64,000 nucleotides of DNA from Clostridiales bacterium (lineage in GTDB: Bacteria > Bacillota > Clostridia > Oscillospirales > Oscillospiraceae). The DNA lies in the NCBI GenBank assembly GCA_014799475.1, contig JAAVHX010000024.1:31555-95554 (forward strand), given 5' to 3'. The translations under genes were made by a program, and so were the position numbers. Numbering within the stretch: the stretch's first letter is position 1; each line of letters opens with the position of its first letter. Positions 1-64,000 of the stretch are shown piece after piece. A model generated the notes under the pieces. That model worked only from the letters and a program-made list of their open reading frames with translations. It was not told the DNA's origin and did not search any database.

Positions 1-533
1 ACGTCATACCGCTCCGGCAAGGCGTCGGTGACGAAGCCCTTCACCCCGGCGCTCCCATCCACGGTGGTGATCACGGTGTCCACGCCCAGGGTGCGGAACT
101 CTTCCTCATAGAAGATGTCGTCTTTGCTGTTGAAGCCCAGCACCGCTGTCGGTTTTCTGCCCTCGGCCAGCAGGGCCTTGGCGAGACCGTAGAGGGGCGC
201 GACCCCAAGGCCGCCCCCCACAAGCAGGGGGCGCTGCCCGCAGCAGGACAGGTCGAAGCCGTTGCCCAGGCCGCATAGAAGGTCCAGTGTTTGGCCTTCC
301 CGCAGTTCGGCCAGAGCCGCCGTCCCTTTGCCCACGACCTTGAACACAAGGGTCAGGCTGTCCTCATCCCAGTGGCAGACCGAGATGGGCCGCCGCAGAA
401 AACAGCCGTCCAGTTGGATGTTGACAAACTGCCCCGGCGCGGTGATAGGCCCGGTGTCCCCCGAGAGCCGCAGCTCCCAGACGCCGCGGGCCAGCGCCCT
501 GCGCCGACGGAGCGTATAAAGTCCCTGTTTCAC
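1..533 (-). CDS. pyrK: Dihydroorotate dehydrogenase B, electron transfer subunit (3'-truncated by window)
   Basis: Reading inward from a GTG at 533 preceded by a GGGGGCGG ribosome site, the minus strand encodes MKQGLYTLRRRRALARG... and stays open to the window edge (177 codons visible). An FAD-binding segment with RRPISV and a dinucleotide-binding GGGLGVAPL loop are visible, followed by GFNSKDDIFYEEEF, typical of PyrK. The family passes electrons from the PyrD FMN through FAD and a [2Fe-2S] cluster to NAD+ in pyrimidine synthesis. The Cys-rich cluster-binding C-terminus lies outside the window. It was absent from the ORF track because it starts at GTG and has no stop in view. A promoter lies just upstream. 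Confidence 0.87.
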   Translation of the reverse strand, partial: MKQGLYTLRRRRALARGVWELRLSGDTGPITAPGQFVNIQLDGCFLRRPISVCHWDEDSLTLVFKVVGKGTAALAELREGQTLDLLCGLGNGFDLSCCGQRPLLVGGGLGVAPLYGLAKALLAEGRKPTAVLGFNSKDDIFYEEEFRTLGVDTVITTVDGSAGVKGFVTDALPERYD

Positions 534-587
534 AGATAAGCCGCCCCCTATTGTTGCCGTATTTTGGGAAATTCCCAAGTTTCCGCT

Positions 588-616
588 ACTATATCATAGC
601 CTATCCCATTTGTAAA
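588..616 (-). promoter_or_regulatory. Promoter for pyrK
   Basis: Minus strand TTTACA (616-611), 17-bp spacer, TATAGT (593-588), about 55 bp upstream of the pyrK GTG. The rest of the 278-bp gap up to the VTC gene holds no other gene; a GGGAAATTCCC palindrome lies at 567-577. Confidence 0.6.
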
Positions 617-811
617 CCCCAAATTTCACCTGTTTCTGTTCGGCATCTTTGGTCTGCCGCGCCTTCCGGCCGTCAGCGCCGTTTTGGTCGGCCGGAATCA
701 ATGCGTAACAGAATGTTTACAGAAATTTCAGTTTGAGTTTAAGCTCATTTCGGGCGCTTCGTGTAGACTAACCACAGCTTTTTTAGCAAATAGGATAGAA
801 AGGAGAACATT

Positions 812-1483
812 ATGGATTACCGGCATGAGTGGAAGCACGAGATCAGCCGGGCCGATCTGCTGGTCCTCCGCCAGCGGCTGCGGGCGGTGGCGAGCCCGGA
901 TCCCCATGCGGTTGACGGCAAATATAAGATACGCAGCTTGTATTTCGACAACGCCGCCGACAAAGCCCTGCGGGAGAAGCTGGACGGCGTCAGCCGCAGG
1001 GAAAAATTCCGTATCCGCTATTATAACAGCGATACCTCCGTCATCCGCCTGGAAAAAAAGAGCAAGCTGGGCGGGCTAGGGAACAAGCGAAGCGCCGGCC
1101 TCACCGCGGCCCAGGCCCAGGCCATCGCGGACGGCCGCCTGGACTGGATGCCGGGCAGGGAAGAGGAGCTGATCCGTGAGCTGTACGTTAAAATGCGCAC
1201 CCAGGGCCTGCGGCCCAAGATGATCGTGGACTACATACGGGAACCCTTTGTCTTTGCCCCCGGCAACGTCCGGGTCACCCTGGATCATGACATCCGGGCG
1301 GGCCTGCGCTGCTCGGATTTCCTCGACCCGGCCTGCCTCACCATCCCCGCCGGGGACGCCCCTATCATCCTGGAGGTGAAGTGGGATCATTTTCTGCCCG
1401 ATGTGATCCGGGATGCCGTCCAGCTTCCGGGGCGGCGGGTTACCGCCTTTTCAAAATACGCGCAATGCCGGATCTACGGCTGA
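812..1483 (+). CDS. VTC-domain (polyphosphate polymerase-like) protein
   Basis: 223 residues starting MDYRHEWKHEISRADL, with a good ribosome site (AGAAAGGAG). The protein matches the VTC fold: N-terminal YRHEWKHEI, then KYKIRSLYFDN, the basic strand RIRYYN and IRLEKKSK, and a C-terminal acidic ILEVKWD. In eukaryotic Vtc4 this tunnel-shaped domain makes polyphosphate from ATP; bacterial members usually sit beside DUF4956 and CotH or surface proteins and their substrate is mostly unproven. Here it is the first gene of three tightly spaced plus-strand genes (18 bp to the next). Family assignment is confident; enzymatic activity is inferred from family only. Confidence 0.85.
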   Translation: MDYRHEWKHEISRADLLVLRQRLRAVASPDPHAVDGKYKIRSLYFDNAADKALREKLDGVSRREKFRIRYYNSDTSVIRLEKKSKLGGLGNKRSAGLTAAQAQAIADGRLDWMPGREEELIRELYVKMRTQGLRPKMIVDYIREPFVFAPGNVRVTLDHDIRAGLRCSDFLDPACLTIPAGDAPIILEVKWDHFLPDVIRDAVQLPGRRVTAFSKYAQCRIYG

Positions 1484-1501
1484 GCAAAGGAGAAAACGAT
1501 T

Positions 1502-2173
1502 ATGACATTCAACGATATTTTTAAGTCCAGCTTTCTGGAAAACGTGTCCGCCGTCAGCCTGTTTGACATGGCGCTGGCCCTCGTCCTGGCCTTTGGCCTG
1601 GGGATGTTTATCTTCCTGGTCTATCAAAAGACCTATCAGGGGGTCATGTACTCCTCCAGCTTCGGCGTCACGCTGATCGCCCTGACCATGATCACCACCG
1701 TGGTGATCCTCGCCGTGACCAGCAATGTGGTGCTGTCCCTGGGCATGGTGGGCGCTCTGTCTATCGTCCGCTTCCGCACCGCCATCAAGGAGCCGCTGGA
1801 CATCGCGTTCCTGTTCTGGGCCATCGCCGTGGGTATCGTGCTGGCGGCCGGGATGATCCCCCTGGCCGTGATCGGCAGCGTCATCATCGGCGTGATCCTT
1901 CTGGTGTTTGTGAACCGGAAGTCCCATTGCAATCCGTACATCGTGGTCATCCAGTGCGACGGCCACAGCAGCGAAAGCGCGGCGAGGGCTTATCTTGAGC
2001 GGATGACGGAGCGCTGCGTGGTCAAAAGCAAGAGCGCGCAGAAGGGCAGCCTGGAGCTGACCATGGAGATCCGGCTGAAAAGCGATGATACGGACTTCAT
2101 CAACGCGCTGTCTGAGATGGAGGGCGTCAGCAGCGCGGTTTTGGTCAGCTACAATGGGGATTACATGGGGTGA
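1502..2173 (+). CDS. DUF4956 family membrane protein
   Basis: 223 residues with about four hydrophobic helices in the first 140 residues (for example FDMALALVLAFGLGMFIFLV), the family signature GMVGALSIVRFRTAIKEPLD around residues 82-101, and a soluble C-terminal domain ending SYNGDYMG. DUF4956 proteins resemble the MgtC/SapB topology and are recurrent neighbours of VTC-domain proteins. Ribosome site AAGGAGAAAACG precedes the ATG, and the gene sits between the VTC protein and a surface beta-helix protein, suggesting one transcript. The molecular function is unknown. Confidence 0.85.
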   Translation: MTFNDIFKSSFLENVSAVSLFDMALALVLAFGLGMFIFLVYQKTYQGVMYSSSFGVTLIALTMITTVVILAVTSNVVLSLGMVGALSIVRFRTAIKEPLDIAFLFWAIAVGIVLAAGMIPLAVIGSVIIGVILLVFVNRKSHCNPYIVVIQCDGHSSESAARAYLERMTERCVVKSKSAQKGSLELTMEIRLKSDDTDFINALSEMEGVSSAVLVSYNGDYMG

Positions 2174-2185
2174 GGAGGCGGACGC

Positions 2186-4051
2186 GTGTCGACACACAAA
2201 AAAATTGACCTCATCTGCGTCATCGTCATCCTGCTTACGGTGGGGCTGACGGCCCTGTTTATGAACGGCAAGGCCCTTGGCATGACCCCCATAGTAAGTG
2301 GGGAAGCGGTTGGCGAGCTGTTTACCGCCAATGATTTGAACGCCGGCTGGGAGACCTCCTCCGCCACAAAAATCACGCTGTCTGACAGCGGAACCAAGAT
2401 CAGCGGCAACGGGGCCTACGCCCATGGCGGAGACGTTTATATCATATACGGGGGCCACTATGTGCTGACCGGCGGGCTGACGAACGGCAGCGTCATCATC
2501 GACGCCGGCAAGACCGACAAGATATGGGTGTCCCTGGACGGGGTGGCGCTCCACTGCGACGACGGCGCGGCGATCCGGGTGGAGCAGGCGGATAAGGTGT
2601 TCCTGACGCTGGCGGACGGCACAGAGAGCACGATAACCTCCGGCGCGTGGTACAGCGAGGAGATGACCGCCTCCGGCGTGGACGGGGCGATCTATTCCCG
2701 GGATGATTTGACCATCAACGGAAGCGGCGCCCTGGTGATTGACGGCGGGTACAAGCACGGCGTGGTGTGCAACGACGACCTGGTGATCGCCGGCGGGGAC
2801 ATCACGATCAGCGCCGCGCAGGACGGCATCCACGCCAATGACAGCGTGCGGATCCGGGAGGCCGCGATCTCCATTTCCGCCGGTGACGACGGCATTACGG
2901 TGTCCAACGACGATGAGACGGCGTTTCTCTATGTGGAATCGGGCAGCATTGCCATACCCGCCTGCTACGAAGGGATGGAGGCCGTTGACATCACCATCGC
3001 CGGCGGAACCATTGACATTGAGGCGGAGGACGATGGGATCAACGCCAACGGGAGCGGGGACGGCTCTGTCATCCGGATTACCGGCGGCGACCTCTCGATC
3101 ACAAACCCCTCCGGCCGGGACGGGGACGGGCTGGATTCCAACGGCAGCATCTACATAGAGGGCGGCAGGGTTTTCATCAGCGTCTCGGACAGCGGCGGGA
3201 ACTGCGCCCTGGACTACGGGAGTGAAAACGGCGGCGAGTGTATCGTCAGCGGCGGCACCGTCATCGCCTGCGGCGGCAACATGATGGCGGAGGGCTTCGA
3301 CGCCGCCTCGCCCCAGGGCTTCTTGATGTACAGCACGTCGGCGGCGGCGGGGACGGAAATCAGCCTGGTGGATTCCAACGGCAGGGAACTGCTTTCCGGG
3401 GAAATTCCCTGCGGCTTTTCCTCCGCTGTGCTCAGCGCACCCGGACTGCGTGTGGGCGATGTCTGCACGCTTACGATTGGCGGCGAGCAGGAGCAGATCA
3501 CGATCGACAACACCTCATCCTCCGGCTTTGTGGCGGCCGGGATGTTTGGGGGCGGGATGCGCGGCGGCCAGGGCGCTGCCGGCGGAAAGAATATGGAGCC
3601 GCCTGGAGCTGTAAGCGGTGGGTTTCCCACCGATGATATGACCGGACGGCCCGATGATTCCGACTTCCAGGGAAACCGGGAGCGCCCCGACGGTATGCAG
3701 CGCCCCGATGGCGGGGATATGTCCAATGGGGCAGATATATCGGATGGGGCGAATATGCCCGATAGCGGGGATATGCCTGGTGGAGTGGATATGCCCGATG
3801 GGGCGGATATGCCTGAGGGCGGAGCCTGGCCGGATCAAAAGGAGTTCCAGGGAATGGGCGGAAGGCCCTTTGGTTCTGACGCCGGACAAGACCGGGAGGA
3901 CGCGGCGCGTTTCCCGCAGCAGGATTGGGGACAGACGCGTCCCGAGGACGGCGCCGCGTCGTCCAACCTTTCGGCGGAGGCGCTTGTTTTAGTGGGTGTC
4001 TCCGTGCTGATCCTGCTGGCCGGCTTGGTGTTCGCGATCAAGGCAAAATAG
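2186..4051 (+). CDS. Cthe_2159-like carbohydrate-binding beta-helix surface protein
   Basis: 621 residues from a GTG with GAGGAGG upstream, 12 bp after the DUF4956 gene. An N-terminal membrane segment (LICVIVILLTVGLTALFM) is followed by about 330 residues of short beta-strand repeats rich in DDG, ANG and GG (NDDLVIAGG, HANDSVRI, GINANGSGDG). This fits the DUF4353/Cthe_2159 right-handed parallel beta-helix that binds acidic polysaccharide. A Gly/Asp/Pro/Met-rich linker (about residues 450-600) contains six hexapeptide repeats, and a C-terminal helix (LVLVGVSVLILLAGLVF) plus AKIK-like tail looks like a second membrane anchor. The protein is probably displayed outside the cell. Exact ligand unknown. 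Confidence 0.78.
   Translation: MSTHKKIDLICVIVILLTVGLTALFMNGKALGMTPIVSGEAVGELFTANDLNAGWETSSATKITLSDSGTKISGNGAYAHGGDVYIIYGGHYVLTGGLTNGSVIIDAGKTDKIWVSLDGVALHCDDGAAIRVEQADKVFLTLADGTESTITSGAWYSEEMTASGVDGAIYSRDDLTINGSGALVIDGGYKHGVVCNDDLVIAGGDITISAAQDGIHANDSVRIREAAISISAGDDGITVSNDDETAFLYVESGSIAIPACYEGMEAVDITIAGGTIDIEAEDDGINANGSGDGSVIRITGGDLSITNPSGRDGDGLDSNGSIYIEGGRVFISVSDSGGNCALDYGSENGGECIVSGGTVIACGGNMMAEGFDAASPQGFLMYSTSAAAGTEISLVDSNGRELLSGEIPCGFSSAVLSAPGLRVGDVCTLTIGGEQEQITIDNTSSSGFVAAGMFGGGMRGGQGAAGGKNMEPPGAVSGGFPTDDMTGRPDDSDFQGNRERPDGMQRPDGGDMSNGADISDGANMPDSGDMPGGVDMPDGADMPEGGAWPDQKEFQGMGGRPFGSDAGQDREDAARFPQQDWGQTRPEDGAASSNLSAEALVLVGVSVLILLAGLVFAIKAK
3713..3820 (+). repeat. Six tandem 18-bp repeats (hexapeptide xDMPDG)
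   Basis: Six in-frame 18-bp units encode GDMSNG, ADISDG, ANMPDS, GDMPGG, VDMPDG, ADMPEG inside the linker of the beta-helix surface protein. Copy number in such arrays is often variable among strains. Confidence 0.8.
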
Positions 4052-4083
4052 CCGCAAGCGGCTATTTTACATGATTAGACTGA

Positions 4084-4153
4084 TTTACCACAACGGCGCT
4101 TCGCGCCTGTGGTAAAATAAAGGATGCCCCGGCAGACCATCTGCCGGGGCATC
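4084..4153. terminator. Two hairpins, bidirectional terminator between convergent genes
   Basis: First hairpin TTTACCACA...TGTGGTAAA with inner GGCGC/GCGCC (4084-4116). Second is a 13-bp perfect stem GATGCCCCGGCAG / CTGCCGGGGCATC (4123-4153) followed by TTT. They separate the plus-strand surface cluster from the minus-strand GH13 gene; the gap of 156 bp holds nothing else. Confidence 0.75.
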
Positions 4154-4207
4154 TTTGGAGTTTGGCACTTATTTGCAGGCTCGCTCCAATGCTTTGCCGC
4201 ACATTTG

Positions 4208-5503
4208 TCAATCCTTCATCCTGGGGGCCTCAAAGATGATGGGATCACCCTGGCAGCTCACCCGGCCGAATTTCACTTCTACGCTGCCGCCGTCCGCGAG
4301 ATTCGGATAGATCCCGTCGGGAGCCTCTACACTCACCAAACCACAGTTCCCCTTCAGACTAAAAATGCCGGTCAGCTGAGATTCCCTGCCGCGGTGAACC
4401 GCGCAAAGGATGTCGCCGCCCAGGGCGCGGACCGAATAGGAGCTGTCAGTCAGCAGCGGATGCTGCTTCAGCGCGTAAAGCCGCCGCAGCTGTTCTGTCC
4501 GGTCCGGGCCGGAGGTCCAGTCCACAGGGTCTTTCTCAAAGAGGTTGGGCAGATGGACGCAGCTGCATTCCTGACCGCCGTAAAGCAGAGTGGTTCCTTT
4601 TTGGAAATAGAGGAACGCCGTCCAGTTCAGAAGGGCAGCCTCGTCAGGGATGGCGGCCGCGGCGCGGAGCTGGTCATGATTTTCCAGAAAACGGAGCTTT
4701 ACATAGTTATCCGGGTAGATCGTTTCCTGCTGGTTGATGGCCTCGGCGTACCGGCTCAAGGGGAGATCCCCTTCCAGATAGCCCTGGAACCGGGTGAAAA
4801 TATCATACTCATAGCTCATGTCGAACGCCTGGAAAATTTCCGAGTCAGACAAGGCGGGGAGGCCCTCGGCCCGGGCGGCGGCAACAAACTCCGTGTGCAC
4901 CGACTCCGCCAGCCAGATACAGCCGGGACGGACAGTCTCCACTTCCTCCCTGGCCCGGAGCCAGAAGTCCAGGGGCACCAGGGAGGCCACGTCGCATCGG
5001 AAGCCGTCCACCATGGCGGCCCAGTTTTTCAATGTCTCGATCTGGTAATCCCACAGGTCAGGGTTGGTGTAGTCCAGGTCCACAATGTCGGTCCAGTCCC
5101 CGACATGGTTGCCCAAGCTTCCGTCGGGTTTATGATAGAACCACTCCGGATGGTTCCGAACCAGCCAGGAATCCGGCGAGGTGTGATTGTACACCACGTC
5201 AATGATACACTTCATGCCCAGCCGGTGGATCTCATCGGTCAGATGCCGGAAGTCCTCCAGGGTGCCATAGTCGGGATTGACCGCGCGGTAATCGGAAATG
5301 GCGTAAGGGCTGCCGATGGTGCCCTTGCGGTCCTTCTCGCCGATGGGATGGATGGGCATCAGCCAGATGATGTCCACACCCAGGGATTTGATCCGCTCCA
5401 GATCCCGGCAGACGGCCTCAAAAGTGCCCTCCTGGCTGTGGTTGCGGACAAATACCGAATACATGACCTGATTACGGTACTTTTTTGCTGTATTCTTTGC
5501 CAT
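4208..5503 (-). CDS. GH13 alpha-amylase-family glycoside hydrolase
   Basis: 431 residues with the GH13 (beta/alpha)8 landmarks in order: IIWLMPIHPIG, the conserved region I DVVYNHTS, region II GFRCDVAS holding the nucleophile Asp, region III IWLAES holding the acid/base Glu, and region IV FLENHDQ. There is no signal peptide, so it acts in the cytoplasm, most likely on an oligosaccharide brought in by the ABC importer encoded upstream on the same strand. It is shorter than secreted amylases and ends in a small beta-rich domain C. Linkage specificity (alpha-glucosidase, maltodextrinase, sucrose phosphorylase-like) cannot be told by eye. Confidence 0.86.
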   Translation of the reverse strand: MAKNTAKKYRNQVMYSVFVRNHSQEGTFEAVCRDLERIKSLGVDIIWLMPIHPIGEKDRKGTIGSPYAISDYRAVNPDYGTLEDFRHLTDEIHRLGMKCIIDVVYNHTSPDSWLVRNHPEWFYHKPDGSLGNHVGDWTDIVDLDYTNPDLWDYQIETLKNWAAMVDGFRCDVASLVPLDFWLRAREEVETVRPGCIWLAESVHTEFVAAARAEGLPALSDSEIFQAFDMSYEYDIFTRFQGYLEGDLPLSRYAEAINQQETIYPDNYVKLRFLENHDQLRAAAAIPDEAALLNWTAFLYFQKGTTLLYGGQECSCVHLPNLFEKDPVDWTSGPDRTEQLRRLYALKQHPLLTDSSYSVRALGGDILCAVHRGRESQLTGIFSLKGNCGLVSVEAPDGIYPNLADGGSVEVKFGRVSCQGDPIIFEAPRMKD

Positions 5504-5564
5504 AAAGATACCTCTTTTCTTGACTTTTTGCCTCTCTGTTTTTCGACCACCTTGCCGGATAAGA

Positions 5565-5592
5565 CAAAGGGCCGCCCGGGGGCGGCCCTTTG
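5565..5592. terminator. Hairpin terminator between lacI-type regulator and GH13 gene
   Basis: Perfect 12-bp stem CAAAGGGCCGCC / GGCGGCCCTTTG with a CGGG loop, just downstream of the LacI-family stop on the minus strand. The A/T ends make it work in either direction. The GH13 gene probably has low read-through or its own promoter. Confidence 0.7.
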
Positions 5593-5593
5593 A

Positions 5594-6601
5594 TCAGCTC
5601 AGTTGCGCGACACTCTCCCCCTCGACCAGATGGAAGGGGATCATCTCATGCACCGGGGGAGTTCGGCGCTGGATGCTGCGGAGGAGGGCCTCCACCCCGC
5701 GTTCAGCCAGCTGCTGGGTATCCTGACGGACGGTGGCCAGCCGGGGCAGGGAGTACTGCCCGATGGCCACGCCGTCGTAACCCATGACGGAGATGTCCTC
5801 CGGGACCCGCTTGCCCAAATCATGCAGGGCGCGGATGGCCCCCAGAGCCATGACATCGCTGACAGCGAAAACGGCGGTCAGGTCAGGGCAGCGCTCCAAC
5901 AGCACCCGGGCGGCGGCGTAGCCGTCCTCCAGGGAGTAGCGGCACGGCTCACACTGGGACCTCCCGTCGAAGGGGAGGCCCAGCTCCTGACAGGCCTGCT
6001 GGCAGCCCAGGTAGCGGCTGTAGCCGATCTGAAAGCAGGACCAGTTGCCCCCTAACAGCCCGATGCGGCGGTGGCCCCGCTCCGCCAAAAACCGCACCGC
6101 TTGACGGGATGCCTCCCGGTCATCGGTGGTGACGGAGGACAGGTTGTCAAACCCCAGATCCACGGCGGTGTTGGTCAGCAGCACACAGGGGACTGTGATC
6201 CCCCGGAATTCGGACTGGAACAGCTCCCGGTCGCCCCCCAAAAACAGCATACCCATGGGGCGGCGCTCCCGGCACAGCTGGAGTGCGTAGACCACCTCGT
6301 TGGCGTCCTCGTCCAGGTAGTAGACGGCGATGTCCTGCCCCGCGTCCAGCAGCAGCGCCTGGAGCTTTTCCACCAGGTCGGCAAACAGCATATTCATGGT
6401 TCCCTTGACGATGATGGCGATGCTGCTGCTGGCCTGCTGCTTGAGATGCTTGGCGTTGGTGTTGGGCTGGAAGCCCTGCTCCGCCACCACCGCCATTACC
6501 TTCCGGCGGGTCTCCTCGGAGACGTCGGGGTGGTTGTTCAGCACCCGGGACACGGTGGCCACGCCTACACCGGAGATACGGGCGATGTCTTTGATGGTCA
6601 T
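5594..6601 (-). CDS. LacI-family transcriptional repressor
   Basis: 335 residues. The N-terminus MTIKDIARISGVGVATVSRVLNNHPDVSEETR is a textbook LacI helix-turn-helix and the rest is a periplasmic-binding-like effector domain ending in SRQAVRFLAERGHRRIGLLGG and DISVMGYDGVAIGQYSLPRL motifs. It lies between the importer permeases and the GH13 gene, so it likely senses the transported sugar or its breakdown product. A candidate inverted-repeat operator sits in the promoter of the solute-binding protein gene (10111-10138). Own promoter at 6628-6657. Ribosome site AGGAGGGACG. Confidence 0.9.
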   Translation of the reverse strand: MTIKDIARISGVGVATVSRVLNNHPDVSEETRRKVMAVVAEQGFQPNTNAKHLKQQASSSIAIIVKGTMNMLFADLVEKLQALLLDAGQDIAVYYLDEDANEVVYALQLCRERRPMGMLFLGGDRELFQSEFRGITVPCVLLTNTAVDLGFDNLSSVTTDDREASRQAVRFLAERGHRRIGLLGGNWSCFQIGYSRYLGCQQACQELGLPFDGRSQCEPCRYSLEDGYAAARVLLERCPDLTAVFAVSDVMALGAIRALHDLGKRVPEDISVMGYDGVAIGQYSLPRLATVRQDTQQLAERGVEALLRSIQRRTPPVHEMIPFHLVEGESVAQLS

Positions 6602-6627
6602 TCGCGTCCCTCCTGTTCCAATCGATT

Positions 6628-6657
6628 ATTTTACCCCATGTTTGCCTTGGATTGCAA
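6628..6657 (-). promoter_or_regulatory. Promoter for the LacI-family gene
   Basis: Minus strand TTGCAA (6657-6652), 18-bp spacer, TAAAAT (6633-6628), about 27 bp upstream of the start codon. Confidence 0.55.
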
Positions 6658-6700
6658 GTCTTTTTGTAAGAGATTCCATCCCAGGCGGGGTATGAAAGCC

Positions 6701-7636
6701 TTAGCCCTTCACCGCGCCGGCGGCCACGCCCTTGATGATGTGCTTCTGGCAGGTGAGGTAGAACACGATGACCGGGATGATGGACAGCAGGATCAGGGCC
6801 GTGGTGGCGCCCAGATCCACGGTGCCGTAGCTGCCCTTCAGGTACTGGATGTGGATGGTGATGGTGCGGTACTTCTCCAGGTCCAGCACCAGGTAGGGGA
6901 GCAGGTAGTCGTTCCACACCCACATGATCTCCAGAATGCCCACGGAGATCATGGTGGGCTTCAGCATGGGCACCACCACCATAAAGAAGGTGCGCACCGG
7001 CCCGCAGCCGTCGATGGCGGCGGCCTCCTCGATCTCCAGGGGGATGGACTTGACGAAGCCCACGAACATGAAGATGGCCAGGCCCGCGCCAAAGCCCAGG
7101 TATACGATGGGAATGGTCCAGGGGGTGTTCAGCTTAAGCTGGTCCGCGGTGTTGGACAGGGTGAACATCACCATCTGGAATGGGACCACCATGGAGAACA
7201 CGCACAGGAAGTAGAGGATCTTGCAGAACAGGGAGTTCACCCGGGCGATATACCACGCGGCCATGGAGGTGCCCACCAGGATGAGGGCGGTGGACAGCAG
7301 GGTGATGATCACGCTGTACTTCACGCTGTTCCAGAAGGGGTATTTGCCGAAGGTCATGCCCTTGATGAAGTTGGCGAAACCGACCCACATTTTCTGCTCC
7401 CCCGAGGGGTGGGGGGCGATCTCACCGTCGTTGGCGAGGCTCTCGCCGAAGGTGCTGACAAACTCGTCCCATCTCTCCCCAAAGGGGACGGCAAACGTGT
7501 CGGTCTTAACAAAGGTGTTGGCCTTAAAGGAGTTGATGAGCACCGCCAGCACAGGCAGCACATAGATGACGCAGATAATGCCCAGGATGATGGACAGGAT
7601 CATTTTGTTCCTGCGTTCCGAAGCCAGACCGTTCAT
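6701..7636 (-). CDS. Carbohydrate ABC transporter permease (MalG/UgpE type)
   Basis: 311 residues, six predicted membrane helices beginning MILSIILGIICVIYVLPVLAVL. The cytoplasmic ATPase-contact loop EEAAAIDGCGPVRTFFMVVVPMLKP carries the EAA motif of CUT1-family permeases. Its ATG overlaps the stop of the preceding permease by one base (TAATG), so the two are translationally coupled. No ATPase gene is present in the cluster; CUT1 importers in Firmicutes commonly share a distant MsmK-type ATPase, which is probably the case here. Confidence 0.9.
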   Translation of the reverse strand: MNGLASERRNKMILSIILGIICVIYVLPVLAVLINSFKANTFVKTDTFAVPFGERWDEFVSTFGESLANDGEIAPHPSGEQKMWVGFANFIKGMTFGKYPFWNSVKYSVIITLLSTALILVGTSMAAWYIARVNSLFCKILYFLCVFSMVVPFQMVMFTLSNTADQLKLNTPWTIPIVYLGFGAGLAIFMFVGFVKSIPLEIEEAAAIDGCGPVRTFFMVVVPMLKPTMISVGILEIMWVWNDYLLPYLVLDLEKYRTITIHIQYLKGSYGTVDLGATTALILLSIIPVIVFYLTCQKHIIKGVAAGAVKG

Positions 7637-8553
7637 TATTGCTGCACCTCCTTTTTACGTGTGTAGGCAAGCTGGGCCAGGCCGAGGCCCGCCACCAGGA
7701 TGAAGAAGATGACCGCCTTCGCCTGGGCCGTGCCGTGAGCGTTGATGTTGTTGTTGTAGTAGGTGGTGTAGATGTTGAGCGCCAGCATTTCAGTGGTCTT
7801 GATCATGGTGCCGCCGGGCTGGGTGATGATGGGCTGGCCGGCGGTGAGGGCCAGGTTCTGGTCAAACAGCTTGAAGCCGTTGGTCAGGGACAGGAACATA
7901 CAGATGGTGATGGAGGGCATGACGTTGGGGATGGTCACCCTAAACAGGGTCTGGGACTTGGAGGCACCGTCGATGCGGGCGGCCTCCATCATATCCTCGG
8001 GCACCGCCTGGAGCCCGGCGATGTAGATGATCATCATGTAGCCGATCTGCTGCCAGCACATGAGGATGATCAGGCCCCAGAAGCCGTACTTGGAGTCCAT
8101 CACGATGGAGGTGGCGAACCGGCTGAGGATGCCGTCAAAGATCATGGACCAGATGTAGCCCAGCACGATGCCGCCGATGAGGTTGGGCATAAAGAACACC
8201 GTGCGGAAGATGTTGCTGCCTTTGATGCTCTGGGTCAGGGCGTAGGCCACGGCGAAGGCCAGCACGTTGATGAGTACCAGGGACACCACGGCATACATCG
8301 CGGTGTACCAGAAGGCGTGGGTAAAGCTGGCGTCTTTGAAGGCCCGGAGGTAGTTGCCGAACAGATTGTCCAGCCCCAGGGGTTTGGCGTCCTTGATCAG
8401 TTTGAACTGGCAGAAGGAGAGGTAAATGCCCTGGATGAAGGGCCAGACGAAGCCGATGGCAAAGGCGGCTACCACTGGGCCCAGGAACAGCGGGAACCAG
8501 TGCCGGGTGGACCGGCGGATGGTATTGCCGCGGGTTAGTTTTTTCCGTTTCAA
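7636..8553 (-). CDS. Carbohydrate ABC transporter permease (MalF/UgpA type)
   Basis: I place the start at a TTG (8553; LKRKKLTRGN...) because AGGAAAGGAAG lies 10 bases upstream. The ORF-track start at 8673 would add 40 residues running through the intercistronic hairpin. The 305-residue product has six helices (FPLFLGPVVAAFAIGFVWPF...) and the EAA loop MEAARIDGASKSQTLFRVTIPNVMPS. It pairs with the next permease to form the CUT1 channel for an oligosaccharide. Confidence 0.88.
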   Translation of the reverse strand: MKRKKLTRGNTIRRSTRHWFPLFLGPVVAAFAIGFVWPFIQGIYLSFCQFKLIKDAKPLGLDNLFGNYLRAFKDASFTHAFWYTAMYAVVSLVLINVLAFAVAYALTQSIKGSNIFRTVFFMPNLIGGIVLGYIWSMIFDGILSRFATSIVMDSKYGFWGLIILMCWQQIGYMMIIYIAGLQAVPEDMMEAARIDGASKSQTLFRVTIPNVMPSITICMFLSLTNGFKLFDQNLALTAGQPIITQPGGTMIKTTEMLALNIYTTYYNNNINAHGTAQAKAVIFFILVAGLGLAQLAYTRKKEVQQ

Positions 8554-8639
8554 GGTATACCAGCTTCCTTTCCTATTTGTGTCGTGCGGTACGAACCCTC
8601 TCTCAGTCCCGCTCAGCTGATGAGGGGGACTGAAACAGA

Positions 8640-8669
8640 GGTGGGGCGGGCGATCACGCCCGCCCCACC
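8640..8669 (-). terminator. Intercistronic hairpin between solute-binding protein and permease genes
   Basis: Perfect 13-bp stem GGTGGGGCGGGCG / CGCCCGCCCCACC with ATCA loop and no T-tract. This arrangement commonly stabilises the upstream solute-binding-protein mRNA and lowers permease expression; that role is inferred. Confidence 0.6.
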
Positions 8670-8703
8670 ACATTAATCTGTCTAAACCGGAGTGAGAGGA
8701 TGC

Positions 8704-10065
8704 TTAGCCGTTGACGGCCTGATACTGGGCGGCCCAGCCGTCCACGAAGGCGATGCGGACGTTCTCCCAGTTGGCGTCGGACTGGTCGGCGTTGTAGGCG
8801 TTCAGGGCGGACACCAGGGCGGCGCGGTACTCGTCCACGTTGGGCTGATAGTTGGTGGCCCAGTTCATGACGTAGCAGCCGTTGGCGGTGTACTGGGCAG
8901 CATCGGCCAGGAAGCCGTTGGTGGACTCGGGGGCGTTCTTATAGGGAAGGACGCCCAGCTGCTCCACCATCTGACCGGCAGCCTCGGGATCGCTGACCAG
9001 CCACACCATGAAGTCGATGGAGGCCTTCTGGTCGGCCTCGGAGACCTGGGAGTTGATGGCCCAGCAGTTCTCAGTGCCGCAGTTCAGACCGGCCTTCTCC
9101 TCGCCGGACACGCCGCAGTAGTAGGGGATCATGGTGGCGTTGGGCACGTCGCCGGAGACAGCGGCGTACTCCCAGGAGCCGTTGATGAAGAAGGCGGCCT
9201 TGCCGGATTTGAACTCGCCCTCAGCGTCGTGGCCGCCCACGGACAGGTCGGTGGGAGCGGTCAGGCTGTTGTTGATGCACAGGTCATACAGGTTCTTGAA
9301 GTTGTCCATGTACTTGCCGGAGATGGTGGCGGGGCACTCGGTCCAGGTGGTGCCCTCCTGCTCGTAGTAGTACTCCAGGTTGGCCATGTGGCCGGTGAAG
9401 CGCCAGGAGGAGGAGTCGTCCATGTCGGAGGAGCTGAAGGCGTCGAAGCCCAGCTCGGCGGCGCGGGCGTGGATGTCCTCGGCCACGGCCTTCAGGCCGT
9501 CAAAGTTCTTGATCTCGTCCATGGTGTGGCCGGCGGCCTCGATCAGGTCGGGGTTGACGATGATGCCGTAGCACTCATAGCAGTAGCCGATGGAAACCAG
9601 CTTGCCACTCTCGTCATAGAGGTTGTAGGCGTCGGTGTTCAGCTCGGCCTCGATGGCGGTGCCCTTCAGATCCATGGCGTAGTCGGTCCAGTCGCGCACG
9701 CCGGCCTGGTTGCCCACCACGAAGATGGTGGGGGCCTCGGACTTGCCCATCTCGGCGTTCAGGGTCTGGCTGTAGGTGCCGGAGGCGGCGGTGATGACCT
9801 TCACGGGCACGCCGGTCTTGGCGGTGTAGGTCTCAGCCAGCTTCTGGGCGGTCTCTTCCAGCTCGGGCTTGAAGTTGAGCCAGTAGACGCGGCCCTCGGC
9901 AGCGGGGGTGTCATCGCCGACGGGCTGGCTGGCCTCGGGCTGGTTGGTGTTGTCGCCCACGGGGGCGTCGCTGTTCTTGTCGGCGCTCTTGGAGCAGCCG
10001 GCCAGCAGAGACAGGGACATAGCCGCGCCAAGGGCCAGGGCAAGGATCTTTTTGGATGCTTTCAT
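8704..10065 (-). CDS. Sugar ABC transporter solute-binding lipoprotein
   Basis: 453 residues from ATG 10065 (GGAGG 8 bases upstream; the track's TTG at 10080 overlaps that site). Signal peptide KILALALGAAMSLSLLAGC has a LLAGC lipobox, so it is a membrane-tethered binding protein. The acidic Ser/Asp/Pro linker DKNSDAPVGDNTNQPE precedes a type-1 extracellular solute-binding domain (ETAQKLAETYTAKTGVPVKVITA, GKAAFFINGSWEYAAV, ENCWAINSQV). It is the first gene of the importer operon and delivers an oligosaccharide to the permeases. Confidence 0.92.
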   Translation of the reverse strand: MKASKKILALALGAAMSLSLLAGCSKSADKNSDAPVGDNTNQPEASQPVGDDTPAAEGRVYWLNFKPELEETAQKLAETYTAKTGVPVKVITAASGTYSQTLNAEMGKSEAPTIFVVGNQAGVRDWTDYAMDLKGTAIEAELNTDAYNLYDESGKLVSIGYCYECYGIIVNPDLIEAAGHTMDEIKNFDGLKAVAEDIHARAAELGFDAFSSSDMDDSSSWRFTGHMANLEYYYEQEGTTWTECPATISGKYMDNFKNLYDLCINNSLTAPTDLSVGGHDAEGEFKSGKAAFFINGSWEYAAVSGDVPNATMIPYYCGVSGEEKAGLNCGTENCWAINSQVSEADQKASIDFMVWLVSDPEAAGQMVEQLGVLPYKNAPESTNGFLADAAQYTANGCYVMNWATNYQPNVDEYRAALVSALNAYNADQSDANWENVRIAFVDGWAAQYQAVNG

Positions 10066-10110
10066 TTCATTGTCCTCCAAATAAAAATTTTGCTAGGCTT
10101 AGCAGCTGTA

Positions 10111-10138
10111 CTGGAAACGCTATCGGAATCGTTTTCAG
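10111..10138. promoter_or_regulatory. Candidate LacI-family operator
   Basis: Inverted repeat CTGGAAACG-N10-CGTTTTCAG (8 of 9 positions pair) just downstream of the -10 box of the solute-binding-protein promoter, where a repressor would block initiation or elongation. The regulator at 5594-6601 is the obvious candidate. Confidence 0.45.
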
Positions 10139-10151
10139 TGCGGCTATGGTT

Positions 10152-10180
10152 ATCATAGCAAGTTTTTTGAAAAGACGCAA
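10152..10180 (-). promoter_or_regulatory. Promoter of the sugar importer operon
   Basis: Minus strand TTGCGT (10180-10175), 17-bp spacer, TGC-extended TATGAT (10157-10152). Confidence 0.65.
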
Positions 10181-10282
10181 GAGAAATTTGGTTATAAATG
10201 CAAAAATCGGAAGATTGCAAAAAAGCGGCCGTCTGTTTTTGTAGGATATGACCAGCGGCCTGACCGCGCCCCAGCATATTAA

Positions 10283-10339
10283 AAAACTGAGGCATATCAT
10301 TTTGGTGCTAAGCGCTCCTCCGTGATATGCCTCAGTTTT
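10283..10339 (-). terminator. Terminator of ppdK
   Basis: 17-bp stem AAAACTGAGGCATATCA / TGATATGCCTCAGTTTT around a 23-base loop, 44 bp past the ppdK stop on the minus strand, ending in an A/T tract usable in both directions. Confidence 0.7.
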
Positions 10340-10382
10340 ACTGATTTATGCTATATTCAGCTGTTTATTTGTGCCCAGCCGT

Positions 10383-13010
10383 TCAGGCTTCTTTGATGGC
10401 GGCCTGCGCGGCGGCCAGCCGGGCGATGGGCACCCGGAAGGGGGAGCAGGACACGTAGTCCAGCCCAATCTTGTGGCAGAACTCCACGCTGGAGGGATCG
10501 CCGCCGTGCTCGCCGCAGATGCCGACATGGATGTCGGGATTGGTGGAGCGGCCCCAGCGGGTGGCGTTGGAGATCAGGCGGCCCACGCCGTGCTGGTCCA
10601 GCTTGGCGAAGGGATCCTGCTCGTAGATCTTCTTCTCGTAGTAGGCGCCCAGGAACTTGCCGGCGTCGTCCCGGGAGAAGCCGAAGGTCATCTGGGTCAG
10701 GTCGTTGGAGCCGAAGGAGAAGAAGTTGGCGTGGGGGGAGATCTCATCGGCGGTCATGGCGGCCCGGGGGATCTCGATCATGGTGCCAACTTTATACTTC
10801 ATGGAGGAGCCAGCCTCGGCGATGAGCTTGTCAGCGGTGGAGGTGACGACGCCCTTGACGTAGAGGAACTCCTTCACCTCGCCCACCAGGGGGATCATGA
10901 TCTCGGGAACCATGGTCCACTCGGGGTGGCGGGCCTGGACGGCCAGGGCGGCCTTGATGACGGCGTTGGTCTGCATCACGGCGATCTCGGGGTAGGTGAC
11001 GGCCAGACGGCAGCCGCGGTGGCCCATCATGGGGTTGAACTCGTGCAGCCCGGCGATGATGGCCTTAATGTCGGCCACGCTCTTGCCCATATCCTCGGCC
11101 AGCTTCTCGATGTCGGCCTCCTCGGTGGGGACGAACTCGTGCAGCGGGGGATCCAGGAAGCGGATGGTGACGGGCAGGCCCTCCATGGCCTCATAGATGC
11201 CCTCGAAGTCGGACTGCTGCATGGGCTCCAGCTTGGCCAGGGCCTTCTCGCGCTGCTCCACGGTGTCGGAGCAGATCATCTCCCGGATGGCGGGGATGCG
11301 GTCGTCGTTAAAGAACATATGCTCGGTGCGGCACAGGCCGATGCCCTGGGCGCCGAACTTCTTGGCCTGGGCGGCGTCGTGGGGGGTGTCGGCGTTGGTG
11401 CGCACCTCCAGGCGGCGGTACTTGTCCGCCCAGCCCATGACCCGGCCAAACTCGCCGCCGATGGTGGCGGGGACGGTGGGGATGGCGCCGTCGTAGATCT
11501 TGCCGGTGGAGCCGTCCAGGGAGAGCCAGTCGCCCTCGTGGAAGGTCTTGCCGGCCAGCTCGAACTGCTTGTTCTCCTCATCCATCTTGATCTCACCGCA
11601 GCCGGACACGCAGCACTTGCCCATGCCGCGGGCGACGACGGCGGCGTGGGAGGTCATGCCGCCGCGCACCGTGAGGATGCCCTGGGCGGCCTTCATGCCC
11701 TCGATGTCCTCGGGGGAGGTCTCCAGGCGGACCAGGACCACCTTCTCACCGCGGGCGGCCCACTCCTTGGCCTCCTCGGCGGAGAAAACGACCTTGCCGG
11801 AGGCGGCGCCGGGGGAGGCGCCCAGGGCGGTGGCCAGCAGGGGGGCTTCTTTCAGGGCGTCCCCATCGAATTGGGGATGGAGCAGGGTGTCCAGGGAGCG
11901 GGGCTCGATCATGGCCACGGCCCTCTTCTCGTCGATCATGCCCTCGTCCACCAGGTCGCAGGCGATCTTCAGGGCGGCGGCGGGGGTGCGCTTGCCGTTG
12001 CGGGTCTGGAGCATATAGAGCTTGCCGTGCTCCACGGTGAACTCCATGTCCTGCATATCGCGGTAGTGATCCTCCAGCCGCTTGCACACGTCCTCAAACT
12101 GGGCAAAGGCCTCGGGGAACTTCTCCGCCATCTCGGCGATGGGCATGGGGGTGCGCACGCCGGCCACCACGTCCTCGCCCTGGGCGTTGGTCAGGAACTC
12201 GCCGAACAGCTTCTTCTCGCCGGTGGCGGGGTTGCGGGTGAAGGCCACGCCGGTGCCGCAGTCGTCGCCCATGTTGCCGAAGGCCATGGACTGCACGTTG
12301 ACGGCGGTGCCCCAGGAGTAGGGGATGTCGTTGTCCCGGCGGTAGACGTTGGCGCGGGGGTTGTCCCAGGAGCGGAACACGGCCTTGATGGCGCCCATCA
12401 GCTGCTCCTTGGGGTCGGAGGGGAAGTCCTGGCCGATCTTGGCCTTGTACTCGGCCTTGAACTGGCCGGCCAGCTCCTTCAGGTCGTCGGCGGTGAGCTC
12501 CACGTCCTGGGTGACGCCCTTCTTCTCCTTCATCTGGTCGATGAGCTGCTCAAAGTATTTCTTGCCCACCTCCATGACCACGTCGGAGTACATCTGGATG
12601 AAGCGGCGGTAGCAGTCCCATGCCCAGCGGGGGTTATTGGACTGCTTGGCGATGACCTCCACCACCTCTTCGTTGAGACCCAGGTTGAGGATGGTGTCCA
12701 TCATGCCGGGCATGGAGGCCCGGGCGCCGGAGCGGACGGACACCAGCAGGGGATTCTCCAGATCGCCGAACTTCTTGCCGGTGATCTCCTCCATCTTGAC
12801 GATATACTCCATGATCTCGGCCTGGATCTCGTCGTTGATCTTCTGCCCGTCCTCGTAGTACTGGGTGCACGCCTCGGTGGTGATGGTGAAGCCCTGAGGC
12901 ACGGGCATGCCGATGTTGGTCATCTCGGCCAGGTTGGCGCCCTTGCCGCCCAGGAGCTCGCGCATATTGGCGTTGCCCTCGGAGAACAGGTAGACGTACT
13001 TTTGAGCCAT
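10383..13010 (-). CDS. ppdK: Pyruvate, phosphate dikinase
   Basis: 875 residues from ATG 13010 (MAQKYVYLFSEG), with GGAGG upstream. The track start at 13289 is an upstream in-frame extension without a ribosome site. The order is the family's: N-terminal ATP-grasp domain (KGANLAEMTNIGMPVPQGFTI), central swivelling phosphohistidine domain with GGMTSHAAVVARGMGK (catalytic His), and C-terminal PEP/pyruvate TIM barrel ending CGEHGGDPSSVEF and LDYVSCSPFRVPIARLAAAQA. It interconverts pyruvate + ATP + Pi and PEP + AMP + PPi; in anaerobic Clostridia it serves PPi-linked glycolysis or PEP formation. Stands alone with its own promoter and terminator. Confidence 0.97.
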   Translation of the reverse strand: MAQKYVYLFSEGNANMRELLGGKGANLAEMTNIGMPVPQGFTITTEACTQYYEDGQKINDEIQAEIMEYIVKMEEITGKKFGDLENPLLVSVRSGARASMPGMMDTILNLGLNEEVVEVIAKQSNNPRWAWDCYRRFIQMYSDVVMEVGKKYFEQLIDQMKEKKGVTQDVELTADDLKELAGQFKAEYKAKIGQDFPSDPKEQLMGAIKAVFRSWDNPRANVYRRDNDIPYSWGTAVNVQSMAFGNMGDDCGTGVAFTRNPATGEKKLFGEFLTNAQGEDVVAGVRTPMPIAEMAEKFPEAFAQFEDVCKRLEDHYRDMQDMEFTVEHGKLYMLQTRNGKRTPAAALKIACDLVDEGMIDEKRAVAMIEPRSLDTLLHPQFDGDALKEAPLLATALGASPGAASGKVVFSAEEAKEWAARGEKVVLVRLETSPEDIEGMKAAQGILTVRGGMTSHAAVVARGMGKCCVSGCGEIKMDEENKQFELAGKTFHEGDWLSLDGSTGKIYDGAIPTVPATIGGEFGRVMGWADKYRRLEVRTNADTPHDAAQAKKFGAQGIGLCRTEHMFFNDDRIPAIREMICSDTVEQREKALAKLEPMQQSDFEGIYEAMEGLPVTIRFLDPPLHEFVPTEEADIEKLAEDMGKSVADIKAIIAGLHEFNPMMGHRGCRLAVTYPEIAVMQTNAVIKAALAVQARHPEWTMVPEIMIPLVGEVKEFLYVKGVVTSTADKLIAEAGSSMKYKVGTMIEIPRAAMTADEISPHANFFSFGSNDLTQMTFGFSRDDAGKFLGAYYEKKIYEQDPFAKLDQHGVGRLISNATRWGRSTNPDIHVGICGEHGGDPSSVEFCHKIGLDYVSCSPFRVPIARLAAAQAAIKEA

Positions 13011-13074
13011 TGTACATTCCTCCAAAAATTTAATCAGATGTGCAGGGAAAGCAGGGGAAAAGTTACATGATGTT

Positions 13075-13103
13075 ATTTTATCAGAACATAGAAGAATGGT
13101 CAA
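13075..13103 (-). promoter_or_regulatory. Promoter of ppdK
   Basis: Minus strand TTGACC (13103-13098), 17-bp spacer, TAAAAT (13080-13075), about 65 bp upstream of the start codon. Confidence 0.65.
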
Positions 13104-13282
13104 GTAAGAGTTGCCAAGCTTTTCATTTTTTCCCAGAGGCAAAAGGTCGAATCTTCGGGGCGGCATGGAAAAATCTGCTGTGCCACCATCCATCCCTCCA
13201 TGTAACATATCACAAAAAACGAGTTTTAAACGGAGAGAAACCTGTTTTCTGCGCTGAAAATTTGCATACGCGCAAAAAAGCG

Positions 13283-13310
13283 TTGACAAAAATCGGGTTT
13301 GTGCTATACT
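13283..13310 (+). promoter_or_regulatory. Promoter of glnA
   Basis: TTGACA (13283-13288), 16-bp spacer, TATACT (13305-13310). Expected start near 13317, giving a leader of about 140 nt before glnA that contains a terminator. Confidence 0.7.
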
Positions 13311-13327
13311 GAAACCCGTAATCGAGA

Positions 13328-13369
13328 GGACAAAGGCGTTCCGGACCGGCAGGTTTGGGACGCTTTTTT
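13328..13369 (+). promoter_or_regulatory. glnA leader: intrinsic terminator with overlapping ANTAR-type hexaloop hairpin
   Basis: Terminator: 16 consecutive pairs (with G-U) between 13332-13347 and 13352-13367, loop GGCA, and a T6 tract (13364-13369), only about 15 nt into the transcript. A competing small hairpin GGAC-AAAGGC-GTTC (13328-13341) uses the left arm of the terminator and has a six-base loop with A at position 1 and G at position 4, the hallmark recognised by ANTAR proteins. An ANTAR gene lies directly downstream of glnA. A second upstream hexaloop hairpin, normally part of the motif, was not found. Confidence 0.62.
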
Positions 13370-13456
13370 ATATCTCGGATCATCCCAGGCGCGTTGGCCG
13401 CGGGGAGGGAGCATGATTTCCCGGCGGGCCAATATAAATGAAAGGGGAAGTCAAAC

Positions 13457-14788
13457 GTGGGATACTCAAAAGAAGACATCATCCGCATCGTGAAGGAAGA
13501 GGACGTCAAGTTCATCCGGATGCAGTTCACCGACATTTTCGGCCAGCTGAAGAACGTGGCCATCACCGCCTCCCAGATCGAGCGGGCGGTCAATAACGAG
13601 ATCATGCTGGACGGCTCCTCCATCGAGGGCTTTGTCCGCATCAACGAGTCCGACCAGTACCTGTACCCCGACCTGGACAGCTTCGTCATCTTCCCCTGGC
13701 GGCCCCAGCACGGCAAGGTGGCCCGGCTCATCTGCGACGTGCACAACCCGGACGGCTCTTCCTTCGTGGGCGATCCCCGGGGCGTGCTGGAGCGGGTGCT
13801 GGAGAAGGCGAAGGCTATGGGCTACGACACCTTCAACGTGGGTCCCGAGGCGGAGTTCTTCCTGTTCCAGACCGACGAGGACGGCAAGCCCACCACCAAG
13901 ACCAACGACGAGGCGGGTTACTTCGACCTGGGCCCCCTGGACCACGGCGAGTCCACCCGGCGGGAGATCTGCCTGGCCCTGGAGCAGATGGGCTATGAGA
14001 TCGAGGCGTCCCACCACGAAGTGGCCCAGGGCCAGCACGAGATCGACTTCAAGTACGCCCCCGCCCTGGACTGCGCCGACAAGATCATGACCTTCAAGCT
14101 GGCGGTCAAGATCCTGGCCCAGAAGAACGGCCTCCACGCCACCTTCATGCCCAAACCCATTTTCGGCATCAACGGCTCCGGGATGCACACTAATATGTCC
14201 CTCTACAGGGACGGCAAGAATGTGTTCTTCGACCCCAACGGCGAGAAGCAGCTCTCCAAGGAGTGCTACTCCTTCATCGCCGGCCTCCTGGCCCATATGA
14301 AGGGCATGGCCGCCATCACCAACCCGCTGGTCAACTCCTACAAGCGGCTGGTCCCCGGCTATGAGGCCCCCTGCTACATGGCCTGGTCCGCCTCCAACCG
14401 CTCCGCGCTGATCCGCATCCCCGCCTCCCGGGGCCAGGGCACCCGGGTGGAGCTGCGCTGCCCCGATCCCTCCTGCAACCCCTACCTGGCCCTGGCGGTG
14501 TGCCTGGCCGCGGGCCTGGACGGCATCGAGAAGGGCATGACCCCGCCCCCGGAGATCACCGAGAACATCTTTGCCATGACCCCCGCCACCCGGCGCCGCC
14601 GGGGCATCGAGGCCCTGCCCGGCTCCCTGGAGGAGGCGCTGGCCGCGCTGAAGAAGGATAAGCTGGTCATGGCCACCCTGGGCGAGCACGTCAGCTCCCA
14701 GTACATCGCCGGCAAGGAGAAGGAGTGGGACGAGTACCGCACCCGCGTGTCCAGCTGGGAAGTGGACAAATACATGATCAACTATTGA
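13457..14788 (+). CDS. glnA: Type I glutamine synthetase
   Basis: 443 residues from GTG 13457 with AAAGGGGAAG upstream; length is that of the GSI-alpha group without the adenylylation loop insert. Visible landmarks are [18 protein letters not shown] (metal ligands), [38 protein letters not shown] and the C-terminal [12 protein letters not shown]. It makes glutamine from glutamate, ammonia and ATP in the cytoplasm. It heads an operon with the ANTAR regulator 30 bp downstream and sits near gltBD, completing the GS-GOGAT route of ammonia assimilation. Expression is probably governed by the leader terminator. Confidence 0.97.
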
Positions 14789-14818
14789 GCTGCCCGCGCC
14801 GGAAGGAAGTGAGCGGGT

Positions 14819-15382
14819 ATGCGGCAGGTGATCGTGGCCTTTGAGCGCCAGAGCAACTGCGACAGGCTCCGGGAGATCGTCGAGAAGAGCGGCGAGTTCT
14901 CCTGCGTCGTGTGCCGCACGGCCGACCAGGTACGGCGGGCGGTGCGTAAGCTACGGCTGGACATCGTGGTGTGCGGCTTCAAGCTGGGGGAGGAGAGCTG
15001 CGAGTCGTTGTTCTACGACCTGCCCCAGCGGTGCTCCATGCTGATGGTGGCCCCCCAGGCCCAGCTTGATCTGTGCGAGACGGAGGGGATCTTCAAGCTC
15101 CAGGCCCCTGTGCGCCGCTCGGAGCTGATGGCCTCAGTGCGGCTGCTGGCCCAGGTAGCGCGTAGCGCCTCGAGTCAGGTGGCGCGCGGCGCCTCGAGCC
15201 AGGGGCACTCTCCCGCTCGGCGAAGTCAGGAGGAGCGGGAGCTGGTGGAGCGGGCCAAGGCGGTGCTGATGAGCCGCCACGGCATGACAGAGGAGCAGGC
15301 CCACCGGTTTTTACAAAAGCAGAGCATGGACAATGGCGCCCGGCTGACTGACACCGCCAAGCTTGTGCTGGCGGATCAGTGA
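14819..15382 (+). CDS. ANTAR-domain response-regulator-like antiterminator (NitR-type)
   Basis: 187 residues. N-terminal pseudo-receiver domain (about 1-115: MRQVIVAFERQSNCDRL, LDIVVCGFKLGEES) and C-terminal ANTAR helix bundle (about 138-187: RELVERAKAVLMSRHGMTEEQAHRFLQKQSMDNGARLTDTAKLVL). The position expected for a phospho-acceptor Asp (IVVCGF) is Cys, so regulation may not be by phosphorylation. ANTAR proteins bind paired hexaloop hairpins in RNA and prevent terminator formation. A glnA-ANTAR order is known for clostridial NitR, so the target is likely the glnA leader and perhaps the gltB leader. The linker carries a 24-bp tandem duplication. Confidence 0.88.
   Translation: MRQVIVAFERQSNCDRLREIVEKSGEFSCVVCRTADQVRRAVRKLRLDIVVCGFKLGEESCESLFYDLPQRCSMLMVAPQAQLDLCETEGIFKLQAPVRRSELMASVRLLAQVARSASSQVARGASSQGHSPARRSQEERELVERAKAVLMSRHGMTEEQAHRFLQKQSMDNGARLTDTAKLVLADQ
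15156..15203 (+). repeat. 24-bp tandem duplication in the ANTAR-gene linker
   Basis: Two nearly identical 24-bp units encode QVARSASS and QVARGASS between receiver and ANTAR domains; each ends in GCGCCTCGAG. It lengthens the flexible linker without changing frame. Confidence 0.7.
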
Positions 15383-15389
15383 ACATAGG

Positions 15390-15421
15390 ACAGGGCGGCA
15401 GTGGGAAAACTGCCGCTCTGT
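15390..15421 (+). terminator. Terminator of the glnA-ANTAR operon
   Basis: 13-bp stem ACAGGGCGGCAGT / ACTGCCGCTCTGT (one G-U) with loop GGGAAA, 8 bp after the ANTAR stop; weak T-tract, so some read-through into dapF is possible. Confidence 0.65.
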
Positions 15422-15466
15422 TGTCCTCCCGTTTGGCTTCCCAATCGGCAAACAGGAGGGACGGCC

Positions 15467-16261
15467 ATGGAATTCACCAAAATGCACGGCCTGGGAAACG
15501 ACTACATTTTCCTGGACTGCATGGGATCCACACCCGACAACCTGGGCGAACTGGCCCGCCGCCTGTCCCACCGCCGCTTCGGCGTGGGTGGGGACGGCAT
15601 CATCTGCGTCTGCCCGTCGGACCGCGCGGACTTCAAAATGCGGATGTTCAACGCCGACGGCTCCGAGGGGGCCATGTGCGGCAACGGCATCCGCTGCTTT
15701 GGCAAATACGTCTACGACAGGGGGCTGACGGACAAACAGCACCTCACCATCGAGACCCTGTCGGGGGAGCGTGAGCTGTCCCTGATGATCCGGGAGAAGC
15801 GGGTATATGCCGCCGTGGTGAATATGGGGATACCTGTTTTTGAACCGCCCGTCACGCTCCAAATTGAGGGGGGTGAATATACCGCCGTCCCCGTGTCCAT
15901 GGGCAACCCCCACGCGGTCATCGAGGCGGACGTCCCCGCCGCCCTTGATTTACAGACCATTGGCCCGGCTGTGGAGCGGAACCCCGCCTTTCCCCACCGG
16001 GTGAACACGGAATTCATCCGCGTTTTAAACCGGGGGGAGTTGGAACTGCGTGTCTGGGAGCGGGGCAGCGGCGAGACGATGGCCTGCGGCACCGGGGCGT
16101 GCGCGGCGGCCGCCGCCATGATGGATGCCGGAAAGCTGGACCGGGAGGCGGTGGTCCACCTGGCCGGGGGTGACCTGCGGGTGCGCTGGGACGAAAAATC
16201 CGGCCATGTGTTCATGACCGGCCCCGCCGCCGCCGTTTTTGATGGCAAACTTGACAATTGA
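15467..16261 (+). CDS. dapF: Diaminopimelate epimerase
   Basis: 264 residues from ATG 15467 (MEFTKMHGLGNDYIFLD), preceded by CAGGAGGG; the track's 15401 start has no ribosome site and adds 22 unrelated residues. Both active-site thiols are visible: MCGNGIRC (about residue 71) and ACGTGACAAA near residue 208, with GGDG and NADGSEG motifs. It converts LL- to meso-diaminopimelate for lysine and peptidoglycan. It is followed 57 bp later by dapL, which makes the LL isomer, so the pair covers the last two steps of the aminotransferase DAP route. Confidence 0.96.
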   Translation: MEFTKMHGLGNDYIFLDCMGSTPDNLGELARRLSHRRFGVGGDGIICVCPSDRADFKMRMFNADGSEGAMCGNGIRCFGKYVYDRGLTDKQHLTIETLSGERELSLMIREKRVYAAVVNMGIPVFEPPVTLQIEGGEYTAVPVSMGNPHAVIEADVPAALDLQTIGPAVERNPAFPHRVNTEFIRVLNRGELELRVWERGSGETMACGTGACAAAAAMMDAGKLDREAVVHLAGGDLRVRWDEKSGHVFMTGPAAAVFDGKLDN

Positions 16262-16287
16262 CCGCGCTGCCCTTTTTGCGGTAGAAT
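16258..16287 (+). promoter_or_regulatory. Promoter in front of dapL
   Basis: TTGACC (16258-16263), 18-bp spacer, TAGAAT (16282-16287), 31 bp ahead of the dapL ATG. Confidence 0.5.
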
Positions 16288-16318
16288 GATTTAAACAAAT
16301 AAAGCGAGGAGTGGTCCC

Positions 16319-17536
16319 ATGGCCCACATCAATCAAAACTTTCTCAAGCTGCCGGGGGGCTACCTGTTCCCGGAGATCGGCCGCCGGGTGCGGGCCTTTT
16401 CCGCCCAGAACCCGCCCATGCCCCTGATCCGGCTGGGCATTGGCGACGTGACCCAGCCCCTGGCCCCCGTGGTGGTGGACGCCATGGTGAAGGCGTCCAA
16501 AGAGATGGGGGTGAAGGAGACCTTCCGGGGCTACTGCGAGGAGACCTGCTGCGCCTACGATTTCCTGCGCTTTGCTATCCAGAACTCCTACAAGGAGCGG
16601 GGGGTGGACATCGCCGACGATGAGATCTTCGTGTCCGACGGCGCCAAAAGCGACTGCGGCAATATCGGCGACATCTTCTCGGCGGACAACGTGGTGGCGG
16701 TGTGCGACCCGGTGTACCCGGTGTACGTGGACACCAACGCCATGGCAGGCCGGGCCGGCGACCACGACGGGGAGAAGTGGACAAATCTGGTCTACCTGCC
16801 CTGCACGGCGGAAAACGGCTTCTTCCCCGAGCTGCCCCAGGGGAAGGTGCCCGACCTTATTTACATCTGCTCCCCCAACAACCCCACCGGCACGGCGGCG
16901 ACAAAGGAGCAGCTCAAGGTCTGGGTGGACTACGCCAACGCCCATGACAGCGTGATTTTGTATGACTCCGCCTACGAGGCGTTCATCCGGGAGGAGGGCG
17001 TCCCCCACAGCATCTTTGAGGTGGAGGGGGCCAAGACCTGCACCATTGAGTTCCGCTCCTTCTCCAAGACCGCCGGGTTCACCGGCACCCGCTGCGCCTA
17101 CACCGTGATCCCCAAGGCGCTGGAGCGGGACGGCGCGTCCCTGAACGCGCTGTGGAACCGCCGCCAGGGCACCAAGTTCAACGGCGTGCCCTATGTGATC
17201 CAGCGGGCGGCGGAGGCGGTGTTCACCGACGAGGGCAAGGCCCAGACAAAGGCCGCCATCGACTACTACCTGAACAACGCCAAGGTCATCCGGGAGGGCC
17301 TTGTCAAGGCGGGTCTGACGGTGTACGGCGGGGTGAACGCCCCATACCTGTGGGTGAAAACGCCCAGCAATACGCCGTCCTGGGACTTCTTCGACCTGCT
17401 GTTGAAGCGGGCGTGCGTGGTCACCACCCCCGGCGCGGGTTTCGGCCCCAGCGGGGAGGGGTACATCCGGGTCACCGCCTTCGGCGACGCGGACGCCACA
17501 AAGGAAGCGGTGCGGCGCATCGTCTCGGTACTGTAA
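16319..17536 (+). CDS. dapL: LL-diaminopimelate aminotransferase
   Basis: 405 residues, the usual length of DapL. The N-terminus [19 protein letters not shown] followed by [11 protein letters not shown] is characteristic, with [12 protein letters not shown] in the PLP fold and the lysine motif [15 protein letters not shown]. It converts tetrahydrodipicolinate and glutamate directly to LL-DAP, bypassing the succinyl or acetyl branches. The glutamate donor links it to the adjacent gltBD. Ribosome site AGCGAGGAG. The next gene follows after a strong hairpin. Confidence 0.96.
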
Positions 17537-17550
17537 AATATAGAGACCAG

Positions 17551-17613
17551 AACCCGGCCCAACGGGGGGCAGGAGGGGGAAAATTCCTCTTTACCCCTGC
17601 TGGGCCGGGTTTC
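17551..17613 (+). promoter_or_regulatory. dapL/gltB intergenic terminator, possible ANTAR-controlled attenuator
   Basis: Stem AACCCGGCCCA / TGGGCCGGGTT (17551-17561 with 17601-17611) with further inner pairing, ending only about 20 bases before the gltB ATG. Within its left arm lies GCCC-AACGGG-GGGC (17557-17570), a hexaloop hairpin with A1 and G4. No promoter is seen between this hairpin and gltB, so gltB transcription must pass through it. Attenuation is inferred. Confidence 0.5.
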
Positions 17614-17630
17614 GTTTGGAGGATACGGAT

Positions 17631-20600
17631 ATGAAGCAAGAGCGGGAGCAGATACGGGGGCCGCTGTACGACCCCCGGTTCGAGCACGACAACTGCGGCA
17701 TCGGGGCCGTGGTGGACATCAAGGGCCGAAAAACCCACGAAACAGTGGACGACGCGCTGAAGATCGTGGAAAAGCTGGAGCACCGGGCGGGCAAGGACGC
17801 CGAGGGCCAGACCGGCGACGGCGTGGGCATCCTGGTGCAGATCTCCCATGCGTTTTTTGTGAAAGCGGCGGGGGAGCGCGGCATCGCCCTGGGTGGCGAG
17901 CGGGATTACGGCATCGGGATGTTCTTCTTCCCCCAGGAGACCCTGCGCCGGAACCAGGCCATGAAGATGTTCGAGCTCATCGTGGCCAAGGAAGGGATGG
18001 AGTTCATCGGCTGGCGGGAGGTGCCGGTGCGCCCGGAGGTATTGGGGCATAAGGCGCTGGCCAAAATGCCCCGGATCATGCAGGGCTTTGTCCGCCGCCC
18101 GGACAAGCTGGCAAAGGGGCTGGAATTCGACCGGCGGCTGTATATCGTCCGCCGGGAGTTCGAGCAGTCCAACGACAATACATACGTGGCGTCCCTGTCC
18201 AGCCGGACGATTGTCTATAAGGGGATGTTCCTGGTGGGACAGCTGCGGCAGTTCTACCCCGACCTGCAGAGCGAGACATATACCTCCGCCATCGCCCTGG
18301 TCCACTCCCGGTTCTCCACCAACACCAACCCCTCCTGGGAGCGGGCCCACCCTAACCGGCTCATCCTCCACAACGGGGAGATCAACACCATCCGGGGCAA
18401 CGTGGACCGGATGCTGGCCAGGGAGGAGACCATGCACGCCCCCGTTTGGGACAAGGACATCGACAAGGTGTTCCCGGTGGTGAATGTGGACGGTTCCGAC
18501 TCCGCCATGCTGGACAACACCCTGGAATTCCTGGTGATGAGCGGCATGGAGCTGCCCCTGGCGGTGATGATCTGTATCCCGGAGCCGTGGATGAAGGACG
18601 AAAACCTGTCCCGGGCCCGCCGGGACCTGTACCAATACTACGCCGTGATGATGGAGCCCTGGGACGGCCCGGCCTCCATCCTGTTTTCCGACGGCGACCA
18701 GGTGGGGGCGGTGCTGGACCGCAACGGCCTGCGCCCCTCCCGGTACTATGTCACCGACGATGGCCGGCTGATCTTGTCCTCCGAGGTGGGGGTGCTGGAC
18801 ATCGACCCCGCCCACATCGTGAGCAAATCCCGGCTGGAGCCGGGGAAGATGCTGCTGGTGGACACCGTCCAGGGCCGCGTCATCGGCGACAGCGAGATCA
18901 AAGAGGGCTATGCCGGGCGCAACCCCTACGGCGAGTGGCTGGACAGAAACCTGGTAAAGCTGAAGGATCTGCCCATCCCCAACAAGCGCGTGGAGCGGTA
19001 CAGCCCGGAGCGCCGGGCCCAGGTGCAGAAGGCGTTTGGCTACACCTATGAGGACGTGAAGGACGCCATCCTGCCCATGGCCCGCGCCGGCGCGGAGAGT
19101 ACCGCCGCCATGGGCGCGGACGTCCCGCTGGCGGTGCTGTCCGGCCATGACCAGCCCTTGTTCAGCTACTTCCGGCAGCTCTTTGCCCAGGTGACCAACC
19201 CGCCCATCGACGCCATCCGGGAGGAGATCGTCACCGACACCACCGTGTACGTGGGCGACGACGGCAATCTTTTGGAGGAACAGGGAGCGAACTGCCGGGT
19301 GCTGCAGATCCACAACCCCATTCTGACCTCCGTGGATCTGATGAAGATCCGTGCCATGGACAAGCCGGGCTTCCATGTGGAGACGGTGTCCCTGCTCTAC
19401 TTTAAAAATATGCCCCTGAAGCGGGCGCTGGATCAGATGAAGATCGCCGCGGACCGGGCCTACCGTAACGGGGCCAACATCATCATCCTGTCCGACCGGG
19501 GGGTGGACGAGAACCATGTGGCCATCCCGTCCCTGCTGGCGGTGTCTTGCCTGGAGCAGCACCTGGTGCGCACCCGCAAGCGCACGGCGGTGTCCGTGAT
19601 CCTGGAGTCCGCCGAGCCCCGGGACGTCCACCATTTCGCCGCCCTGCTGGGCTACGGCGCCCGGGCCATCAACCCCTACCTGGCCCAGGAGACCATCGGC
19701 CAGCTCATCGACGAGGGGCTGCTGGACAAGGACTTCGGCGCGGCGGTGGACGACTATAACAAGGCGGTTTTGCACGGCATTGTGAAGATCGCCTCCAAGA
19801 TGGGCATCTCCACCATCCAGTCCTACCAGTCCGCCCAGATTTTCGAGGCCGTTGGCATCGCCAAAGACGTGGTGGACGAATACTTTACCAACACCGTTTC
19901 CCGGGTGGGGGGAATCGGGCTGAAGGAGATCGAGCGGCTGGTGGACAAGAACCACAGCCGGGCCTTTGACCCCCTGGGCCTGGGCGTGGATAAAACGCTG
20001 GATTCTGTGGGCGCCCACAAGGCCCGCTCGGGGCAGGAAGACCATATGTACAACCCTAAGACCATCCACCTGCTCCAGCAGTCCACCCGCACCGGGGATT
20101 ACGGGCTGTTCAAGCAGTACAGCGCCCTGGTGGACGACGAGACCTGCCCCCACACCCTCCGGGGGCTGATGGAGATGAAGTACGCCGACGAGCCCATCCC
20201 CATCGACGAAGTGGAGAGCGTGGACTCCATCGTCAAACGCTTCAAGACCGGGGCCATGAGCTACGGCTCCATCTCCCAGGAGGCCCACGAGTGCATGGCT
20301 CAGGCCATGAATATGTTGGGCGGCAAGTCCAACTCCGGCGAGGGCGGCGAGCGGCCCGATCGGCTGAAATCCGACCGCTGCTCCGCCATCAAACAGGTGG
20401 CCTCCGGGCGGTTCGGCGTCACCAGCGAATATCTGGTGAGCGCGAAGGAGATCCAGATCAAAATGGCCCAGGGGGCCAAGCCCGGGGAGGGCGGACACCT
20501 GCCGGGGAAAAAGGTCTACCCCTGGATCGCCAAGACCCGGTACTCCACCCCCGGCGTATCCTTGATCTCTCCGCCGCCCCACCATGACATCTATTCCATT

Positions 20601-22169
20601 GAGGATCTGGCCCAGCTCATCTACGACCTGAAAAACGCCAACAGGCAGGCCCGCATTTCCGTCAAGCTGGTCAGCGAAGCGGGCGTGGGCACCGTGGCGG
20701 CGGGCGTGGCGAAGGCGGGCGCCCAGGTGGTGCTCATCTCCGGCTGGGACGGCGGCACCGGGGCCGCGCCCCGCACCTCCATCCACAACGCCGGCCTGCC
20801 CTGGGAGCTGGGGCTGGCGGAGACCCACCAGACCCTGATCCAGAACGACCTGCGCTCCCGGGTGGTGGTGGAAACCGACGGAAAGCTGATGACCGGCCGG
20901 GACGTGGCCATCGCCTGTATGCTGGGGGCGGAGGAGTTCGGCTTTGCCACCGCGCCGCTGGTCACCATGGGCTGCGTGATGATGCGCGTCTGCAACCTGG
21001 ACACCTGCCCCGTGGGCGTGGCCACCCAGAACCCCGAGCTGCGCAAGCGTTTTGCCGGCAAGCCGGAGTACGTGGTCAACTTCATGCGCTTCATCGCCCA
21101 GGAGCTGCGGGAGCACATGGCAAAGCTGGGCGTGCGCACCGTGGACGAGCTGGTGGGCCGCACCGACCTGCTGAAAAAGCGGGACAAGGCGGTGAACGAC
21201 CGGGCCGCCACCGTGGACCTGTCCGTCATTCTGGACAATCCCTATGTGGGCGAGGAATACAAGACCCACTTTGACGCTGCCGACATCTATGACTTCCAGC
21301 TGGAGCAGACGGTGGACCAGTCAGTGCTGCTGGCAAAGATGGGTTCCGCCCTGAAAAAGGGCCAGAAAAAACAGCTCGCCCTGGACGTCACCTCCACCGA
21401 CCGGGCCGTGGGGACGATGTTCGGCTCCGACATCACCCGCCTTCACGGGGAGGGGCTGGAGGAGGACACCTTCACCGTCCATTGCTCCGGCGGCGGTGGA
21501 CAGTCCTTCGGCGCGTTCATCCCCAAGGGGCTGACCCTGGAGCTGGAAGGGGACTCCAACGACTACTTCGGCAAGGGACTGTCCGGCGGCAAGCTGGCGG
21601 TATACCCGCCGAAAACCGCCCGCTACAAGGCGGATGAGAACATCATCATCGGCAACGTGGCCCTGTACGGGGCCACCTCCGGCAAGGCGTTCATCGCGGG
21701 CGTGGCCGGGGAGCGGTTCGCCGTGCGCAACTCCGGGGCCGTGGCCGTGGTGGAGGGCGTGGGCGACCACGGCTGCGAGTACATGACCGGGGGCCGGGTA
21801 GTCGTCCTCGGCGAGACGGGCAAGAACTTTGCCGCGGGCATGAGCGGCGGCATCGCCTATGTCTGGGACCCCAGGCGGGATCTGTACCTGCGGGTGAACA
21901 AGGAGCTGGTGTCCATCGAGCCGGTGCGGTCGAAGCATGACCTGGAGGAGCTGCGCTCCCTGATCGCCCAGCACGTGGAGGCCACCGACTCGGAGAAGGG
22001 CAAAGCGATCCTGGCGGACTTCGAGCACAGTTCCGAAAGCTTTAAGAAGATCCTGCCCCGGGATTACGACCGCATTTTAAAGGCCATCGCCCAGTTCGAG
22101 GAGCGGGGCATGGGCCATGACGAGGCGGAGATCGAGGCGTTTTACGCCGTGACGGGAGGTGCGCGATAA
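17631..22169 (+). CDS. gltB: Glutamate synthase, large subunit
   Basis: 1,512 residues from ATG 17631 with GGAGG 8 bases upstream. After a short propeptide comes CGIGAVVD, whose Cys (residue 22) becomes the N-terminal nucleophile of the class II glutamine amidotransferase domain (to about 430). A central domain, an FMN-binding synthase barrel (MSYGSISQEAHE, EGGHLPGKKVYPWIAKTR, SGWDGGTGAAPRTS), the 3Fe-4S motif CVMMRVCNLDTCPVG near residue 1115 and a C-terminal beta-helix (GKGLSGGKLAVYPP) follow. It forms two glutamates from glutamine and 2-oxoglutarate and accepts electrons from GltD, whose gene overlaps by one base. Confidence 0.97.
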   Translation: MKQEREQIRGPLYDPRFEHDNCGIGAVVDIKGRKTHETVDDALKIVEKLEHRAGKDAEGQTGDGVGILVQISHAFFVKAAGERGIALGGERDYGIGMFFFPQETLRRNQAMKMFELIVAKEGMEFIGWREVPVRPEVLGHKALAKMPRIMQGFVRRPDKLAKGLEFDRRLYIVRREFEQSNDNTYVASLSSRTIVYKGMFLVGQLRQFYPDLQSETYTSAIALVHSRFSTNTNPSWERAHPNRLILHNGEINTIRGNVDRMLAREETMHAPVWDKDIDKVFPVVNVDGSDSAMLDNTLEFLVMSGMELPLAVMICIPEPWMKDENLSRARRDLYQYYAVMMEPWDGPASILFSDGDQVGAVLDRNGLRPSRYYVTDDGRLILSSEVGVLDIDPAHIVSKSRLEPGKMLLVDTVQGRVIGDSEIKEGYAGRNPYGEWLDRNLVKLKDLPIPNKRVERYSPERRAQVQKAFGYTYEDVKDAILPMARAGAESTAAMGADVPLAVLSGHDQPLFSYFRQLFAQVTNPPIDAIREEIVTDTTVYVGDDGNLLEEQGANCRVLQIHNPILTSVDLMKIRAMDKPGFHVETVSLLYFKNMPLKRALDQMKIAADRAYRNGANIIILSDRGVDENHVAIPSLLAVSCLEQHLVRTRKRTAVSVILESAEPRDVHHFAALLGYGARAINPYLAQETIGQLIDEGLLDKDFGAAVDDYNKAVLHGIVKIASKMGISTIQSYQSAQIFEAVGIAKDVVDEYFTNTVSRVGGIGLKEIERLVDKNHSRAFDPLGLGVDKTLDSVGAHKARSGQEDHMYNPKTIHLLQQSTRTGDYGLFKQYSALVDDETCPHTLRGLMEMKYADEPIPIDEVESVDSIVKRFKTGAMSYGSISQEAHECMAQAMNMLGGKSNSGEGGERPDRLKSDRCSAIKQVASGRFGVTSEYLVSAKEIQIKMAQGAKPGEGGHLPGKKVYPWIAKTRYSTPGVSLISPPPHHDIYSIEDLAQLIYDLKNANRQARISVKLVSEAGVGTVAAGVAKAGAQVVLISGWDGGTGAAPRTSIHNAGLPWELGLAETHQTLIQNDLRSRVVVETDGKLMTGRDVAIACMLGAEEFGFATAPLVTMGCVMMRVCNLDTCPVGVATQNPELRKRFAGKPEYVVNFMRFIAQELREHMAKLGVRTVDELVGRTDLLKKRDKAVNDRAATVDLSVILDNPYVGEEYKTHFDAADIYDFQLEQTVDQSVLLAKMGSALKKGQKKQLALDVTSTDRAVGTMFGSDITRLHGEGLEEDTFTVHCSGGGGQSFGAFIPKGLTLELEGDSNDYFGKGLSGGKLAVYPPKTARYKADENIIIGNVALYGATSGKAFIAGVAGERFAVRNSGAVAVVEGVGDHGCEYMTGGRVVVLGETGKNFAAGMSGGIAYVWDPRRDLYLRVNKELVSIEPVRSKHDLEELRSLIAQHVEATDSEKGKAILADFEHSSESFKKILPRDYDRILKAIAQFEERGMGHDEAEIEAFYAVTGGAR

Positions 22170-23647
22170 TGGGAAAGCCAACCGGATTTTTAGAATATAG
22201 CCGTCAGGGCAACCCCGGCCAGCCGCCCCTGGAGCGTATTCGGCATTGGAACGAGTTCCATCCCATGCTGCCCGAGGAAGAGCGGCGGAAGCAGGGCGCC
22301 CGGTGCATGGAGTGCGGCGTGCCCTTCTGCCAGTCCGGGGTGGAGCTGGCGGGGATGTTCACCGGGTGCCCCCTGCACAACCTGGTGCCGGAGTGGAACG
22401 ACCTGGTGTACACCGGCAACATGGACCACGCCCTGAGCCGTCTGACCAAGACCAACAGCTTCCCGGAGTTTACGGGCCGGGTGTGCCCCGCGCTGTGCGA
22501 GGCGGCGTGCACCTGCGGGCTCAATGGCGACCCGGTGACGGTGAAGGAGAACGAGCTTGCCATCATCGAAGCGGGCTTCGCCTCGGGGGCCATGGGGCCC
22601 CAGCCGCCCCGTGTCCGCACCGGCAAGCGGGTGGCGGTGGTGGGCAGCGGCCCCGCGGGCCTTGCCGCTGCCAATCAGCTCAACCGCCGGGGCCATACCG
22701 TCACCGTGTTCGAGCGGGAGGACCGGGTGGGGGGCCTGCTGATGTACGGCATCCCCAACATGAAGCTGCAAAAGGAGGTCATCGCCCGCCGCGCCGACTT
22801 GATGGCGGCGGAGGGGGTGGAGCTGCGCACCTCCTGCGACGTGGGCCGGGACGTGTCCGCCCAAGAACTGCTGGATGAGTTTGACGCGGTGATTTTGTGC
22901 TGCGGGGCGAAAAAGCCCCGTGGGCTGGCCGTGGCGGAGGGCGTGAACGGCGCGTATTACGCGGTGGGCTTCCTGACCTCAACCACCAGATCCCTGCTGG
23001 ACAGCGGGCTTGCCAAGGGCACCTACATTGACGCGGCTGACAAAGACGTGGTCATTGTGGGCGGCGGCGACACCGGCAACGACTGCGTGGGCACCGCCAT
23101 CCGCCACGGGTGCAGATCCGTCATCCAGCTGGAGATGATGCCCAAGGCCCCCGACAGCCGCACCGATGACAACCCCTGGCCCCAATGGCCGAAGGTGTGC
23201 AAGACGGACTACGGCCAGGAGGAGGCCATCGCGGTGTTTGGGGCCGATCCCCGCCGCTACCAGACCACGGTGAAGGAGTGCCGCACCGATGAAAACGGGG
23301 CGCTGGCCTCCATCGTCACCGTGAAGCTGGAGCCGAAGGTGGAGGGCGGCCGCAGGATCATGGCGGAGGTCCCCGGCAGCGAGGAGGAGCTGCCCTGCCA
23401 GCTTTTGCTCATCGCGGCGGGTTTCCTGGGGCCGGAGGACTATGCGGCCGACGCTTTTGGGGTGGGCCGGGACGGGCGCTCCAATGTGGCTACCGCCCCC
23501 GGCGGCTATGCCACGGGAATTGATAAGGTGTTCGCCGCCGGGGATATGCGCCGGGGCCAGTCCCTGGTGGTGTGGGGCATCGCCGAGGGCTGCGCCGCCG
23601 CCCGGGAAGTGGACGAGTATCTCATGGGGTATAGCAGCCTGAGTTGA
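22169..23647 (+). CDS. gltD: Glutamate synthase, small subunit
   Basis: 492 residues; ATG shares its A with the gltB stop (TAATG), so translation is coupled. Cysteine clusters for two 4Fe-4S centres are visible near the N-terminus (CMECGVPFC...[10 protein letters not shown]). An FAD fold ([36 protein letters not shown]) and an NADPH fold ([20 protein letters not shown]) follow, and the C-terminal [19 protein letters not shown] closes the family pattern. It oxidises NAD(P)H and feeds electrons to GltB. Confidence 0.97.
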
Positions 23648-23660
23648 ACCTGTTTCGCAG

Positions 23661-23700
23661 GAGCGGTGTGCGATGCCCTGCTGGGCAGCGCGCACCGCTC
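23661..23700 (+). terminator. Hairpin after gltD
   Basis: 12-bp stem GAGCGGTGTGCG / CGCGCACCGCTC (one G-U) enclosing a second TGCCC/GGGCA hairpin, 13 bp past the gltD stop. There is no T-tract, so termination may be partial. Confidence 0.5.
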
Positions 23701-23753
23701 CCCAGACTGCCCCTGCCCTCCGCCCAAGCGTGGATTGCGGTCCACGTGCCCTA

Positions 23754-23782
23754 TTGCAAAATTCAAGGGCATATGTTATACT
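23754..23782 (+). promoter_or_regulatory. Promoter of the zinc-ribbon membrane protein gene
   Basis: TTGCAA (23754-23759), 17-bp spacer, TATACT (23777-23782). Confidence 0.65.
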
Positions 23783-23845
23783 TTTTCTATATGATGGAAA
23801 AAGTTGAGGAAGGGTATAGGCAAGTAAAAGAGAGAGGTGCAACTT

Positions 23846-26056
23846 ATGGGAGAACTTGAGCAAATCATTCAGGGGGCGCAGGGCCTGCTGGTCTGTGTCG
23901 CGTTGGTTGTCGGAGCGATGCAGTGTTTCTTCGGTTACAAGCTGTTTCGGGCCATGACGGCCATTATAGGGTTTATTGTCGGAGGCGTGATCGGCGCCTT
24001 CCTCGGCGTTGCCATGGCGGGCCAATCGGGCGCCATTTTGGGGCTGCTGGTGTTGGGCGTACTAGGGGCGCTGCTGGCCTATGCGCTGTATCAGCTGGGC
24101 GTATTCATCGTCTGCTTCGGCGCCGGGGCGATGGTGGGCCTGATGCTGGCGACCATGATGGGGAGTACGGACTCGAATGGGACGCTGACTTTTATGATTT
24201 TCTGCGGCCTCATTTTGGGTGTTGTGGGCATTATCCTCACAAAGCCCATTATCATCCTCTCCACCGGCATTGGCGGCGGTATGTCTATGGGCTTTGCCCT
24301 GGGTACGCTGATCGACGAGACGGCGGGGCTCGTCCTGGGGGTCATCCTCTCGGTCATCGGCGTTTGCGTCCAATTCTATCTCGAAAAAGAAAAGAGCGCC
24401 AATGGGGAGCCCGCCGCCGATCGTAAAACGTCTGTGGGTTCCTCGCCGTCCGCGGCTCCCAGGAGTTACCAGTCCAACGCTCTGTTTACCATCGACAACA
24501 TCAAGATGTTGACCAAGGAGGACCTTACCAGCGCACAGGCCGTTTGCGGGGCGGTGGTCTGGGGGCTGTTGGGCCTTGGCATCTTTGGGTTCAGCCTGTT
24601 TGGGATCATTGTGAACGTGGCGTTGATCGCCATTGGCCTGTGTGTGGGCGGATGTGCCAACCAGGCCGAAATCGAATATTTTACGTTCGAAGATGAGGAC
24701 ATTCAAAATGCCCGGGTGCTCATCGGCGGCGGTATTGGCGCCGTGCTTGGACTGTTCGGCGCTGTAACGATGTCAAAATATGTTGGCTTTGGTACGCGGC
24801 TATGGTGCGTCATCTTTTGGACGAAGGTCGGCGCCATCATCGGCTATCTGCTGGAGATGAAAAAAGATTACAAAGAGGCCCGCGAACTTGAGGCATTCAA
24901 ATCTACTCCCGCCGACTCTACATCAAGTTTCTACGCAAAATCCCCTGACACCCCCTCGCCGGCTGTTGAGGACGAGCCGTCCACCGGCTCCTCTTCGGGG
25001 TTCTACAACGAAACTCCCTCCCCCTCTTCGGGGTTCTACAACGAAACTCCCTCCCCCTCTTCGGGGTTCTACAACAAAACTCCCCCCACCCCGCCAGTCG
25101 ATCCTACCCCCGAGTCCCCCACCAGGAAGGATGCCTTGGTGAGCAGCAGCGCCAGGCTGTGGACGCAGGGCCTTCCCATCGTGTTCACGGAAATCAGTAT
25201 CTTCCCCTCGGAGGACGATCCAACCCTCTTATCCCTGTCGCTGACGTTCCAAAATATCAGTGAGCAGCCGGTCATTGGCGTTTTTCTCGGTGTGAACTGC
25301 CGCAACCTCCTCCGTCAAGAGCTGGAGTCGTTGGACAAGCTGACCATACAGGACTTTGTGCTGGAGCCGGGGGAGTCGAAAACCTATATATGCCCCAAAA
25401 CGCTCCCTGACAGCGACACCCGCCGGGTGGAGCTGATCGTCCGCCATGTGGTCATGGCGGATGACTCCACCTGGGACTGCGAAGATGGGAAAATATTGAC
25501 CGCCCTGGAGGATCAGCCGCCCCTTCAGCTTGACGAGCACCTGAAGCAGCAGTTCCTCAGGGAGTGTAATGAACAGACAAGATACTATGCGTATAGCTTA
25601 TTCAAATTCCAGCCGCAGGAGCTCGAAGGCGGCTGGCGGTGCGCGTGCGGCCAATTGAACCAGGGCAAGTCCTGCGTGTTTTGCGGCATCCCCCGCGGGG
25701 ATCTGTTTGCGCACATTGACCTGGATCACCTGCAAAAAAGCTATGACCTTGAGCAGGAAAAGGAAGCGCGATACAGGGAGGAGCAAAGACGGCTCGAGGA
25801 AGAACGGCAGCGGAAGCTCGAGGAACAGAGGCAGGCCGAGGAGGAGAGACGCCGGATCGAGGAAGAGGAGCGCCGGCGGGCCGAAGCGGCTAAGCCCTCG
25901 GACCCCGTGAATTCCGCTCCGGTCGAGGAGACGCCCTCCTCCCCAAGGCCCATACCCAGACCCAGGTTTTGCACCAGCTGCGGCCAACCCTTGGAAGCGG
26001 CCGCGAAATTCTGCCCCCATTGCGGGAAAGCCCTGACCCCAGGGAAAACTGAATGA
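23846..26056 (+). CDS. DUF4203-like membrane protein with coiled coil and two zinc ribbons
   Basis: 736 residues from ATG 23846 (GAGAGG 9 bases upstream). Residues 1-180 are Gly-rich membrane helices (AMTAIIGFIVGGVIGAFLG) like the TM7S3/TM198 (DUF4203) domain; a second membrane block covers about 220-330. A Ser/Pro linker contains three SSGFYNE repeats, and a beta-rich domain (about 425-560) may be FxLYD-like. Next come a first zinc ribbon CACGQLNQGKSCVFCG, a charged coiled coil of about 50 residues (RRLEEERQRKLEEQ), and a C-terminal ribbon CTSCGQPLEAAAKFCPHCG. Function unknown; stands alone between gltD and spoIIIA. Confidence 0.7.
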   Translation: MGELEQIIQGAQGLLVCVALVVGAMQCFFGYKLFRAMTAIIGFIVGGVIGAFLGVAMAGQSGAILGLLVLGVLGALLAYALYQLGVFIVCFGAGAMVGLMLATMMGSTDSNGTLTFMIFCGLILGVVGIILTKPIIILSTGIGGGMSMGFALGTLIDETAGLVLGVILSVIGVCVQFYLEKEKSANGEPAADRKTSVGSSPSAAPRSYQSNALFTIDNIKMLTKEDLTSAQAVCGAVVWGLLGLGIFGFSLFGIIVNVALIAIGLCVGGCANQAEIEYFTFEDEDIQNARVLIGGGIGAVLGLFGAVTMSKYVGFGTRLWCVIFWTKVGAIIGYLLEMKKDYKEARELEAFKSTPADSTSSFYAKSPDTPSPAVEDEPSTGSSSGFYNETPSPSSGFYNETPSPSSGFYNKTPPTPPVDPTPESPTRKDALVSSSARLWTQGLPIVFTEISIFPSEDDPTLLSLSLTFQNISEQPVIGVFLGVNCRNLLRQELESLDKLTIQDFVLEPGESKTYICPKTLPDSDTRRVELIVRHVVMADDSTWDCEDGKILTALEDQPPLQLDEHLKQQFLRECNEQTRYYAYSLFKFQPQELEGGWRCACGQLNQGKSCVFCGIPRGDLFAHIDLDHLQKSYDLEQEKEARYREEQRRLEEERQRKLEEQRQAEEERRRIEEEERRRAEAAKPSDPVNSAPVEETPSSPRPIPRPRFCTSCGQPLEAAAKFCPHCGKALTPGKTE
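24991..25089 (+). repeat. Three tandem 33-bp repeats (SSGFYNETPSP)
   Basis: Units begin CTCTTCGGGGTTCTACAAC at 24991, 25024 and 25057; the third has diverged (NKTPP). They lie in-frame in the linker of the zinc-ribbon membrane protein. A diverged fourth SSFYAK is visible just upstream. Confidence 0.85.
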
Positions 26057-26092
26057 TTTGGCACACTGTCAGCTTTGACCTGAATATGGAGT

Positions 26093-26126
26093 AAGCCGTC
26101 CGCCGGACATCCGGCGGGCGGCTTTT
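26093..26126 (+). terminator. Terminator before spoIIIA
   Basis: 14-bp stem AAGCCGTCCGCCGG / CCGGCGGGCGGCTT, ACAT loop, then TTTCGTTTTT. It insulates spoIIIA from the upstream gene. Confidence 0.85.
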
Positions 26127-26143
26127 TCGTTTTTCGGGCAGGA

Positions 26144-26170
26144 ATAATCCGGGACAGGCCCTCATATGAA
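26144..26170 (+). promoter_or_regulatory. Candidate sigma-E promoter of spoIIIA
   Basis: ATA (26144-26146), 16-bp spacer, CATATGAA (26163-26170), similar to the sigma-E consensus ATA-N16-CATACAnT, 30 bp before spoIIIAA. The operon is sigma-E dependent in Bacillus and Clostridium. Confidence 0.55.
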
Positions 26171-26199
26171 TGGGGTAACAAGCGAGGCAGGTGAAGCGT

Positions 26200-27102
26200 A
26201 TGGACGAAAGAAAACCCTGGGAACAGGCGGCGGGGGTGCTGTCCGGGCCGCTGCGCAGGACCCTGTACACCCTGGAGCCGGACAGGCTGTGCGCGTTGGA
26301 GGAGCTGCGGCTGCGCCGGGGCTTTCCCATGACGGCGCTCCTGTCCGGGGGCGAGGTGGAGACGGGCGGCCCGCCCGTGGGCGAGGACGAGCTGCGCCAG
26401 GTGGTGGAAAACGCCACCCAGTCCTCCGCCCACACGGCACTGGATCGGGTGCGGCAGGGGTTCGTCACCCTTCGGGGGGGCCACCGGGTGGGCCTTTGCG
26501 GCACGGTGGTGAAAAAGGACGGGCAGATCGTCACCCTCCGGGAGTTGTCCTCCCTGTCCATCCGGGTAGCCAGGGCGGTGGAGGGGCTGGCGGGGCCGCT
26601 GCTGCCCGCGCTGACGGAGGGCGGGCGTTTTTTGAGCACCCTTATCCTGGCTCCGCCGGGGGCGGGCAAGACTACCCTCCTGCGGGATTTGGTGCGGGCG
26701 CTGTCCGACGGGGAAGGGGGAGCGCCCCTGCGTGTGGCGGTAGCGGACGAGCGGGGGGAGATCGCCGCGCTGTGGCGGGGTGAGCCCCAGCTCTACATAG
26801 GCCGGCACACCGACGTGCTGGACGGCTGCGCCAAGGCGGAGGGGCTGTCCATCCTCATCCGGGGGATGAACCCGCAGGTGGCGGCGGTGGACGAGATCAC
26901 TCGCCCCGAGGATGCCCAGGCCGTCATCGAGGCGGCGGGGTGCGGCGTGGCCCTCATCGCCACCGCCCACGGCGCGGGGATGGACGATTTGAAACGCCGC
27001 CCCGCCTATCGAGAACTATTGTCGGCGGGGGTGTTCCGGCGGCTGGTGGTGCTGGAGCGCCGGGGCGGTGAGCGGATCACGCGCACGGAGGTTTTGCAAT
27101 GA
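26200..27102 (+). CDS. spoIIIAA: Stage III sporulation protein AA (secretion-type ATPase)
   Basis: 300 residues from ATG 26200 (AGGTGA just upstream; GTG 26191 is an alternative). Walker A APPGAGKTTLLRDL, Walker B-like VAAVDEITRPEDAQAV and the RGMNPQ segment match SpoIIIAA, a mother-cell ATPase related to type II/IV secretion ATPases. It powers the SpoIIIA-SpoIIQ feeding-tube complex that keeps the forespore active after engulfment. First gene of an eight-gene operon; overlaps spoIIIAB by 4 bp. Confidence 0.95.
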   Translation: MDERKPWEQAAGVLSGPLRRTLYTLEPDRLCALEELRLRRGFPMTALLSGGEVETGGPPVGEDELRQVVENATQSSAHTALDRVRQGFVTLRGGHRVGLCGTVVKKDGQIVTLRELSSLSIRVARAVEGLAGPLLPALTEGGRFLSTLILAPPGAGKTTLLRDLVRALSDGEGGAPLRVAVADERGEIAALWRGEPQLYIGRHTDVLDGCAKAEGLSILIRGMNPQVAAVDEITRPEDAQAVIEAAGCGVALIATAHGAGMDDLKRRPAYRELLSAGVFRRLVVLERRGGERITRTEVLQ

Positions 27103-27611
27103 CGCGGCTGCTGGGGGCCGTCCTGGTGGTGGCCGGGTGCGGGGCGCTGGGCCTGGGCGGGGTAGCCCGGCTGGATGGCCGGGTGAAAGACCTGGGCGAG
27201 CTGGCGGCGGGGCTGGACGCCCTCCAGCGGGAGCTGGGCTGGCGGCTGGCTCCCCTGCCCGACGCGCTGGAGACGGCGGCAAAAGCGCTCCACGGCCCGG
27301 CGGCGGATTTTTTCAGCCGGTGCGCCCAGGGGGCGGGCCAGGCGGACGGCCAAAGCTTCCGGGAGGTGTGGCGGGACGGCCTAAACGCCGCCCCTCTCCG
27401 GCTGACGGCGGAGGATCGGAGCTTTTTGGAGCGGCTTGGCCCGGTGCTGGGCCGGTATGACGGCGACAGCCAGCGGCTGGCCCTGGAGGACGCGGCGGCG
27501 GGCCTGCGGCAGCTCCAGGGGGCGGCGGCGGACGACCTGCGCCGCCTGGGCCGGGTATACGGTGTGCTGGGCATGACGGCGGGGCTGTTTCTGGCTATTC
27601 TGTTGGTCTGA
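27099..27611 (+). CDS. spoIIIAB: Stage III sporulation protein AB
   Basis: 170 residues: an N-terminal membrane helix (LLGAVLVVAGCGALGLGG), a helical body with LQRELGWRLAPLPDAL, and a C-terminal membrane helix (GVLGMTAGLFLAILLV), the hairpin topology of SpoIIIAB, which resembles GspF-like secretion platform proteins. ATGA overlap with spoIIIAA. Length agrees with the family (about 170). Confidence 0.93.
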   Translation: MTRLLGAVLVVAGCGALGLGGVARLDGRVKDLGELAAGLDALQRELGWRLAPLPDALETAAKALHGPAADFFSRCAQGAGQADGQSFREVWRDGLNAAPLRLTAEDRSFLERLGPVLGRYDGDSQRLALEDAAAGLRQLQGAAADDLRRLGRVYGVLGMTAGLFLAILLV

Positions 27612-27617
27612 ATGGAC

Positions 27618-27650
27618 CGTACTCCCCGCGGCGCGGCCGCGGGGAGTACG
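27618..27650 (+). other. Intercistronic hairpin in the spoIIIA operon
   Basis: 14-bp perfect stem CGTACTCCCCGCGG / CCGCGGGGAGTACG with a CGCGG loop and no T-tract, between spoIIIAB and spoIIIAC; may modulate mRNA stability or downstream dosage. Confidence 0.6.
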
Positions 27651-27676
27651 GAAATAAATCATACATAGGAGGACGG

Positions 27677-27874
27677 ATGATGGACGTGGATTTGATTTTC
27701 AAGATCGCCGCCATCGGCATCCTGGTGTCGGTGCTCAATCAGGTGCTCACCCGGTCGGGCCGGGACGAGATGGCCACCATGACCACCCTGGTGGCGCTGG
27801 TGGTGGTGCTGATGATCGTGGTGCAGCAGATCAACGACCTGTTCACCCTGGTGAAAGATCTGTTCGGGCTGTGA
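27677..27874 (+). CDS. spoIIIAC: Stage III sporulation protein AC
   Basis: 65 residues with two membrane helices (IFKIAAIGILVSVLNQVL and MTTLVALVVVLMIVV) joined by the conserved TRSGRDEMA loop; size and motif are diagnostic of SpoIIIAC. Ribosome site AGGAGGACGG. Mother-cell membrane component of the SpoIIIA channel. Overlaps the GTG start of spoIIIAD. Confidence 0.95.
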   Translation: MMDVDLIFKIAAIGILVSVLNQVLTRSGRDEMATMTTLVALVVVLMIVVQQINDLFTLVKDLFGL

Positions 27875-28257
27875 GCGATATGATCAAAATAGCGGCGGCG
27901 GCGGTGGCGGCGGCGCTGTGCGCGGTGGTGGTGCGCCGCCAGTCGCCGGAGATCGCCCTGGTCCTGGGGATCGGGGCCTGCGCCCTCATCGTGCTGTACT
28001 GCTCGGGGGCGCTTACCGCCGTGATGGAGCTGGTGGACAAGCTGGCCGAGGCCGGGAACCTGTCCGCCCAGGCGGTGGAGCCGGTGATCAAAACGGCGGG
28101 CATCGCCATCGTCACCCGGCTGGCGGCGGATTTCTGCAAGGACGCCCAGGAGGGGGGCCTGGCCTCGGCGGTGGAGCTGGCGGGGACGGCGCTGGCCCTG
28201 GCGGCGGCGCTGCCGCTGATGTCGGCGGTGCTGGACGTGCTGACCCGGCTGCTGTAG
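27871..28257 (+). CDS. spoIIIAD: Stage III sporulation protein AD
   Basis: 128 residues with three to four membrane helices; signature VVRRQSPEIALVLGIGACALIVLY and VIKTAGIAIVTRLAADFCKDAQEG. GTG start overlaps the spoIIIAC stop by 4 bp; ATG 27880 is an alternative. Partner of SpoIIIAC in the membrane channel. Confidence 0.94.
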   Translation: MSDMIKIAAAAVAAALCAVVVRRQSPEIALVLGIGACALIVLYCSGALTAVMELVDKLAEAGNLSAQAVEPVIKTAGIAIVTRLAADFCKDAQEGGLASAVELAGTALALAAALPLMSAVLDVLTRLL

Positions 28258-28273
28258 GGGGGAGGGGGAGTAC

Positions 28274-29377
28274 GTGAAGAGGGCGTGGGTGGTTTTAATC
28301 GCTCTGCTGGCCCTTCCGGCGCTGTGGGTCCCCGCCCGTGCCCTCACCACACAGGAGGCGCTGGAGCGCCAGGAGGAGCTGGTGGAGGTGGACGAGCTCC
28401 GGCGGTCGGCAGAGCAAAACGGCGGAGAAGCGGAGTACGGCGCCAGCCTGGACGAGGGCCTGGAGAGCCTGCTGGACACGGGCACCCGGGAGCTGAGCGG
28501 CGCGGTGCGCCGTGCGGCCCGCTCCGGGGCGCTGCTGCTGGCGATCCTGCTGTTCTGTGCCCTGGCGGAGTCGGTGGGGCAGGGGGCGGGCAAGGGCAGA
28601 GTGAACGCCGCCAATTTTGCGGGGACGCTGGCGGTGACGGCGGTGGCAGTGGCGGATGTGAACTCGCTGCTGGGCATGGGCACGGGGGCCATTGAAAAGA
28701 TGTCCTCTTTTGCCAACGTCCTGCTGCCCACGGTGGCGGCGGTGACGGCGGCCACGGGGGCAATTACGGGAGCGGCGGCGCGGCAGATGGCGGCGGCGGT
28801 GTTCTCCGATCTGCTCATCAGCCTCATCAGCGGTCTGCTGGTGCCCCTTTTATACGGTTATATCGCCGCCTCGGTGGCCCAGGCGGCGCTGGGAAGGGAG
28901 GAGCTGAAGCGTATGGCGGATCTGTTCAAATGGACGGTGACCACCCTGATCACCATTGTGATGACCGCCTTTGTCAGCTACCTCGCCGCCAGCGGGGTGG
29001 TGGCGGGGACGGCGGACGCCGCCGCGGTGAAAGCGGCCCGGTTCGCCATTTCCGGGGCCATCCCGGTGGTGGGGGGCATTTTGTCCGACGCGGCGGAGAC
29101 GATGCTGGCCTCGGCGGGGGTGCTGCGGGGGACAGTGGGGGTGTTCGGCATGATCACCGTTTTGGGGATCTGCCTGGTGCCGCTGCTGCGGCTGGCGGTG
29201 CACTATCTGGCCTACAAGCTGGTGGCGGCGCTGGCCTCCGCCTTTGGGGATGGGCCGGTATGTACGCTGGTGGATCGGCTCAGCTCCGCCTTCGGGCTGG
29301 TGCTGGGCATGACGGGGGCGTGCTGCCTGCTGCTGCTCATCACGCTGGTGTCCTGCGTGTCGGTGGCGGCGGTATGA
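28274..29377 (+). CDS. spoIIIAE: Stage III sporulation protein AE
   Basis: 367 residues from GTG 28274 (GGGGGAGGGGG upstream). A signal-like N-terminus (VVLIALLALPALWVPARA) precedes an extracytoplasmic segment and about seven membrane helices (FANVLLPTVAAVTAATGAITGAA, LFKWTVTTLITIVMTAFVSYLA, LGICLVPLLRLAVHYLAYKL). This is the polytopic SpoIIIAE, probably the channel core. ATGA overlap with spoIIIAF. Confidence 0.95.
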   Translation: MKRAWVVLIALLALPALWVPARALTTQEALERQEELVEVDELRRSAEQNGGEAEYGASLDEGLESLLDTGTRELSGAVRRAARSGALLLAILLFCALAESVGQGAGKGRVNAANFAGTLAVTAVAVADVNSLLGMGTGAIEKMSSFANVLLPTVAAVTAATGAITGAAARQMAAAVFSDLLISLISGLLVPLLYGYIAASVAQAALGREELKRMADLFKWTVTTLITIVMTAFVSYLAASGVVAGTADAAAVKAARFAISGAIPVVGGILSDAAETMLASAGVLRGTVGVFGMITVLGICLVPLLRLAVHYLAYKLVAALASAFGDGPVCTLVDRLSSAFGLVLGMTGACCLLLLITLVSCVSVAAV

Positions 29378-29868
29378 TGGGGGCGGTGCGCGGCTGGCTG
29401 CTGGGGGTGACCGCCGCCGCTCTGGTGCTGGCGCTGGCGGAGGCTTTGGCCCCCGAGGGCGGCGTAAAGAAAGTGTGCCGGCTGGCGGGGGGCATGGCCC
29501 TGCTGCTGGCGGCTGTGGGGCCGCTGACAGGACTGCTGGACGGCGGCTTTTTAACCCGGGCCGTGGACGGCTGGCGGGACCGGGCCCAGAGCTATGAGCT
29601 GGAGCTGGAGGAGAAAAGCGATTTGTTTTATCTGTCCATCATAGAGGAGGAGACCGCCGCATATATTGTGGACAAGGCGAAGGAATTTGGCTTCGATTGT
29701 CAGGCGGAGGTGACCTACGGCTATGACGAGGACAGCGTGCCCCGGCCCTGGGAGGTCACCGCCCGGGGAAGCTGGACACAGGAACAGCGGGAACAGCTCG
29801 GCCGGCTGCTGGAGGAAGAGCTGGGTATACCCGCCAAACGGCAGTATTACGAGGAGACACAGCCATGA
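29374..29868 (+). CDS. spoIIIAF: Stage III sporulation protein AF
   Basis: 164 residues; the real start is ATG 29374 (or 29377), overlapping the spoIIIAE stop, not the track start at 28930 that runs through spoIIIAE. Two membrane helices (VRGWLLGVTAAALVLALAEAL, GGMALLLAAVGPLTGLL) are followed by a ring-building domain ending SWTQEQREQLGRLLEEELGIP. Overlaps spoIIIAG by 4 bp. Confidence 0.92.
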   Translation: MMGAVRGWLLGVTAAALVLALAEALAPEGGVKKVCRLAGGMALLLAAVGPLTGLLDGGFLTRAVDGWRDRAQSYELELEEKSDLFYLSIIEEETAAYIVDKAKEFGFDCQAEVTYGYDEDSVPRPWEVTARGSWTQEQREQLGRLLEEELGIPAKRQYYEETQP

Positions 29869-30383
29869 GATTCCAATGGAAAAAGCCGGAGGCGGAACAG
29901 GTTTGGAAGCTGCTGGAGAAATACAAGTATGTGCTGATCATCCTGGGGCTGGGGCTGATTTTGCTGCTGTGGCCCACGGGGGAGAAGAAGCAGGCGGAAG
30001 AAAGCGCCGACCACAGCGCCCTGGAGGAATTCGATCTGGCGGCCCTGGAGGAGAAGCTGTCCCAGACCCTGTCCCAGGTGGAAGGAGCGGGAAAGGTGAC
30101 GGTGGCCCTCACGGTGAAAAGCGGCATGGAGCAGGTGCCGGTCACAGACCGCTCCACCTCCGTGACGGAGCGGGGGAACAGCCTGGAGGAAAAGACGGTG
30201 GTCATCGGCACCGGCTCGGGCCAGGAGATGGTGGTGCGCGTGCAGCGCTATCCCCAGTTCCAGGGGGCGGTGGTGGTGTGCCAAGGGGGCGACCGGGCGG
30301 ACGTGCGGCTGCTGCTCACCCAGGCGGTGTCCGCCCTCACCGGGCTTGGCGCGGATCGGATTGCAATATGTAAGGGAGGATGA
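29865..30383 (+). CDS. spoIIIAG: Stage III sporulation protein AG
   Basis: 172 residues: one N-terminal membrane helix (YVLIILGLGLILLLW), an Ala/Glu-rich stretch, then the ring-building motif domain (LSQVEGAGKVTVALTVKSG, GAVVVCQGGDRADVRLLLTQAVSALTGLGADRIAICKGG). SpoIIIAG forms the large oligomeric ring in the intermembrane space. Overlaps spoIIIAF and is 34 bp before spoIIIAH. Confidence 0.94.
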   Translation: MRFQWKKPEAEQVWKLLEKYKYVLIILGLGLILLLWPTGEKKQAEESADHSALEEFDLAALEEKLSQTLSQVEGAGKVTVALTVKSGMEQVPVTDRSTSVTERGNSLEEKTVVIGTGSGQEMVVRVQRYPQFQGAVVVCQGGDRADVRLLLTQAVSALTGLGADRIAICKGG

Positions 30384-30417
30384 CTCCCTCAACAATGAAA
30401 AATGGGAGGACAGAAAC

Positions 30418-31011
30418 ATGAATGTGTGGAAACGGAACGCGGTCGTGGTGGCCATCGTGCTCTTTGTGGGGGCGGCGGTATACCTGAACTGGTCGTACAG
30501 CAGAGAGGCGTCGGCCACCGACGGGACCGGCGACAACAATGGGAGCGGCAAGCTGCTGGGCCAGGCCGCCCTGGTCAACGGCAAGGAGGACGCCTCGGCC
30601 AGCGCGTCCCCCTCCGCCGACCCCAGCGCCCAACCCAGCGCCGCCGGGGAGAGCACCGGCTACTTCGCCTCTGCCCGGCTCAACCGCCAGCAGGCCCGGG
30701 ACAGCGCCCTCCAGCTTTTGCAGCAGGCGGCCGCGGACGCGGGGGCCCAGCAGGACATCATTGACGAGGCCAACGCGTCCATCCAGGCCATGGCGGCCGT
30801 CACCCTGTCAGAGGCCAAGGTGGAGAACCTGATCACCGCCAAGGGTTATGGCGACTGCATCTGTTTCATCAACGACAACAGCGCCAGCATCGTGGTGTCG
30901 TCCACGGAAAACGGCCTGAGCGGGAATGACGCCACCAAGATTATGGAGATCGTCAAGGAGGAGACCGGCCTGGCGGCGGAGAAGATCACGATCATTGAGG
31001 CGGAGCCGTAG
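30418..31011 (+). CDS. spoIIIAH: Stage III sporulation protein AH
   Basis: 197 residues from ATG 30418 (MNVWKRN; GGGAGGACAG upstream; the track start at 30346 lies inside spoIIIAG). A single membrane helix (AVVVAIVLFVGAAVYLNW) and a low-complexity Ser/Ala/Pro spacer precede the YscJ/FliF-like domain (QQDIIDEANASIQAMAAVTLSEAKVENLITAKGYGDCICFI, EIVKEETGLAAEKITIIEAEP). It binds SpoIIQ from the forespore side and closes the operon. Confidence 0.93.
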   Translation: MNVWKRNAVVVAIVLFVGAAVYLNWSYSREASATDGTGDNNGSGKLLGQAALVNGKEDASASASPSADPSAQPSAAGESTGYFASARLNRQQARDSALQLLQQAAADAGAQQDIIDEANASIQAMAAVTLSEAKVENLITAKGYGDCICFINDNSASIVVSSTENGLSGNDATKIMEIVKEETGLAAEKITIIEAEP

Positions 31012-31228
31012 AAGAAGCGCGGAGCACCCGGGAGCAGGCGGCTAAGGCCCGAAGCCGTTAGGCGGCAAAGCCGCCCCAGGCCTAAGCCGCGCAGAGCGCG
31101 GCCCACGGCGGAGTGGACGGCTTGTTAGCCCAAAGGGCTAACAAACGGCGCGCGCAGTCGTAGGGACTTAGACGCCGTCGCGGAGGGTGCGAAGCGTGAC
31201 AACGAGTGACAGCAAGCAAAATACGGGA
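31012..31228. repeat. Structured non-coding stretch with nested inverted repeats
   Basis: No gene. GCGGCTAAGGCC (31038-31049) pairs with GGCCTAAGCCGC (31079-31090) around an inner GGCGGC-AAA-GCCGCC hairpin (31061-31075). TTGTTAGCCC-AAA-GGGCTAACAA (31122-31144) forms a perfect 10-bp hairpin. The remainder has GCGCAGAGCGC and CGCGCGC and ends in a low-complexity GTGACAACGAGTGACAGCAAGC. It may serve as the spoIIIA terminator and/or be a dispersed repeat copy. Confidence 0.55.
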
Positions 31229-31257
31229 TTGTATTTTCCGGAATTGGGTGATATAAT
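31229..31257 (+). promoter_or_regulatory. Promoter of the Asp23 gene
   Basis: TTGTAT (31229-31234), 17-bp spacer, perfect TATAAT (31252-31257), 33 bp before the ATG. Confidence 0.7.
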
Positions 31258-31289
31258 AGCCTCAGTATCGAAAAGGAGCGTGAGGCGAC

Positions 31290-31658
31290 ATGGCCGACGG
31301 CAAAGAATATATCTCCCACGAGGGCGAATTGGGCAGCGTCAGCATTTCCGAGGAGGTGCTGGCTGTCATCGCCGCCGCCGCCGCGGTGGATGTGGAGGGC
31401 GTGAGCTGCCTGGGCAACGGAGTGGGCCGGGAGCTGTCCGACCCCGCTAACCGCAAGGCGCTGACAAAGGGCGTACGCCTGTGGGTGGAGGACGAGCGGG
31501 TGAGCGTGGATCTGCCCATCCTGGTGCGGTATGGCTACGTGGTCACCGATGTGGCCAAGGCCGTGCAGGACGCGGTGTTCAGCGCCGTGGAGAACACCAG
31601 CGGGCTGGAAGTGGCCCAGGTCAACGTCACGGTGGTGGGCGTGAGCTTCCAAAAGTGA
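31290..31658 (+). CDS. Asp23/Gls24 family envelope stress response protein
   Basis: 122 residues with GSVSISEEVLAVIAAAAAVDVEGV and DLPILVRYGYVVTDVAKAVQDAVFSAVEN...VNVTVVGV, the Asp23/Gls24 pattern. Family members are abundant cytoplasmic proteins tied to the membrane or cell-envelope stress; biochemical activity is not known. In many Clostridia this gene precedes nusB, but here it is monocistronic with its own promoter and terminator. Ribosome site AAAAGGAG. Confidence 0.9.
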   Translation: MADGKEYISHEGELGSVSISEEVLAVIAAAAAVDVEGVSCLGNGVGRELSDPANRKALTKGVRLWVEDERVSVDLPILVRYGYVVTDVAKAVQDAVFSAVENTSGLEVAQVNVTVVGVSFQK

Positions 31659-31675
31659 CAGATGCGTATGAACGG

Positions 31676-31704
31676 GAGCCGGGACAGAAGTCCCGGCTCT
31701 TTTT
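31676..31704 (+). terminator. Terminator of the Asp23 gene
   Basis: 9-bp stem GAGCCGGGA / TCCCGGCTC, loop CAGAAG, then TTTTT. Confidence 0.9.
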
Positions 31705-31761
31705 CACGCGGGTCCGGCGCAGAGGCTTTTCTCAAAAAAACGGGAAAAACACATTTTATCC

Positions 31762-31789
31762 TTGCATTTTAAAAATTAAATGGTATACT
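31762..31789 (+). promoter_or_regulatory. Promoter of the rloA-like/rloB operon
   Basis: TTGCAT (31762-31767), 16-bp spacer, TATACT (31784-31789) in an AT-rich stretch; a GGAAG-TAA-CTTCC inverted repeat (31792-31804) lies at the expected start site. Confidence 0.6.
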
Positions 31790-31868
31790 AGGGAAGTAAC
31801 TTCCTGAAAATGCGTATTAAATTTTTGAATTCGGGCAGGATAAGTCCGTGTAAAAAGGAGGGTTTCCC

Positions 31869-33110
31869 ATGCTCTGCCAATTTTGGTTTAAAAATGTCTT
31901 TTCCTACCGGGATGAGACGGTCTTTGATATGCAGGCCGCTGCCATTGAGGAGTTTTCAGACAGCCTGATCCCGCCTCCGGGAGATAAGTTTTCGTCGCTG
32001 CTCCCTGTCTCCGCCATTTTCGGCCCCAACGGCGGAGGCAAATCCAACGCGCTCAGTGCCTTGATCTATCTGCTCTCCCGGATCCTGCTCCCCATCCGGA
32101 CCAGCTCGGACTATCGCAACCCCTTTACCTCGTATGTAAGGCGGTATGAGCCATTTCTGCTGGACGATCACTCCAGGGAGAAGCCGGCGGAATTCGGGAT
32201 CGTCTTTCGGACGCGGGCGGCCCAGTACCAGTACGAGCTGTCCGTGCTGTCCGATGCGGTGGTGGCCGAGTCGATGTCCTACACCAAGACCCATGGACAG
32301 CGCCGCCGGGTCAACCTGCTGTTTGAGCGGGAGGGCGGCCGGATCAAGCTGGGGGCCGCGCTGAAGGAGGCCAACACCCAAAAGGTCAGCGAGACGATCC
32401 CTTATCTCTCCTTCCTGTCCATTAACTACAGCTTTGCGGAGATCGAGGACGCGGTGGATTGGTTCAAGCAGTGCTGCGCGGTCAACTATGCTGTCCCGGA
32501 TAGGGACCACCGCTTTTACTCGATTCTGAACGAGCCGGAAGTGAAACCGGGGCTGCTCCGTATGCTGGCTGAAATGGACATCCCCATCTCCGATTACGAG
32601 GTGGAGGAAGAGGAAGGCGAAAACGGCGAGAAAAAGCGCCGGGTCTGGACGGCCCACGTTGTGGACGGGCAGCGCTATTATCTCAGGCTGAACCGGGAGT
32701 CAGAGGGTACGATGAAGCTGCTGAGCATTCTGCCCAACGTGATCCTCTCCCTGTCCACGGGGGGACTGCTGCTGGTGGATGAGCTGGACGCCAAGCTCCA
32801 CCCCCAGCTCCTCCGATACCTGATCAAGCTGTACACCGACCCCGCGGAGAACGAGGAGCACGCCCAGCTGATCTTTACCTGCCACGATACCTCCATCATG
32901 AGAAACGACCTGCTCCGGCGGGACGAGATCTGGTTTGCCGCCCAAAACGAGAAGAGCGCCAGCAATCTGTGGAGCCTGTACGACATCCACGAGCCCGGGG
33001 GAGGCCGCGTGAAAAACACGGCGGCCTACGACCGCCAGTACCTGGCCGGGCGCTATGGGGCGGATCCTTATTTGAAGAAGATGATGGATTGGGGTGATCC
33101 GGATGCCTAA
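31869..33110 (+). CDS. AAA-family ATPase, RloA/AbiLi-like
   Basis: 413 residues. N-terminal beta-strand WFKNVFSYRDETVFDM, Walker A FGPNGGGKSNAL, a long insert, signature-like ILSLSTGG, Walker B LLLVDELDAKLHP and a C-terminal H-loop FTCHDTSIM place it with AAA_15/AAA_21 (OLD/RloA-type, SMC-like) ATPases. It overlaps an RloB gene by 8 bp; this pair corresponds to AbiL-type abortive infection modules. The ATPase probably senses phage infection and controls the TOPRIM-like partner; that is family inference. Confidence 0.85.
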   Translation: MLCQFWFKNVFSYRDETVFDMQAAAIEEFSDSLIPPPGDKFSSLLPVSAIFGPNGGGKSNALSALIYLLSRILLPIRTSSDYRNPFTSYVRRYEPFLLDDHSREKPAEFGIVFRTRAAQYQYELSVLSDAVVAESMSYTKTHGQRRRVNLLFEREGGRIKLGAALKEANTQKVSETIPYLSFLSINYSFAEIEDAVDWFKQCCAVNYAVPDRDHRFYSILNEPEVKPGLLRMLAEMDIPISDYEVEEEEGENGEKKRRVWTAHVVDGQRYYLRLNRESEGTMKLLSILPNVILSLSTGGLLLVDELDAKLHPQLLRYLIKLYTDPAENEEHAQLIFTCHDTSIMRNDLLRRDEIWFAAQNEKSASNLWSLYDIHEPGGGRVKNTAAYDRQYLAGRYGADPYLKKMMDWGDPDA

Positions 33111-33807
33111 AAAGCCGAAGCCCCATGAGATGCGGGATCGGGACTTCCGGGTGAGGTGCGGGGCGGAGCGGGCCAGTACCCCGCGCACGGTCCTGCCCGA
33201 GCGGCACCTGTTCGTCACCGAGGGGACGAAAACGGAGCCCAACTATCTGAAGGGCCTGGTGGATGTCATCTGCCGGAATTACGGCGAGGCGGCAAGGCGG
33301 CAGTTTGAAATCAAGCCTGAGGGGGATAACACCCTGTACCTGCTACAGCGGGCGGAGGCATATCTGCAGAACGAGGGCGACGAGTACCAGCACATCTGGA
33401 TCATCTACGACAAGGACGATTTTCCCGCCTGCGATTTTGACAACACGGTGAAGCGGTGCGAAGCGCTCAGCAAGCGGTATAAAGCGGACGAGGGGCCTCA
33501 ATACCACGCTATATGGTCGAACCAGTGCGTCGAGCTGTGGTTCCTCCTGCATTTCAACTATCTGGATACCGACATCGACCGGGCCCAGTACCGCGCCATC
33601 CTCTCCGATAAGCTGGGGCGGCATTACGAGAAAAACGATAAAGAAATCCTTGACGTGCTGCTCCCCCGCACGGATCGCGCCACCCGGAACGCGAAAAAAC
33701 TGATGGAGAAGTATGACAAGGATGCCCCTCCGTCGCAAAAGGCCCCGGGCACGAATTTCTATGAGCTGGTGGAGCATCTGAGGGGTTACTTAACGCCCGC
33801 CAAATAG
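33103..33807 (+). CDS. RloB-domain (TOPRIM-like) protein, AbiLii-like
   Basis: 234 residues from ATG 33103 (GGGGTGA upstream; GTG 33094 is an alternative). The TOPRIM-type acidic residues are visible as LFVTEGTKTEPNYL (E) and IWIIYDKDDF (DxD), followed by SNQCVELWFLLHF, an RloB hallmark. The C-terminus is basic and helical. RloB/AbiLii proteins are putative nucleases encoded with an RloA-like ATPase in phage defence. No restriction-modification genes are near, so this is a stand-alone pair. Confidence 0.85.
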   Translation: MPKKPKPHEMRDRDFRVRCGAERASTPRTVLPERHLFVTEGTKTEPNYLKGLVDVICRNYGEAARRQFEIKPEGDNTLYLLQRAEAYLQNEGDEYQHIWIIYDKDDFPACDFDNTVKRCEALSKRYKADEGPQYHAIWSNQCVELWFLLHFNYLDTDIDRAQYRAILSDKLGRHYEKNDKEILDVLLPRTDRATRNAKKLMEKYDKDAPPSQKAPGTNFYELVEHLRGYLTPAK

Positions 33808-33843
33808 CCGCTTTGCGGGCTATACGCAGAATAGAGGCGTATC

Positions 33844-33887
33844 ATTCCGTCCAGATGGCGATATAAGCCGTTTGGACGGAATTTTTT
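33844..33887 (+). terminator. Terminator of the rloB operon
   Basis: 10-bp stem ATTCCGTCCA / TGGACGGAAT around a 19-base loop, followed by TTTTTG. Confidence 0.8.
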
Positions 33888-33904
33888 GTGGGGTGGATTT
33901 CCTC

Positions 33905-33957
33905 TTGACAGGGCGGTCTACTTATTGTAAACTATATGCAGGCTACAAGCAGTAAAC
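33905..33957 (+). promoter_or_regulatory. Promoter and BlaI-type operators of the first blaI-blaR1-like operon
   Basis: TTGACA (33905-33910), 17-bp spacer, TAAACT (33928-33933). Two similar boxes, CTACTTATTGTAAAC (33918-33932) and CTACAAGCAGTAAAC (33943-33957), each contain TAC-N5-GTA like BlaI/MecI sites; the first overlaps the -10 and they lie 25 bp apart. Confidence 0.7.
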
Positions 33958-33980
33958 CAACTTGGGAAGGGGGCGCCGAC

Positions 33981-34340
33981 ATGGCGCAATATAAACTGGG
34001 CGAGGTGGAGGCCAGCTTCGCCGCGCTGATCTGGGACAACGAGCCGCTGAGTTCCAGCCGGCTGGTGGAGCTGTGCGCGGACAAGCTGGACTGGAAGAAG
34101 TCCACCACCTACACCGTCCTGCGGCGGCTGTGCCAGAAGGGCATTTTCCAGAACAAGGACGGGGTGGTGACCTCCCTGATCGGCCGGGAGGAGTTCGCCG
34201 CCCGCCAGAGCGAGGAGTTTGTGGAGCAGGCGTTTGACGGTTCCCTCCCCAAATTTTTGGCGGCCTTCGCCAGCCGCAAGAGGCTGAGCGGCGAGGAGAT
34301 CGAGCAGCTCCAGCGGCTCATCGACGAGCAGAGGAGGTGA
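33981..34340 (+). CDS. BlaI/MecI/CopY-family repressor
   Basis: 119 residues from ATG 33981 (GGGAAGGGGG upstream; the track adds 15 residues). The winged helix KLGEVEASFAALIWDNEPLSSSRLVEL and WKKSTTYTVLRRLCQKGIF is typical, with a C-terminal dimerisation helix. Such repressors are cleaved when the partner BlaR1-like protease is triggered. The target is likely its own promoter, where two operator boxes are visible. Followed after 4 bp by the protease gene. Confidence 0.92.
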   Translation: MAQYKLGEVEASFAALIWDNEPLSSSRLVELCADKLDWKKSTTYTVLRRLCQKGIFQNKDGVVTSLIGREEFAARQSEEFVEQAFDGSLPKFLAAFASRKRLSGEEIEQLQRLIDEQRR

Positions 34341-34344
34341 GGGG

Positions 34345-36231
34345 ATGGGAGCCCTGTTTCTCAAGGTGCTGAGCATGAGCGCCACGGCGGCGCTTGTCAT
34401 CCTCGTGGTGCTGCTGGCCCGGCTGCCGCTGCGGAGAGCGCCCAAGGTGTTTTCCTACGCCCTGTGGACGGTGGTGCTGTTCCGGCTGCTGTGCCCCTTT
34501 GTCATTCAGACCCCCTGGAGCTTTACCCCCTCCATTCAGGTGGAGGCCGCCGGGGAAAGCCTAAATATGGTGGAAATCAACATGGAACGGGTAGAAGGGG
34601 TCATCCGGGTGGACGATCCCCCGGTGATCCACTCAGAGTCCACGCCCTCTGATGTGCCGGCAGAGCCGACGGGCGGCCCGAGCGCCCCTGGGTTCAGCGC
34701 TTGGGCCGTCGCCGGCATTGTCTGGCTGGCCGGGGTTGCCGCCCTGCTGGGATATAGCCTGATCTCCCTGCTGCTCCTGCGGCGAAAGCTGGTGGGGTCG
34801 GTTCCGCTGGAAGGGGAGAAGGATGTCCGGCTGGCCGACTACATCCCGTCCCCCTTTGTGCTGGGGCTGTTCCGGCCGAACATCTATCTGCCCTCCAACT
34901 TGCCTGAGGGGGAGCGGGACTATATCCTCCTCCACGAGCGCACCCACATCCGCCGCTTTGACCACCTGTCCCGGGCGCTGGCGTGGCTGGCGCTGGCCAT
35001 CCACTGGTTCAACCCGCTGGTGTGGCTGGCGTTCCACCTGGCGGGCAGGGACATGGAGATGTCCTGCGACGAGGCGGTGCTGCGTAAAATGGGCCGGGAC
35101 GTGCGGGCGGACTACTCCACCTCCCTGCTGCGGCTGTCCACGGGGAAGCGCCTGCCGGCGGGGCCGCTGGCCTTCGGCGATGGCGATCCCACCAGCCGCA
35201 TCAAAAATGTGCTCAGCTACAAAAAGCCCGCCCTGTGGGTGATCGTGATCGCGCTGATTGGGGTGCTGTGCGCCGGGGCGGCGCTGGCCACTGACCGGAT
35301 GGCGGCTATCCGGGATTTGGACTTCCCCGCTTTTGACCCGGACAGCGTCACGGCCGATCTGACCTTCTCCCTGGATGAGACAGATGAGGAATTGGGGCCG
35401 GTCGTCCGCATCAACGGCACTGTGGGCGACGTGACGCTGCCCCGGGGGGCGATTTGGTATTCCAATGGCCTGTGGAAGGAACAGCAGCCGGGGGGAGAGC
35501 TGTCCATGGTGTACCCCGCCTTTACCGATGGGATCGAGGGGCATGTCACCGCCTGGTGGGCGGACGAGAGCCGCAGATCGGTCACCCTGTCCACCTACAT
35601 GACGGCCGTGCTCAGCAGCTACCTCCCCACGGGTTATTGGACATTTACCGTGGATGTGGACAGCGGGACTGTGATCGAGATGACACCTATCGGCTTTACC
35701 TCAATCGAGGGGGATGAGAGCGCCGAGGTGCGCTATTATCCCACCTCCATTTCCGACGAAGAGGCGGTGAAAGCCGCCCGCGTCGCCGCCAAGCTGCTGA
35801 CCGCGGCGGAGGACTACTACAATAACGGCGCGCCGGTACAGACAGCCCCCGCCAATTCCTCCGTTTTGCCGGAGGATGACGCCTGGATGGAGGTGCGGAC
35901 GGCCACCCCCACATTGCTGGAGTGCTACATCGGGAACCAATCGGGGAAAGCGCTGCTCTTTGAAGAGGGTTACAGGCTCCAGACAGAGGTCGGCGGCGTT
36001 TGGCGGGATGTGGAAGAGGAAACCCCGATGGACTTCGTGGCAAGCGCCCGCGTCTTGGATGGAAGCGAAGGTCAGCTCCAACTCATTAGCGGCTCCTTCC
36101 CGGTGGATGTGGGCAGCCGGTACGGCGAGCTGCCCCCGGGGCATTACCGCATCCTCAAGGAGGCGCACCTGGAGCGGGAGCTGGGGCGGGAGGCCGTGAC
36201 ACTGTCCGCCGAGTTTGAGATCGAAGAATAA
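34345..36231 (+). CDS. BlaR1-like M56 membrane metalloprotease with Ig-like sensor domain
   Basis: 628 residues. Four membrane helices enclose the M56 zinc protease domain: YILLHERTHIRRFDHL (HExxH) and EMSCDEAVLRKMG (distal Glu). After the last helix (ALWVIVIALIGVLCAGAALA, about 300) the extracellular part lacks the penicillin-binding SxxK/KTG domain of true BlaR1. Instead it has about 300 residues of beta-rich sequence, ending in a segment resembling Ig-like domains (ESGKALLFEEGYRL, GELPPGHYRILKE type). It therefore probably senses something other than a beta-lactam. Encoded directly behind its BlaI partner. Confidence 0.85.
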   Translation: MGALFLKVLSMSATAALVILVVLLARLPLRRAPKVFSYALWTVVLFRLLCPFVIQTPWSFTPSIQVEAAGESLNMVEINMERVEGVIRVDDPPVIHSESTPSDVPAEPTGGPSAPGFSAWAVAGIVWLAGVAALLGYSLISLLLLRRKLVGSVPLEGEKDVRLADYIPSPFVLGLFRPNIYLPSNLPEGERDYILLHERTHIRRFDHLSRALAWLALAIHWFNPLVWLAFHLAGRDMEMSCDEAVLRKMGRDVRADYSTSLLRLSTGKRLPAGPLAFGDGDPTSRIKNVLSYKKPALWVIVIALIGVLCAGAALATDRMAAIRDLDFPAFDPDSVTADLTFSLDETDEELGPVVRINGTVGDVTLPRGAIWYSNGLWKEQQPGGELSMVYPAFTDGIEGHVTAWWADESRRSVTLSTYMTAVLSSYLPTGYWTFTVDVDSGTVIEMTPIGFTSIEGDESAEVRYYPTSISDEEAVKAARVAAKLLTAAEDYYNNGAPVQTAPANSSVLPEDDAWMEVRTATPTLLECYIGNQSGKALLFEEGYRLQTEVGGVWRDVEEETPMDFVASARVLDGSEGQLQLISGSFPVDVGSRYGELPPGHYRILKEAHLERELGREAVTLSAEFEIEE

Positions 36232-36254
36232 ATCAGAGATAGTCAAAAACAATC

Positions 36255-36299
36255 AAAGAAGAAACCCGCCCCTTGGAATAAAGAGGGGCGGGCTTCTTT
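36255..36299. terminator. Terminator after the first blaR1-like gene
   Basis: Core stem CCCGCCCC / GGGGCGGG extended by AAAGAAG / CTTCTTT with a 3-base bulge; T-rich end. Confidence 0.8.
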
Positions 36300-36360
36300 A
36301 TCTGTGGGGCCGTTTTGTGCAAATGCACCAAAATCAAGGCTGCATTTTTGTGAGCGGAAA

Positions 36361-36433
36361 TGATTGAAAATGATTGACTTCGATTGAAGACTGTGGTAGG
36401 ATTCAATCAAGGAAAATCAATCGCGCTCATTCA
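36361..36433. promoter_or_regulatory. FruR-type operator array: three direct and three inverted 7-bp boxes
   Basis: TGATTGA at 36361, TGATTGA at 36371 and CGATTGA at 36381 are spaced exactly 10 bp; the complementary forms TCAATCA (36403), TCAATCG (36417) and TCATTCA (36427) follow on the other side of the -10. Helical phasing and symmetry around the promoter point to a multimeric repressor, most likely the DeoR-family gene in this operon. Confidence 0.75.
36374..36402 (+). promoter_or_regulatory. Promoter of the fructose operon
   Basis: TTGACT (36374-36379), 17-bp spacer, TAGGAT (36397-36402), embedded in the operator array. Confidence 0.65.
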
Positions 36434-36461
36434 AATAAAATCAGGAAAGGAAGTTGTGACC

Positions 36462-38384
36462 ATGCGTATCACCGATCTGCTTAACGTCAATGGGATCCAG
36501 CTCCACGCCGCCCCGGCGGACAAGAGCGCCGCCATCGACCTGCTGGCCGATCTCCAGGAGAAGGCCGGCAACATCACCGACAAAGCCGCGTATAAGAAGG
36601 AGATCTGGGCCCGGGAGGAGCTGGACTCCACCGCCGTGGAGAACGGCGTGGCCGTCCCCCATGCCCGGTGCGCCGCCGTCAAGCGGGCGGGCCTGGCCGC
36701 CATGACCGTCCCCGCCGGGGTGGACTACGGCGCGGAGGACGGGGAGCCGTCCAACCTGTTTTTCATGATCGCGGCCCCGGAAGGCGGCGGCGAGGTACAT
36801 ATGGAAATGCTGTCCCACCTGATGGTGATGCTGATGGACGAGGAGTTCTGCCAAAAGCTGCTGGACGCGGAAAAGACAGAGGACTTCCTGGCCCTCATCG
36901 ACGCCCAGGAGCGGGTGAAGTTCCCGGAGGAGGCCCCGGTGGAGGAGAAGAAGCCGGACGGCTCCCTGCGGGTGCTGGCCATCACCGCCTGCCCCACCGG
37001 CATCGCCCACACCTACATGGCCGCCGAGGCCCTGGAGAAGAAGGGCCGGGAGCTGAACATCGGCGTCAAGGCGGAGACCCAGGGCTCCGGCGGCGCGAAG
37101 AATATCCTGACCCGCGAGGAGATCGCCGCCTGTGACGGCATCATCATCGCCGCCGACAAGAACGTGGATCTGGCCCGGTTTGACGGCAAGCCCCTGCTGC
37201 GGGTGCCTGTGTCCGACGGCATCAACAAGCCCCAGGAGCTGATCGAGAAGATCGTCAGAGGCCAGGCCCCCATTTACCACCACGAGGGCGGCGCCGTTGT
37301 GGAGGACGCGGGCAGCGAGAGCCTGGGCCGCCGGCTTTACAAGCACCTGATGAACGGCGTGTCCCATATGCTTCCCTTCGTCATCGGCGGCGGCATCGTC
37401 ATGGCGCTGTCCTTCCTGCTGGACGGCGGCGCGGCGGGCGCCTCCAACTTCGGCTCCTCCTGGGCCCTGCCCGCGTTCTTCAACAAGGTGGGCAACATCG
37501 CCTTCGGCTTTATGGTGCCCATTCTGGCGGCGTTCATCGCCCAGTCCATCGCCGACCGGCCCGGCCTGATGGTGGGCTTTGTGGGCGGCTCCCTGGCGGC
37601 CACCGGCGCCACCTTCGCCTACTTCGCCGACCCCACCGTGCCCATCGTCCCCGCCGGCTTCCTGGGCGGCCTGCTGGCCGGCTTTGTGGGCGGTTGGTTC
37701 ATGAAAGTGCTGCGTAAAGCCTGCGACAAGCTGCCCCAGGCCCTGGAGGGCCTGAAGCCCATCCTCATCTACCCCGTGGTGGGTCTGCTGTTCATCGGCG
37801 CGTTTATGTGCCTGGTCAACCCCGTGGTGGGCATGATCAACGACGCCCTCATCAACGGCCTGAACTCCATGGGCGGCTCCTCCGCCATCCTGCTGGGCGC
37901 TCTGGTGGCCGGGATGCAGGCCACCGACATGGGCGGCCCCATCAATAAGGCGGCCTATGTGTTCGGCACCGCCTCCATCGCCATGGTGGAGGGCGGCTTC
38001 TCCCCGGTGATGGCCGCCGTCATGGCGGGCGGCATGGTGCCCCCCATCGCCATCGCCCTGGCCACCCTCTTCTTCAAGAACCGCTTCACCGCAGAAGAGC
38101 GCAAGTCCGGCCCGGTGAACTTCATCATGGGCCTGTCCTATATCACCGAGGGCGCCATCCCCTTCGCCGCCTCCGATCCGCTCCACGTCATCCCCTCCTG
38201 TGTGGTGGGCTCGGCTGTGGCGGGCGCCCTGTCCATGGCGTTCGGCTGCGCCTCTCCGGCTCCCCACGGCGGCCTGTTCGTGTTCCCGGTCATGCACAAC
38301 CCCCTGGGCTACGCCGCCGCCATCGCCATTGGTTCCGTGGCCGGTATGCTGGTGCTGGGCTTGCTGAAAAAGAAGAAGGCGTGA
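36462..38384 (+). CDS. fruA: Fructose-specific PTS enzyme IIABC
   Basis: 640 residues from ATG 36462 (AGGAAAGGAAG upstream; the track's 36384 start runs through the operators). EIIA domain (1-150) has the phospho-His in VAVPHARC (about 67). EIIB (about 165-265) has the phospho-Cys in AITACPTGIAHTYMAAEALE. EIIC (about 285-640) is the multi-helix channel with MGGPINKAAYVF and SYITEGAIPFAASDP. It imports fructose and delivers fructose 1-phosphate to FruK encoded downstream. HPr/EI genes are not in the window. Confidence 0.96.
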   Translation: MRITDLLNVNGIQLHAAPADKSAAIDLLADLQEKAGNITDKAAYKKEIWAREELDSTAVENGVAVPHARCAAVKRAGLAAMTVPAGVDYGAEDGEPSNLFFMIAAPEGGGEVHMEMLSHLMVMLMDEEFCQKLLDAEKTEDFLALIDAQERVKFPEEAPVEEKKPDGSLRVLAITACPTGIAHTYMAAEALEKKGRELNIGVKAETQGSGGAKNILTREEIAACDGIIIAADKNVDLARFDGKPLLRVPVSDGINKPQELIEKIVRGQAPIYHHEGGAVVEDAGSESLGRRLYKHLMNGVSHMLPFVIGGGIVMALSFLLDGGAAGASNFGSSWALPAFFNKVGNIAFGFMVPILAAFIAQSIADRPGLMVGFVGGSLAATGATFAYFADPTVPIVPAGFLGGLLAGFVGGWFMKVLRKACDKLPQALEGLKPILIYPVVGLLFIGAFMCLVNPVVGMINDALINGLNSMGGSSAILLGALVAGMQATDMGGPINKAAYVFGTASIAMVEGGFSPVMAAVMAGGMVPPIAIALATLFFKNRFTAEERKSGPVNFIMGLSYITEGAIPFAASDPLHVIPSCVVGSAVAGALSMAFGCASPAPHGGLFVFPVMHNPLGYAAAIAIGSVAGMLVLGLLKKKKA

Positions 38385-38396
38385 TAAAATGAGTAT

Positions 38397-38424
38397 GCGG
38401 GGGCCGTCCCCGGACGGCCCCCGC
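38397..38424 (+). other. Hairpin between fruA and the oxidoreductase gene
   Basis: 11-bp stem GCGGGGGCCGT / ACGGCCCCCGC, loop CCCCGG, no T-tract. Likely an mRNA processing or stabilising hairpin limiting downstream expression. Confidence 0.55.
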
Positions 38425-38453
38425 CAATCAAAACAAGAAGGCAGGTTTTTGCC

Positions 38454-39437
38454 ATGAGTGAGAAGAAGCAGCTTCGCTGGGCTGTGCTGGGCACCGGGGT
38501 CATCGCCAACCAAATGGCCCAGGCGCTCCGGGCCATGGGCCGCACCCTGGACGCGGTGGGCAACCGCACCTATGAAAAGGCGGAGGCTTTTGCGGAAAAA
38601 TACGGCGTGAAAAAGGTCTACCGCGACTATCACGAGATGTTCACCGACCCGGACATCGACGTCATCTATCTCACCACCCCCCACAACACCCACATGGCCT
38701 ATCTGGAGCAGGCCCTCTCCCACGGCAAGCACGTGCTGTGCGAGAAGTCCATCACCCTCAACAGCGGGGAGCTGGCGCGGGCGGCCAAGCTGGCGGAGGA
38801 ACACCATGTGGTGCTGGCCGAGGCCATGACCATCTACCATATGCCCCTGTACCGTGCGCTGCGGGAGCGGGTGGCATCGGGTGAACTGGGGCGGGTGAAC
38901 CTCATCCAGCTCAACTTCGGCAGCTTCAAGGACTACGATATGAAGAACCGTTTCTTCAACCGCAGTCTGGCGGGCGGGGCAATGCTGGACATCGGCGTGT
39001 ACGCCCTGTCGCTGGCCCGGCTGTTCCTGGCCTCCAACCCAGACCAGGTGAAGTCCTTCGTCCAAAAGGCCCCCACCGGGGTGGACGAGAGCGCCGCCAT
39101 TGCTATGACCAACCGCGAGGGCCAGCTGGTCACGGCCGCGCTGTCCCTCCACTCCAAGCAGCCCAAGCGGGCGGTCATCTCCTGCGAAAAGGGGTACATC
39201 GAAATCATGGAGTACCCCCGGGCGGACGAGGCGGTCATCGTGGACGCCGCCACAGGGGAGCGGGAGACGGTGAAGGCGGGCCGCGCCGCCAACGCCCTGG
39301 TGTACGAGCTGGAGGACATGGAGGCGGCAATCCGGGGAGAGGGCGATATGCTGCTGCCCTACACCATGGACGTGATGGAGCTGATGACCGCCCTGCGGAA
39401 TGAGTGGGGCGTAGTCTACCCGGAAGAGGAAGTTTGA
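38454..39437 (+). CDS. Gfo/Idh/MocA-family oxidoreductase
   Basis: 327 residues. N-terminal NAD(P)-binding fold LRWAVLGTGVIANQMAQAL, the EKS motif in HVLCEKSITLNSGEL (catalytic Lys), and the C-terminal alpha/beta dimer domain (GGAMLDIGVYALSLARL). It would oxidise or reduce a sugar or polyol with NAD(P). Its place between fruA and fruR suggests conversion of a sugar derivative feeding fructose metabolism; substrate not deducible. Preceded by a hairpin and 16 bp from a GAAGGCAGG ribosome site. Confidence 0.9.
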   Translation: MSEKKQLRWAVLGTGVIANQMAQALRAMGRTLDAVGNRTYEKAEAFAEKYGVKKVYRDYHEMFTDPDIDVIYLTTPHNTHMAYLEQALSHGKHVLCEKSITLNSGELARAAKLAEEHHVVLAEAMTIYHMPLYRALRERVASGELGRVNLIQLNFGSFKDYDMKNRFFNRSLAGGAMLDIGVYALSLARLFLASNPDQVKSFVQKAPTGVDESAAIAMTNREGQLVTAALSLHSKQPKRAVISCEKGYIEIMEYPRADEAVIVDAATGERETVKAGRAANALVYELEDMEAAIRGEGDMLLPYTMDVMELMTALRNEWGVVYPEEEV

Positions 39438-39447
39438 GCGGATCCGC

Positions 39448-39476
39448 TTGACCCTGCTTGTTTTTGATGATATGAT
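39448..39476 (+). promoter_or_regulatory. Internal promoter ahead of the DeoR-family gene
   Basis: TTGACC (39448-39453), 17-bp spacer, TATGAT (39471-39476), 34 bp before the start codon. No TGATTGA box is visible here. Confidence 0.65.
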
Positions 39477-39509
39477 GGGATCGACAAACAACAGAGAGGA
39501 GCCTGCGGT

Positions 39510-40253
39510 ATGTTGGCGGAGCTGCGGATGGAGGCCATTCTGGCGGAGCTGGAGAAGGAGCAGGCGGTGAGCGTGGCCCACCTGTGCCGGGTGACCGGCG
39601 CGTCGGAGGCCACCATCCGCCGGGATCTGAACGAGCTGGCCCGGCGGGGCAAGCTGAACAAGGTCCACGGCGGCGCCCTGCCCGTCAGGGAGGAGTTCCG
39701 CGGCGAGGAGCTGGACATGGATGTGAAGCGGGAGCTCCACACGCCGGAGAAGCAGCGCATCGCCCGGTATGCCGCCGGCCTCATCCACGACGACGACGTG
39801 GTCTATCTGGACGCGGGCTCCACCGTCATGCACATGGTGGAGCATATCCAGGCCACCCGCGCCACCTTTGTCACCAACAGCGTGGAGTGCGTCCAGCGCC
39901 TGCCCCGGCGGGGCCTGCGGGCCTATGTGCTGGGGGGCGTGCTCAAGCCGGGCACCTTGGCCATCATCGGCGGGGAGGCAATGGAGGCGCTGAAAAAGTA
40001 TAACTTTACCAAGGCGTTTCTAGGCACCAACGGCATCGCCGTCGGCCCCGGCTTCACCACCCCCGACCCGGAGGAGGCCATGGTGAAGGCCGCTGCCGCC
40101 GCCCGCGCCCGGGAGACCTGGGTGCTGGCCGATTCCAGCAAGTTCGGCACCATCACCGCCGCGTCCGTGCTGCCTCTGGACGGGGCCTGGATCGTCACCG
40201 ACCGGCTGAATGACCGCAGATATTCAGAATATACCGACATCAAGGAGGTTTGA
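39510..40253 (+). CDS. fruR: DeoR/GlpR-family repressor of the fructose operon
   Basis: 247 residues. N-terminal DeoR helix-turn-helix (RMEAILAELEKEQAVSVAHLCRVTGASEATIRRDLNEL), then the phosphosugar-binding fold with DDDVVYLDAGSTVMHM, FVTNSVECVQRL and WVLADSSKFG. The effector is probably fructose 1-phosphate. The gene lies 6 bp before fruK. Six TGATTGA-like boxes around the fruA promoter are its likely targets. Confidence 0.88.
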   Translation: MLAELRMEAILAELEKEQAVSVAHLCRVTGASEATIRRDLNELARRGKLNKVHGGALPVREEFRGEELDMDVKRELHTPEKQRIARYAAGLIHDDDVVYLDAGSTVMHMVEHIQATRATFVTNSVECVQRLPRRGLRAYVLGGVLKPGTLAIIGGEAMEALKKYNFTKAFLGTNGIAVGPGFTTPDPEEAMVKAAAAARARETWVLADSSKFGTITAASVLPLDGAWIVTDRLNDRRYSEYTDIKEV

Positions 40254-40259
40254 CCGATC

Positions 40260-41162
40260 ATGGTTTATACCGTTACCTTTAATCCCGCCCTGGACTATGT
40301 GGTCCGCATGAGCAGCTTTGAGGCCGGGGCGACCAACCGCACCGAGAGCGACGAGATCCAGTGGGGCGGCAAGGGCATCAACGTATCCACCGTCCTGCGC
40401 AACTTAGGGATCGACAACGTGGCCCTGGGCTTCCTGGCGGGTTTCACCGGCCAGGCCCTGGACCAGGGCCTGCGAAAGGTGGGCATCGCCACCGATTTCA
40501 TCTGGCTCCCCGAGGGGCTGACCCGCATCAACGTGAAGATCAAGGCGGGGCAGGAGACCGAGATCAACGGCATGGGCCCCGGCATTCCCGCCGCCGCCCT
40601 GGAGGAGCTGTTCGCCAAGCTGGACCGTCTGCAAAAGGGGGACGTGCTGGTGCTGGCGGGCTCCATCCCCGCCTCCCTGCCCGACGACGTGTACCAGCGC
40701 ATCCTGGCCCGGCTGGAGGGGCGGGACATCCTCACGGTGGTGGACGCCACCCGCGACCTGCTATGCGCGGTGCTGCCCTACCGCCCATTCCTCATCAAGC
40801 CCAACAACCACGAGCTGGGGGAGATCTTCGGCAGGGTGCTGACCACCGACGGGGAGATCGAGGACTGCGCCCGCAGGCTCCAGGAGCGGGGCGCCCGGAA
40901 CGTGCTGGTGTCCATGGCGGGGGCGGGGTCGCTCCTGCTGGACGAGACGGGGGCGGTCCACCGCCTGGGCGTGCCGAAGGGAAAGGTGGTCAACTCCGTG
41001 GGCGCGGGGGACTCCATGGTGGCCGGGTTCCTGGCCGGCTGGCTGGAGCACCGCGACTACGCCATGGCCCACCGCCTGGGCGCGGCCACCGGCTCCGCCA
41101 CCGCCTTCTCCGAGGGGCTGGCCGCCAAGGAGCAGGTGCTGGAGCTGCTGAACTCCTTCTGA
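40260..41162 (+). CDS. fruK: 1-phosphofructokinase
   Basis: 300 residues of the PfkB family: MVYTVTFNPALDYVV, the sugar-binding GGKGINVSTVLRNLG, LAGSIPASLPDDVY and the ATP/catalytic motif VNSVGAGDSMVAGF. It phosphorylates fructose 1-phosphate to fructose 1,6-bisphosphate. Closes a fruA-oxidoreductase-fruR-fruK operon, an order different from the common fruR-fruK-fruA. Confidence 0.94.
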   Translation: MVYTVTFNPALDYVVRMSSFEAGATNRTESDEIQWGGKGINVSTVLRNLGIDNVALGFLAGFTGQALDQGLRKVGIATDFIWLPEGLTRINVKIKAGQETEINGMGPGIPAAALEELFAKLDRLQKGDVLVLAGSIPASLPDDVYQRILARLEGRDILTVVDATRDLLCAVLPYRPFLIKPNNHELGEIFGRVLTTDGEIEDCARRLQERGARNVLVSMAGAGSLLLDETGAVHRLGVPKGKVVNSVGAGDSMVAGFLAGWLEHRDYAMAHRLGAATGSATAFSEGLAAKEQVLELLNSF

Positions 41163-41172
41163 ACATGAAAAT

Positions 41173-41209
41173 AACCCCCGGCGGCCCGCAGGCCGCCGGG
41201 GGTTGATTT
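41173..41209. terminator. Bidirectional terminator between fruK and the second blaR1-like gene
   Basis: 14-bp perfect stem AACCCCCGGCGGCC / GGCCGCCGGGGGTT, loop CGCA, then GATTTTT. Confidence 0.88.
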
Positions 41210-44200
41210 TTACTGGGGAACCAATTCAAATTGGAAGCTGTCGGAGAGGACCTGGAAGCCTCCGCCCGTATAGCGGACGCTCCAATGGGCATACAGGGAC
41301 ACTCTGTCTGAGTATACTTTGCCCAGAGCCACCGGGGAGGACATATCGAAGTGGCCGCCGCGGAATATATACCCTGTGTAGGGGTATATCGTTTCCGGGG
41401 TGAAGGGGTGGGCAATGGCGACATCCGGATAGGAAGTGCCACCGCTGATGTACAGCGGCACTTGCACGGTCCTGCCCAGATAAGAGACAGTCAGCGCGGT
41501 ATAATCTTCCGCCATTTCCCAGGTGCGGCCCTGATCGAAGGCCGCGAATGTGGAACTGGGGTCGAAGGCAGAGGTCACCAGCTGGCCGGCTTCCCAATCA
41601 ACGATCATCATGAGCCCGTTTTGGAAGAAAGCGTGTTCAACGTGGCCGTCCCCGTCAAAATCCTCCGAGATCCCCGGCTCCCAGCTGCCCTGGGTGACGG
41701 CGGGCACGGGGTAGGCGGCGCCGTCCAGCTCACAGGTGAGCACCAGATACCCGTTAGACCAGCCGGATATAGCGTTGTCCAGGCCGTGCTCACAGGCCGT
41801 AGGGGCGGCGGAGGTGGTGGGGGAGGGCTCCGGCGAAGGGTCGGCGGCGGTGTCGTCAATTGGGCCGGTTTCATCCTGGTAGTCCATGACCAGCGCGTCC
41901 GCCTCCCGCACCCGCCACTGTGTCCCGTCGTAGCGCAGGGTGAAGCCGATGACGCCCACAGGCTTGCCGATCATGTAGTGGTCGGCATACCACGAATCGG
42001 GGCCTAAATCCACGTAGCCCAGCTCCTGCATGGTTTCGTCCGCCAGATAGAACTCAAAGTCGAAATAGTATTCGTTGGCGTCGTCCTTCAGATAGGACAG
42101 GTGGAACCCGTTGGCGTAGACGTGGGGATAGCCGTCCCGGATGTGTTCGTATCCGCCGTTGAAGAAGCCGTCAGGAAGGGTGCAGGAGCCGGAGACAAGG
42201 TGGCGGGAATAGTTCGGGTCGTCCATGCTCCCCTCCGTATGGGAGTAGGTGACGGTGAGGCCGCGGGTGTCCCTGTTGTAGGCGGCTACGTTGTTCTGGT
42301 TGAACCGCAGCAGGAGCTGCTGGGTGTTGTAGGTGGCGGCAAGGACGGGCGAGTTCCCCTCCCACTCGTACAGGTCGAGCTGGAGGAAGCCATTGAAATT
42401 GTAGGAGAAAACAACTTCGTTCTCGCCGTCGCCGTCAAAGTCACGGCAGTTGACGCCTGGGGCCTGCGCCGGGGTGACGAGGTTGTTCAGCCGGCTGGTG
42501 GAGCCGTTCCACTCCAGCCAGGGGATCTCCCCGTCCTGCAGCCACAGCTTGGCCTCGCCGGTGTCGGAGACGGGGTCAGTCTGGCTGACCAATTCCAGGT
42601 TGTCCGGGAGCCAGGGGGCCAGCACACCGTCGGTATAGGTATACCAGATTGGGTCGGGTTTGTCGCGTTGGGCGAAGCAGGCGGCATCAAATTCCTCCTG
42701 GGTGGCCCTTTGGCCGTCCACAAAATAGAGCTCGATGATGCCAAGTTCTTGGGCAGATTGGCACCAGGTGAAGTCATTGCTGACAGGTTCATTGCCGTTA
42801 AAGCTCATGGAGGCGTAGCCCCAGTCCGCCGCTCCGCTGCTCCAGTGGTAGGTGCCGTCCGCCTTGAGATCCCCACAGATGCGCGGGCCGTAGGCCCAGC
42901 CGTAAATGTCATCCCCCTGGCGGCGGAGGATCAGGTAGCCAATGTTGTTGAAGATCTCATAGGAGTCGTTGGGATCGCCCACGGGGTAGATGACCAATTC
43001 GTTGACGCCGTCCCGATCCATATCGACGATGGCCAGCTTGCCCATCTCAACCACCGCGTCGAGAAGTTGGTCGTCCCCGTAGTAGAACGATCTCAGGTCG
43101 TTAATGCCATATGCTTCATTGTTAAAGATGGAGGAGAAGGTTCGCTCCCCGTCCAGCAGCTCTTTCATCCAGGGGTCAAGCAGAGTGTCCGCGAAATCGA
43201 CCGGCTCCTGTGAGGAGGAGACGTTGGGGCTGGGATCGGCATTGGGATCGTCGTCCGGCGCTTTAGCCGCCACCGGGTCGGTGAGCAGGCACACCGCCGC
43301 CAGAATCGCCGCGATGACGCTGACCACCACGATCCACAGGGCGGGGCGGCGGTAGCGCAGCACGTTTTTGATGCGGCCCTTGGCGTTCCCCTCGTCAAAG
43401 GCCAGGGGGCAGGGGGCGGGCACCCGCCCGTTGGTGGCCAGGGCCAGCAGGGTGGCGGAGTAGTCGGCCTTGACCTTCGGGCCCAGGCGGCGGATAACGG
43501 CCTCGTCGCAGGCGGCCTCGATGTCCCGGCTCATGAGGATGTACGCCGCCCACACCGCGGGGTTGAACCAGTGGAGGGCCAGGGCCACCCAGCAAACCGG
43601 CTTGACAATGTGATCCAGGCGGCGCAGATGGGCCCGCTCATGGCAGAGGATGAACTGCCGGGGCTGGCCCGCCAGCCCGGCGGGCAGATAGATCCGGGGA
43701 CGGACAAAGCCCAGGATGAAGGGGGAGTTCACGGCGGGGTGCTCCCAGGCGCCGTCCTCGGCACGGATGGCGTCAAACAGACAGCGGCGCAGACGGAGAT
43801 AGGAGAACAGCGCGTAGAGCGTCAGGGAGGCCGCGCCCGCCAGCCACACCCCCGCCAGCACGGTCTGCCAAGGGGAGGGGGCCGGGGCCTCGGGCTGAGG
43901 AGCCGCGGGGGTCACGCCCTCGGGGATGGAGAGGGAAGGGGCGGCGGGATTGTTGGTCACGGGGGTGACCGTGCCATTTGCGGGCTGGTTTGGGGTGATA
44001 TTCTGCGCGGGGTTCTGGGGCTGGATCGGGGTGACAGGCTGTCCCGCCCCGGAGGGCTGATTCGGAAGGTGGATCTGCTGTTCCTGCCCGGGCAGGGCGT
44101 TGGGGACGATGGACAGCGGGCTCTCCAGCGACACCGGGATCAACAGCCGGGCGAACACCACCAGCCACAGCAGGCACAGCACCTGCCTGGGGGCCCGCTT

Positions 44201-44311
44201 TTTCAGCAGCAGCCGGAGGATCATGACCACGGCGGCGGCATAGGCGGCGGTGACGCTCATCTCCCACAGGGGGGCAAGCGATTGGAACAGGGCGTTCAAA
44301 AAGTCAAGCAT
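41210..44311 (-). CDS. BlaR1-like M56 metalloprotease with large FG-GAP/VCBS-like extracellular domain
   Basis: 1,033 residues, far longer than BlaR1 (about 600). The M56 domain has membrane helices, a Pro/Asn/Gln-rich extracellular loop (IQPQNPAQNITPNQPANG), HExxH in ILCHERAHLRRLDHI and ACDEAVIRRLG. The last helix (ALWIVVVSVIAAILAAVCLL, about 330-350) is followed by about 680 extracellular residues containing Asp-rich calcium-loop motifs DMDRDGVNELVIY, DFDGDGENEVVFS and DFDGDGHVEHAFF, as in FG-GAP/VCBS beta-propeller repeats. No penicilloyl-serine motif is seen. Start overlaps the BlaI-like stop by 8 bp. Ligand unknown. Confidence 0.82.
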   Translation of the reverse strand: MLDFLNALFQSLAPLWEMSVTAAYAAAVVMILRLLLKKRAPRQVLCLLWLVVFARLLIPVSLESPLSIVPNALPGQEQQIHLPNQPSGAGQPVTPIQPQNPAQNITPNQPANGTVTPVTNNPAAPSLSIPEGVTPAAPQPEAPAPSPWQTVLAGVWLAGAASLTLYALFSYLRLRRCLFDAIRAEDGAWEHPAVNSPFILGFVRPRIYLPAGLAGQPRQFILCHERAHLRRLDHIVKPVCWVALALHWFNPAVWAAYILMSRDIEAACDEAVIRRLGPKVKADYSATLLALATNGRVPAPCPLAFDEGNAKGRIKNVLRYRRPALWIVVVSVIAAILAAVCLLTDPVAAKAPDDDPNADPSPNVSSSQEPVDFADTLLDPWMKELLDGERTFSSIFNNEAYGINDLRSFYYGDDQLLDAVVEMGKLAIVDMDRDGVNELVIYPVGDPNDSYEIFNNIGYLILRRQGDDIYGWAYGPRICGDLKADGTYHWSSGAADWGYASMSFNGNEPVSNDFTWCQSAQELGIIELYFVDGQRATQEEFDAACFAQRDKPDPIWYTYTDGVLAPWLPDNLELVSQTDPVSDTGEAKLWLQDGEIPWLEWNGSTSRLNNLVTPAQAPGVNCRDFDGDGENEVVFSYNFNGFLQLDLYEWEGNSPVLAATYNTQQLLLRFNQNNVAAYNRDTRGLTVTYSHTEGSMDDPNYSRHLVSGSCTLPDGFFNGGYEHIRDGYPHVYANGFHLSYLKDDANEYYFDFEFYLADETMQELGYVDLGPDSWYADHYMIGKPVGVIGFTLRYDGTQWRVREADALVMDYQDETGPIDDTAADPSPEPSPTTSAAPTACEHGLDNAISGWSNGYLVLTCELDGAAYPVPAVTQGSWEPGISEDFDGDGHVEHAFFQNGLMMIVDWEAGQLVTSAFDPSSTFAAFDQGRTWEMAEDYTALTVSYLGRTVQVPLYISGGTSYPDVAIAHPFTPETIYPYTGYIFRGGHFDMSSPVALGKVYSDRVSLYAHWSVRYTGGGFQVLSDSFQFELVPQ

Positions 44312-44678
44312 GGTGATCCCCCTCTCTGTAGCGGTCGATGATGGCCTTCAGCTCGTCGGCCTCGTCGTCGGAAATGGTGCGGCCCCCCATGAAGTGGGCC
44401 AGGAAGGAGGGCAGCGAGCCCTCAAAGGCGCGGTCCACCACCGCGCGGCTCTCCTCCCGGAGAATTTGCTCCTTGGGGATGGCGGCGGTGACCATGGCAT
44501 TTTCGTTGAGCAATATGCCCTTCTCCACCAGCTTTTTCAGCACGGTGTAGGTGGTGGACTTCTTCCAGCCCAGCTCCCGCTGGGACAGCTCCACCAGCTT
44601 TCCGGAGGGGAGGGGCTCGTGATCCCAGACAATACAGGCGAAGCGGTACTCGCCCTCGGCTAATCTCAGATGATCCAT
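44304..44678 (-). CDS. BlaI/MecI/CopY-family repressor (second copy)
   Basis: 124 residues: winged helix LAEGEYRFACIVWDHEPLPSGKLVELSQRELGWKKSTTYTVLKKLVEKGI. About half identical by eye to the first BlaI-like protein (33981), sharing WKKSTTYTVL. Ribosome site AAGGAGGAACC. Co-transcribed and translationally coupled with the protease gene. Its promoter carries palindromic operators different from those of the first pair, implying separate specificity. Confidence 0.92.
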   Translation of the reverse strand: MDHLRLAEGEYRFACIVWDHEPLPSGKLVELSQRELGWKKSTTYTVLKKLVEKGILLNENAMVTAAIPKEQILREESRAVVDRAFEGSLPSFLAHFMGGRTISDDEADELKAIIDRYREGDHHA

Positions 44679-44733
44679 TGGGGTTCCTCCTTAAGGGGCC
44701 GTCCCGGCGCGTCCGTCTGTGGAGCGGCCTGTT

Positions 44734-44788
44734 GGTCTACTGCTATCGACCTCAATGGCAGTCTATCACGATAGACCAACCCTGTCAA
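44734..44788 (-). promoter_or_regulatory. Promoter and operators of the second blaI-blaR1-like operon
   Basis: Minus strand TTGACA (44788-44783), 17-bp spacer, TAGACT (44765-44760). Palindrome GTCTATC-AC-GATAGAC (44761-44776) covers the -10 and spacer; GGTCTACTGCTATCGACC (44734-44751) lies just downstream. Both resemble BlaI dyads. Confidence 0.72.
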
Positions 44789-44907
44789 CCCCTGATTTCC
44801 AAAATTCAGCAAATAATTTTTTATCTTGACAAAAAAGTCCCACAGGTGTCGGACATAGAAAACCGCGGGGTGTAAGATATTCGGCTTTGGGGCGCAGTAA
44901 TAGGTGA

Positions 44908-44919
44908 ATCAAGCTTGAT
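44908..44919. promoter_or_regulatory. Perfect 12-bp palindrome upstream of the ECF sigma gene
   Basis: ATCAAGCTTGAT, 27 bp before the ATG; possible operator, but short enough to be chance. A TTGACA at 44827-44832 is present upstream without a convincing -10. Confidence 0.3.
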
Positions 44920-44945
44920 GGACTTTTTGACCGGGAGGTGGAGAG

Positions 44946-45497
44946 ATGGGGGATCAAGAGCTGCTGGACGCGCTGCGGCGCACGCCTGAGCAGGGCATGG
45001 CCGCCCTCATGGAGCAGTACGCGGGGCTGGTCTATGCCGTGGTGAAGCGCAGGCTGCCGGGGGACTTATTCTGCCCCGCCGATGTGGAGCTCTGCGCGGC
45101 GGACACGTTCAGCGAATTCTATCTGGATCTGGACAAATACGACCCGGGGAAGGGGAGCATCCGCTCCTGGCTGTGCGTGATCGCCAGGCACAACGCCCAG
45201 GATCTGGTGCGGCGGCGGTACCGCGAGACGGGGGTGATACCCCTGGACGGGGAGCTGGAAGCCGCCGCCGGGGTCGTGCTGGAGAGCGGCCTGGAGGAGC
45301 GGGAGCTGCGCCGGGCTGTGCTGGAAGCGGTGCGGGGCCTTGGGGAGCCGGACCGGGAGATCATCCTGCGCAAGTACTATCTGGGCGAGCGCACCCGGGA
45401 GATCGCGGCGCGGCTGGGGCTGACGGTTTCCAACGTGGACACCCGGGCGCACCGGGCCGTTGAAAAGCTGCGGGACAAGCTGAAGGAATGGGGGTAA
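44946..45497 (+). CDS. ECF-type RNA polymerase sigma factor
   Basis: 183 residues. Sigma region 2 (MEQYAGLVYAVVKRRL...TFSEFYLDLDKYDPGKGSIRSWLCVIARHNAQDLVRRR) and region 4 (EAVRGLGEPDREIILRKYYLGERTREIAARLGLTVSNVDTRAHRAVEKLRDKL) with no regions 1 or 3. Ribosome site GGGAGGTGGAG. Directly followed by a membrane protein likely to be its anti-sigma factor, so the pair should respond to an envelope signal. Confidence 0.92.
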   Translation: MGDQELLDALRRTPEQGMAALMEQYAGLVYAVVKRRLPGDLFCPADVELCAADTFSEFYLDLDKYDPGKGSIRSWLCVIARHNAQDLVRRRYRETGVIPLDGELEAAAGVVLESGLEERELRRAVLEAVRGLGEPDREIILRKYYLGERTREIAARLGLTVSNVDTRAHRAVEKLRDKLKEWG

Positions 45498-45502
45498 CCA
45501 CA

Positions 45503-47038
45503 GTGAAAAGAACGCTGACAGAATTGTTGGATGGGTGCGGGCCGGAGGAGCTGGACCGGCTGCTGCCCGAGGAATTTGACACGGCCCTGCCGGAGGGGGC
45601 CATGGAACGGATGAGGGAAAGGGCCTTTGAAAAAGCCTTCGGGCAGGCGCCGAACAAGAAGCGGACCCGGGTCCGTCCGTGGCTGCGCTGGGCGGCGGCG
45701 GCCTGCCTGGTGCTGGCGGTGGGGCTGGCCGGGGTGGCCTACGCCGCCGAGGCCAGGGAATACGGCGCGGCGGTGCGGTTTTTTGACGAGAATGGCCTGT
45801 CTATGGAGGGGCTGAGCCGGGAGGACGTGAAGGCGGTGTACCGGGACATCACCACCCAATGCTTCAGCTATGACAAGACGGCGGAGGTCATTGAGCGCGG
45901 CGTGCCCGGGGTGGAGATCTCCCAGCGGGAGCCCACGCCGGAGGAGCTGGCGGAGCTGTGGAACAGCAGGGACCCCAGCAAAAACCCCGCCGCGAGCCCG
46001 TGGGTGGAGCTGGACTACCGCGTGTTGATCGGGGACAGGTATGACGAGGAGCTGGGCTTCAACGTTTTTGAGCGGTGCTGGCTGAGCCGCTATCAGGACG
46101 GCGTCCAGGTCTGGCAGGCGGAGTTTGACCAATTCTGTGTGGATGGGTGGACCCCCGTGTCCGGGGCCACGGCGGTGTGGGGCTGTACCAGTACCTGGAG
46201 CAGCGAGGAGCCCATTGATACGTGGCTGGCCAGGGTGGACGACACCGGAAACGTACTGTGGGAGACCAAGCTGGACCACGGCTACAAGTGGGAGCATATC
46301 TCCGCCGTGATCGACAACGGGGACGGCACCTGGGCGGTGATCAGTTGGGGGGACTACGAGGTGATCTGCCTGTCGCAGTATTCCGATACCGGGGAGGAAT
46401 TGAGCTTTTGCAGGACCGAGATGGGCACATACAGCATCCGAAACGCCATCAGGCTGGGTGAGGACTATCTGCTCTGGCTGGAAAACTATATGAACGATGA
46501 CAAGTCGGAAAGGCTGGTGAAGATGGATCGAGAGGGCAGGGTGATCGACGGTTTCAGCTACGAGGGGAAGGACTGCGACTATTTCCTGAAGGATATGGCG
46601 GAGTTCAATGGCCGGGTGTACCTGTCCGCCTGCGCGGTCCCCAAACTGGAGGACGAGGAGTGCGGCGCCGAAGGCCGGTATGAGATCGCAGGCATTTTGG
46701 ACTATATCTTTGTCAATGATCTCATGGGTATCACCAGTGAGGAGCTGACCCCCCTGGTGCGGGACAACTACACGGCGGTGCTGCTGGTGTGCGACCCGGA
46801 AGGCGGCGCGCCGGAGACCTTCTACGCCATCAAGGGCTCCCTGGGGGCCGGGCTGACGGTGAATGAACAGGGGGAACTGGTCTGGGACGTGGAGAGCGTG
46901 GCGGAGACGTTTTTCTCCCCGGCCACCAGCTCGTTCACCATTGGCGGTACCAGCCAGGTGTTCCGCTATACCTTTGATCGGGCCGGCGTTTTGGTCAGCC
47001 AGGCAGATACTGGGGAGACGGTGCCTTACCGCCGCTGA
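45503..47038 (+). CDS. Membrane anti-sigma-like protein with large extracellular domain
   Basis: 511 residues from GTG 45503 (GGGGG upstream); ATG 45488, which overlaps the sigma gene, is an alternative. A cytoplasmic N-terminus of about 65 residues (LLPEEFDTALPEGAMERMRERAFEKAFGQ), one membrane helix (WLRWAAAACLVLAVGLAGVAYA), then about 420 extracellular residues with repeated Trp/Asp beta-strand units (DTGNVLWETKLDHGYKW, GDGTWAVISWGDYEVICLSQYS), suggesting a propeller-like sensor. Position immediately after an ECF gene supports an anti-sigma role. No zinc-binding ZAS motif is seen. The specific family is not recognised. Confidence 0.68.
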   Translation: MKRTLTELLDGCGPEELDRLLPEEFDTALPEGAMERMRERAFEKAFGQAPNKKRTRVRPWLRWAAAACLVLAVGLAGVAYAAEAREYGAAVRFFDENGLSMEGLSREDVKAVYRDITTQCFSYDKTAEVIERGVPGVEISQREPTPEELAELWNSRDPSKNPAASPWVELDYRVLIGDRYDEELGFNVFERCWLSRYQDGVQVWQAEFDQFCVDGWTPVSGATAVWGCTSTWSSEEPIDTWLARVDDTGNVLWETKLDHGYKWEHISAVIDNGDGTWAVISWGDYEVICLSQYSDTGEELSFCRTEMGTYSIRNAIRLGEDYLLWLENYMNDDKSERLVKMDREGRVIDGFSYEGKDCDYFLKDMAEFNGRVYLSACAVPKLEDEECGAEGRYEIAGILDYIFVNDLMGITSEELTPLVRDNYTAVLLVCDPEGGAPETFYAIKGSLGAGLTVNEQGELVWDVESVAETFFSPATSSFTIGGTSQVFRYTFDRAGVLVSQADTGETVPYRR

Positions 47039-47066
47039 AGCCGGGTGGGAAGGTCAGACAGCGGCA

Positions 47067-47107
47067 AGGACAGCCCTGGGCGGTGCCCAGGGCTGTCCTC
47101 AGCTTTT
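47067..47107. terminator. Terminator between the anti-sigma-like gene and sigK 3' segment
   Basis: 15-bp stem AGGACAGCCCTGGGC / GCCCAGGGCTGTCCT, loop GGT, then CAGCTTTTTT; overlaps the sigK end at 47099. Confidence 0.85.
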
Positions 47108-47593
47108 TTCATATTCGAGTTTGAGCTTTTCCAGAGCTTTTTTTTCGATGCGGGATACATAGGACCGGGAGATGCCGCACAGCGACGCGATTTCCCGCTG
47201 GGTAAGGGGAGGACGGTTATCCAGCCCATACCGCAGGCGGATGATGTGGGCCTCCCGCCCGGTGAGGCAGGCGTCCACGCACCGGCGCACCTTGGCGCAG
47301 GCGTCCCGTAGATCCAGCTCCTCCAGCATGTTGTCGTCCACCCGCACCACGTCGATGAGGGACAGGGAGCCGTTTTCACCGTCGCCGTCCAGAGAATCCG
47401 ACAAGGACAGTTCCCCCTGGAGCTTGCGCTGGGCTCTGAAGTACATCAGGATCTCATTTTCGATGCACCGGCTGGCATAGGTAGCAAGCCGCACATTTTT
47501 GTCCGGCTTAAATGTGGACACCCCTTTGATCAGCCCGATGGTTCCAATGGAGATCAGGTCGTCCTGGTCGCCGTTGGGGGTGTAGTACTTTTT
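47099..47593 (-). CDS. sigK: Sigma-K, 3' (C-terminal) segment of a split gene
   Basis: Encodes KKYYTPNGDQDDLISIGTIGLIKG..., then TYASRCIENEILMYFRAQRKLQ (region 2), LSLIDVV, and region 4 PLTQREIASLCGISRSYVSRIEKKALEKLKLEYEKS. The match to sigma-K is clear, but the segment lacks a proper start and the N-terminal region. Codon AAA at 47593-47591 is the junction codon: joining it to GTG at 57028-57026 gives ...HIVKKYY... in frame, total 229 residues (B. subtilis sigma-K is about 240). The ORF-track entry from 47521 only covers part. Functional only after excision of the intervening element. Confidence 0.93.
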   Translation of the reverse strand, partial: KKYYTPNGDQDDLISIGTIGLIKGVSTFKPDKNVRLATYASRCIENEILMYFRAQRKLQGELSLSDSLDGDGENGSLSLIDVVRVDDNMLEELDLRDACAKVRRCVDACLTGREAHIIRLRYGLDNRPPLTQREIASLCGISRSYVSRIEKKALEKLKLEYEKS

Positions 47594-49221
47594 AGACGGT
47601 TGAAGCGGAAGGAAGAACTTGGCCGATGGAAAACGACCCCGGTGGGGTCGCCAAATTTCAGGTGGATATCCAGGTGTATTTCCTCTTTTGTGCTGCCTTT
47701 TTTGACGACTATATGGTCTAAAATCGTGGTCACCAGGGCGGAATTGATGCCGTTTTGGAAGGAGAGCTCCTGCTCTAAAGCTGCTCTGACTTCACCAAGC
47801 TGCTCAGTGGTTTTCCGTCCCTTTTCCGCTTCCGTTCGGAGCGCCGTCAAGCGGCCCTCCAACGCTTCGATTTGCTCATTGAAACCGTCATTGCGCTGCT
47901 TGAATTCCGCCATGGAGATGATGCCTTCAATGCTCATCTCCAGCAGACGGTCTTTTTTTGCCTGGATGACGGATATATCTTCCTGGACACGTTGGGTGTC
48001 CTGAGCGTAGTCGTGCTCGTCCGGGACAGACTGGATCATTTTTATCAGCGTGTCAATGATGGCCCGTTTGTCTTGGATCAGTTGGGTAAATATGTGGGCC
48101 ATGATCTGATCCAACTCTGTAGTCCGCAATTGGGGCGCGGAGCACCCCGCCCGTCCCCGGTTGCGGTACTCTCGGCATTGCCAGGTTTCTGTCTGGCCTT
48201 TGGAACTTTTGATCACCTGCCGGTGAAAACTGGTTCTGTGCTCTTCGCAGATAATTTTCCCGCTGTAGGGGTAGCGGTTGTGGAACTCGGCAGCACTCTG
48301 GTGGGACATCATCTGCTGGCTGCGGCGCTTGTAGAGTGCATTGGCCCGATTCCACAGCTCCTCGGACACGATGGCCGGGATAGATGGATCCGGATAGGTG
48401 ACCCACTCACTCTCGTCCAGGAAAATCTTTCGCTTGCTGCGGTAGTCCACAGTTTGACTTTTATTTGCGCAGTACCAGCCTTTGTATTTGGGGTTGCAGA
48501 GGATATGGCGGATAGTGAGCACATTGAAAGCATTGCCCTGGCGGCTGGTGAAACCCTCGTCATACAGGGTCTGAGAGATGCGCCGGATGCCCATCTGTTG
48601 ATTGGCGTAGAGCTCGAAGATTCGCTGTACCACTTGAGCCTCGGTTTCGTTGATCGTCAGCACGCAGTCCTTTTTGTCATAGCCCCACAGTTTGTCGTTC
48701 CCCAGTACGTGGCCATTTTTGATGGCCTGCCGAAAGCCAAATTTCAGTCGTTCCGACAGTTTGCGCACCTCGTCTTGGGCTACGCCCGCCATGACTACCA
48801 GACGAAACTCGCTGTCGCTGTCTAGAGTATTAATGTTGTCGTTCTGAAACAGCACCCCTACATCGTGTTCCAACAGCTCCTGGGTGTATTTGATGCTGTC
48901 CAGGGTGGAACGGGAAAAGCGGGATATCTCCTTCGTGATGATGAAGTCAAAGCGCCCCGCTTTGGCGTCCGTTATCATCCGATTGAAGCTATCCCGCTTT
49001 TTTGTGCTTGTCCCGCTGATTCCTTCGTCCACGTAGCCTTGGATGTAGGTCCAGTTTCGTTTTTCTTGGATGAACTGTGTGTAGTACTGCACCTGATTTT
49101 CCAAACTGTTAAGCTGCTCATCCTTGTCGGTGGAAACCCGGGCGTAGAAGGTCACCCGCAGGGGGAGGTCGAAAATGGTCTTTCCGTTGCGCATTTCATT
49201 GCGGATTCTAAGTATATTCAC
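47554..49221 (-). CDS. Large serine recombinase, probable sigK-element excisionase (SpoIVCA-like)
   Basis: 555 residues from GTG 49221 (AAGGAGG 9 bases upstream). Resolvase catalytic domain with Ser30 in FYARVSTD, plus ITKEISRFSRSTLDSI. Recombinase domain (DKLWGYDKKDCVLTINETEAQVVQRIFELYA), zinc-ribbon (GKIICEEHRTSF...WQCREY) and a coiled-coil motif (QAKKDRLLEMSIEGIISMAEFKQRND) follow. The gene ends across the attachment site: the last 13 codons lie in sigK sequence in another frame. This end-of-element position and orientation fit the enzyme acting on these att sites. Confidence 0.9.
   Translation of the reverse strand: MNILRIRNEMRNGKTIFDLPLRVTFYARVSTDKDEQLNSLENQVQYYTQFIQEKRNWTYIQGYVDEGISGTSTKKRDSFNRMITDAKAGRFDFIITKEISRFSRSTLDSIKYTQELLEHDVGVLFQNDNINTLDSDSEFRLVVMAGVAQDEVRKLSERLKFGFRQAIKNGHVLGNDKLWGYDKKDCVLTINETEAQVVQRIFELYANQQMGIRRISQTLYDEGFTSRQGNAFNVLTIRHILCNPKYKGWYCANKSQTVDYRSKRKIFLDESEWVTYPDPSIPAIVSEELWNRANALYKRRSQQMMSHQSAAEFHNRYPYSGKIICEEHRTSFHRQVIKSSKGQTETWQCREYRNRGRAGCSAPQLRTTELDQIMAHIFTQLIQDKRAIIDTLIKMIQSVPDEHDYAQDTQRVQEDISVIQAKKDRLLEMSIEGIISMAEFKQRNDGFNEQIEALEGRLTALRTEAEKGRKTTEQLGEVRAALEQELSFQNGINSALVTTILDHIVVKKGSTKEEIHLDIHLKFGDPTGVVFHRPSSSFRFNRLKSTTPPTATRTT
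47574..47614. other. Attachment site at the sigK 3' junction
   Basis: Core TT at 47592-47593. The element side CGGTTGAAGCGGAAGGAA (47597-47614) is one arm of the attP dyad; the chromosomal side is GTGTAGTACTTT, coding sigma-K residues KKYY. Confidence 0.85.
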
Positions 49222-49390
49222 GCTGTCCCGCCTCCTTTGTCAAGCACACAGGATACCTGAAAAGCGGGGGAATATCTATCACAGAATGTACCAAATCCAC
49301 CGCGTTTAAATAGGTGGTTTTCGACAAAAGACCTTGGTCGTGAACCGTGTCCAGAAGGACGCTCATCAGCTCTTGCTGTGCGCTTTCCAT
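49208..49390 (-). CDS. Small protein upstream of the recombinase; possible directionality factor
   Basis: 60 residues from ATG 49390 with a good ribosome site (GAGGTGAT, 7 bases). Overlaps the recombinase start by 14 bp, so it is coupled to it. Sequence MESAQQELMSVLLDTVHDQGLLSKTTYLNAV... suggests a short helical domain with a basic/aromatic tail (DIPPLFRYPVCL). I do not recognise a family. In C. difficile a small protein encoded in the sigK element is the recombination directionality factor; position and size make this the first candidate here, but sequence relation was not tested. Confidence 0.6.
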   Translation of the reverse strand: MESAQQELMSVLLDTVHDQGLLSKTTYLNAVDLVHSVIDIPPLFRYPVCLTKEAGQREYT

Positions 49391-49432
49391 GTTGCATCAC
49401 CTCGTTTTATGGATATGTGGGGACATAAAGGA

Positions 49433-49462
49433 AAATGCCGGATGCGTTAGCATCCGGCATTT
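49433..49462 (-). terminator. Terminator at the end of the four-gene element operon
   Basis: 13-bp stem AAATGCCGGATGC / GCATCCGGCATTT with loop GTTA; the stop codon of the 49447 gene lies in the loop. On the minus strand it is followed by TTCC, so it probably separates that operon from the small ORF + recombinase unit. Confidence 0.7.
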
Positions 49463-49818
49463 ATTTCTTGTGCTCTCGTTAAGTCAAAGCGAGCGATTAA
49501 GTATTCAGGATAGACCGCACCTGGAATCCGATAGGATTTATCCACATCCCATTCCATTTTTGCAGCAAGCAACTGGCAAAGCGCTCTGCTGCGGATGCGA
49601 AAGCTGACGTGTTTTCCCGGCAGATTCTTGTACAGCGCTTTCGGAACGCGAAATGACGTAAACTCCTTTTTGTGATATGGTTGTATGGCCAATTGCATCG
49701 TGTCAGGGTTGATTAGAAAACGGACATAGGCTGGGTGTCCCATTTTCTGAAAAACGCTGCAAAATACATAAACAGTATCGCAGCCCAGATAGAATGAAAG
49801 ATATGCGGGTTCAGCCAT
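49447..49818 (-). CDS. Element protein A, diverged relative of the recombinase-associated domain
   Basis: 123 residues, function unknown. Contains VRFLINPDTMQLAIQPY and CQLLAAKMEWDVDKSYRIPG...ARFDL, aligning by eye with VQLLIHP-QRKLAIRPC and ALFQIMDW--EYQYRVRG...IIFD of the second recombinase C-terminus. It is the shortest and most diverged member of the four. ATG overlaps the stop of the preceding gene (ATGGCTGA, 8 bp). Last gene of the operon. Confidence 0.65.
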   Translation of the reverse strand: MAEPAYLSFYLGCDTVYVFCSVFQKMGHPAYVRFLINPDTMQLAIQPYHKKEFTSFRVPKALYKNLPGKHVSFRIRSRALCQLLAAKMEWDVDKSYRIPGAVYPEYLIARFDLTRAQEINAGC

Positions 49819-50260
49819 TTTCCTGTACCAGCTTCATGCCCTGCCAGAGCTCGGGCTGGTTGAAGTCAAATAGAAGCATCAGTTTCTTATCAAATTTGAC
49901 CAGCTTCCCATTGGTGCGGTATTGATATGTATCGTCCCAGCCCCATTTTGTGAAGAGCTGACGGGTGAATAGGGAACACTCCATCTTGGTGGTTTTCGGC
50001 TTGGACGGATCACGGATCCAGTTAATGGCATCCGGCTCCTTGGAGGGCACAGGTTTGACGAGGATTTTCCGCTGCTCAAGATTGACAAGCATCTGCACCG
50101 ATTCACAGTTGTTCAAAGCACTGTAAGCGGGCACGTTGAATGAAATGGCGGTATTCCATAATTTTAGCGATGGTTCCAGCATCCGGCTGAAATAGAGACC
50201 GCGTACTACTTGAAAGCCGTCCATACTGATGTCGCCGATCACAAAATCTGTCTGTCCCAT
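49811..50260 (-). CDS. Element protein B, recombinase-associated domain
   Basis: 149 residues with GFQVVRGLYFSRMLEPSLKLW, ISFN, VQMLVNLEQRKILVKPV, AINWIRD, CSLFTRQLFTKWGWDDTYQYRTNG and LLLFDFNQ. These motifs occur in the same order as in proteins C and A and the C-terminal third of the second recombinase. Strong ribosome site (GGAGG). No known family recognised; the conserved IR/W/C/W pattern suggests a compact alpha/beta domain. Confidence 0.7.
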   Translation of the reverse strand: MGQTDFVIGDISMDGFQVVRGLYFSRMLEPSLKLWNTAISFNVPAYSALNNCESVQMLVNLEQRKILVKPVPSKEPDAINWIRDPSKPKTTKMECSLFTRQLFTKWGWDDTYQYRTNGKLVKFDKKLMLLFDFNQPELWQGMKLVQENG

Positions 50261-50273
50261 ATCACAATACCTC

Positions 50274-50879
50274 CTATGCGTTGTCTGTGGTCACGTAGCC
50301 GTCCGCAAGGTCGATTTTATAAGCTTCCTCGTGCCGTTCTACGGGAGTCCCAAAATAATCCCGCCAATTCTCCGGCAAATAAGAGCGCCTCTTTTTCGAT
50401 TCGGTAGTGACAAACAACTCAAAATCTGATAAATTAAAAAGAAACAGCACTTCGCTTCCATAGACGGCGGGCTTCCCCAGCATCTTGTAGCGGTACCGCC
50501 TGTCCCATTGCATAAGGTCAAACAGCTTCGCCGCAAAGATATGGCAGCGCATATCCCGATTTCTGCGTTCTTTCTCACCGCCGCCGTTTGCCCAGCGCAG
50601 GGAATCCGGCGCGTCCGGGTCACAGGGGCGAATAATCAGCCTGCGCTGCTCCGGATGGATCAGCAGTTGGATGTGGGTGACGCTGGGGAACCGGCGCAGG
50701 CAGGCCATGTTGAATTTGATGCGGTCTGCCCAGACGGTGATAGCCGGTTCCCTTGTATGCGCAAACAACTCTGCCTTTGTGACCTGGTATCCCGCAAGAT
50801 CGATGATTTCCTGATCTTCGGCTGTCTCATCTAATGGTCTGATCTCATTGAATATATCTTGGTTGTCAATTTGCATTTG
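50274..50879 (-). CDS. Element protein C, recombinase-associated domain
   Basis: 201 residues from ATG 50879 (AGGTG upstream; the track's TTG 50885 is upstream). An acidic N-terminus (DETAEDQEIIDLA) precedes GYQVTKAELFAHTREPAITVW, RIKFNMACLRRF, IQLLIHPEQRRLIIRPC, DSLRWA, MRCHIFAAKLFDLMQWDRRYRYKMLG and LFLFNL; then a C-terminal extension YLPENWRDYFGTPVE matches LLPEGWESAFGEEFY of the second recombinase. It is the closest free-standing relative of that recombinase's tail. Overlaps its stop by 14 bp. Confidence 0.72.
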   Translation of the reverse strand, partial: QMQIDNQDIFNEIRPLDETAEDQEIIDLAGYQVTKAELFAHTREPAITVWADRIKFNMACLRRFPSVTHIQLLIHPEQRRLIIRPCDPDAPDSLRWANGGGEKERRNRDMRCHIFAAKLFDLMQWDRRYRYKMLGKPAVYGSEVLFLFNLSDFELFVTTESKKRRSYLPENWRDYFGTPVERHEEAYKIDLADGYVTTDNA

Positions 50880-52704
50880 CAACACCTGTCCTCTGCCGTA
50901 TGTTTTCGATGCTCATTTGTAGCTCCTCCTCAGAGACGGGGGATACTTTCGTACAGCCAGGAACCAAGTGACTTTTTGCCTGCGCGTTCCAGCCAGTATG
51001 GGAGCTGAGATAGTAAAAACCGTTGTGGATGCTGTATGCATAGAATTCTTCACCGAACGCACTTTCCCATCCCTCGGGAAGCAAATCGATCCGACGTGAC
51101 CGCCTAAATCCGGCGGCCAAACTGCTCTGCTGCACAGTAACGACGGGTACCGCATTTGTGACATCGAATATGATGATTTCGTCCTGTCCAGAGGAAGCCC
51201 AGGTGCCCCTGACTCGGTATTGATATTCGGGATTCCAATCCATGATTTGAAATAATGCGGCGGAGAAATACTGACAGCGCAGGGTTTTTGAGGAAATGGG
51301 ACGCTCAGCGTCGACGCGCCAGCGGATACTGTTTATATCCAGCTCCCCGCAGGGGCGGATGGCCAGCTTTCGCTGCGATGGGTGGATTAGAAGTTGGACA
51401 TACCCCACATCCAAAAATTTGCGTTGGCATTCATGGTTGAAACTGATTTTTTGATCTGTGATCGTGATGCAAGGACACTCGGCACGGCGCATCATAAATT
51501 GGCCGCGTATTACCTGATAACCTGTCAGATTAAACGCACTGAACTGGTTGCGCCGGAGACGGAGTCTCCTGTGCTCTGTGCCTATGCTGTTTGAAGCTTC
51601 GAAATAAGTATTTGGATCATCGTTGATCCAATGGTGGTCAACCGGGACGAATCCCCGGAATATGCCGTCATCAATGACATGCAAGACCGGAAGCCCCCCG
51701 CGCAAATGATGCTTTTTGTTTTCCAGCAGGATTTGTGCCGCCTCAAACTTTTCTACAGGAATGATTGCTTCATGTTGGTTCGTATAGAGGTACTGATCAC
51801 GATCCTGGCGGTTCCGTTTCTTTTTGTGCTCAAAAACATCAGCAGTAAAGGTTTTCCATGTCAAAATGCTGCCGCAGTAGCGTTCATTTCGTAAAATATA
51901 ATTCAAGGATCCTTCGCTCCAGCTGCTGCGCCCTGTTTTTGTGGGGACGCCTGCTTCCGTTAGAATCTCTGCGATCGCGCACAGTGGATAGCCTGTGAGG
52001 AAAGCGTCAAATATAAAGCGGACAACTTCCGCTTCTTCTGCTACAATTTGCAGCTTTGCGCTCTGCACATATCGGCCGCTGGCATCCCGTTGGCGGGAGT
52101 AGCCATATGGTTCCGGGATTAGCAGCCGTTTTTCTGACTTGAAGCGTTCGGACAACGACCAAACCATGCTCTCGCTTTTTTTGATGGATTCTTCCTGGGC
52201 AAAGGTTGCCAAGAGGGACAGCTTCAATTCGGAGTCCTCCGACAGGGTGAAAAGGTTATCTGTTTCAAAAAAGACGCCTATTGGCGGAGTGTGGTTTTTC
52301 AGCCGCCGAACCAGAGATACACAGTCCACCAGGTTCCGGGCGAAGCGTGAGACGCTTTTTGTGAGGATCAGGTCATATTCTCCTGCCCAGCAGGCTTCCA
52401 GCATAGCGTTGAACTGATCTCGGTTCTTCAATGACGTCCCGGAAATTCCCTCGTCGGCGTATATTTTTCTTAAGTCCCAGTTTTTGTGTTTCCCAGCGAG
52501 GTTTTGATAATGCTCCGTCTGAAGTTCGAATGAGGATAGTTGCATATCGCTGTCTGTGGACACGCGGCAATATGCGCAGGCTTTCAATATCCGGCCTTCC
52601 GCAAAGGGATCCAGCTTGGCTTTTGCGGGAATAAAGTGCCGTTCAGGGTTCCCGCCTGTTTTGTTTGCGTTGGAGCCCTGTTGCATTTCAGAAAACATTG
52701 CCAA
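50866..52704 (-). CDS. Serine recombinase with a non-standard C-terminal domain
   Basis: 612 residues from TTG 52704 (AAAGGA 6-7 bases upstream; ATG 52698 possible). Resolvase domain with Ser49 in CAYCRVSTD and LTKSVSRFARNLVD, recombinase domain (PYGYSRQRDASGRY...AEEAEVVRFIFDAFL) to about 330. In place of the usual zinc ribbon/coiled coil, about 200 residues follow (LTGYQVIRGQF..., VQLLIHPSQRKLAIRPC, LRCQYFSAALFQIMDWNPEYQYRVRG, LPEGWESAFGEEFYAYS) shared with the three downstream proteins. Its target site is unknown; it may be degenerate for sigK excision and used elsewhere. Confidence 0.85.
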   Translation of the reverse strand: MAMFSEMQQGSNANKTGGNPERHFIPAKAKLDPFAEGRILKACAYCRVSTDSDMQLSSFELQTEHYQNLAGKHKNWDLRKIYADEGISGTSLKNRDQFNAMLEACWAGEYDLILTKSVSRFARNLVDCVSLVRRLKNHTPPIGVFFETDNLFTLSEDSELKLSLLATFAQEESIKKSESMVWSLSERFKSEKRLLIPEPYGYSRQRDASGRYVQSAKLQIVAEEAEVVRFIFDAFLTGYPLCAIAEILTEAGVPTKTGRSSWSEGSLNYILRNERYCGSILTWKTFTADVFEHKKKRNRQDRDQYLYTNQHEAIIPVEKFEAAQILLENKKHHLRGGLPVLHVIDDGIFRGFVPVDHHWINDDPNTYFEASNSIGTEHRRLRLRRNQFSAFNLTGYQVIRGQFMMRRAECPCITITDQKISFNHECQRKFLDVGYVQLLIHPSQRKLAIRPCGELDINSIRWRVDAERPISSKTLRCQYFSAALFQIMDWNPEYQYRVRGTWASSGQDEIIIFDVTNAVPVVTVQQSSLAAGFRRSRRIDLLPEGWESAFGEEFYAYSIHNGFYYLSSHTGWNAQAKSHLVPGCTKVSPVSEEELQMSIENIRQRTGVANAN

Positions 52705-52745
52705 TCATCGTCCTTTTGGTATCCTTTCTGGATGTTGTCACTTTT

Positions 52746-52798
52746 AGTATAATACCGATGCGGAATTAAGTCAATAATTATTTTTCCGTTTTGGTATT
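52746..52798 (-). promoter_or_regulatory. Promoter of the second-recombinase operon with paired repressor boxes
   Basis: Minus strand TTGACT (52774-52769), 17-bp spacer, TATACT (52751-52746). Inverted boxes AATACCGATGCGGAA (52751-52765) and TTCCGTTTTGGTATT (52784-52798), matching at 11 of 15 positions, flank the -35. They lie between the recombinase gene and the divergent HTH gene, so the HTH protein is the likely binder. Confidence 0.65.
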
Positions 52799-52822
52799 TA
52801 TTTTGGCGTTAGGGGTGGTTTT

Positions 52823-53146
52823 ATGAATTTGAAGCAGCTTCGGGCAATCAAACGCGTTTCGCAAAAGGAGGTCAGTTCTTGTCTCGGCTGCTCTCCGGTG
52901 GTTTATTCACGCTACGAGACCGGGGAAAGGGAGCCTTCCCTTGAAATGTTGGGGAAGTTAGCCGACTATTTTGGCGTGTCCACCGATTGCGTTCTTGGGC
53001 GGGAAACGATTGCGCGGATCCCCATGAGTGAGTTTGAGGTTCAGCTCATTGAGGCCGCACGATACGCGGATACCCGTGCGAAAGAGGATGCGCTTGCTAT
53101 GCTTAAGGCCCACTGCGTTGATGCGAAAAAAGAGGGCCTTGCATGA
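52823..53146 (+). CDS. XRE-family HTH regulator
   Basis: 107 residues: NLKQLRAIKRVSQKEVSSCLGCSPVVYSRYETGEREPSLEMLGKLADYFGVSTDCVLGRE is a Cro/CI-type helix-turn-helix, followed by a short helical tail (EFEVQLIEAARYADTRAKEDALAML). It is divergent from the recombinase operon across a 118-bp region holding an inverted operator. Probably keeps the recombinase operon quiet in vegetative cells. Ribosome site AGGGGTGG. Confidence 0.88.
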   Translation: MNLKQLRAIKRVSQKEVSSCLGCSPVVYSRYETGEREPSLEMLGKLADYFGVSTDCVLGRETIARIPMSEFEVQLIEAARYADTRAKEDALAMLKAHCVDAKKEGLA

Positions 53147-53204
53147 TGGCCCCCAATAATGTAATTTACTTGGAGACTGGCCACGAATAGCGGTTTGGAT
53201 GATT

Positions 53205-54131
53205 TTAGAGCGAAGTGCTGAATTTTCTGGCGCGTCCCTTCATTCTTTGCACCAGTTCAAAAGTACCTTTTTCAATAATTGGCTCATGAGCGTCCTCTAC
53301 CAGATAGGTGTCAAGCTGCCCTTGATTCTTTTCCCCCTGCCGGTCAAAAAATCGGCCGTGAAGGTTTTCTGCATCCGCACCTCGCCAATGTACTTTGCAT
53401 TGCTAAGCATCCGGTCAATGGTAGAGGTGCTCCATTCGGCTTTGCCTGTTACCGTTTTAATCCCATGTTCCTCCAGATACCGCTTGATTTTGCGCACCCC
53501 GTTGCCCTGGATGTAGAGGTCGAAGATTTTACACACGACCTCAGCTTCCTCCGGCACGATTTGCAGGATGCCGTTCGGCCCTTTGGTGTAGCCGAGAAAC
53601 TGTGTGTGGTTCAGCACAGTTTTCCCGCTCCTCATGCGGTGACGGATGCCGAACTTGATATTCTCGCTGCGGAAATGGCTCTCAGCCTGGTCAAGGGCCG
53701 CAAGCTGGTCGATCATACTATCGCTAATATTCAAGGTGTTCAGTCCTCCACTTTCGATGTAAACTCCGATATTCATTTTCTTCAACCTCCTGATTTGACG
53801 GATAGTTTCCAACATATCCCGACCAAAACGGCTGAGAGACTTCACCAGGATCAAATCGACTTTTCTGCTGGTGCAGTCTCTCATGAGTTGCTGGTAGCCA
53901 GGACGTTGATCAGTGCGAGTGCCAGATGCAATATCGGAATAGACCGCGACCAATATCCAATCGGGATGGTTTTGGATGTATCTTGTATAGTAGTCAATTT
54001 GGGCTTCCAAAACTTCGTTGCTGTTCTTTTTGCTTTGTACTGACGCGGCAGTAGGCCGCAACCTGGAGCGGTTGGTTTACTGCTGATGTCTGTTGTGCTG
54101 TCTTTAGAATCGCAGCTACTGTCTTGGACAT
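53205..54131 (-). pseudogene. Third serine recombinase, broken by two frameshifts
   Basis: An ATG at 54131 (GGAGG upstream) opens MSKTVAAILKTAQQ...VAAYCRVSTKQKEQQRS with the catalytic Ser, but runs to a stop within about 20 codons. One extra T in AGTTTTGGAAGCC shifts the frame; removing it restores SLEAQIDYYTRYIQNHPDW. The 254-residue ORF listed at 53297-54061 is the downstream part. A second shift near GGGCAGCTTGACACC causes the stop after GSLTPIW; in the other frame the protein continues TYLVEDAHEPIIEKGTFELVQRMKGR. Both lesions would have to be sequencing errors for it to be functional. Confidence 0.82.
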
Positions 54132-54138
54132 AACAAAG

Positions 54139-54177
54139 CCTCCATGATTATTGCTGTATAGCAGTATATCATGGAGG
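54139..54177. repeat. 39-bp near-palindrome at the third recombinase start
   Basis: Perfect 10-bp ends CCTCCATGAT / ATCATGGAGG with an imperfectly symmetrical centre (TATTGCTGTATAGCAGTAT). It includes the ribosome site of the broken recombinase. Could be an operator or a former recombination site. Confidence 0.5.
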
Positions 54178-54189
54178 TTTTAAATTAGA

Positions 54190-54234
54190 AAAGCTACATT
54201 CTAACCCTGTGTAGCAAGGCCAAAATGTAGCTTT
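54190..54234. terminator. Long-loop inverted repeat
   Basis: AAAGCTACATT (54190-54200) pairs with AATGTAGCTTT (54224-54234); loop 23 bases. AT-rich ends allow terminator activity but no clear T-tract; role uncertain. Confidence 0.4.
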
Positions 54235-54239
54235 CAACT

Positions 54240-54268
54240 TGGTCGGGCAGGCGGGACTCGAACTCACA
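54240..54268 (-). other. 3'-terminal tRNA gene fragment
   Basis: The minus strand reads GTGAG-TTCGAGT-CCCGC (T arm, 4 of 5 pairs), then CTGCCCG-A-CCA at exactly acceptor-stem, discriminator and CCA positions. No 5' half, anticodon arm or D arm is present upstream. Such fragments are usually left by integration into a tRNA gene. Confidence 0.6.
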
Positions 54269-54327
54269 CATCGTTGTATATACACTGAATATAGTTGAAA
54301 AAAGTGTTGCAAATATAGAAAAGTCGT

Positions 54328-54355
54328 TTGACTTTTTGTGATTATGTGCTATACT
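54328..54355 (+). promoter_or_regulatory. Promoter of the DUF4143 ATPase operon
   Basis: TTGACT (54328-54333), 16-bp spacer, TATACT (54350-54355), 31 bp before the ATG. Confidence 0.7.
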
Positions 54356-54385
54356 GAAAACATAGTCAATTTGGAGGTGATGCCC

Positions 54386-55699
54386 ATGTATCGAATAGCA
54401 ATGGAACAGATGCGGAAATGGAAGGCGAGAAAAAGGCGCAAACCGCTTATTATCCGCGGGGCCCGTCAGGTAGGGAAGACCTGGCTTATGAAGGAATTTG
54501 GGGCTAATGAATATAAGCAGGTTGTTTACATCAATTTTGATAACAACCAACGTATGAAAAAACTATTTGAAGGTGGTTTGGAGGTTGAGCGTCTGCTTAC
54601 GGGGCTTGAACTGTATGCGGGGCACAAGATTGATCCATCCAACACCCTATTGATTTTCGACGAAGTGCAGGAGGTGCCTCAAGCCTTATCCAGTCTAAAG
54701 TACTTTAATGAGGATGCGCCACAATACCAGATTGTCTGTGCTGGCAGCCTGCTGGGCGTGGCATTGCATCACGGGACATCGTTCCCAGTAGGAAAAGTAG
54801 AGTTTCTTGATCTTTACCCGCTGTCCTTCTTTGAATTTTTGATGGCGATGGGGAAGGGGCAGTATGTGAAGCTTCTGGAAAAAAGCGACTTTGAAATGGC
54901 AATCACATTCAAGCAGGATTACGCCGACTTGCTAAAGCACTACTACTATGTTGGAGGTATGCCGGAAGTCGTGCAGGCTTTTGCGGACGACAGGGACTTC
55001 AATGAGGTGCGGGAGATCCAGCAGCGTATTCTGGCGGCGTATGAGCAGGACTTTTCCAAGCACGCTCCGAATGAAGCGGTGCCCCGTATTCGGATGCTGT
55101 GGAACAGCATCCCAGCGCAGTTGACAAAAGAAAATAAGAAGTTTATCTATGGCCTTGTCAAAGAAGGCGCGCGGGCAAAGGAATACGAATTGGCCATGCT
55201 CTGGCTTACAGATTGTGGGCTTGTCCACAAGGTACACCGGGTCAATGTGCCAAATCTGCCGTTGAAAGCGTACGAGGATTTAAAGGCGTTCAAGCTGTTC
55301 CTGGTGGATGTGGGGCTACTATCCTGTATGGTGGGGCTCCGACAGGACGTCCTGTTGGATGGCAATGCTTTGTTCAAGGAGTTCAAAGGCGCGCTGACAG
55401 AGCAATATGTGCTGCAGCAGTTAAAGACGATCAAAGGGCTCAATATCTACTACTGGACCGCGGAACGCGGGACGGCGGAAGTAGATTTTGTGATCGACAA
55501 TGGTACAGATGTATTCCCTGTGGAGGTCAAAGCGGAGGCAAATCTCCAGGCCAAAAGCTTAAAGGTATATCATGAGAAGTTCACGCCGAAGCTGTCGATT
55601 CGAACCTCTATGGCGGATTACAAGAGGGAAGAGTGGCTACTGAACCTGCCGTTGTGGGCGGTTGAATGCTTGAATATCAAATATAAGGAGGTAAAGTAA
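54386..55699 (+). CDS. AAA-family ATPase with DUF4143 domain
   Basis: 437 residues from ATG 54386 (GGAGGTG 9 bases upstream). N-terminal AAA_14 domain with Walker A IIRGARQVGKTWLMKEF and Walker B LLIFDEVQEVPQAL; C-terminal DUF4143 nuclease-like domain with EQYVLQQLK and YYWTAERGTAEVDFVID...PVEVKAE, which is the E-D-ExK pattern of PD-(D/E)XK folds. Common accessory protein of unknown role in gut Firmicutes and Bacteroidetes. First gene of three in the element cargo; 1 bp before the next gene. Confidence 0.88.
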   Translation: MYRIAMEQMRKWKARKRRKPLIIRGARQVGKTWLMKEFGANEYKQVVYINFDNNQRMKKLFEGGLEVERLLTGLELYAGHKIDPSNTLLIFDEVQEVPQALSSLKYFNEDAPQYQIVCAGSLLGVALHHGTSFPVGKVEFLDLYPLSFFEFLMAMGKGQYVKLLEKSDFEMAITFKQDYADLLKHYYYVGGMPEVVQAFADDRDFNEVREIQQRILAAYEQDFSKHAPNEAVPRIRMLWNSIPAQLTKENKKFIYGLVKEGARAKEYELAMLWLTDCGLVHKVHRVNVPNLPLKAYEDLKAFKLFLVDVGLLSCMVGLRQDVLLDGNALFKEFKGALTEQYVLQQLKTIKGLNIYYWTAERGTAEVDFVIDNGTDVFPVEVKAEANLQAKSLKVYHEKFTPKLSIRTSMADYKREEWLLNLPLWAVECLNIKYKEVK

Positions 55700-55700
55700 T

Positions 55701-56315
55701 ATGGCATTAACGACATCCTATTTGACCTCAGTGAAAAACTTGGATAGTATAATAAACTCAGTTGTAAATGCTAAGGCTCCAGACCGTTTTACGAATAAGT
55801 TCTTAGAGGATTTGGGATTTAAAAGCAGCAATGATCGATTGGTGATAGGCGTTTTTAAGGCGCTGGGGCTTATTGATGATAGCGGGCAACCGTTGCAACG
55901 TTATTATGAGATGTTGGATCAAACCAGAACAGGAGAAGTTTTGGCAGTCGGAATACAAGAAGCCTACGAAGACCTTTTTAATCTTCGGAAAGATGCACAG
56001 AATTTAACTAACGACGAAATAAAAAACAAATTGCGGACTCTTACTCAAGGACAAAAAAGCGATGACGTGATTTCAAAAATGTCAAGCACTTTTCGTGCCT
56101 TATGTGATTTAGCGGACTGGTCAAAACCGCTACAGCATAAGCAAACTGGATCCATTCAAGAAAATGTTGTTCAGACACCCAAAATTGAGCAGGAAGAGAA
56201 GGTGTCTGGAGGTGGAATGAACTTACACTATAATATTCAAGTCCACCTTCCTGAAACAACAAATATGGCTGTTTATGATGCGATTTTTCAAAGCCTTAAA
56301 AAGCATTTGTTTTGA
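55701..56315 (+). CDS. DUF5343 domain protein
   Basis: 204 residues. The first 140 residues (MALTTSYLTSVKNLDSIINSV, FTNKFLEDLGFKSSNDRLVIGVFKALGLID, ALCDLADWS) match DUF5343, a helical domain that looks like a DNA-binding winged helix. The C-terminus ends in beta-rich NLHYNIQVHLPETTNMAVYDAIFQSLKKHLF, a pattern often seen in partners of effector proteins. Ribosome site TAAGGAGG. Followed 11 bp later by a Swt1-type HEPN gene, a recurrent pairing suggestive of a toxin-antitoxin or defence unit. Confidence 0.8.
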   Translation: MALTTSYLTSVKNLDSIINSVVNAKAPDRFTNKFLEDLGFKSSNDRLVIGVFKALGLIDDSGQPLQRYYEMLDQTRTGEVLAVGIQEAYEDLFNLRKDAQNLTNDEIKNKLRTLTQGQKSDDVISKMSSTFRALCDLADWSKPLQHKQTGSIQENVVQTPKIEQEEKVSGGGMNLHYNIQVHLPETTNMAVYDAIFQSLKKHLF

Positions 56316-56326
56316 GGGTGTTTGAT

Positions 56327-56908
56327 ATGGATGATGACAAATTATATGCATTTGTGTTACGTGGGGAACTCACTAAGGTCGCATTGGGAAAAACTGAAGT
56401 TGTCAGTAAACATTCATCGTCCGATGCTTTAGTCCAAGAATATATAGAAACGCTATCATTGGATCTACTGGATGATGAGTGTATTAATGCTTCGAAACCA
56501 ATGGCAACAGTCTATACGGCTATTTCTGCATTTGAAAATATGGTTCGTCGATTCATTTCAAAAACACTCATGGAACATAGGGGAGAAAATTGGTGGGAAA
56601 CCTGTGTATCTGAAAGAATCCGAAAATTAGCTGAATCGCGTAGAATAGAAGAGGAAAAAATACGATGGCATACGCAACGCGGCTATTCTATGATTAATTA
56701 TACGGAATTTGGAGATTTGATCTCGATTATGCAACAGAACATCGTGCTTTTTGAACCGCACATTGTCTCAATTGATTGGGCACGACAGATAATACAAACA
56801 CTTGAACGTTCAAGAAATGTAATTATGCACAGTGGTGAATTAGAGCGTAAAGATGTGGAGCGGGTTGGCACAAATATTAGAGATTGGATTAGTCAAGTTG
56901 GAGGTTGA
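56327..56908 (+). CDS. Swt1-family HEPN domain protein
   Basis: 193 residues from ATG 56327 (GAGGGTG 6 bases upstream). All-helical sequence with MATVYTAISAFENMVRRFISK, GENWWE and the C-terminal ERSRNVIMHSGEL, which contains RNVIMH, the Rx4H active-site motif of HEPN ribonucleases. Swt1-type HEPN proteins are putative RNases. With the preceding DUF5343 gene it forms a two-gene operon resembling toxin-antitoxin modules; activity is inferred. Confidence 0.85.
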   Translation: MDDDKLYAFVLRGELTKVALGKTEVVSKHSSSDALVQEYIETLSLDLLDDECINASKPMATVYTAISAFENMVRRFISKTLMEHRGENWWETCVSERIRKLAESRRIEEEKIRWHTQRGYSMINYTEFGDLISIMQQNIVLFEPHIVSIDWARQIIQTLERSRNVIMHSGELERKDVERVGTNIRDWISQVGG

Positions 56909-57002
56909 ACTTAAGGTAACTGAGCGTTTGCATTCCAATATATGGTCACTTTCCTCGAATATCCAAGGAAAAAGTTCTTGCCTGAGATATGCCACAGATT
57001 CT

Positions 57003-57045
57003 TTCCTTTTGCTTCACCCGTTGTTCACAATATGCGCCACCAGGC
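57003..57045. other. Attachment site at the sigK 5' junction
   Basis: Core TT at 57024-57025. The element side TTCCTTTTGCTTCACCCG (57003-57020) is the other attP arm; the chromosomal side CACAATATGCGCCACC codes sigma-K residues VAHIV on the minus strand. Confidence 0.85.
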
Positions 57046-57220
57046 GCAGGTTGTGCTCGATGAGCTCATCCCGGGCGTCAGAATCGCCCTTTGCCATCCG
57101 TTCCAGACAGTCCTGCTCTTCTTCCCGAGTGAGGGCGCGGGGAAAGGACCCCGTGTTGCCCGCCAGCCGAAGGGTGAAGAACAGCCCGTTCAGCGTCAAT
57201 AACAGCCATGCCGTCCACAT
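57014..57220 (-). CDS. sigK: Sigma-K, 5' (N-terminal) segment of a split gene
   Basis: From ATG 57220 (GGAGGTGG upstream): MWTAWLLLTLNGLFFTLRL, a hydrophobic start, then FPRALTREEEQDCLERMAKGDSDARDELIEHNLRLVAHIV. The last part is nearly identical to the conserved AKGD-ARD-LIEHNLRLVAHIV of sigma-K. After GTG at 57028 the reading enters the element and stops after NNG, so the integrated form makes only 68 residues. Hydrophobic residues at the start resemble the short pro-sequence of sigma-K forms. A sigma-E-type promoter lies upstream. Restored by excision. Confidence 0.93.
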   Translation of the reverse strand: MWTAWLLLTLNGLFFTLRLAGNTGSFPRALTREEEQDCLERMAKGDSDARDELIEHNLRLVAHIVNNG

Positions 57221-57239
57221 GGACACCACCTCCACCTGA

Positions 57240-57267
57240 AATGTATGCGTGGGCGGCGTGTCCCTAT
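57240..57267 (-). promoter_or_regulatory. Sigma-E-type promoter of sigK
   Basis: Minus strand ATA (57267-57265), 17-bp spacer, CATACATT (57247-57240), a full match to the sigma-E -10 consensus CATACAnT. The 5' UTR would be about 15-20 nt. Confidence 0.8.
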
Positions 57268-57282
57268 TAGCGGAGAAAAAAG

Positions 57283-57315
57283 GCGCCCGATCCATTGCAG
57301 GAAAGGATCGGGCGC
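57283..57315. terminator. Terminator between the histidine kinase gene and sigK
   Basis: 11-bp stem GCGCCCGATCC / GGATCGGGCGC; on the minus strand followed by TTTTTT (57281-57275), ending the two-component/ABC operon. Confidence 0.85.
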
Positions 57316-57333
57316 TTTCGTGTTTCAACGGTT

Positions 57334-58224
57334 TCAGCTCGTTTTCGGAAAACAGAGCGTCACATACAGCCGTCCGTCTTCAAACCGGGCGGCAATGGTC
57401 CCGCCCATCCGCTCGGTGAGGGCGCGGGCGATGGACAGTCCCAGCCCGGTGGAGGGCTGGGCGGATTCCACGGTGTAGAAGCGGTCAAAGAGCCGCCCCA
57501 TCTGCACCTCGTCCAGTCCAGGCGCGGCGTTGGACAGGGTGATCGTCCCATCCTCCTCCAGTGTGACGTTCAGGTCGCCGCCGCTGTACTTGAGAGCGTT
57601 GTTCAGCAGGTTGCCCAGCACCCGGGACAGGGCGGCGCGATCCAGATTGCGGACAACCCGCTCGTCCGGCAGGGACACTCGGGGGGTCACGCCGCCCTCC
57701 ACCAGCGCGCCGTAGAAGGATGCAACCGCCTCCTCCACTGCGGCGTTCAGGTTGACCGGCTCCAGCCTCGGCGCATCCTCGCCGCCCGCGGCCACCGAAT
57801 AGCGCAGCAGCTCCTCGGTCAGCGCCTTCATGGCCTCGGCCCGGTCGGCAATGAGGGAGAGATACCGCGCCTGGTCCGGGGACTTGTCTCCCTTGTCCAG
57901 CAGCTCCAAATAGCCGCAGATGGCGGTCAGGGGAGTGCGCAGATCGTGGGAGACGTTGGTGACGGCCTCCTTCAGCTCCCGGTCGCCGTTCTCATACCGC
58001 TGGCGCTGGCGGCGCAGCTCTTTGAGCTGGAAGTTCAGCTCCGCCGCCAGTTTCCGGGCGTGGGCGTCCCGGGAGGAGAGGAAGATGGGGTTGTTGGTGT
58101 CGGAGACCAGCCGCTCCCCCAGCTGGCGGCCGATCTCGTCCAGGCTGTTTTGGAGCAGTCTCAGGCGAACGAACAGCACCAGCACGATAACGGCCAGCGC
58201 GGCGCACAGCAGCCAGGGGAGCAT
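57334..58224 (-). CDS. Sensor histidine kinase
   Basis: 296 residues. One N-terminal membrane helix (WLLCAALAVIVLVLFVRL), HisKA with VSHDLRTPLTA (phospho-His), and HATPase with NLLNNALKYS, LFDRFYTVESAQPSTGLGLSIAR. There is no sizeable extracellular sensor domain, as in intramembrane-sensing kinases linked to ABC exporters. Last gene of the operon regulator-ATPase-permease-kinase. Ribosome site AGGAGGCGAA. Confidence 0.92.
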   Translation of the reverse strand: MLPWLLCAALAVIVLVLFVRLRLLQNSLDEIGRQLGERLVSDTNNPIFLSSRDAHARKLAAELNFQLKELRRQRQRYENGDRELKEAVTNVSHDLRTPLTAICGYLELLDKGDKSPDQARYLSLIADRAEAMKALTEELLRYSVAAGGEDAPRLEPVNLNAAVEEAVASFYGALVEGGVTPRVSLPDERVVRNLDRAALSRVLGNLLNNALKYSGGDLNVTLEEDGTITLSNAAPGLDEVQMGRLFDRFYTVESAQPSTGLGLSIARALTERMGGTIAARFEDGRLYVTLCFPKTS

Positions 58225-58236
58225 GGGGTTCGCCTC

Positions 58237-59082
58237 CTACTTCAAATCTTTTTTGCGGAACAGCGCCGCCCCGGCCCCGGTGAACAGGGCGGTCACCGCC
58301 GCTGCCAGCCCCATCAGCCTCGCCGGGTCGGTGAAGAGTAGGGAGCAGTACTGGACGGCCTGTCCTGTGGGCAGGAGGTCGTAGACAAACTGGCAGATTA
58401 CACGCTCCGCCGGCTGGAGAAATTGGGGATTGGGTTCCGGCGCGGAGGCCGTGACCTGGCCATTTACACTGAGAGTATAGTTCTCTATGAATTCCGGGGC
58501 ATCCAGCCGCGCATAGAGATAGATGGCCAGCATGAACAGCAGGAACACGCCCAGCAGGCAGACCATCACTGAAGTGGATTTCCGGCTGATATTCATGGTG
58601 ACAAAGGTAAAGATGGCACAGAACGCCGCCAGCATTAGTACCGAGCCAGCAATGGCGGTGAGGAGCAGGGGGGCGGGCTTGGTAAACCAGCCCTGCAGAG
58701 GCGCACCCACCGCCAGGCAGGACAGCATATAGCCCACCATGCACAGTGCCGAGGCGGCAAAGCCGGTGATGAGGTTGGCAAAGTAGATGGACAGGCGGGA
58801 GTGCCCCACGGCGATTTTGTTGCGGATGGTGCCGTCGCTGTACTCGGTGCCCAGGAACAGAGCGATGAACTCCGCCGCCAGAATGCCGATAAAGGCGGCA
58901 TATTGAAAGAATTTGACCTCCAGCGTGGCCGCTCCGACCAGAGGCTCGGATCCGTTATCCGTAACGAAGGAAACCCCATCTAGGGCGGACAGTATGCCCA
59001 GGCCGACGCAAACGCCCAGGGAACCCCAGAAGGTGTTGCTCTTTCTCAGCCGCAAAAAGTTGGCGCTCAGCAGTTTAGTCAT
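58237..59082 (-). CDS. ABC-2-type transporter permease
   Basis: 281 residues from ATG 59082 (GGGAGGTGG 8 bases upstream; the track starts at GTG 59091). Six predicted helices (WGSLGVCVGLGILSALDGV, IGILAAEFIALFLGTEYSDGTIRNKIAVGHSR, TAIAGSVLMLAAFCAIFTFV). The EYSDGTIRNKIAVGHSR loop is typical of ABC-2 permeases of lantibiotic-immunity type. Overlaps the ATPase gene by 8 bp. Confidence 0.88.
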   Translation of the reverse strand: MTKLLSANFLRLRKSNTFWGSLGVCVGLGILSALDGVSFVTDNGSEPLVGAATLEVKFFQYAAFIGILAAEFIALFLGTEYSDGTIRNKIAVGHSRLSIYFANLITGFAASALCMVGYMLSCLAVGAPLQGWFTKPAPLLLTAIAGSVLMLAAFCAIFTFVTMNISRKSTSVMVCLLGVFLLFMLAIYLYARLDAPEFIENYTLSVNGQVTASAPEPNPQFLQPAERVICQFVYDLLPTGQAVQYCSLLFTDPARLMGLAAAVTALFTGAGAALFRKKDLK

Positions 59083-59989
59083 GGGAGCCACCTCCCACCA
59101 GGTTGACGAAGTAGCTCTCCAGGCTTTCGTCCCGCTCCTGGGCGGAGAGCAGCTCGCAGCCCTCCGTGTCCAGCGCCCGGCTGAGCTGGGAGATGTTCAT
59201 CTGGGCGAACACATCCGCCTGCCCGTCGGACAAAATTTTGTAGTCCACGCCCATGCTGTCCAGCACCCTTGCCAGGGGGCGGGTGTCGGTGACCGCGATG
59301 CGCAGGCACTTGCGGCAGGCGGCCTCCAGCTCCCGGGCGGACAGCTCCTTGACGATGCGCCCTGAGTCGATGAAGCCGTAGTGGGTGGCCAGCTTGGACA
59401 GCTCGTCCAGAATGTGGGAGGAGATCAGCACCGTGATCTTTCGCTCCCGGTTCAGCTTCAGGATCAGCTCCCGGATCTCGATGATGCCCTGGGGGTCCAG
59501 GCCGTTCACCGGCTCGTCCAGCACCAAAAAGTCCGGGTCGCCCGCCAGGGCCACGGCGATGCCCAGCCGCTGCTTCATGCCCAGGGAGAAGTTGCGGGCC
59601 TTTTTTCTTCCTGTGTCCTCCAGGCCCACCAGTTTCAAGAGGTCTGGGATGCCGTCGTCGGACGGCACACCCAGCACCCGGAACTGCTCCTTCAGGTTGT
59701 CCTGGGCGGTCAGATCCAGGTAGATGGACGGGGTTTCCACCACCGCGCCCATGCGGCGGCGGATGGCCGCGATGCCCTTTTCCCGGCTGTCCGTGCCATA
59801 CAGGGCGTAGGTGCCGGATGTGGGGTTCTGCAACCCGCAGATCAGCCGGATGAGGGTGGTCTTGCCCGCGCCGTTGCGGCCCACAAAGCCGTAGATCGAG
59901 CCTTTGGGCACGTGCATGGTGAGGTTGTCCAGGGCCTTGAAGTCCTTGTAGTGCTTGGACAAGCCCTGGGTGACAAGTACGTATTCCAT
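59075..59989 (-). CDS. ABC transporter ATP-binding protein (antimicrobial peptide type)
   Basis: 304 residues: Walker A GFVGRNGAGKTTLI, Q-loop VETPSIY, signature FSLGMKQRLGIA, Walker B FLVLDEPVNGLDPQGI, H-loop ISSHILDEL, then a C-terminal extension (about 215-304). PVNGLDP and the extension resemble BcrA/NisF-type exporters. With the permease it likely removes a peptide antibiotic or lipid from the membrane. Preceded by what looks like an activator-dependent promoter. Confidence 0.93.
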   Translation of the reverse strand: MEYVLVTQGLSKHYKDFKALDNLTMHVPKGSIYGFVGRNGAGKTTLIRLICGLQNPTSGTYALYGTDSREKGIAAIRRRMGAVVETPSIYLDLTAQDNLKEQFRVLGVPSDDGIPDLLKLVGLEDTGRKKARNFSLGMKQRLGIAVALAGDPDFLVLDEPVNGLDPQGIIEIRELILKLNRERKITVLISSHILDELSKLATHYGFIDSGRIVKELSARELEAACRKCLRIAVTDTRPLARVLDSMGVDYKILSDGQADVFAQMNISQLSRALDTEGCELLSAQERDESLESYFVNLVGGGSHD

Positions 59990-60019
59990 AAAAAAGCCTC
60001 CGTTTCCTTGGATGGCGCT

Positions 60020-60075
60020 ATCATAGCAGGAAATTGTTCAGAAAGCGGTCAAGGAAACAGTTCAGATTTCGTCAA
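60020..60075 (-). promoter_or_regulatory. Activator-dependent promoter of the ABC exporter with direct-repeat operator
   Basis: Minus strand repeats TTGACGAAATCTGAAC (60075-60060) and TTGACCGCTTTCTGAAC (60052-60036) are 23 bp apart. Downstream is a TGC-extended -10 TATGAT (60025-60020) with no good -35. This layout fits binding by the OmpR-type regulator encoded just upstream. Confidence 0.62.
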
Positions 60076-60731
60076 GATTTCATTTTGAACCCGATGCCCC
60101 AGACTGCCTCGATGCAGTCCCCGGCCCCGGCGTCCCGCAGCTTTTTCCGCAGGTTGCTCATGTGGGTTTTCAGCGAGCTCTCCGTGCAGTCCGGGGTGTC
60201 CTGGGCGATGCGCTCCAGCAGGGCGGACTTGGTGACCACCTGGGCGGGATTTCGCATGAGCAGCTTCAAAATGGCGTACTCCGTCCGGGTGAGGCGCACG
60301 TCCTCATCGTCCACCCGCACCGAGCGGGCGTCCGGCTCCAGCCGCAGGTTCTGGAAGGTGAGGGCCCCGTCTCCCCGGGCGGCAGCCTCCCGCAGGCGCA
60401 CCGCCACCCTTGCCAGCAGTTCCCGCAGGACGAAGGGCTTGGTGATGTAGTCCGCCGCGCCGCCCAGCAGGAGGGAGGTCTTGCTGTCGATGTCGGCCTT
60501 GGCGCTGACCACGATCACAGGGATGCCCGCCAGGCGGGGCAGAACCTCCTCCCCGGACAGGCCGGGGAGCATGAGGTCAAGCAGGGCTAAATCGGGACGG
60601 GCACGATCCAGGGCCAGCACCGCCTCGGTGCCCGAGTAGGCCCGGCTGACCCGGTAACCCTCGGCCTCCAGGGCTTCTTGCAGGAGATTTCCAATGTGAA
60701 TGTCATCGTCGATGACCAAAATGTGTTTCAT
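60072..60731 (-). CDS. OmpR-family response regulator
   Basis: 219 residues. Receiver with acidic pocket VIDDD, phospho-Asp in LALLDLMLPG and Lys in YITKPF; C-terminal winged helix (TRTEYAILKLLMRNPAQVVTKSALLERI, SSLKTHMSNLRKKL). First gene of the operon. It likely activates the exporter promoter through the TTGAC-TCTGAAC direct repeats just downstream of its own gene. Confidence 0.94.
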   Translation of the reverse strand: MKHILVIDDDIHIGNLLQEALEAEGYRVSRAYSGTEAVLALDRARPDLALLDLMLPGLSGEEVLPRLAGIPVIVVSAKADIDSKTSLLLGGAADYITKPFVLRELLARVAVRLREAAARGDGALTFQNLRLEPDARSVRVDDEDVRLTRTEYAILKLLMRNPAQVVTKSALLERIAQDTPDCTESSLKTHMSNLRKKLRDAGAGDCIEAVWGIGFKMKS

Positions 60732-60763
60732 GGTGTTCGCGACCTTCCGGTGTGTTTTTCCCT

Positions 60764-60792
60764 ATTATATAGAGAACAGGGGAGAGGTTCAA
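60764..60792 (-). promoter_or_regulatory. Promoter of the response regulator gene
   Basis: Minus strand TTGAAC (60792-60787), 17-bp spacer, perfect TATAAT (60769-60764), 32 bp before the start. Confidence 0.72.
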
Positions 60793-60818
60793 GGAAAAGG
60801 TTTGAAGAAAGTTTTAAA

Positions 60819-60847
60819 TTGCCAAAATCACCGGGATGGTGTATGCT
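60819..60847 (+). promoter_or_regulatory. Promoter of the thioesterase gene
   Basis: TTGCCA (60819-60824), 17-bp spacer, TATGCT (60842-60847). Confidence 0.6.
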
Positions 60848-60877
60848 TAGTGTAACCAAAACGTGGAGGGATCGACT

Positions 60878-61270
60878 ATGTCCATTGAGATCGGAATGAA
60901 GGGCCGCGCCGAGACCGTGGTCACCCCGGACAACACCGCCCAAGCGGCAGGCTCCGGGCTGGTGTCCGTGTTCGCCACGCCGTGGATGATCGCCCTGATG
61001 GAAAATGCCGCCGTCCGGGCGGTGCAGGGGGCGCTGGCCTCTGACGAGGGCACGGTGGGCACCCGGCTGGACGTGACTCACGACGCCGCCACACCCATCG
61101 GCATGAAGGTGTGGGCGGAGGCGGAGGTCACGGCGGTGGAGGGGCGCAAGCTCACCTTTGCGGTGTCCGCCTATGACGAGGCGGGGAAGATCGGCGGAGG
61201 AAGTCACGAACGGTTTGTCATCAAGACGGACAAATTCCTGGCCCACGCCCAGGCCAAGCTGGAACGGTAG
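60878..61270 (+). CDS. Hotdog-fold thioesterase (FlK-like)
   Basis: 130 residues from ATG 60878 (GTGGAGGGA upstream). Contains SGLVSVFATPWMIALMENAAVRAV, the Thr/Glu/helix pattern of the fluoroacetyl-CoA thioesterase-like group, then GTRLDVTHDAATPIGMKVWAEAEV and HERFVIKTDKF. It probably hydrolyses an acyl-CoA or similar thioester; substrate unknown. Monocistronic with its own promoter and terminator. Confidence 0.87.
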   Translation: MSIEIGMKGRAETVVTPDNTAQAAGSGLVSVFATPWMIALMENAAVRAVQGALASDEGTVGTRLDVTHDAATPIGMKVWAEAEVTAVEGRKLTFAVSAYDEAGKIGGGSHERFVIKTDKFLAHAQAKLER

Positions 61271-61275
61271 ACGGA

Positions 61276-61305
61276 AAATTCCCGGGGAAACCTGGGAATT
61301 TTTTT
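61276..61305 (+). terminator. Terminator of the thioesterase gene
   Basis: 11-bp stem AAATTCCCGGG / CCTGGGAATTT (one G-U), GAAA loop, TTTT tail. Confidence 0.88.
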
Positions 61306-61306
61306 G

Positions 61307-61335
61307 TTGACAAAAGCCCAGCAATGTGATAGGAT
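61307..61335 (+). promoter_or_regulatory. Promoter of csoR-copA
   Basis: TTGACA (61307-61312), 17-bp spacer, TAGGAT (61330-61335). Confidence 0.72.
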
Positions 61336-61362
61336 AACACTACCCCCCAGGGGGGTGTTATC
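61333..61362. promoter_or_regulatory. CsoR operator
   Basis: GATAACA-CTA-CCCCCC-A-GGGGGG-TGTTATC: a near-palindrome with the TACCCC...GGGGT G/C tract typical of CsoR sites, starting inside the -10 box. Confidence 0.8.
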
Positions 61363-61383
61363 CGAACCGAGGAGGGATCGTCC

Positions 61384-61644
61384 ATGATGGCCGACCAGAA
61401 AACGGTGCTGCGGCTGCTCAAAACCGCACGAGGCCAGATCGACGGCATTATCAAAATGGTGGAGGAGGACCGCTACTGTATGGACATCTCCCAGCAGGTC
61501 ACCGCCGCCGACGCGATGCTGAGGCGGGCAAACCGGGAGATCCTCACCGCCCATCTGAAGCACTGCGTGGAGCACGCCGAGAGCGACCAGGAGCGGTCTG
61601 ATAAGATCGACGAATTGGTGGCGGCGCTGGGAAAGATAATATAG
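61384..61644 (+). CDS. csoR: Copper-sensing repressor CsoR
   Basis: 86 residues, all helical. The Cu(I) ligand set is visible: Cys in EDRYCMDISQQ, then His and Cys in TAHLKHCVE (C-H-C). LKTARGQIDGIIKMVEED is the family's DNA-facing helix. It should leave its operator when copper binds, releasing csoR-copA. Ribosome site GAGGAGG; 26 bp before copA. Confidence 0.93.
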   Translation: MMADQKTVLRLLKTARGQIDGIIKMVEEDRYCMDISQQVTAADAMLRRANREILTAHLKHCVEHAESDQERSDKIDELVAALGKII

Positions 61645-61670
61645 ATGTGTTTTCAGCGAGGTGAAATCCA

Positions 61671-64000
61671 ATGAAGCAAAAATTTACCGTTACCGGCATG
61701 ACCTGCTCCGCCTGCTCAGCCCATGTGGACAAGGCGGTGCGCAAGCTGGATGGTGTGCAGGAGGTCAATGTCAACCTGCTGGGCGGCTCCATGACGGTGG
61801 ACTGGGATGGGGCGTTGACCCCCGAGCAGATCGTGGCCGCCGTGGAAAAGGCGGGGTACGGCGCGTCCCTGCCCGCCGCCGCAGGACAGAGCGCGGCCCA
61901 GGCTCAGCCCGCCGCCAACGCCATGGAGGACGATTTGAAGAACATGAAGGCGCGGCTGATCGCCTCCTTTGTGTTTTTCATCCCCCTGTTCTATCTGTCC
62001 ATGGGCCATATGATGGGCATGCCCATCCCGGCTTTTTTCCATGGGCCGGAAAACGCCATGACCTACGCCCTCACCCTGTTCCTGCTGACGGTGCCCATTA
62101 TGGTCATCAACCAGAAGTATTACCGGGTGGGATTCAAGACGCTGTTCCACCTGTCGCCCAATATGGATTCCCTCATCGCCGTGGGCTCCGCCGCCGCTGT
62201 CATTTACGGCGTCGCTGCCCTGTACTGCATCGGCTGGGGCCTGGGCCACGGCGATATGGGTCTGGTGGAGCACTACTCCATGGATTTGTATTTTGAATCC
62301 GCCGGAACCATTTTGACTCTCATCACCCTGGGCAAATTTTTAGAGACCCGCTCCAAGGGGAAGACGGGCCAGGCCATTGCCCGGCTCATGGACCTGACGC
62401 CCAAGACCGCCACCGTCCTGCGGGACGGGGGAGAGGTGGAGGTGCCTGTGGAGCAGGTGCAGGCGGGCGACCTGGTGCTGGTGCGCCCCGGCGGGTCTGT
62501 GCCGGTGGACGGCGTGGTGACAGAGGGCGCGTCCTCGGTGGACGAGTCCGCCCTCACCGGCGAGTCCATCCCGGTGGACAAAGGCCCCGGCGACACGGTG
62601 ATCTCCGCTTCCATCAATAAGTCCGGTGTGCTCACCATAAGGGCCACCAGAGTGGGAGACAATACCACCCTGGCCCAGATGATCCGGCTGGTGGACGAGG
62701 CGGCCTCCTCCAAGGCCCCCATCGCCAAGCTGGCGGACAAGGTGGCGGGTGTGTTCGTGCCCATAGTCATGGCCATCGCCCTGGTCACCGCCGTCATTTG
62801 GATGCTGGCCACCGGCTCGGTGGAGCGGGCCCTGACCTCTGGCGTGGCGGTGTTGGTGATCTCCTGCCCCTGCGCGCTGGGCCTTGCCACCCCTGTAGCC
62901 ATCATGGTGGGCACTGGCAAGGGCGCGGAGCAGGGCATCCTGGTGAAATCCGCCGAGGGGCTGGAAAACCTGCGCTCCGTCACCACCGTGGTGCTGGACA
63001 AGACGGGCACCGTCACCGAGGGCAAGCCGAAGGTCACCGACCTGTACCCTCTGGGCAAGACCACCACCGAGGAGCTTTTGTGTGTGGCGGCGTCGCTGGA
63101 AAAGCCCTCCGAGCATCCCCTGGGTGCGGCCATTGTGGAGGAAGCGGCCAATCGCGACATCCCCCTGTGCTCGGTGGAGAAATTTGAGGCCGTCCACGGC
63201 AAGGGTGTTCGCGGAACCATCCAGGGAGCTGACTTCCTGGCGGGCAACGCCGCCATGCTGGCGGACGCGAAGGTGGATTTAGGCCAGGACGCCATGATCG
63301 CGGACGAGCTTGCCAAGCAGGGCAAAACGCCCCTGTTCTTTGTGGAGGACGGCAAGCCCATCGGCATCATCGCCGTGGCGGACACGGTGAAGCAGACCAG
63401 CCGCGCCGCCATCGAGGGCTTCCAGAGGCTGGGGCTGAAGGTGGTCATGCTCACCGGCGACAACAGGCGCACCGCCGAGGCCATTGGCAAGGAACTGGGC
63501 CTGACCCAAGTGGTGTCCGAGGTGCTCCCCGCCGACAAGGAGCGGCAGATCGCCGCCCTCCAGGAGCGGGGGGAGAAGGTGGCCATGGTGGGCGACGGCA
63601 TCAACGACGCCCCGGCCCTGGCCCGTGCCGATGTGGGCCTCGCCATCGGCGCGGGGGCGGACGTGGCCATTGAGAGCGCCGACATCGTGCTGATGAAGAG
63701 CGACCTGGTGGACGCGGTGACGGCGGTGGAGCTGTCTAGGGCCACCATCCGCAACGTGAAGCAGAACCTGTTTTGGGCGTTCTTCTACAACGCCATTTGC
63801 ATCCCGGTGGCGGCGGGTGTGCTGGCGATTTTCGGCGGGCCTCAGCTCAGCCCCATGCTGGGCGCGGCGGCCATGAGCTTCAGCTCGGTGTGCGTGGTGT
63901 CCAACGCCCTGCGCCTGCGGTTCTTTAAGCCCAGCATTCAGTCCCATTCCGACGTGAAATCCGGCGGGAAAGCCGTCGTTGAAGTGAAAGGAGAACAAAA
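61671..64000 (+). CDS. copA: Copper-exporting P1B-type ATPase (3' end beyond window)
   Basis: At least 776 residues, no stop before the window end, so absent from the ORF track. N-terminal heavy-metal domain TVTGMTCSACSAHVDKAVRKL (CxxC); membrane helices; actuator TGES; the copper-specific CPC in VISCPCALGLATPVAIM; phosphorylation site VLDKTGTVTEG; SEHPLG (HP motif of the nucleotide domain); and hinge MVGDGINDAPALARADVG. The final residues VVEVKGEQ suggest the true end is close. Exports Cu(I) under CsoR control. Ribosome site GAGGTGA. Confidence 0.95.
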   Translation, partial: MKQKFTVTGMTCSACSAHVDKAVRKLDGVQEVNVNLLGGSMTVDWDGALTPEQIVAAVEKAGYGASLPAAAGQSAAQAQPAANAMEDDLKNMKARLIASFVFFIPLFYLSMGHMMGMPIPAFFHGPENAMTYALTLFLLTVPIMVINQKYYRVGFKTLFHLSPNMDSLIAVGSAAAVIYGVAALYCIGWGLGHGDMGLVEHYSMDLYFESAGTILTLITLGKFLETRSKGKTGQAIARLMDLTPKTATVLRDGGEVEVPVEQVQAGDLVLVRPGGSVPVDGVVTEGASSVDESALTGESIPVDKGPGDTVISASINKSGVLTIRATRVGDNTTLAQMIRLVDEAASSKAPIAKLADKVAGVFVPIVMAIALVTAVIWMLATGSVERALTSGVAVLVISCPCALGLATPVAIMVGTGKGAEQGILVKSAEGLENLRSVTTVVLDKTGTVTEGKPKVTDLYPLGKTTTEELLCVAASLEKPSEHPLGAAIVEEAANRDIPLCSVEKFEAVHGKGVRGTIQGADFLAGNAAMLADAKVDLGQDAMIADELAKQGKTPLFFVEDGKPIGIIAVADTVKQTSRAAIEGFQRLGLKVVMLTGDNRRTAEAIGKELGLTQVVSEVLPADKERQIAALQERGEKVAMVGDGINDAPALARADVGLAIGAGADVAIESADIVLMKSDLVDAVTAVELSRATIRNVKQNLFWAFFYNAICIPVAAGVLAIFGGPQLSPMLGAAAMSFSSVCVVSNALRLRFFKPSIQSHSDVKSGGKAVVEVKGEQ

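Follow-up and report, generated by a model that had tools for sequence, protein, structure and literature searches.

A probable ANTAR-controlled transcription attenuator with a single 5'-terminal hexaloop hairpin at the glnA-nitR-gltBD locus of an Oscillospiraceae bacterium

Introduction

Can one hexaloop hairpin, situated right at a transcript's 5' end, serve an ANTAR protein as the target through which transcription of glnA is attenuated? The question is raised by a glnA leader of an Oscillospiraceae bacterium, since characterised ANTAR targets all have two hairpins, and genome searches in the literature that we consulted required the dual form. In the EutV system, deletion of the P1 hairpin abolishes induction, one hairpin being insufficient in vivo (PMC3369931); structural work on EutV bound to RNA led to a single hexaloop being taken as the minimal binding motif, the protein binding one at a time (PMC8934654), and Walshe et al. 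left the extent of single-hexaloop targets as a question (PMC8934654). Other ANTAR proteins, such as AmiR and NasT, are not controlled by receiver phosphorylation or are held by a partner (PMC8934654, PMC3795266). ANTAR targets have also been predicted at glutamate/glutamine synthase genes of Firmicutes such as Desulfotomaculum (PMC3369931), that is, at the same class of gene as studied here, by a dual-hairpin search model that would tend to miss single-hairpin leaders. Our literature search found no paper on clostridial glnA/ANTAR leaders.

The DNA analysed, hereafter the window, is a stretch of 64,000 nt from a Clostridiales bacterium (Oscillospiraceae; GCA_014799475.1, contig JAAVHX010000024.1, positions 31,555-95,554, forward strand), whose genome assembly is about 87% complete. 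An initial annotation, made from the letters of the window, had proposed ANTAR-type antitermination of glnA, noting that only one hexaloop hairpin was visible where two are usual. Here, we describe the locus, its comparison with relatives, and the readings that it allows.

Results

The glnA-nitR locus

The features of the locus, in window coordinates, are as follows.

13261..13276, no strand assigned: palindrome TTTGCA-N4-TGCAAA with one mismatch, 6 nt upstream of the -35 box; possible DNA operator, accessory
13283..13310, + strand: promoter TTGACA-16-TATACT with TG before the -10 box (extended -10); consensus scan, 11/12 matches
13328..13341, + strand: single ANTAR-type hexaloop hairpin GGAC[AAAGGC]GTTC, putative antiterminator; first fold of the growing transcript, conserved and covarying
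13332..13369, + strand: intrinsic terminator of 16 pairs with T6, its 5' arm beginning with the hexaloop; folding, and overlapping terminators in relatives
13457..14788, + strand: glnA, glutamine synthetase; Pfam PF00120 and PF03951
14819..15382, + strand: nitR-like gene, encoding a receiver-fold domain lacking the phospho-acceptor Asp, a long helix and a C-terminal ANTAR domain
15467..23647, + strand: presumed dapF, dapL, gltB and gltD (reading frames, named by recognition); possible further read-through targets

The glnA gene starts with GTG, 87 nt after the terminator, and is followed after a gap of 30 nt by a gene whose product matches the Pfam ANTAR family (PF03861; 65.5 bits against a cut-off of 27.3, E = 3.8e-18), which bears out the claim that an ANTAR gene adjoins glnA. 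No other ANTAR gene was found in this genome, given the completeness of its assembly. A gene that we take by recognition to be ppdK-like lies upstream of the glnA leader in divergent orientation, and the order glnA-nitR-(dapF-dapL)-gltB is widely kept among relatives. Clostridium saccharobutylicum reportedly carries a glnA-linked ANTAR gene, NitR, in the order glnA-nitR-gltAB, said to have been proposed to act on glnA; from this case, whose likeness to the window lies in the gene order and the ANTAR protein, we borrow the name nitR.

A hexaloop hairpin and a terminator that exclude each other

Transcription of the window glnA leader is predicted to start near 13317. The terminator, described in the initial annotation as a 16-pair helix with T6 about 15 nt into the transcript, was recovered at that distance from the predicted start: its helix (13332-13367) has a 4-nt loop, the six T occupy 13364-13369, and its energy of -24.1 kcal/mol (z = -4.96) was equalled by 0 of 200 shuffles. 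The competing hairpin, likewise retained, carries both A1 and G4 in its loop, and since its loop and 3' arm are common to the 5' arm of the terminator, the two structures are mutually exclusive.

When successive transcript lengths were folded, the hairpin was the minimum-energy fold from 13341 until the polymerase had passed about 13356; forcing the hairpin gave -9.0 kcal/mol against -24.1 kcal/mol for the free fold, the terminator displacing the hairpin. In these models the fold order is the predicted layout of a co-transcriptional switch that would need a stabilising factor. The hairpin stem has only 4 bp (about -2 kcal/mol), and in the window by itself it constitutes weak evidence, such a stem arising in 4.6% of cases when the upstream bases are shuffled; it is on account of the conservation in relatives described below, and not of the window alone, that we take the predicted hairpin to be real.

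Two further pairings were observed. CGAGA (13322-13326) pairs with TCTCG (13373-13377) in the full-length fold, enclosing the terminator, and some near relatives (L117, L119) show a comparable pairing. A second strong hairpin, TTGGCC..GGCCAA (13393-13433), precedes the glnA ribosome site, and is also present in near relatives (L112-L114).

Conservation among the glnA leaders of relatives

A protein search in 201 genomes of the family gave about 48 strong NitR orthologues, nearly all encoded just 3' of glnA. The glnA leaders of these orthologues were compared together with loci from named genomes, covering Flavonifractor, Pseudoflavonifractor, Intestinimonas, Oscillibacter, other Oscillospiraceae, some Lachnospiraceae and other Clostridia; 127 of the leaders came from ANTAR-gene loci. 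In 88 of these 127, from Oscillospiraceae, Lachnospiraceae and other Clostridia, a hexaloop stands at the equivalent place, with a matching promoter 9-23 nt (in one case 32) before the loop. The typical leader reads TTGACA-17-TATACT, about 15 nt, GAAC[GAAGGC]GTTCCGACCC..GGGCGGAGCGCCTTC, followed by a T-rich tract. Where a terminator was detected in relatives, the loop and 3' arm of the hairpin nearly always lie inside the terminator 5' arm, and in some clades the whole hairpin is taken into the terminator.

Pairing holds for 96.2% of the stem cells of the first 33 distinct sequences, a value that none of 500 shuffles and none of the slid controls reached. Because most of these rows had been chosen with a stem criterion, the pairing test was repeated with other anchors, namely the promoter and C-RANGRN-G only, which impose the closing C-G pair, loop position 2 and G4. 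The anchor was present in 88 of the 127 leaders (68 distinct sequences). At the three stem positions left free, pairs form in 68, 56 and 65 of those 68 sequences, 189 in all; 2000 shuffles, uncorrected for relatedness, averaged 174 and reached 184 at most. As read from the aligned leaders, the stem pairs and covaries; counting against it, the 4-bp stem carries an A-C mismatch in one clade. The loop has G4 in 33/33 of the first distinct relatives, with A1 in 22 and G1 in 11, so that position 1, called conserved as A in ANTAR-target RNA, is here G in a third of the sequences.

The element is missing at glnA in several relatives that keep nitR beside the gene, including two genomes of the same genus, in which no convincing copy was found elsewhere (covariance-model matches all at E >= 0.275, judged by score alone). 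It may be, therefore, that NitR acts on other targets or that the attenuator can be dispensed with. In three close relatives (L003, L006, L122), nitR, the gene order and the upstream palindrome are kept, and the hexaloop hairpin and terminator are absent. Separately, the glnA leaders L036, L039, L158 and L163 contain a further -10-like box, TATAAT, past the terminator and ahead of glnA, suggestive of a bypass promoter.

One hexaloop rather than two

The single hexaloop of the window, flagged at the outset as a departure from the usual pair, proved to be a conserved property of the relatives' leaders. With +1 set 7 nt after the -10 box, the predicted distance from start to hairpin is below 12 nt in 86 of the 88 leaders, leaving no room for a second hairpin, and in some leaders only 0-4 nt; a first, upstream hexaloop was sought in all 88 and none has one. 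Judged by its sequence, the glnA element is not a canonical dual-hexaloop target: the tandem pair is absent, whereas the hexaloop, its overlap with the terminator and the ANTAR gene are present.

The NitR protein

In the AlphaFold2 model of the window protein (mean pLDDT 85, pTM 0.60), a receiver fold is followed by a long helix and then by an ANTAR bundle of three helices, and the best Foldseek matches covering both domains were Rv1626, EutV and AmiR; by sequence, no Pfam receiver match was found in this protein. The phospho-acceptor position is Gly, within VVCG[FY]K (in the region of residues 49-57), and is never Asp among nitR orthologues; Cys52, in the same motif, is invariant among them. 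Since Gly replaces the phospho-acceptor Asp, the input is not classical phosphorylation and the signal must arrive by another route, as in AmiR; at a guess, NitR may have a partner, for instance inhibited GlnA.

Of the residues by which EutV contacts the loop, the window protein has R142, K149, E160, M172 and R177 unchanged and Arg in place of K147; where EutV stacks Tyr164 on G4, every orthologue has a His, also of aromatic type; and K143, R168, N173 and R175 are not kept in the window protein. A second class of ANTAR proteins (L052-L061), with INAPL or INSPL in the receiver and also lacking the Asp, is mostly encoded beside a more distant glnA whose leaders mostly have no hairpin.

Association of the motif with ANTAR genes

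The 26-nt hairpin region was turned into a covariance model, with leaders of ANTAR-bearing genomes as the training set, and a scan of the 201 family genomes gave matches at E up to 0.1 in 50 of them. After the context was read, matches with promoter and terminator remained in 29 genomes; ANTAR genes occur in 28 of these and in 125 of all 201 (Fisher p = 6e-6, uncorrected for ancestry and with a model trained on ANTAR-bearing genomes). The single exception is a 67% complete genome in which an ANTAR gene was undetected, and its site (L081) precedes an ATP-grasp-like gene. One relative (L077) has the full promoter-hairpin-terminator layout upstream of gltB; further sites lie at glnA genes (L078-L080, L085) and before genes that we presume, by recognition, to encode class-II amidotransferase-like proteins (L086, L089, L092). 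The recurrence of this layout before gltB, amidotransferase-like and ATP-grasp-like genes points to a putative wider regulon in some relatives.

In the genome of the window, only the glnA leader passes; the other matches, with no promoter-terminator layout and mostly within reading frames, were set aside as chance, as were weak matches in relatives (L082-L084, L087, L088, L090, L091, L093-L111), where the layout is missing and most lie inside reading frames. A search of Rfam gave no match at the gathering score, and a weak match to HIV_FS2 on the minus strand was dismissed as chance.

The upstream palindrome

The palindrome stands exactly 6 nt upstream of the -35 box in 11 leaders, those of the window and of ten relatives of its clade, and is likely to be a DNA operator with its own regulator. 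The genome of the window has eight such sites at up to one mismatch, the perfect one (L209) beside an integrase-like gene. An inverted repeat around the -10 box, CGGGTTT/AAACCCG (13294-13318), was rejected as an operator, being broken in L113 and L115.

Discussion

Taken together, the sequence, the predicted structures, their conservation and the association with ANTAR genes make it probable, in our judgement, that an ANTAR-controlled transcription attenuator with a single 5'-terminal hexaloop operates at glnA-nitR-gltBD. ANTAR-type antitermination, as first proposed, is still the best reading, given a hairpin-terminator overlap conserved across genera, a stem that covaries and a motif that tracks ANTAR genes; the linkage of glnA with an ANTAR gene and the second copy before gltB in one relative lend it support. 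RNA polymerase would start near 13317, and the hexaloop hairpin would be the first RNA structure possible. Without protein, the terminator would displace the hairpin and a leader of about 50 nt would be released. Active NitR, presumably under some nitrogen signal, would bind and hold the hexaloop, the terminator 5' arm would stay occupied, and polymerase would go on into glnA and nitR and, probably, the gltBD block, closing a positive, autoregulatory loop.

Other explanations were weighed against this one. A conventional dual-hexaloop target whose first hairpin is hidden, either because transcription starts further upstream or because that hairpin is degenerate, would agree with all characterised targets, and the start is here a prediction; the short spacing in nearly every leader and the lack of any first hexaloop make it improbable. 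We hold just as improbable an unregulated attenuator that merely lowers glnA expression, with the hairpin as a by-product: a strong terminator near a strong promoter would be enough for this, and the stem has only 4 bp, yet the hairpin 5' arm, which lies outside the window terminator, is complementary across leaders, and motif copies track ANTAR genes.

Slightly less probable still is that nitrogen control of glnA runs mainly through a DNA-binding regulator at TTTGCA-N4-TGCAAA, NitR and the attenuator being minor. The fixed spacing of the palindrome, also in the attenuator-less L003, L006 and L122, speaks for such a regulator; however, the palindrome is limited to the window clade, whereas the hairpin and terminator are far wider, and both controls may coexist. 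As binding of the ANTAR protein to the hairpin is a prediction, the switch might instead be read by a metabolite or another RNA-binding protein, but the absence of an Rfam match, the ANTAR-type G4 of the loop and the genomic association render this very improbable, the least favoured of all.

The attenuator proposed here resembles that of EutV in the Enterococcus faecalis eut leaders (PMC3369931, PMC8934654), where an A1/G4 hexaloop hairpin overlaps an intrinsic terminator and the protein joins a receiver to an ANTAR domain, and the closing pairs AC/GU of the glnA hairpin are as in eutP P1. Conversely, EutV leaders have two hairpins with a 5-12 nt linker, loop position 1 is A or G among the relatives studied here, and NitR lacks the phospho-acceptor Asp. 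NitR is like AmiR in fusing a pseudo-receiver to ANTAR, and AmiR and NasT also govern nitrogen genes; unlike in those systems, no AmiC-like or NasS-like partner gene was recognised beside nitR. From the targets of EutV, NasR and AmiR alike, the glnA leaders differ in their single hexaloop at the transcript 5' end.

On balance, we lean towards the view that one 5'-end hexaloop suffices, and that these leaders represent an overlooked class of ANTAR target (RANGGY) for control of glnA and gltB in gut Oscillospiraceae and related Clostridia, served by an unphosphorylated receiver-ANTAR protein. Dozens of natural one-hexaloop leaders, by prediction without space for another, make the sufficiency of a single hairpin testable. 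If the proposal is true, ammonium assimilation in gut Clostridia would have an attenuator at its centre.
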